DNA of 20,015 nucleotides from IMG/VR virus record IMGVR_UViG_3300009605_000212, positions 1-20,015 of that record, one strand, 5' to 3'. This stretch comes from a virus. Below, in pieces: positions 1-20,015 of the stretch. The notes under the pieces were generated by a model that was not told the origin of the DNA, did not search any database, and was given only the letters and a program-made list of their open reading frames with translations. How positions within the stretch are numbered: the stretch's first letter is position 1; every line of letters begins with the position of its first letter. The position numbers and the translations under genes are program-made.

Positions 1-1
1 A

Positions 2-100
2 GCCAGACCCAAAACGTGGAACGATCTTGAGCAGGAATCCAGGCTTGCCAGATATGGGATGCGGCGTGGAGTATCCTATGCAGTAGGGAACGGAGAATAG
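2..100 (+). CDS. 3' end of an upstream gene (partial)
   Basis: An open frame enters from the window edge and runs 32 codons to a TAG at 98-100. Its C-terminal peptide is basic and polar (ARPKTWNDLEQESRLARYGM, then a glycine-containing tail). The other two plus frames are not continuous with the downstream gene. Because it lies directly before the portal region, the usual phage order would make it the end of the terminase large subunit or a small packaging protein. That is inference from position only, since no nuclease or ATPase motif falls within the visible part. Confidence 0.55.
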   Translation, partial: ARPKTWNDLEQESRLARYGMRRGVSYAVGNGE

Positions 101-114
101 ACTCAGGTGGACTG

Positions 115-303
115 ATGCTAACAGAAAAAATTGTTGATATATTAGATCAGGCGATGGATGATATGTGGCGATTAGCCGTTGAAGAAATTGAGGATTACCG
201 AGAACGAGCAGAGTTCCTCAAGGAGGTTGAGATCATAAAATCCGTTTGCAGGAACTTCAAAGATTTGAGGGATGGGTCCAATGGCTTACCCGACATCGAA
301 TAA
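115..303 (+). CDS. Small acidic helical protein upstream of portal
   Basis: This is a 62-residue protein that I do not recognise. It starts at ATG 115, a few bases after a weak SD-like AGGTGG. The composition is strongly acidic and helix-forming (DILDQAMDDMWRLAVEEIED, then a second charged helix around EFLKEVEI), with a single cysteine and no membrane segment. It sits between the upstream partial gene and the portal and overlaps the portal start by 23 bases, as expected for translational coupling in a packaging operon. Many phages have short unannotated proteins here. A packaging accessory role is possible but not shown. Confidence 0.6.
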   Translation: MLTEKIVDILDQAMDDMWRLAVEEIEDYRERAEFLKEVEIIKSVCRNFKDLRDGSNGLPDIE

Positions 304-2308
304 AGATCGAGCCTCGTGGTGGCAACGGCACATAGAGCAATCTACGAAGCAACTAGACCCATTCTTCAAGGTCGGTCGTAGAATACTGAGCATGTTTGAA
401 AACGAGGCTTATACGCAGCGAGAGACAGTCCTACAGGCATCTCAGCACTCTATTGACGGTACCGAGAGGGTGAAGCCGAGTCTCACGTATGCCTGGATAG
501 AGCAGAGTATCGCAAATATGCTATCCCGCAAGCCTCGGTTCAGGGTTCAGGCAAAGCGACGCGACTCAGTGGCTGGGGAAGTCCCTGTGGGCAGAGTCAT
601 AAATTATTGGTATGACGACACGGACCAGATGCATCAGGACAGGAAATGTCTGCTGGATCAGATGGTCTACGGGTTCGGCATTAAGAAGATGGGCTGGACC
701 GCAGACATTAAAATGAGTGGCGAGGACCGGGAGTTTTTGTCTGACTCGGCAGAACTCCAATTTGATGATCCTGACGAGGAAAATCTCTGGCTGGCTACGG
801 GCACTCCTACCAAAATATTGCAAGACCATGACCACATAGGTCACAACGAGAAGCATCGACCCTTGATGGATGACAGGACCATTGCGGACGATATCAAGGA
901 GATTATCCAGGAACACATTGATGAGCATGTTGAAAGAGCAAACCGTGCGGAGGCTACTACGCATATCGATGTGCAGGAGGAATCTCCGTTCGGTCTGAGA
1001 TGGTGGCCCGAGGATTTCCGTATTGATCCTTTGGCGAGGGATGGCCTCAAGGACGCACGATGGATTGCTTTCCGATCAGTGAAACCCATCGAGGAGGTCA
1101 GGGATAATCCAAATTATAATCGACAGGCAGTCAACGCCTTACAACCTCAGAGGATGGAGGATGCGCCTGACATAGATTCCACGTTCCAGGAGGAGGACGG
1201 GTTCGGGATGGTGACGGTGTGGGAGATATGGGCGCGGAACTTCAAACTGAGCGGCAGACGCAGACGTAACGTGATGGCGGTCATAGCGGAGCAAGGTGCA
1301 AAGGGATCAGAAAGTCCGGTGTTATTGAGGCATGAGGACGAATGGCCTTACGATACCTTGAAGGGTTATCCCTCGGTATTGTTGCCACCTGCGCTTCAGG
1401 GTGTCAAGACATGGCTTCAGAAGCCGACACTCAGCCTCGCTGGATTCGATAATATCCAGTTACTTGTCAACGAGCTGCTCGATTCGTTCCTCGCAACTAT
1501 CCGTAAGCAAAAAAATATCATCTTCTACGATTCCAACGTCTTCCAGAACGATGAGGTAGACATAGCAGTTGCTTCTCCTGGCGATGCGGCTATAGGTGTC
1601 CCCGGCTTGTCCCAGGCGGGTCTGGGATCTGTTGTGCCGTTACCGTTCCTCCAGATCCCAGGGGATAAGGGACAATTTTTGAGTCTGATCACGAGTCTGG
1701 GAGATAGAGCGGCGGGAACACCTCAACCCATTGACTCAGGATCAGATACAGCTACGGAGTCAGCGATCAAGGAGAGGCGTACCACTGCCCGAGAGGGTCT
1801 GAGGATAGATGCCTTTGAGAAATTCCAGGTTGATACAGCCACCATTATCTGGAGACTGCACACGCAATTCCAGCCAGAGATGGAGGTAGAAATAGATGAG
1901 AGAGCCAGAGAATTCTCCACGGTCGATGAACGAATTGTCAAGGGGGCATTCCGGTTTAGCATAGATGTTTCCTCGGCAGTCACAGCTCAAGCACTGGAGC
2001 GGAAACAGTGGCTGGATCTCTTGAACTTGTTGTCGGGTATGGTGGAGATCTCGGTGCAACAGGGTATGCCGCCACCGAACCTGCCGAAGATTGCAGAGCA
2101 GTTACTCGTCCGAGGCTACGATGTCATGAACCCCGAGGAGCTGTGGCCAGCTATCGAGCAGAGCATAGGTGCGGAGAATCCACTGGCACAGGCACTACAG
2201 CAACAGATCGGCCCTAACGGTCAACAGACTGGGCCGATTAACAGGCAGCAGTTCGCACAACCTGCGGGTAACGAGGCCGCACAGATCAGGGAGTCGGTGC
2301 AATTATGA
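281..2308 (+). CDS. Portal protein
   Basis: A 675-residue portal protein would form the dodecameric ring at the capsid vertex through which DNA is packaged and ejected. Support comes from its size, its place just before the scaffold and capsid genes, a long helical N-terminal region (SWWQRHIEQSTKQLDPFFKV), a tryptophan- and proline-rich middle, and a C-terminal helix carrying TESAIKERRTTAREGLRID. That helix resembles the crown-proximal helices of podovirus-type portals. I chose ATG 281 over ATG 272 because the SD-like GAGGG at 267-271 is nine bases from 281 and only touches 272. The C-terminus is rich in glutamine and asparagine (QALQQQIGPNGQQTG), which fits a flexible tail. The stop overlaps the next start as ATGA. 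Confidence 0.85.
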   Translation: MAYPTSNKDRASWWQRHIEQSTKQLDPFFKVGRRILSMFENEAYTQRETVLQASQHSIDGTERVKPSLTYAWIEQSIANMLSRKPRFRVQAKRRDSVAGEVPVGRVINYWYDDTDQMHQDRKCLLDQMVYGFGIKKMGWTADIKMSGEDREFLSDSAELQFDDPDEENLWLATGTPTKILQDHDHIGHNEKHRPLMDDRTIADDIKEIIQEHIDEHVERANRAEATTHIDVQEESPFGLRWWPEDFRIDPLARDGLKDARWIAFRSVKPIEEVRDNPNYNRQAVNALQPQRMEDAPDIDSTFQEEDGFGMVTVWEIWARNFKLSGRRRRNVMAVIAEQGAKGSESPVLLRHEDEWPYDTLKGYPSVLLPPALQGVKTWLQKPTLSLAGFDNIQLLVNELLDSFLATIRKQKNIIFYDSNVFQNDEVDIAVASPGDAAIGVPGLSQAGLGSVVPLPFLQIPGDKGQFLSLITSLGDRAAGTPQPIDSGSDTATESAIKERRTTAREGLRIDAFEKFQVDTATIIWRLHTQFQPEMEVEIDERAREFSTVDERIVKGAFRFSIDVSSAVTAQALERKQWLDLLNLLSGMVEISVQQGMPPPNLPKIAEQLLVRGYDVMNPEELWPAIEQSIGAENPLAQALQQQIGPNGQQTGPINRQQFAQPAGNEAAQIRESVQL

Positions 2309-3747
2309 TGATGCTCCCACCCAAGCCATCGGGTGTTCTGGATGCTCTCGGGATCAGGGAAGCGGCAAAACAGGTGCCTATATTTCCTCTGCCCTTTGAA
2401 GAACCTATCAGCAAGGGAGTGGCACATGGTATCGAGTCACTCACTGGATATGCTCCGAACGTCACGGGTGCTGATTTGTTGGATATGATTCTGCCTCAAG
2501 ATCCAGGGGAGGCGATGTTCGATATTGTTGGTCCTCTCGCAGTGCAGCAAAGAGTGCTAAAGAAAGCGGCGGGAGGAGTATCTTCGATACTCAGGGGCAA
2601 GGTTCCGAAAGATGTTCCGATCTCAAAAGATCCGACAACTTTCTACCACGGCACAAGAACACCAGAGCCGTTTGAGTATAAAGAGGGCTTTGAGGTTGGT
2701 GGTCCCAGGCAGCAGTTTGATGAGTTTGCAGAACAGACTTCAGATTTTATTGATGTGGGATCTGGTCCTGATCCGAGCAGTTATTTGGGTGTGTCCTTTG
2801 CCTTCACTCCAGACATCGCCAGCAAATTTGCAACAGGAACATCAAAGGCTGGAAATATTGCGATGCGCGGATTCGGAGAAAGTGCTGGCAGAGTCATTCC
2901 GGCGAAACTTGGGGTGGTAAACCCAAAGAAGTTTGCAGATGATTTTGAACTCCAGGACTTCCTTTTTAACCAAAAGGCAGAAGGCGTAGGTTTTGAGGAT
3001 GGCATCGATATCATCGCGAACTTTGATGAGGAAGCAGCAGAAAAACTTTTCAATCAGTACCAAAAAGGTGGGGCATCCGTAAGGAATGAGATCAACAGAG
3101 ATATTGTAACTGAGTTGGGCAGACTTGACGATCCATCTCTTGCAGACGACTTTGCAAGAGATCTTGCAGAGTCTGCGAAAAGAACACTCAAGGACAAAGG
3201 CCATGACGCAGTGATTCACAAGAACGTAATAGAAGGTGGAGATGCCATTATTGTGTTCGACCCTGAAAAGGTCGAGTTTTTAGATGAGTCGATCAAGGCG
3301 ATGCAACTCTCTGATGATGAACTCTTGCAGCAGTTGGGGAAGATGGATTTCAAGGAATACGGAAAATTCGGGGACGAACTTGCCAAACTCAAGGCTGACC
3401 CTGAGATAGTGGCTGGAGAGATGGTGGATGGGCTTCGCGTGACAGACGACATTCCCAACCTATCATCAATAAGTGCAAGCGACATGGAAGAAATAGGTGG
3501 TGGGGTACGAAAAATGTCACTTTCTGGATGGCATGCGAACCCAGAAAAAATGTTCTATGCCGCTGATGACATTGAAAGAACGCACGCATTGGCAAAGCGA
3601 ATTCAGGAAAGCGGGAAAATAGACCCATTGATTATTGCCTTCAGAGAAGATGGACCATATGTCCTGGAGGGATTACATAGACTTGGTGCATTGTACTTAC
3701 TTGGGAAAAAGTCCTTTCCGGCTTTGGTGGTGAAAGAGATATTTTAA
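2305..3747 (+). CDS. ADP-ribosyltransferase-like / ParB-like fusion protein
   Basis: This 480-residue protein has three recognisable parts. Residues 1-110 form a hydrophobic and proline-rich leader. Residues about 112-325 look like an ADP-ribosyltransferase-type fold as found in phage polyvalent proteins. They contain TFYHGTRTP at 112-120, an aromatic and alanine-rich strand-helix FAFTPDIASKFA at 165-176, and GHDAVIHKN followed by DAIIVFDPEKVEF near 299-325, which is the usual final strand pair. Residues about 424-478 match a ParB/sulfiredoxin-type domain: KIDPLIIAFREDGPYVLEGL, then HRLGALYLLGKKSFPALVV. The gene overlaps the portal stop by four bases and sits where many phages carry a MuF protein, so packaging into the virion and ejection into the host is plausible. 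The third catalytic position of the transferase is uncertain, so activity is unproven. It appears more A-rich at synonymous sites than the portal. Confidence 0.7.
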   Translation: MMMLPPKPSGVLDALGIREAAKQVPIFPLPFEEPISKGVAHGIESLTGYAPNVTGADLLDMILPQDPGEAMFDIVGPLAVQQRVLKKAAGGVSSILRGKVPKDVPISKDPTTFYHGTRTPEPFEYKEGFEVGGPRQQFDEFAEQTSDFIDVGSGPDPSSYLGVSFAFTPDIASKFATGTSKAGNIAMRGFGESAGRVIPAKLGVVNPKKFADDFELQDFLFNQKAEGVGFEDGIDIIANFDEEAAEKLFNQYQKGGASVRNEINRDIVTELGRLDDPSLADDFARDLAESAKRTLKDKGHDAVIHKNVIEGGDAIIVFDPEKVEFLDESIKAMQLSDDELLQQLGKMDFKEYGKFGDELAKLKADPEIVAGEMVDGLRVTDDIPNLSSISASDMEEIGGGVRKMSLSGWHANPEKMFYAADDIERTHALAKRIQESGKIDPLIIAFREDGPYVLEGLHRLGALYLLGKKSFPALVVKEIF

Positions 3748-3763
3748 TAGAGTTGGGGTTATA

Positions 3764-4171
3764 ATGCCCGCTTACGACTACAAGTGCAAGGATTGTGGGT
3801 ATACGGAGACGTATTACCAGATCCCCTATGATGCCCGATTTAAACTGCAAATGTGCAGCGAGTGTGGATACTGGGCTGAGTACCAGTTCCCAATCGATGC
3901 GTTAAACGGTTTCCAGCCGTTCGCTCCTTACTACGATGAGTGCCTGGATGGAGACATCACCTCACGTAGGGACCGCAAGGAATTTCTCAAGGCTGAGGGT
4001 CTGGAGGAGGCCGGAGACAAGCGAGGTGGCAGCAGGTTCTTTGACAAGCACGCACCTCACCATATCAAACCTATGCCACCAACGGGAGTCAGTGTGTGGC
4101 AATCCAGGGAGCAGCAGAAACGAGAAGTCGAAAAGGCCAATAAGATGAGAGATGTTGAGGGACTAGGTTAA
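3764..4171 (+). CDS. FmdB-like zinc-ribbon protein
   Basis: This 135-residue protein has an N-terminal zinc ribbon. Two CxxC knuckles (C8/C11 in YKCKDCG and C31/C34 in MCSECG) are separated by 19 residues, the arrangement of the FmdB/CxxC-CxxC-SSSS family (MPxYxYxCxxCG opening). The rest is polar and charged (SRRDRKEFLKAEGLEEAGDK) and ends in a helical basic segment. It lies between the ART/ParB gene and the scaffold candidate, 16 bases after the former and 13 before the latter. Zinc ribbons of this type bind nucleic acid or protein partners, and in phages they are often encoded near the packaging and head genes. Its function here is not established. Confidence 0.75.
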   Translation: MPAYDYKCKDCGYTETYYQIPYDARFKLQMCSECGYWAEYQFPIDALNGFQPFAPYYDECLDGDITSRRDRKEFLKAEGLEEAGDKRGGSRFFDKHAPHHIKPMPPTGVSVWQSREQQKREVEKANKMRDVEGLG

Positions 4172-4184
4172 CCGGGAGAGACTA

Positions 4185-5120
4185 ATGGCTGAGGAAAAAT
4201 TAAATAACGACAATCCTGTCGCCGAAATCCATGATGCTCAAGCGGCGGGATTGATGGCAGATCTTCAAAACACACTCGGTAGAGTGACGGACGGACAGGC
4301 CAACAGCACGGACACGACAACCGATGGGATCGTGGCACCAGCTGGCAGTGAGGACTCGGCAACCAATGGGACCGAGACACCACACACGGATCTCCAGTCC
4401 ATAAGAGCAGCACTTCCCAGTAACCAAGCAGAGGCGGTTGCGAAGATTTTTGCTGACAATACTCGCCTCCTTAATCAAGTCAGGGAGTTAGAGGTTCGCG
4501 GAGAGGAGCAGTTGAAGAACACTGTCGATACCGCCGTAAATACAGCACTGAGGGAACAGGCAGTTGCGGATTCGGGATACGAACCCGATGATCCTTTGGC
4601 AGCCGTAACTTCGGAGCAGAAGCATCTATTTCTCAGGATCGCTGACGAACTTGGTTTCGTTAAGTCTGGAGACCTCAAAGCACAAGAGGCTGTAGACTTT
4701 GTAGCGAAGGAGAATGTCAAGGCGGTAGAGGTTTTCGGTGAGTCTCTGGGCCAGCTCGATTCCGTGGGTGGGATCATCTTGTCCAAAGACGCCAAGTCGA
4801 TGATGACACCGATTTACAATCGACTGTCGATTGACGGCAAGCCACCTCCAAAACTTACCTATAACGATCTGATGAAGATTGGAACGTACGATGCCTTGAA
4901 AAAACAGGTGTCGGACTTAAAGGCGAGTCTGGGTGAAACAGATGAGACGTTGAGAATCAAAAACCTGCAACGTGCTCAGACGGAGGGTCCAGGTGCGTCA
5001 GTGGCAACGTCTGTCAGTCTGAGGGGAGAGAAAGGCACTCCCGCAGATAAGAGGGACAACGTCATGGCGAGGGCATTCCAGTTGGCGAAGCAGCAGCAGT
5101 CTCGAAATCAGAGAGGATAA
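4185..5120 (+). CDS. Probable scaffolding protein
   Basis: This 311-residue protein directly precedes the capsid gene and has the look of a podovirus scaffold. It has an acidic N-terminus, then a low-complexity Ser/Thr/Gly/Asn/Asp linker at about residues 36-68. A helical, coiled-coil-prone stretch follows at about 80-125 (AKIFADNTRLLNQVRELEV), then more helices, and finally a basic, glutamine-rich end (QLAKQQQSRNQRG) that could bind coat protein. There is no protease motif and no cysteine. The ATG lies six bases after CCGGGAGAG. Role is assigned from position and composition, since scaffolds have little sequence conservation. Confidence 0.7.
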   Translation: MAEEKLNNDNPVAEIHDAQAAGLMADLQNTLGRVTDGQANSTDTTTDGIVAPAGSEDSATNGTETPHTDLQSIRAALPSNQAEAVAKIFADNTRLLNQVRELEVRGEEQLKNTVDTAVNTALREQAVADSGYEPDDPLAAVTSEQKHLFLRIADELGFVKSGDLKAQEAVDFVAKENVKAVEVFGESLGQLDSVGGIILSKDAKSMMTPIYNRLSIDGKPPPKLTYNDLMKIGTYDALKKQVSDLKASLGETDETLRIKNLQRAQTEGPGASVATSVSLRGEKGTPADKRDNVMARAFQLAKQQQSRNQRG

Positions 5121-5124
5121 CTAA

Positions 5125-6108
5125 GTGGCAAACGAAACGTCATTGACCCTGTCGTATGGGCCACTATTGACAAGCACTCTCTTCAACTACCTGGAATCCG
5201 GTTCGTTTGCGGATAATATCGCAGACGCAACTCCGACACTGGATTATTATCTGTCGGGGGATCGGATCAAACTCACAACGGGTGGGGAGAGGCTTTCGGT
5301 GGCAATCATGCACGAGTTGAACAGCACCGCTCAGTCCTATACGGGATACGGCGTGCTGGACACCTCGGAGAGCACGGGTTTTACCCGTGCGTTCTTCACG
5401 AACAAACTCTATGCCGTAAGCATCGCCATCAACGGCGATGAGTTAACGGCAAACATGGGTGAGGCTCAACTGTTTGATCTGTTGAACGGCAAAACGTCTC
5501 AGGCAGAGATCTCTCTTGCCAACCTGCTGTCAACGGATCTGTTTTCGACTAGCGCAGATGGTGCTTCCGGTATCACGGGACTCGGTCTCCAGATCGACTC
5601 CACTGGGACGTACGGCACGATTGACCGCTCCTCGAATACGGCGTGGGCTTCCAACGAAGCGTCAGTAGGTGCGGCGGCAACGAATTTGCTGCCGAATCTC
5701 AGGACTCAGTATAACAACGCGACTCAGGGCAAGGGCGGGATGTCCTCGAAGCCTGACGCCATTGTATTCACGCAGACCAACCATGAAGCGTTCGAGGCGT
5801 TGATGTTCCCGTTCTTGCAATACACGGGTTCCTCAACGGCTGACAACTCTGTAAACGCAGGATTGTCTGACTTGCGTTACAAGGCTGCTCGAACATGGTG
5901 GGATGCAGATGCGACTTCGGGTACGGCTTTCGGTCTGAACTCTGCCCATTCCTGGCTTGCTGTTCACCGCAACCGGAATATGGCGATGGCTGAGGGCGGA
6001 TTCCAGAAGCCTGTCAACCAGGATGCGCTCGTCACCCAGGTGCTGTTCAAGGGCAACCTTGTCTCGAATGCACCGAAAAAGTTGTTCAAACTCACAGGTA
6101 TCACCTAA
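5125..6108 (+). CDS. Major capsid protein
   Basis: A 327-residue protein that I read as the HK97-fold coat subunit. It begins MANETSLTLSYGPLLTSTLF, continues with a beta-hairpin (E-loop-like) region rich in Gly/Thr, has a long helix-strand core, and ends LVTQVLFKGNLVSNAPKK-LFKLTGIT, the closing strand pattern seen in many environmental podovirus coat proteins. It starts at GTG 5125 after GAGAGG eight bases upstream; no ATG fits this N-terminus. It is positioned immediately after the scaffold candidate and before small decoration-like genes. There is no cysteine and no N-terminal delta domain, so the scaffold is separate. The exact coat subfamily cannot be named from reading alone. Confidence 0.8.
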   Translation: MANETSLTLSYGPLLTSTLFNYLESGSFADNIADATPTLDYYLSGDRIKLTTGGERLSVAIMHELNSTAQSYTGYGVLDTSESTGFTRAFFTNKLYAVSIAINGDELTANMGEAQLFDLLNGKTSQAEISLANLLSTDLFSTSADGASGITGLGLQIDSTGTYGTIDRSSNTAWASNEASVGAAATNLLPNLRTQYNNATQGKGGMSSKPDAIVFTQTNHEAFEALMFPFLQYTGSSTADNSVNAGLSDLRYKAARTWWDADATSGTAFGLNSAHSWLAVHRNRNMAMAEGGFQKPVNQDALVTQVLFKGNLVSNAPKKLFKLTGIT

Positions 6109-6120
6109 AGGAGGATCATC

Positions 6121-6414
6121 ATGGCCGTAGGTGATATCACCAGAGATACGGGGATGCCAATACCGCTACGGGGTGGCTTTATGCGACTCACGGGCACCAT
6201 CGAAGCATCCTCAAGCGCAACAGCGTTCGCGCTTCTGCCGACAACCTCAAGATTGGTTTCTGTGCAGGTTGTCGGAGAAGATGGCTTATCTGTGGCGGAG
6301 GTTGACCTGAACGTCAACGCTTCAGATTCAGCAACCGTGGGGACGGCGAAAATAGCCACAAATGATCCTACGGTGCGAACGCTTCGATACGACTGCATTT
6401 ATGCAGGTTCGTAG
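6121..6414 (+). CDS. Small beta-rich virion protein
   Basis: A 97-residue protein with a perfect AGGAGG SD seven bases before its ATG, implying strong translation right after the capsid gene. It is a run of alternating hydrophobic and small polar residues (strands around FMRLTGTIEASSSATAFALL, SRLVSVQVVGED, VDLNVNASDSATVGTAKI) with no charged helices and one cysteine near the end. It looks like a single beta-sandwich, such as a head decoration or head-closure component. I do not recognise the family; structural role is inferred from position and composition. Confidence 0.65.
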   Translation: MAVGDITRDTGMPIPLRGGFMRLTGTIEASSSATAFALLPTTSRLVSVQVVGEDGLSVAEVDLNVNASDSATVGTAKIATNDPTVRTLRYDCIYAGS

Positions 6415-6422
6415 GAGGTAAT

Positions 6423-6884
6423 ATGGCACAGGAAATGAGCGTTGGCTTCAACGAAGCCACGAAAATCTACATCGGTGTAACGAACGCCGAAGGTGCAGAG
6501 CTGGAACCTGGAAAAGTCGTGGAGTGGGAAACTACCACAGACGATGACGACCAGGGATATGCGGTTGAACTGGTGGATGCCGCGATCTCCACGACCGCAG
6601 GTCTGGGGGGTCATAAATGCGCCGGGGTCGTAGACTCTACGATAGCGTCAGGCGCAACGGGGAGGTTGCAGATTTACGGTCCAGACCTCGTCAGGGCGTC
6701 CGCAAGTCTCGATGTCTCGAAACTGGTAGCTGCGGGATCAATCAACGCCACCAACAAGGGACATGTTACTACCGTGACGGGACACTCCGATCACGGTATT
6801 AACTACATCGAGGCTCTGGTGGGTTGGACTCTGGAGAATGGTCCTAACGCCACCAACTCGACAGTGCAGCTGTATTTGCAGTAG
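6423..6884 (+). CDS. Capsid decoration-like protein
   Basis: A 153-residue beta-rich protein starting five bases after a strong TAGGAGG SD. It reads as a decoration or cement protein: an early 'value plus attribute' pattern (AEGAELEPGKVVEW), then GGHKCAGVVDSTIASGATGRLQIYGP, then a conserved GWTLENG turn before a final strand VQLYLQ. This resembles the small beta-barrel capsid cement proteins encoded after coat genes in several phages. It has one cysteine (in GHKCAGV) and no membrane segment. Together with the preceding gene it closes the head module before the accessory cassette begins 20 bases later. Confidence 0.65.
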   Translation: MAQEMSVGFNEATKIYIGVTNAEGAELEPGKVVEWETTTDDDDQGYAVELVDAAISTTAGLGGHKCAGVVDSTIASGATGRLQIYGPDLVRASASLDVSKLVAAGSINATNKGHVTTVTGHSDHGINYIEALVGWTLENGPNATNSTVQLYLQ

Positions 6885-6892
6885 CGTCAAAA

Positions 6893-6900
6893 CCGGGAGA
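6893..6900 (+). promoter_or_regulatory. CCGGGAGA translation leader of the sulfotransferase gene
   Basis: CCGGGAGA ends four bases before ATG 6905. The same octamer precedes the starts at 4185 (4172-4179), 8261 (8244-8251) and 11107 (11093-11100), and TCGGGAGA precedes the GTG at 9717 (9701-9708). Its core GGGAG can serve as the SD. The shared flanking CC and A are beyond what an SD needs, which suggests either copying of a leader with the genes or recognition by a partner, possibly the complementary loop at 10743-10750. Confidence 0.6.
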
Positions 6901-6904
6901 CGGC

Positions 6905-7588
6905 ATGAACGTGATGGTGGGGGGGTGCCCGAGGTCGGGCACCTCCTGCATTACCGATGCGTTGAGCCGATGCGGATTAGACCTCGGTCAGAGACTGAGT
7001 AAGATCCGCAGAAAATCAACACATCAAAGACTCGCCACAGAAGATCCAGTTTTTGTCGCAGCTAATACGCAGGTGTTTGAAACTGCTGACTGCGACAGAA
7101 GGCGTGCAGAATCGTTCTTTGACAGCAAAATACAGCGGGAAGGCGTTGACAGGGTTTTTGATGACAAGACAGATCCGTGGGTACTGAAAGATCCTATCGG
7201 AGTCTCGCTGCTCTACCCTCTCTGGCGAAAAGTGTTGAACGAGAGAGGAATAAAGTTTCGCGCAGTCTTTGTTCTCAGACATCCATCATCGGTGATTTCT
7301 TCGGGGTCATCATTCTTCTCTATCAGGCCGGATCGCATGGCAAAGATCTGGTGGCAGACCTATCAATCCCTACTGACCTGGACTACTCTGTATCCTGACG
7401 ATTTCAGGTGGGTTCTGTTCCCTCAGTTGCTGGGGATGGAGACGGCGACACTGGATTCTCCAGAACCAATAAAATGGAGGGAGTCTTATAATCATAATTT
7501 TGTAAGGACACCGATAAGGGATTTGCCGGGGAAGTTCCATCAACTGACAAGGCTTTATGAATACCTGGAGAACAAGTGCGTAACGTAA
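6905..7588 (+). CDS. Sulfotransferase, first of tandem pair
   Basis: A 227-residue protein of the PAPS-dependent sulfotransferase superfamily, which moves sulfate from 3'-phosphoadenosine-5'-phosphosulfate to a hydroxyl or amine. The 5'-phosphosulfate loop is CPRSGTS at residues 8-14 right at the N-terminus, after one short strand. The 3'-phosphate-binding segment is FVLRHPSSVISS, with R125 and S133 separated by eight positions as in characterised enzymes. PWVLKDP at 91-97 lies where the catalytic region is expected. It is short for the family, resembling the compact bacterial and phage forms. It has no signal peptide or membrane segment, so it is likely cytoplasmic, with a glycan or small molecule as possible acceptor. 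It starts at ATG 6905 after CCGGGAGA and overlaps the next gene by 13 bases. A seven-G run and a strong hairpin fall in its first codons. Confidence 0.8.
   Translation: MNVMVGGCPRSGTSCITDALSRCGLDLGQRLSKIRRKSTHQRLATEDPVFVAANTQVFETADCDRRRAESFFDSKIQREGVDRVFDDKTDPWVLKDPIGVSLLYPLWRKVLNERGIKFRAVFVLRHPSSVISSGSSFFSIRPDRMAKIWWQTYQSLLTWTTLYPDDFRWVLFPQLLGMETATLDSPEPIKWRESYNHNFVRTPIRDLPGKFHQLTRLYEYLENKCVT
6921..6946 (+). promoter_or_regulatory. Strong GC hairpin at the start of the sulfotransferase gene
   Basis: Bases 6924-6931 (GGTGCCCG) pair perfectly with 6936-6943 (CGGGCACC) around the tetraloop AGGT. The stem extends with a G-U and two G-C pairs to 6921 and 6946, giving 11 pairs. It begins 16 bases after the A of the ATG, so it abuts the footprint of an initiating ribosome. 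The same bases encode the conserved phosphosulfate loop. No U-tract follows, so it is not an intrinsic terminator. It overlaps the end of the G7 run at 6919-6925. Effect on expression is inferred. Confidence 0.5.
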
Positions 7589-8274
7589 TTGTGACAGGTG
7601 TTCCGAGGAGCGGCACGTCATGGTTGGCATCAGTATTTGTTAATCATGGATTTGATCCCGGCAGACGAGCCTTCGAGGAGTCTAAAAAATATCATGCGAA
7701 GGTAGAGCCGCCCAGGTGGGAAGATCCGTGGGTGTTGAAAGAAAATAATCAGTCGTTCTCATTCTCTGAGGGCCATCCCATGATGCCTCCTGATCACGTC
7801 TGGTCGACTCCATCACCTTCGTTTGTTGAAGAAGTCTTGTCAGACAAAAAAGAGCCGTGGGTCATCAAAGACCCTGGATTTTGTTTTACCCTGCCGATGT
7901 GGATGGAGCTGGATCTTGACTTTGTAGTCTGTGCCACACTCAGGCATCCGTGGTCGTGCGTTAAGTCGCTGAACGAGTCGGTTTCGTTCCCCGAGTCGAG
8001 ATGCCCCAAGATCTGGTGGCGGTACATGATTAATCTTGTCGGATTATCTTGCAGCATTCCAGTAAACTGGGTAAGTTTCCCAGAACAGAACGGCATAAAG
8101 TCTGCTGTTGGATCAACTGGTTGCACGTACAAAAAGACAGATTCATTCCACGATATATTTATTCACAATCAACCCGAGGATGTGCCAGACGAGTATCGGC
8201 ACCTCTTAAACCTTTACACCGATATTTTAACACCGCTGGAAAACCGGGAGATATTTGAACATGGAACTAAGTGA
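7576..8274 (+). CDS. Sulfotransferase, second of tandem pair
   Basis: A 232-residue paralogue of the preceding gene. It has the phosphosulfate loop GVPRSGTSWLAS at 8-19, a central PWVIKDP at 94-100 (PWVLKDP in the first copy) and the 3'-phosphate segment ATLRHPWSCVKS, with R123 and S131 eight apart. Both copies also share KIWW about 20 residues later (147-150 and 145-148). It starts at GTG 7576, five bases after a GGAG, overlapping the upstream gene; the start falls directly on the first beta strand, so an earlier start is unlikely. The region between the loop and PWVIKDP differs greatly from the first copy, with an insert rich in Trp, Pro and Glu (VEPPRWEDPWVLKENN), which suggests a different acceptor. 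No export signal is seen. It overlaps the next gene by 14 bases. Confidence 0.8.
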   Translation: MRNVIVTGVPRSGTSWLASVFVNHGFDPGRRAFEESKKYHAKVEPPRWEDPWVLKENNQSFSFSEGHPMMPPDHVWSTPSPSFVEEVLSDKKEPWVIKDPGFCFTLPMWMELDLDFVVCATLRHPWSCVKSLNESVSFPESRCPKIWWRYMINLVGLSCSIPVNWVSFPEQNGIKSAVGSTGCTYKKTDSFHDIFIHNQPEDVPDEYRHLLNLYTDILTPLENREIFEHGTK

Positions 8275-9433
8275 CAAGGCAAAGGCGGCGAACGTCCTTG
8301 TGGCAACTCCAAACTATACAAACGAGTTGTCATCAGAGGTCCACGTCAACCACATCGAACTTGCGGTCAACTGGACCAAGTGGGGATTGAGTTTTAACTG
8401 TGTTTTGATTGGCAGGACGTTTGTTCATTTCGCCAGGACACAGATGGTGGAACTCGTTTTAAAGCCAGCAGACAACGACAAACCCCTCGGGCATCCAGAA
8501 TACAAACCGTTTTATTCGCATGTTTTGTGGTTGGATGATGACGCAGTAATCGAGCCGGATCTGCTTCTGAGGTATATCGACTTTGACAAGGATGTGGTGA
8601 TCTCACCGTACCCGATGAGGAGGCCCGGTTACGAGATTGGGGTCTTGACTTCCGTTGCACATAAATGTGATTGTGGGTGGTACGGCTATATATTGTGGTC
8701 CTACGAAGACAAGAAGGTCATTACAATCGAAACCCTGGAGGAGCTGAGGGGAGAGATTGGAGACGCACCGGACGAAGAGGCTGGGCCGGAAGGTTGCCCA
8801 GCGAACGAAGATGAGATCGTCTGCCCCAAATGCGGGAGCCGGGAAATGTGGAGAGATTTCCACAACCACAGGGCATATCGAAACCTCTCTACGTTCCACA
8901 ATCTTGACCGGGGTTTGATCGAGGTGGACGGAGGCGGCACACACGCAATGCTTGTCAAGACCGAATCGTTTTATGATCGAAGGGGTCAGGTTGGTGGTCC
9001 TGATGCGATGCCTACCGAGGTCACGAATATCGTCAAGTTTATCAAGGATAACTTGAACGAAGAGGATCAGCAGCGTTATGACCACTACCTGGGTGACATC
9101 CCCGATGAGACTCATAATTTTGTCGAGGAGTATCAGTCAGGGAAGCCGTACTTCTTGATGCCGAAGAGGGGAACAGAGGATATGTATTGGTGTTACCGTG
9201 CAAAACGGAAGGGCATCAAAACCTTCTGCGACTCAGACTCCTTCGCTGGGCATGTCGGATTTGCTCCAGTTATTACCAGAGGTTTCAGGGATGCTATTGA
9301 GCGAAGCAAATACGGACTCGGAAACGGCGAAAGAGAAGTGAAGATCCAGAAACTCCAGACAAACGAGGACGATAAGTTTTTACCGATCAGGAAGCCGGGG
9401 GTGCATGTAGACAAGGCATCGAATATTATATGA
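8261..9433 (+). CDS. GT-A type glycosyltransferase with inserted zinc ribbon
   Basis: A 390-residue protein with a GT-A nucleotide-sugar transferase layout. The first strand is NVLVATPNYT; HVLWLDDDAVIEP at about 87-99 holds the DxD metal site; and a later acceptor-side strand is GGGTHAMLVKTESF at about 225-238. W-CYRAKRKGIKTF with DSDSFAGHVGF follows near 320-345. Between the DxD half and the acceptor half is a zinc ribbon made of CDCGWYG (C136, C138) and CPKCG (C188, C191). This insertion is unusual for the family. I chose ATG 8261 because CCGGGAG at 8244-8250 is properly spaced to it; a TTG at 8255 is too close. The likely role is to add a sugar to a lipid-linked or protein-linked glycan that the neighbouring sulfotransferases and methyltransferase then modify. 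Donor and acceptor are unknown. There is no membrane segment. Confidence 0.75.
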   Translation: MELSDKAKAANVLVATPNYTNELSSEVHVNHIELAVNWTKWGLSFNCVLIGRTFVHFARTQMVELVLKPADNDKPLGHPEYKPFYSHVLWLDDDAVIEPDLLLRYIDFDKDVVISPYPMRRPGYEIGVLTSVAHKCDCGWYGYILWSYEDKKVITIETLEELRGEIGDAPDEEAGPEGCPANEDEIVCPKCGSREMWRDFHNHRAYRNLSTFHNLDRGLIEVDGGGTHAMLVKTESFYDRRGQVGGPDAMPTEVTNIVKFIKDNLNEEDQQRYDHYLGDIPDETHNFVEEYQSGKPYFLMPKRGTEDMYWCYRAKRKGIKTFCDSDSFAGHVGFAPVITRGFRDAIERSKYGLGNGEREVKIQKLQTNEDDKFLPIRKPGVHVDKASNII

Positions 9434-9720
9434 TCCCAAACGTGCCACCTGATGGGGATATCAACCTTAACGCTTTGGGGTTTGACGTTGACGGGAATCC
9501 AAGAGTTGATGTCCTGCGGTGTAAGACTTGCAGGAAGGGACTCGATACCTCTGAAACCAATATTCTGTTTTGCCCTTACTGTCTCGGGAACGAATGGACA
9601 AGCAAGACGGGAATCTTAACATTTCCTGAGCAGGTAAGGCTCTACCGAATGACAGGCTTTTGGTTTACAACGCCAGCGAACGGGAAATGGAATAAGTTTT
9701 TCGGGAGACTGTTACCGTGA
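9430..9720 (+). CDS. Small zinc-ribbon protein
   Basis: A 96-residue protein whose ATG overlaps the glycosyltransferase stop (ATGA) and whose stop overlaps the methyltransferase start. Its centre is a zinc ribbon: VLRCKTCRKGL and ILFCPYCLGNEW, two CxxC pairs about 15 residues apart. The tail LYRMTGFWFTTPANGKWNKF is aromatic and could be a contact surface. It is not a copy of the FmdB-like protein at 3764. Its position suggests that it acts with the glycosyltransferase, which carries its own ribbon, as a subunit or adaptor. That is inference; no enzymatic motif is visible. Confidence 0.7.
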   Translation: MIPNVPPDGDINLNALGFDVDGNPRVDVLRCKTCRKGLDTSETNILFCPYCLGNEWTSKTGILTFPEQVRLYRMTGFWFTTPANGKWNKFFGRLLP

Positions 9721-10406
9721 AGGAACTCCAGTTTTGCGGGGTAGTCGATGAGATTTTGCCAAACCTGGACAGCCCGAATCGCACAGATGGAATTATAAAT
9801 TCAGACGATGATTTTGTTGTGAAGTTTGTTACGGGCAGAGGAAGCAGGGGAAAAAAATATATAGTAGATGTGGCGTTCCCCGAGAAGGTGAAAATTCATT
9901 GCGACATGAACGGAGTGGATGAATCCTGTGCGGAGTTTCTCACGGGGCTTGTCGGGATGATACAGCCCAAGATTGCACTGGAAACCGGAACGCACAGAGG
10001 AAGAAGCACAAAGGCTATTGCGGAGGCTCTTGTCATAAACGGTCACGGGATGTTGTGGACTGTAGACCGTAACGATTATGATGTGCTGAGTCGTGCATTG
10101 ACTCCATCAGAGTTTGACAAGGTGACACAGGTGATCGGTGAAACCCCACAGGCGTTTGAGGAAGATCCGCTCAAGAGTCTTGAGGGTATAGAGTTTGCAT
10201 TTCTTGACGGTGGACATGATGCATTTAACGTAATGGCTGAACTTGAATATGTTGACGCCCACAGGGCAGAAGAATGCATAGTTGCAATAGATAACACCAG
10301 GGATTCCATGTGGCCCGAGCAGTCGGAGTTTTTGAGGAGTTATGATAGGTACCCTATTGTGTCGCTTCCATCAATGTGCGGCACAGACATCATTCAGATG
10401 AGGTAA
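9717..10406 (+). CDS. Class I SAM-dependent methyltransferase
   Basis: A 229-residue protein with a Rossmann methyltransferase core in the second half. Motif I is KIALETGTHRGRSTKAIAEA (about 85-104), followed by an acidic adenosine-binding residue in LWTVDRNDYD (D117) and IEFAFLDGGHDAFNV (about 158-171). The last of these is the D-G-G-H pattern of the Methyltransf_24 type found in sugar and glycan methyltransferases. AIDNTRD at 190-196 provides a second acidic site. About 70 N-terminal residues precede the core and are not recognised. It starts at GTG 9717, eight bases after TCGGGAGA, overlapping the upstream stop as GTGA. As the last gene of the coupled cassette it would methylate the same glycan; DNA-methyltransferase motifs are absent. 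Substrate is unproven. Confidence 0.75.
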   Translation: MKELQFCGVVDEILPNLDSPNRTDGIINSDDDFVVKFVTGRGSRGKKYIVDVAFPEKVKIHCDMNGVDESCAEFLTGLVGMIQPKIALETGTHRGRSTKAIAEALVINGHGMLWTVDRNDYDVLSRALTPSEFDKVTQVIGETPQAFEEDPLKSLEGIEFAFLDGGHDAFNVMAELEYVDAHRAEECIVAIDNTRDSMWPEQSEFLRSYDRYPIVSLPSMCGTDIIQMR

Positions 10407-10409
10407 GAT

Positions 10410-10724
10410 ATGTCCGATGCAAATCCGAACGGCCCGTATACGGCAGCGAAAAAAACAAGCAGTGCCGTGGTCACAACTGCGGGTGTGGGTGGTTATCTCA
10501 AGGCGTTTGGGATGACTGTCACCACTAACGCCAGTGAGATTGAGATACGAGACGGTGGGGCTTCTGGTACTGTGCTGTGTGATCTCCATCTTGATGGAGC
10601 TACAGCGAAAAACAGTATCAGCTCCGGCGACATCGGACCCATCAGGTTCGCCACGGATATCTATATGACCCTCACTGGAACAGGTGCTGAGGGTTGGGCT
10701 GTTTATAACGAAGACTCCGCGTAA
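10410..10724 (+). CDS. Small beta-rich virion protein
   Basis: A 104-residue protein starting three bases after the methyltransferase stop, with GAGGT as SD. It is made of short strands rich in Thr, Ala and Gly (KTSSAVVTTAGVGGYL, FGMTVTTNASEIEIRDGGAS, ISSGDIGPIRF, IYMTLTGTGAEGWAVYNE). The pattern, including a terminal 'sGtG-egW-aVY' strand, is the kind seen in small phage beta-sandwich proteins near the neck. One cysteine lies in VLCDLHLD. No enzymatic motif is present. It marks the return to structural genes after the accessory cassette. Exact role, such as head decoration or head-tail junction, cannot be assigned. Confidence 0.65.
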   Translation: MSDANPNGPYTAAKKTSSAVVTTAGVGGYLKAFGMTVTTNASEIEIRDGGASGTVLCDLHLDGATAKNSISSGDIGPIRFATDIYMTLTGTGAEGWAVYNEDSA

Positions 10725-10726
10725 AT

Positions 10727-10762
10727 CGGGTGTGTTTCTGAGTCTCCCGGTTTACACACCCG
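10727..10762 (+). promoter_or_regulatory. Hairpin whose loop complements the CCGGGAGA leader
   Basis: CGGGTGTGT at 10727-10735 pairs perfectly with ACACACCCG at 10754-10762, giving nine pairs. The 18-base loop (10736-10753) holds TCTCCCGG at 10743-10750, the exact reverse complement of the leader found before the genes at 4185, 6905, 8261 and 11107. The hairpin lies in the 74-base spacer between two small structural genes. No U-run follows, so it does not look like a standard terminator. It may be an RNA element, or a relic of an inverted gene leader. Confidence 0.5.
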
Positions 10763-10769
10763 TGAGGGT

Positions 10770-10787
10770 GGGGGCGTAAAAACCCCC
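10770..10787 (+). promoter_or_regulatory. Second short GC hairpin in the 10725-10798 spacer
   Basis: GGGGG (10770-10774) pairs with CCCCC (10783-10787) around the loop CGTAAAAA. It ends 11 bases before ATG 10799, in the place where an SD would normally be; no clear SD exists for that gene. No U-tract follows on the plus strand. A role in start-site access, mRNA stability or pausing is possible, but only the pairing is seen. Confidence 0.4.
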
Positions 10788-10798
10788 GCTCAAAAACT

Positions 10799-11083
10799 AT
10801 GAGCAATGCCGCAGTATCAGTCACGACAGATGCCACCTCTCTGGTTGCCGAGAACTTCGAGAGGATTGGTCTGACTATAGACAATCAGGGATCTGTGACG
10901 GTTTTCATCGGTGATGTCTCAACAGTCACAGCAGCAACAGGCATCACTCTGGCTGCGGGAGCAAAATTGACCTATAATTTCGATGGGGGTTCTCCTCAAT
11001 ATTTTTTTCAAGGACAACTCTGGGGAATTGTTAGCAGCGGGACAGCAGATGTCAGAATTATGGAGCACGCCAGAACAAGATGA
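10799..11083 (+). CDS. Small beta-sandwich virion protein
   Basis: A 94-residue protein with the order seen in many small phage neck or decoration proteins: an N-terminal strand (AAVSVTTDATSLVAENFERI), GLTIDNQGSVTVFIGDVSTV, then GITLAAGAKLTYNF, an aromatic strand QYFFQGQLWGIVSSGTADV, and a charged end RIMEHARTR. It has no cysteine, signal peptide or membrane helix. ATG 10799 lacks an SD and follows two hairpins, so translation may be coupled or controlled by structure. The stop overlaps an unused ATG at 11080. I am fairly sure that it is structural, less sure which part of the virion. Confidence 0.65.
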   Translation: MSNAAVSVTTDATSLVAENFERIGLTIDNQGSVTVFIGDVSTVTAATGITLAAGAKLTYNFDGGSPQYFFQGQLWGIVSSGTADVRIMEHARTR

Positions 11084-11106
11084 GTCATCACACCGGGAGA
11101 GATACC

Positions 11107-11784
11107 ATGCTGACTACAACGACCAGCCCAACGCCTGACAACCTGGATCTTTCACCAGAGCCGCACCCTCTCGTTGACGGTGCTATTGTTATGACGGACA
11201 GGTATAGAGTCGAATTCCTGCCTGACTATGAGCCGCCCGATATTCACAGGCGAGAGATTACTGCGGCGACATGGAAGAACGCGCACGGTGCACTTGTCAA
11301 TGTCGGGGAAGATGACGGACTGATCTTGAGGCTTGAGGGCAAACGGCGTCCTCATTCAACGTGGAGGCATATGGGCAGGGAGTTGGATGAGTTCGAGGCC
11401 AAAGAGATCATGACAGAGACAAGGCGGACTATACCGGAGTTCGCATGTTGGGATTATAGACTCGTTGAAGTAGTTGTTACTGACGGTCCCGAGCAGAAAG
11501 CGGAGCTGTTAGAATCAACAGAACAGGCAAAGCGCAGGTCCAGGGACGAAAGAAAACAACAGTATGAGTCCACTAATGCACTGGCGTCTGCGACCGATAA
11601 GTTGACAGATATGTTGCAGGGGAATGTGGGCGTAGAGAAGGCGGGTGTAGATCTGACGCCTGACAAGGTCTTGGATCATCTCCGAAAACAACTTACAGAT
11701 TCCCAGATCGAGGAAATGCTTTTAACCGTTCAAGAAGAAAAACCAAAGCGAGGCCCAGGAAGGCCAAGAAAAGATGGCACTTAA
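11107..11784 (+). CDS. Unrecognised protein with C-terminal AT-hook
   Basis: A 225-residue protein that I do not recognise as a family. I place the start at ATG 11107 because CCGGGAGA (11093-11100) is correctly spaced, rather than at ATG 11080, which has no SD. The N-terminal half is a mixed alpha/beta globular region (TDRYRVEFLPDYEPPDIHRR, then WKNAHGALVNVGEDDGLILR). The second half is charged helix (EQAKRRSRDERKQQYEST) suited to a coiled coil. The end KPKRGPGRPRKDGT contains GRPRK at about 218-222, the core of an AT-hook that binds the minor groove of AT-rich DNA. Its place before the head-tail adaptor suggests a virion or packaging role in contact with DNA. It overlaps the adaptor by 11 bases. 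Confidence 0.6.
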   Translation: MLTTTTSPTPDNLDLSPEPHPLVDGAIVMTDRYRVEFLPDYEPPDIHRREITAATWKNAHGALVNVGEDDGLILRLEGKRRPHSTWRHMGRELDEFEAKEIMTETRRTIPEFACWDYRLVEVVVTDGPEQKAELLESTEQAKRRSRDERKQQYESTNALASATDKLTDMLQGNVGVEKAGVDLTPDKVLDHLRKQLTDSQIEEMLLTVQEEKPKRGPGRPRKDGT

Positions 11785-12754
11785 TTTTTCAGAACTCCGA
11801 GATACTCTGACGGAACTCGGTGGTCATGACGATTCTGATTTTGTGAATATGACCAATCGAGCGATAAACCGTGTGATGCATCGACTGCTGTCAGAGGTTA
11901 ATCAGGACGAGGTGTCGTTTGAGTCCTCTCTCGTTACCGTGGCATCTACGGCAAAATACGGGATGCCAGCAGATGTGTCGAGGGTTGTAAACGTAGAGGA
12001 TACATCTAATGCAAGGCGACTGAATGAGATGTCGAAGGATGAGTTTGACCGCCGATATCCCGGCACCACGACTTCAGGTCAACCCAGGGGGTATTATGTT
12101 CTCGGCACAAGAGCGGTAGAAAAAAATCTTGCTGCCGCAGGAACTATTACGGTTGAGTCATCTTCGGCGTCTGATGCCACAAATTTCTCCGTAAGGATAG
12201 AGGGAAAAAATGCTAACCGAGTCATCTTGAGCGAAAAGTTGACGATGAACGGCACGACCGCTGTCACATCCTCTCACTCATATGCCACCGATGGTATCTT
12301 GACAATATCGAAGTCGGCAAATGCAGGATCTACATGGACAGGGTTTGTGACAGTCAAGGATTCAAGCGGCAATGTTATCGCCTATCTTGCACAACCTACG
12401 GACATCAGCCGGTACCTATGGGTGGAATTTTATCCTATCCCTGACTCGATTTTGACCTTGACGGTGAGAGCAGTGGAAAGAGTTCCTGATCTGGTGAATG
12501 ACGAGGATGTGCCAAGACTCCATGAGGATTGGCATCACATGATCATCCTCGGGGCTGGACCTGAGTTGATGCTGGCGGCAGGTAAGACATCTCAGGCACA
12601 GAGGATGTTGGGGGAGTTCCAGGATAACCTGGCAAGATTCAAGGCACGCGCACAGTATAGACCAAACAGGCTTGCAATGTTTGCAGACGTTCAGTCTCAA
12701 GCAGGGTTGCTACCTGGTGATAGACCACTCATTCAAAACGTGGACTTTGTATAG
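11774..12754 (+). CDS. Head-tail adaptor protein (gp11/gp4-like) with inserted domain
   Basis: A 326-residue protein that I read as the ring joining portal to tail. The N-terminal helices (LNFSELRDTLTELGGHDDSD, then FVNMTNRAINRVMHRLLSEV) and the C-terminal pair (LHEDWHHMIILGAGPEL-MLAAGKTSQAQRM followed by FQDNLARFKARAQYR) are typical of podovirus adaptors in which a helical bundle contacts the portal. 'HEDWHHMIILGA' is a familiar signature for the family. Between them, residues about 110-215 form a Ser/Thr-rich beta region (TITVESSSASDATNFSVRI) not expected in the minimal adaptor; it may be a lobe exposed on the neck. The start overlaps the AT-hook gene, and the stop directly abuts the nozzle ATG. 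Confidence 0.7.
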   Translation: MALNFSELRDTLTELGGHDDSDFVNMTNRAINRVMHRLLSEVNQDEVSFESSLVTVASTAKYGMPADVSRVVNVEDTSNARRLNEMSKDEFDRRYPGTTTSGQPRGYYVLGTRAVEKNLAAAGTITVESSSASDATNFSVRIEGKNANRVILSEKLTMNGTTAVTSSHSYATDGILTISKSANAGSTWTGFVTVKDSSGNVIAYLAQPTDISRYLWVEFYPIPDSILTLTVRAVERVPDLVNDEDVPRLHEDWHHMIILGAGPELMLAAGKTSQAQRMLGEFQDNLARFKARAQYRPNRLAMFADVQSQAGLLPGDRPLIQNVDFV

Positions 12755-14302
12755 ATGCCCGATCCGGTAACTCCAGGCGTTCGGACTTCTCCAATCTACA
12801 GGATTAGGGGTAAGACGGGTTTTGATTATCCAGACCCTCGGGCTACGCCTGAAAATACGGAAGAATTAGAAAACATGAATTTGACGGAGAGAGGCACAGC
12901 AAAGAAACGAGACGGATATGATGAATACAACTCGAATCAAATTTCTGAATCAGGTGCGGCAAAGGATGTAACATATTTGGTGTCTCTGCCGTTTAAGGCT
13001 GGCACATTGTTCGCCTCGTTTGCGGGAACAAAATTTTACGAGGAAACTAATTCTACGAGGACAGATAGAACTGGCTCGTTGAGTCTAACGGATAATACAG
13101 ACAAGAGATGGCGATCTGTTTTCCTGGATGATTCGATGATTGCCACAAACGGCACCGATGAGACGGTGAGGTGGACAGGGTCCGGCAATGCTACGGATAT
13201 GTCAGGTGGCGCGAATATTCCGTGGACAACTTGCCGTGACTTTGCAGTCCACAACAACCTGCTGGTAGCTCTAAGGCCGACAATCTCATCAGTAGATCAG
13301 ACTACGAGGGTGATGTGGTGCGATATCAACCCGAAAGTTTTTACGGTAGATGTTACTAATTTCCCCGTTGATAACAGGGCTGAGATCTCCGATGCCGGGC
13401 CGCCGATCATTGGGGGAGTAGACTTCAATGGATTTTTATATATATGCAAAGAGGACGGCATTTATCAAACCATCCTTGAGTACGACACGGGTTTTGTCGA
13501 ACTCCGTATTTTATCCTCGATTCGAGGCTTTGAACCAATCGCAACAAATTCCATCCTCACAAGAGTCGGAAATACGCCGTTTATGTTCCTTGTTGCGAGA
13601 GATGGCGCGTATGTCATAAATCCTGATAATTCCTTTATAAACGTCTCAAGGCCACTGCAAGAGGAATGGAGTAATCTTAATCAGGGACGGTTAAAATATG
13701 CAGTCTCGTTCATTCGCCAGAAAGATCATCAAGTAAGGACGCTGCTTTCCGCATCCAGCACAGTAGGTCACGACAGAGTTTTTGTGTGGGATTGGGACAC
13801 TGGAGATGTATGGTTCGACAAACCCGCTGACGCGATCAACTACGCAGATTCCTGGATCATATCGAATAAGGAATATGACATCTTTGGGACAACTGACGGA
13901 TATATTCAACAAGCGAACGATCCCAACAAGACCACCGATAATGGATCTGGAATTAACTGGAAGGTACTGATGCAACCCAACGATTTGGGTTTCCCTGGCG
14001 TTGATAAGAACATAATTTCTCTTAACAGTTATTTCAGATCACAGAGCGGCCAGCAGACTCACACCTTGCAGTTCCTTAGAGATGAGAGGCAGTCAACTAC
14101 AATTACCAAGACGTTGTCCGTGGGGTCATCTGTGACGTATGGCTCGGGACTCCTCTATGACAATGGTGTTTTTTATTCAGGTGGGGTAAATCAAAAGGTT
14201 GTGACATTCATCAACCGTGATGCTGAGACATTCGCACCCGAATGGTCTGGGTCTGATGCGGTTGACATTCAAGGGTACTCTGTGGAGTACGAAATCTCAT
14301 AA
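12755..14302 (+). CDS. Tail nozzle protein, beta-propeller-like
   Basis: A 515-residue protein resembling podovirus tail nozzle (gp12 or gp10-like) subunits. Blade-like repeats of the form 'strand-turn-W/F-strand' run through it (RWRSVFLDDSMIATNGTDET, DFAVHNNLLVALRP, FNGFLYICKEDGIYQTILEY, FLVARDGAYVINPDN, RVFVWDWDTGDVWFDKPADA), with alternating 'what is displayed, then how it changed' strands as in propeller folds. The start is an ATG exactly at the adaptor stop (no gap). It ends with a beta strand, IQGYSVEYEIS. Together with the adaptor it argues strongly for a short-tailed phage. No tape-measure or tube gene is visible in the window, which fits. I cannot distinguish T7-type from P22-type by reading alone. 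Confidence 0.7.
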   Translation: MPDPVTPGVRTSPIYRIRGKTGFDYPDPRATPENTEELENMNLTERGTAKKRDGYDEYNSNQISESGAAKDVTYLVSLPFKAGTLFASFAGTKFYEETNSTRTDRTGSLSLTDNTDKRWRSVFLDDSMIATNGTDETVRWTGSGNATDMSGGANIPWTTCRDFAVHNNLLVALRPTISSVDQTTRVMWCDINPKVFTVDVTNFPVDNRAEISDAGPPIIGGVDFNGFLYICKEDGIYQTILEYDTGFVELRILSSIRGFEPIATNSILTRVGNTPFMFLVARDGAYVINPDNSFINVSRPLQEEWSNLNQGRLKYAVSFIRQKDHQVRTLLSASSTVGHDRVFVWDWDTGDVWFDKPADAINYADSWIISNKEYDIFGTTDGYIQQANDPNKTTDNGSGINWKVLMQPNDLGFPGVDKNIISLNSYFRSQSGQQTHTLQFLRDERQSTTITKTLSVGSSVTYGSGLLYDNGVFYSGGVNQKVVTFINRDAETFAPEWSGSDAVDIQGYSVEYEIS

Positions 14303-14311
14303 GAGGTTTTT

Positions 14312-16591
14312 ATGGCTGTTACATTTGCATTCCAAGGTACAAAGCCATCGGCAGGTGCTGAGATTCTTGCCGCACCGATTACTGACTCACTCGATCATAT
14401 CATAAACACCCTGAATGCGGCGAATCTTTCCTCGGGGAACGTCAACACAACAGGCACGGACTTGATCGTGGTGGCAGATGTTGCACAGACAATTACGAAA
14501 CTCAAATCCTGGGAAACCACGGATGCGGCGGCGGGAGGAGTCAGAGAGGTTGCACAGTTTGGCATTGATCCCGTGAGCGGAACTCCTGCGGCGAATGATG
14601 GTGGCCGCTTAGTGTTCTATGCCGATGATGCTGGCGGAACGGAATCGGATATCGCGTACCTCGATTATGTGATGACTACCGCCACGGCGGGGTCAGAGGT
14701 TGGGCGATTAGATTTTTATGTAGCCGCATCAGGTGCTCCAGTGTCACAGCTACAGATCACGGATGGGTCGATCAATCCTACAACCACGGATGACATAAGT
14801 CTCGGGACTTCAGCCCTGAATTTCTCTGATCTGTTCCTTGACCTGGGGGCTGTTGTAAATTTCAATTCCGGCGATGTCACTATTACTCATTCTGCGAATG
14901 TTCTGGCTCTTGATGGAGGTGTTCTGTCTGTTGATACTACAACGGAATCTACAAGCACTACTACGGGATCTATCCACACTGACGGCGGATTGGGAGTGGT
15001 TGGAGATATATATGCCGGGGATGATATTTTCTTTGCTAGTGGGGGAGTGCTGAATTTTGCCGCTGGAGATGTCACTCTCACTCACAGCTCAGAGACTCTG
15101 ACTGTTGCCGGGGGAACATTTGCAACTGCTGCCCTGAGCGCAACTACCATTACGGGGTCTAGTGTCTTATCTATTGATGACACAACGGAATCCACAAGCA
15201 CCACCACGGGATCTATACACACTGATGGCGGTTTAGGGGTGGTTGGCGACATATATGCTGGAGATGATATTTTCTTCGCGAGCGGAGCGGTGCTCAATTT
15301 TGCCGCCGGAGATGTCACCGTCACGCACGCTTCAAACAAACTCACGCTTGCGGGTGGGGGTCTGGACGTGGGCGTGGACGGGACAGGCCACGATGTCAAA
15401 CTATTCGGAGACACCTCTGGAAAATATCTTTTGTGGGATCAGTCGGAAGACCTTGCAGTCTTGCAAGGCTCATTGGTTGTCGGTCACACTGCGCTGGATG
15501 GCGTAGGCAGTTCAGAGCCGCATATACAGATTCATAACACCGGGAATCCCGCCTTCGGAGCGTTTAGGTGGGCAGACTCGGCATATGGCCCGATTAACTA
15601 TATGGGCAAATCTCGAAATGGCACCATAGGATCTCACGCGATTGTTGAGGATGGTGACATTCTCGGGGAGATCAAGTTCCTGGGTGATGATGGGGTTGAC
15701 CTCAACTCGGTAGCTGCGAGTATTGGAGCGGCGGTGGACGGAACCCCCGGGTCAAATGATATGCCGGGGAGGCTGGTCTTCTCCACGACAGCCGATGGCG
15801 CGGTGGCACCTACGGAGCGGATGCGGATCGATACTGTGGGGAGAGTTTTAATTGGACACACTGCGTCCCTCCCTGTTTACGGTACTCAATCCCCGCTTCA
15901 GATACACGGCAGTTCACCTCTGAGTCTCTCCCGATGGGTCGGCAGCGCAGGTGCACCGTATTTGCAGTTCGCCAAATCCAGAGGAACTTCTCCCGGCTCC
16001 TTCACGACAGTTGCAGATGGTGATGAACTCGGAAACATTTCCTTCAGTGCTGCCGATAATACTGATGTGGAGACTACCGCCGCTGTGATACAGGTCAAGT
16101 GCACTGGCACTGTTGGTGGAAACCGAATCCCAGGGCAATTTTCGATATGGGTTTCTGATGCTGCCAATCCCAGCGCACTTCAAGAGCGATTCAAAATCAT
16201 CACCAATGGCGATGCATACACTAACGATGGTACGATCCATAGCCTCTCGGACATATCCTCGAAAAAAGATGTTGCCGATTTCACGGATGGCCTTGCGGTG
16301 CTGACTAGGTTGCAGCCCATCAAGTACAAGTTCAATGGCCGATACGGGATGGGGCCGGATGACGGAGTGGAGAGATTGGGATTTTCCGCACAGGCCGTGC
16401 AAGGGGTTGCACCTTATCTGGTAAGTGAAACTACACAGAATATCGGCCCACCGTTACCTCCAGAACCAGAAGATGACCAAGTTCAGGAAACGGCTAACGT
16501 GTTGGGGATGAGCCAGACTAAACTTATCCCGATTATGGTCAACGCATTCAAGGAGGTCGAGGCGAGACTCGCAGCACTGGAGGCGGCATGA
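14312..16591 (+). CDS. Tail fibre/spike with C-terminal S74 intramolecular chaperone
   Basis: A 759-residue trimeric fibre candidate. It has an N-terminal region that likely attaches to the tail ([18 protein letters not shown]). A repeated beta region holds two close copies at residues 204-268 and 285-349, plus a weaker earlier copy at about 178-203. Two divergent copies of a larger receptor-binding-like module begin at VGHT 390 and IGHT 514. The C-terminal 113 residues form an S74 peptidase/chaperone. The cleavage site is S646-D647 with K651 (SDISSKKDV), matching the SDxxxK motif, followed by [13 protein letters not shown] and a C-terminal coiled coil ([17 protein letters not shown]). After trimer folding the chaperone should cleave itself off. 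It starts at ATG 14312 after AGAGG, ten bases from the nozzle stop, and ends in an ATGA overlap. Confidence 0.8.
14921..15358 (+). repeat. Tandem duplicated fibre module (two 65-codon copies)
   Basis: Copy one spans 14921-15115 and copy two 15164-15358, with a 243-base period. At the protein level both read [20 protein letters not shown] followed by [12 protein letters not shown] and [10 protein letters not shown]. Most base differences are at third codon positions (for example GGATCTATCC versus GGATCTATAC), so the duplication is old enough to drift silently while the protein is held constant. A partial third copy, ending [18 protein letters not shown], lies at about 14843-14920. Confidence 0.8.
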
Positions 16592-16791
16592 ACGACATAC
16601 CGAGCATTGAGGAACTGGACGAGAAGATACAGGCGCGAGTGAACTATCTCGCAGACCGCGATCCGCAAATCTGCACGTTGCGCGGTGCGAGGGAGATGCT
16701 GTCAGCTCTAAACGGAAAAGCGAATGATAATATGGATAGTAGCGACACTAGAGAGGATACTGCGGCAGCTAAAAAAAGAACCCACAGTTAA
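16588..16791 (+). CDS. Small helical protein after the fibre gene
   Basis: A 67-residue protein that starts in the ATGA overlap with the fibre stop and has GGAGG six bases upstream. Residues 1-45 predict helix ([20 protein letters not shown], then [14 protein letters not shown]) and the end is polar and basic ([14 protein letters not shown]). There is one cysteine (QICTLRG). I do not recognise it. The coupled start and the position suggest either a small fibre or tail accessory, or a first gene of the lysis group. No membrane segment is present, so it is not a holin by itself. Confidence 0.6.
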
Positions 16792-16827
16792 GCAGCGAAT
16801 GAGACAGAGACGGAGGGAGTTACTCAA

Positions 16828-17001
16828 ATGATCGAGCTATTAGTATCAAACTGGGAATATGTGTTGCTGGCGTTTATGATCGCAGAAAAAATTGTCAAGT
16901 TGACGCCCACGGACAAGGACGACATCCTCTTTGATATTGTTTTTGATCTAGTGGGAAAACTCGCGGGAAAAAAAAGACCAGTATCATCGGAGGAGCCATG
17001 A
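16828..17001 (+). CDS. 57-aa single-helix membrane protein
   Basis: ATG 16828 follows a strong GGAGGGAG SD. The 57-residue product begins with a hydrophobic helix (WEYVLLAFMIAEKIV, about residues 9-23), then a polar segment KLTPTDKDDILFDIVFDLVG, and a basic end GKLAGKKRP before an acidic tip. Proteins of this look (a short helix around 'WEYxLLAxMxxEKIVKL-P') are common between fibre and lysis genes in phages. The helix is short and begins close to the N-terminus, so it could be a small membrane protein of the lysis region, perhaps a holin partner, but that is inference. Its stop overlaps the next start (ATGA). It is below the usual ORF-calling length. Confidence 0.65.
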   Translation: MIELLVSNWEYVLLAFMIAEKIVKLTPTDKDDILFDIVFDLVGKLAGKKRPVSSEEP

Positions 17002-17099
17002 AGGTGGGTCTTGCAATAATATCACCCACGAAAAAAATAGAAATTGGCCTGAAGGTTGGAAAAAAAGTCTTTGGATTTCTCAAGCGGGGGAGACGGTAA
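16998..17099 (+). CDS. 33-aa highly cationic amphipathic peptide
   Basis: ATG 16998 overlaps the preceding stop and has GGAGGAG just upstream, so translation is well supported despite the size. The 33-residue peptide is MKVGLAIISPTKKIEIGLKV, then GKKVFGFLKRGRR. It has eleven Lys/Arg against one Glu, and the residues alternate hydrophobic and basic with an arginine-rich end. That resembles a cationic membrane-active peptide. Its neighbours are a small membrane protein, a membrane-anchored protein and an endolysin, so a lysis role such as outer-membrane disruption (as in phage disruptins) is a reasonable inference. It could also be a virion DNA-binding or ejection peptide. The family is not recognised by name. 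Confidence 0.6.
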   Translation: MKVGLAIISPTKKIEIGLKVGKKVFGFLKRGRR

Positions 17100-17113
17100 T
17101 AAGGTGAAAAAGG

Positions 17114-17572
17114 ATGCCCGACACATGGTTCCTGAAGGACGTGCGCCAGATGACCACAGAGGAACTGCGGAAGGCCAAGAACCATCCTCATTCTTCGATG
17201 GAGCTGAAGGTAAAGGCTGGAGAGAGATTGGCGCAAATTGAAGAACGCGACTATAGAGCGGCAAGAGATTATGCAAAGCACGTCACGAACCTCCGTAAAA
17301 AAACACTGTCTCATAAGTCTGCTGGCCGGGTTGACAGGGGCGGTGGTAGTGCTGCTCGTAATGCGACTAAATCCAAAAAATTCCTCGGAGGTTTGGGTAT
17401 AGCGGGATTCTGGGCCGCGTACAAGGAACTCAAGGCGGAGGGTTTGATCCCGGCCAAGATGCCTGACTTACCAGATTGGGCATGGATACTCGGTACCCTG
17501 GCGGTCGGTGTGTGGTTGTTGTTATTCGGAATTAATTATTTCGAGGAACGAGAGAGAGAACGGAAAAAATAA
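17114..17572 (+). CDS. Membrane-anchored protein, holin or spanin-like candidate
   Basis: A 152-residue protein with a charged helical N-terminal two-thirds (EELRKAKNHPHSSMELKVKA, GERLAQIEERDYRAARDYAK), a basic glycine-rich linker, a mildly hydrophobic patch (FLGGLGIAGFWAAY, 90-103) and a clear transmembrane helix WAWILGTLAVGVWLLLFGIN (122-141). It ends in a charged tail YFEERERERKK. ATG 17114 has an AAGGTG SD. One strong helix near the C-terminus, and no signal sequence or lipobox, fits an inner-membrane protein facing the cytoplasm. It directly precedes the endolysin, so holin or another lysis regulator is possible, but the large soluble domain is not typical of a small holin. Confidence 0.65.
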   Translation: MPDTWFLKDVRQMTTEELRKAKNHPHSSMELKVKAGERLAQIEERDYRAARDYAKHVTNLRKKTLSHKSAGRVDRGGGSAARNATKSKKFLGGLGIAGFWAAYKELKAEGLIPAKMPDLPDWAWILGTLAVGVWLLLFGINYFEERERERKK

Positions 17573-17587
17573 GGATGGGGGTACAGG

Positions 17588-17989
17588 TTGCCATCGTTTG
17601 GTAAGAGGAGCCGCGAAAGGCTTGATACTTGTGACGAGCGACTCCAGAAACTGTTTGAGCAAGTCGTGAAAGATTTTGATTGTTCGATCCTGGAAGGACA
17701 CAGGTCTCAACAACGCCAGGATCAACTTTTTCGTGAAAACAAATCTCAGGTCAAATGGCCGAACGGAAAGCACAACACTACACCATCAATGGCTGTAGAT
17801 GTTGCACCGTACCCTGTGGATTGGAAGGATATTAATCAGTTTTATCATTTTGCAGGTTATGTCAGGGGCGTAGCAAGGATGATGGACATTGAACTCAGGT
17901 TCGGTGGAGATTGGGATGGAGACTACGAAGTAGCTGACGAGACGTTCAAGGATTTGCCGCATTTTGAGTTGAGAGATCCGCAAGCATAA
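17588..17989 (+). CDS. Endolysin, L-Ala-D-Glu-type M15 peptidase
   Basis: A 133-residue peptidase of the VanY/M15 family, which cuts peptide stems of peptidoglycan at lysis. It begins at TTG 17588 (MPSFGKRSRERLDTCDERLQ), a typical opening for phage M15 enzymes, with purine-rich GGATGGGGG upstream. EGHRSQQRQDQLF at 36-48 is the conserved substrate-region loop. Metal ligands are H62 and D71 in KHNTTPSMAVDVAPYP and H125 in LPHFEL, and D122 lies three residues before H125 as the expected acid. It is single-domain with no cell-wall binding module and no signal peptide, so it needs membrane passage from a holin-like partner. This fits a Gram-negative host. Confidence 0.85.
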   Translation: MPSFGKRSRERLDTCDERLQKLFEQVVKDFDCSILEGHRSQQRQDQLFRENKSQVKWPNGKHNTTPSMAVDVAPYPVDWKDINQFYHFAGYVRGVARMMDIELRFGGDWDGDYEVADETFKDLPHFELRDPQA

Positions 17990-18012
17990 ATCTCTAATAA
18001 CGGAAAGACGCT

Positions 18013-19767
18013 ATGGCACTCACCATTGATCCAAGCCTCAGAAAAAGTCAGCGGAAAAAGACAGGCAGACTAGCTCTCGGCACGGAAACAGAGGAGGATA
18101 TCGCAGGTAGGCGCAAGACGTTTTTGGGCGATATCGGAGGTCTGGAGGAGAGAGCCACGGAACAGGCTCTCGCACTGGATTTTGATCCCTCCAAAGAGAG
18201 GGCAGCCCGTACGGGATTTGTGGATTTGCAGACTCAACAGGCGCGTGAACGTCTCGGTCGCCAGTTTGGTATCAGTCCCGAGTCGATTCAGTCCGGCAGA
18301 GCCTTAAGGGGTTTCGGGACGTTAGAGGCGCAGAGACTTGGGGAGTTGTCTGGCCTGGAGAGAGAGTTATCTATAAGGGCGGGACAAGAACAGAGAGCGA
18401 ATCTGGCGGCTGTACAGGGTCTCATGGGCCAGAGGGGCCAGCAAAATTTAGCTGCCGCGCAAGGGCAGTTATCGGCTCTTGGACAGAGCGAGGCACAACT
18501 AAATGCTCTGGAGCAGTTGCAGATCCAGCAACAACAACAGGCATTAGCGGAAACACTAGGCACGGGGGAACTAGCTCTCAGACAACAACTCGGAACGGGA
18601 GATCTTGCGCTCAGACAACAACTCGGACTCGGCAGTCTTGCGCTGGAGCAAGAATTAGGCAGGGGTGGCTTGGCTCTTGGGGGTAGGGCACAGACTGAGG
18701 CGGAGATAGCGGGAGCCGCACAGAGGGGCATCGCTGGAAGGGCGCAGTCTGAGGCAGAGATGGCGGGAGCCGCACAGAGGGTTGTTGCTGGGAGGGCGAT
18801 GGCCGAAGCGGCAGCAGCAGGGGCTGCCCAGAGGGGCATTGCTACCAGAGCGATGTCTGAAGCGGAAGCGGCAGGGGCGGCTCAGAGGGGCATTGCTGCG
18901 AAGGCAATGACGGAGGAGGAGGCGGCAGGGGCCGCTCAGAGAGGTATTGCCGGAAGAGCGATGACTCTCCAGGAGGAAACCACCAGACGTCAGTTGGATC
19001 TCGCTCAATCCGAATTATTCGGTGAGGGAGAAACTGAACAGGTCGGTGGGGATGCTGATCTCGAAGCCGCATACCGAGGTGCGTTTCAGTCATCGGTGGG
19101 GGACGCCAACTACGTGCAGGGATTGGATATTGACGGAGACGGCACGATCACATTTCAAGATTTCATTGCGGGGGTACAGGCCGGAAGTCCACTCAGTTTA
19201 GGGAACGGTCAATACAGGGTGCCGACACCGGGCAGGAAGACGCTGGGGCAGCAGCAAATGGAGATTGATGCAGGGAACGCTGCCAAAGCACTCAATATAG
19301 ATGAGACGAGAGTCAAAAATGCTGCGAGCATCGCATTTGCAGGGATTGAGGAACAGGTCAGAGAATTTAACAGTAATTTCCTGGGTGTTATCCAGACTGA
19401 TCCCGATTTCCTGCGAATGCAGGGGACGGGACCGGATGCCCGGAGGAGTCCCCAGGCAAAACTTGCCGCTCGTCAACTCGATCAGATAGACCAAGCGATG
19501 ACCACAGAATTCCCTGAATTTTTGGGCATGGTCGGTTTGACGCCGTACGAGTTTGATCAACTTGACGAACCATCGAAGGTGCAGATCGGGACATTTTTTG
19601 CCTCGATCATATTCGGTCCCTCAATCTCGTTCGGTGGAGGTGCGTCAGGTCCGCGGGGTGGGGGAGGAGGAGGATCAAATTTGCTGCCAAGTATTTTTGG
19701 CATGGTAGGTGAAATCGGCGGTCGTGCTCTTGCGGGCTATATGGGACGCCCACCAGTTCCTGGGTAA
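18013..19767 (+). CDS. Repeat-rich internal virion protein candidate with EF-hand-like loop
   Basis: A 584-residue protein with an Ala/Gln/Leu-rich helical N-terminal half and a compact C-terminal half. In order: a basic start (LRKSQRKKTGRLALG), helices with QQQQ, four copies of an 11-residue LGxGxLALxQx unit (182-225), and six copies of an 18-residue AxAEAEIAGAAQRGIAGR-like unit (226-333). An EF-hand/dockerin-type calcium loop DIDGDGTITFQD follows at 372-383 with D at 1, 3, 5 and 12. Then come a glycine hinge (GPRGGGGGGSNL) and a hydrophobic tail. The helical repeats, size and place after the lysis genes suggest an internal or ejection protein. No enzyme motif is seen. ATG 18013 follows a weak GGAAAG. 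Confidence 0.65.
   Translation: MALTIDPSLRKSQRKKTGRLALGTETEEDIAGRRKTFLGDIGGLEERATEQALALDFDPSKERAARTGFVDLQTQQARERLGRQFGISPESIQSGRALRGFGTLEAQRLGELSGLERELSIRAGQEQRANLAAVQGLMGQRGQQNLAAAQGQLSALGQSEAQLNALEQLQIQQQQQALAETLGTGELALRQQLGTGDLALRQQLGLGSLALEQELGRGGLALGGRAQTEAEIAGAAQRGIAGRAQSEAEMAGAAQRVVAGRAMAEAAAAGAAQRGIATRAMSEAEAAGAAQRGIAAKAMTEEEAAGAAQRGIAGRAMTLQEETTRRQLDLAQSELFGEGETEQVGGDADLEAAYRGAFQSSVGDANYVQGLDIDGDGTITFQDFIAGVQAGSPLSLGNGQYRVPTPGRKTLGQQQMEIDAGNAAKALNIDETRVKNAASIAFAGIEEQVREFNSNFLGVIQTDPDFLRMQGTGPDARRSPQAKLAARQLDQIDQAMTTEFPEFLGMVGLTPYEFDQLDEPSKVQIGTFFASIIFGPSISFGGGASGPRGGGGGGSNLLPSIFGMVGEIGGRALAGYMGRPPVPG
18556..18687 (+). repeat. Four tandem 33-base repeats (LGTGELALRQQ unit)
   Basis: Copies at 18556-18588, 18589-18621, 18622-18654 and 18655-18687 encode LGTGELALRQQ, LGTGDLALRQQ, LGLGSLALEQE and LGRGGLALGGR. 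The exact period of 33 bases keeps frame. The first two copies are nearly the same; later ones have drifted, consistent with unequal duplication from the 5' end. Confidence 0.85.
18688..19011 (+). repeat. Six tandem 54-base repeats (AGAAQRGIAGR unit)
   Basis: Copies begin at 18688, 18742, 18796, 18850, 18904 and 18958. Five contain xEAExAGAAQRxxAxR and the sixth (ending at 19011) is degenerate (MTLQEETTRRQLDLAQS). All are exactly 54 bases, in frame, and abut the 33-base repeats. Residue conservation is far stronger than base conservation. A helical rod or flexible surface is likely. Confidence 0.85.
19126..19161 (+). other. EF-hand / dockerin-like calcium-binding loop
   Basis: These 36 bases encode DIDGDGTITFQD (residues 372-383) with acidic residues at loop positions 1, 3, 5 and 12, glycine at 6 and isoleucine at 8. 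The flanks are YVQGL and FIAGV. This matches single-loop EF-hand or dockerin-type modules. A calcium switch in a virion or ejected protein is inferred, not shown. Confidence 0.6.
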
Positions 19768-19805
19768 TATGACGATGCCTTAAAATTTTAAAGAGGTGAT
19801 ATAAA

Positions 19806-20015
19806 ATGGGAATTCGCAATCCGTTACAGAGTATTCTGCCAGACATCGGACTCCAGCAAAGTGGGGTCGGCATACGACCTATCGATCCCGCGGGTCAGAG
19901 ACAGCTGGGAGGCGCTGAAAGACTGCCGGGAGGTGTCGGAGGAGTCCAACTCGGTCAGACCGGGTTGACAGGTGCGACAGGCAAAGCGATGTCCATGTTT
20001 GACACTTCCCAGGAA
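19806..20015 (+). CDS. 5' end of a Gly/Gln-rich protein (partial)
   Basis: ATG 19806 follows GAGGTGAT with ideal spacing, and the frame is open to the window edge (70 codons). The visible part (MGIRNPLQSILPDIGLQQSG, then a Gly/Gln/Leu-rich segment with QLGGAERLPGGVGGVQLGQT) is low complexity and resembles the hydrophobic, glycine-rich tail of the preceding protein (LLPSIFGMVGEIG). A second internal or ejection protein is likely, but no domain can be named from this fragment. Confidence 0.65.
   Translation, partial: MGIRNPLQSILPDIGLQQSGVGIRPIDPAGQRQLGGAERLPGGVGGVQLGQTGLTGATGKAMSMFDTSQE

What the first reader, a model, noticed from the sequence alone, without database searches (positions are those of the whole stretch)
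2305..3747. ADP-ribosyltransferase/ParB-like fusion at the MuF position
The domain order seen is ART-like core then ParB/sulfiredoxin-like domain, directly after the portal and overlapping it. Known: MuF and polyvalent proteins near the portal can carry effector domains that ride in the virion. Inference: a virion-delivered effector that ADP-ribosylates a host target, with the ParB-like part binding or cutting DNA, possibly at DNA entry. The combination is uncommon as far as I know.
Basis: partly seen in the sequence, partly recalled or inferred. Interest (0 to 1): 0.7.

Follow-up and report, generated by a model that had tools for sequence, protein, structure and literature searches.

The report
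Modular phage ADP-ribosyltransferase-like effector gene
A virus of bacteria carries, next to its DNA-entry gate gene, a swappable gene for a small multi-part protein that probably rides in the particle and chemically tags host molecules; it is a new, divergent member of a known class rather than a new kind of system.

Summary
ORF 2305-3747 (480 aa, 4-bp overlap with the portal stop) encodes a 108-aa N-terminus, a divergent ART-PolyVal-like core (aa ~109-331) and a ParB-like C-terminus (core aa ~396-480). Both assignments are below Pfam cut-offs. A profile built from the published ART-PolyVal prototype's relatives scores this core, and a 54%-identical relative, above 1000 shuffles each. AlphaFold2 failed (pLDDT 32-33), so the fold is unconfirmed.

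The interpretation needs three corrections. (1) This is not a MuF protein: no MuF domain was found, and the slot between portal and Zn-ribbon gene is variable, holding unrelated genes or nothing in related phages. (2) The ParB part is optional: near-identical phages stop at the end of the ART, and relative L049 has an ART with no ParB but an upstream HExxH metallopeptidase-like module, a classic polyvalent architecture. (3) ART plus ParB is not unprecedented: phage vB_Pun_Y3 carries ART-PolyVal and ddrB-ParB in one protein, both above cut-off.

Best reading: a small modular polyvalent effector gene expressed late, probably packaged and injected. Virion delivery and catalysis are inferred. The strand-2 aromatic of the ART site is replaced by Ser in both known members, so activity is uncertain.

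The parts
272..2308 (+). portal-like protein (678 aa), upstream neighbour; stop codon overlaps the start of the ART gene by 4 nt
   Evidence: Position and size as in Mx8-like phages (portal, small gene, scaffold, MCP); 25% tblastn match to an annotated head-to-tail joining protein; no Pfam hit. Overlap read.
2305..3747 (+). 480-aa modular ART-like / ParB-like protein gene
   Evidence: found in five other contigs; purifying selection
2305..2628 (+). N-terminal module, aa 1-108, unknown; not shared with the L049 relative, so swapped there for an N-terminus plus HExxH metallopeptidase-like module
   Evidence: (no alignment)
2629..3297 (+). ART-PolyVal-like core, aa 109-331: FYHGT (H115, nt 2647-2649); GVSFAFTPDIASKFA (S164, nt 2794-2796; F175, nt 2827-2829); EGGDAIIVFD (D313, nt 3241-3243; D319)
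3307..3336 (+). junction motif LSDDELLQQL (aa 335-344); the same motif (M[ST]DxEILxEL) occurs three times in the L049 protein between and after its modules
   Evidence: 0 of 20000 shuffles of L049 give even one match
3343..3744 (+). optional C-terminal segment, aa 347-480; absent in L004/L005, where identity ends at 3343 and a 54-aa ORF follows, and absent in L049
3490..3744 (+). ParB-like core, aa 396-480, with EGLHR motif (H458-R459, nt 3676-3681)
3764..4171 (+). FmdB-like zinc-ribbon protein, fixed right border of the variable slot
   Evidence: homologue in L016, L017, L018, L042, L044, L049 and in ctMlz233
4185..5120 (+). putative scaffold protein
   Evidence: position before the MCP, as in Mx8-like phages; no family hit
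5125..6108 (+). major capsid protein
   Evidence: phrog_9953 major head protein E 7e-42; tblastn to Mx8 and other podophage MCPs

Best explanation
The gene encodes a small polyvalent-type effector: an ART-PolyVal/Tox-ART-HYD2-like domain carried as exchangeable cargo in a variable slot between the portal gene and the FmdB-like/scaffold/capsid genes of an Mx8-like podophage. Expressed late and translationally coupled to the portal (position shown; coupling inferred), the protein is most likely packaged in the head and ejected with the DNA (inferred), where the ART would transfer ADP-ribose from NAD+ to a host molecule to aid takeover or block defence, as T4 Alt does (inferred). Modules are swapped around the ART core at short 'SDxEhLxxL' junction motifs (shown by comparison): an N-terminal HExxH metallopeptidase-like module in L049, or a C-terminal ParB-like module in the window's lineage. 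The ParB-like module is an optional second activity, probably nucleotide-binding or nuclease (inferred), not required by the ART protein.
For: ART-like: motif order and profile score above 1000 shuffles for two members 54% identical; ART-PolyVal the only Pfam hit of the core. Polyvalent: the L049 protein in the same slot joins an HExxH...ExxAD module to the ART; MPTase+ART is the described polyvalent theme (PMC5512222). Cargo: the slot holds unrelated genes or none in L016, L017/L018, L042, L044 and in Mx8-like phages. Optional ParB; local divergence of the right flank (92-94% against 98-99.6% on the left) suggests recombination at the junction. Delivery precedent: LIMEstone1 ORF173 passes the ART-PolyVal cut-off and is listed as a virion protein; about 44% of phage ARTs lie in packaging-type contexts (PMC9503650).
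Against: No fold confirmation. Both domain assignments are below curated thresholds. The strand-2 aromatic typical of the family (Y or F) is Ser in both members, and the helix Tyr is Phe. Only one divergent relative was found, so catalytic conservation rests on two lineages. Nothing here shows that the protein is in virions. The ORF173 precedent rests on one peptide.
Confidence: 0.55

Rival explanations
1. The ART-like protein is made late and acts inside the producing cell (like T4 ModA/ModB, or against defence or superinfecting phages) without being packaged.
For: Position only implies late expression; not all phage ARTs are virion proteins (PMC9503650).
Against: Polyvalent architecture with a metallopeptidase-like module in L049 and a head-gene context favour packaging; slot neighbours are structural genes.
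Confidence: 0.25
2. A degenerate ART that no longer catalyses transfer but binds NAD+, nucleotides or a partner (a decoy, or a structural head or neck accessory).
For: Strand-2 aromatic replaced by Ser/Ala and helix Tyr by Phe in both members; sub-threshold Pfam scores.
Against: H115 and D313 plus long islands around the motifs are invariant between members 54% identical, which speaks for a constrained site; Phe also occurs at the helix position in vRNAP ARTs of roseophages (L026, L027).
Confidence: 0.15
3. A MuF-type minor head protein with a toxin tail, required for virion assembly.
For: Gene lies directly after the portal.
Against: No MuF match in Pfam, PHROGs or NCBIfam; phages with the same portal, Zn-ribbon, scaffold and MCP lack any homologue in that slot.
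Confidence: 0.04

Closest known systems
ART-PolyVal (PF18760), Tox-ART-HYD2 clade, prototype ART of Roseovarius Plymouth podovirus 1 vRNAP
   Same: YHG[TS], G-x-x-F/L-T/A...A..[YF]A, NP strand and G[YHF]D[GA] ... VF motifs in the same order; phage late-gene context
   Different: Below the Pfam cut-off; longer inserts before strand 2 and between strand 3 and the G[YHF]D motif; Ser at the strand-2 aromatic position; Phe at the helix Tyr
Pseudoalteromonas phage vB_Pun_Y3 polyvalent protein WPJ21802
   Same: ART-PolyVal and a ParB-superfamily domain in one phage protein
   Different: 3421 aa with methyltransferase and LPD domains; ParB precedes the ART and is of the ddrB type; the window protein is 480 aa with a ParB_N/Spo0J-like domain after the ART
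LIMEstone1 ORF173 (solo ART-PolyVal, virion-associated)
   Same: ART-PolyVal domain, product reported in virions
   Different: Solo domain in an Ackermannvirus, not next to the portal; detection by a single peptide
T4 Alt
   Same: Proposed mode of action: head-packaged ADP-ribosyltransferase injected with DNA
   Different: R-S-E clade ART (PMC5512222), no sequence relation claimed; no modular slot

Membership tests
ART-PolyVal (PF18760) | Score above curated Pfam cut-off | tested here: not met
   13-16 bits against 31.2; L049 relative 12.8 bits
ART-PolyVal (PF18760) | Sequence relation to the prototype family beyond chance | tested here: met
   14.0 bits against a maximum of 6.3 in 1000 shuffles; L049 16.1 against a maximum of 8.2. 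hhalign aligns only the C-terminal half, probability 58-61%
ART-PolyVal (PF18760) | H in strand 1, Y in strand 2, D in strand 5 (PMC5512222) | tested here: inconclusive
   H115 and D313/D319 conserved in both lineages; strand-2 position is Ser (or Ala), helix Tyr is Phe. RPP1 itself shows F at the strand-2 position in this alignment
ART-PolyVal (PF18760) | ART fold | tested here: inconclusive
   AlphaFold2 pLDDT 32 and 33, uninformative
Polyvalent proteins | Several effector domains in one polypeptide, often with a zincin-like metallopeptidase, in phage late regions | tested here: met
   Window: ART + ParB-like; L049: HExxH...ExxAD module + ART, same slot. The metallopeptidase assignment is by motif only; no Pfam hit
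DdrB-like ParB (PF18763) | Match to the ddrB-ParB profile | tested here: not met
   Not among hits of aa 347-480 at E up to 10
ParB/Spo0J superfamily (ParB_N) | Conserved ParB N-terminal motif region with GxxR-type motif | tested here: met
   PHROG ParB E 7e-4, 1vz0 E 0.008, EGLHR motif; the Pfam ParB_N score is sub-threshold (14.2 against 26.3)
MuF minor head proteins | MuF domain | tested here: not met
   No match in Pfam, PHROGs or NCBIfam
MuF minor head proteins | Conserved structural gene after the portal | tested here: not met
   Slot variable or empty in relatives

The most novel reading that the evidence does not exclude
A distinct ART subfamily with an H-S-D active site (Ser in place of the strand-2 Tyr), carried in mini-polyvalent proteins of Mx8-like phages whose modules are joined and exchanged at a repeated SDxEhLxxL motif that serves as processing or head-targeting tag.
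Probability: 0.15. Interest if true: 0.55.

Novelty: new member of a known kind. Interest (0 to 1): 0.33.

Why it matters
It extends the polyvalent-effector theme to compact proteins in Mx8-like podophages and captures module gain or loss between otherwise near-identical phages (ParB present or absent at 99% identity). It also marks a portal-proximal cargo slot in this phage group where effector genes can be looked for systematically. The repeated junction motif gives a simple, testable handle on how such proteins are assembled or processed.

Tried and rejected
Structure prediction of the whole protein with six near-identical rows and of the ART core with the L049 relative: pLDDT 32 and 33, discarded; no fold search was run on them. 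tblastn of the whole protein in 50,697 phage records at E 10 gave only chance-level or ParB-region hits, and of the ART core in plasmids one chance-level hit (E 8). Two scans of bacterial and archaeal genomes found no relative. PF18760 and PF18763 searches of the related viral records found nothing. The 11-member ART alignment was too divergent to search viral contigs with. The Cas12a, P450 and PD-Lambda-5 hits were set aside as chance or as ParB-type. MuF membership was considered and rejected. An ancestral ParB was considered; absence from L049 and from L004/L005 makes gain in the window's lineage the simpler reading, though the sample is small.

Full report
What is there. The window is a 20,015-base fragment of a podophage-type virus (G000). 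Its late genes run portal-like (272-2308), the finding (2305-3747), FmdB-like zinc ribbon (3764-4171), putative scaffold (4185-5120), major capsid protein (5125-6108, phrog_9953 E 7e-42), then tail, fibre and lysis genes. The capsid protein is related at 25-29% to those of Mx8-like podophages. The ORF of the finding is intact, overlaps the portal stop by 4 nt, and recurs in five other contigs.

Domains. Pfam gives only sub-threshold ART-PolyVal and ParB_N matches. To test the ART assignment independently, I took the ART of the Roseovarius Plymouth podovirus 1 vRNAP, the prototype named in PMC5512222, collected its relatives from phages and plasmids, and built an 11-member profile. It scores the window ART at 14.0 bits; the best of 1000 shuffled versions reached 6.3. 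The relative in L049, 54% identical, scores 16.1 against 8.2. The motifs lie in the right order: YHGT, G-V-S-F-A....A..F-A, NP, G-H-D-A, VFD. Profile-profile comparison supports only the C-terminal half (probability 58-61%). The ParB-like part rests on PHROG E 7e-4, 1vz0 Spo0J E 0.008 and the EGLHR motif; it does not match the ddrB-ParB profile typical of polyvalent proteins. Two AlphaFold2 jobs failed, so the folds are not confirmed.

Active site. H115 and D313 are conserved in the divergent L049 protein, as are the stretches DVGSGPDPSS-LGVSFAFTPDIA and EGGDAIIVFD. The strand-2 position that is Y or F in the other family members is Ser in a gapless register, and the helix Tyr is Phe, as also in two roseophage vRNAP ARTs. 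E321 is not conserved. Whether the enzyme is active cannot be told from sequence.

The slot. Phages with homologous portal, zinc-ribbon, scaffold and capsid genes have other things between portal and zinc ribbon: a 79-aa ORF (L016), a 96-aa plus 510-aa pair (L017, L018; the same pair at the end of L043), a 96-aa plus 269-aa pair (L042), a 61-aa ORF (L044). The 96-aa protein is 51% identical to a protein the window encodes elsewhere, at 10799-11083. Mx8 and ctMlz233 have a single small gene between portal and scaffold. The ART gene is therefore cargo, not a conserved MuF-type head protein; no MuF domain was found.

Modularity. L004 and L005 are 98.7-98.9% identical to the window up to position 3343, then the ART protein ends (..QQLGKR) and 180 bp with a 54-aa ORF of no known family replace the ParB segment. 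Identity just right of the slot is 92-94% against 98-99.6% to its left, which suggests recombination there. In L049 the same slot holds a 630-aa protein whose C-terminal third is the ART; upstream lies a module with HEVAH and a downstream ExxAD, a metallopeptidase-like pattern assigned by motif only. Its N-terminus does not align with that of the window protein. A motif M[ST]DxEILxEL occurs three times in the L049 protein, before and between the modules and at the end, and once in the window protein as LSDDELLQQL, just where the window and L004 part (0 of 20000 shuffles give even one match).

Function. MPTase plus ART in a phage late gene is the polyvalent-protein theme (PMC5512222), and many phage ARTs lie in packaging-type contexts (PMC9503650). 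LIMEstone1 ORF173, a solo ART-PolyVal protein above the Pfam cut-off, was found in virions, by one peptide. By analogy the window protein is most likely packaged, injected and acts on a host molecule; none of this is shown here. The ParB part may add a nucleotide-binding or nuclease activity but is dispensable. ART and ParB in one phage protein is known from vB_Pun_Y3.

Verdict. It is a divergent new member of the polyvalent/ART-PolyVal kind, with an informative case of module exchange.

Noticed in passing
window 6905-10406: Between capsid and tail genes lies a cluster of sugar/cap-modification-type genes: two sulfotransferase-like proteins (sub-threshold Sulfotransfer_3), a 392-aa glycosyltransferase-like protein (my reading of the sequence; no profile hit for this) and a methyltransferase (Methyltransf_24 E 3.5e-10). 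L017 carries a relative of the 392-aa protein after its capsid genes.
   Followed up: no
window 10799-11083; L017 2717-3007; L042 3397-3687: A 94-96 aa protein sits near the tail genes in the window but in the portal-proximal slot in relatives (51% identity), so cassettes move between sites.
   Followed up: partly
window 3307-3336; L049 polyvalent protein at 3662-5554: Repeated SDxEhLxxL motif at module junctions; not found in the other plus-strand ORFs of 90 or more codons scanned in the window and related loci, nor at junctions in other polyvalent proteins checked.
   Followed up: partly
window 18013-19767: 584-aa protein with a repeat-rich middle (AEAAGAAQRGIA-type units) and one EF-hand-like loop (PF00036 E 0.0016, sub-threshold).
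   Followed up: no
window 14312-16591: Tail-fibre-type protein ending in an S74 intramolecular chaperone domain (PF13884 E 7e-8), with repeated internal blocks.
   Followed up: no
L036 (Vibrio phage 1.182.O) 4056-5756: A 566-aa protein with an above-threshold ART-PolyVal domain (E 3e-17) after a long hydrophobic, Gly/Ala-rich N-terminus, next to structural genes; annotated only as 'coil containing protein'.
   Followed up: no
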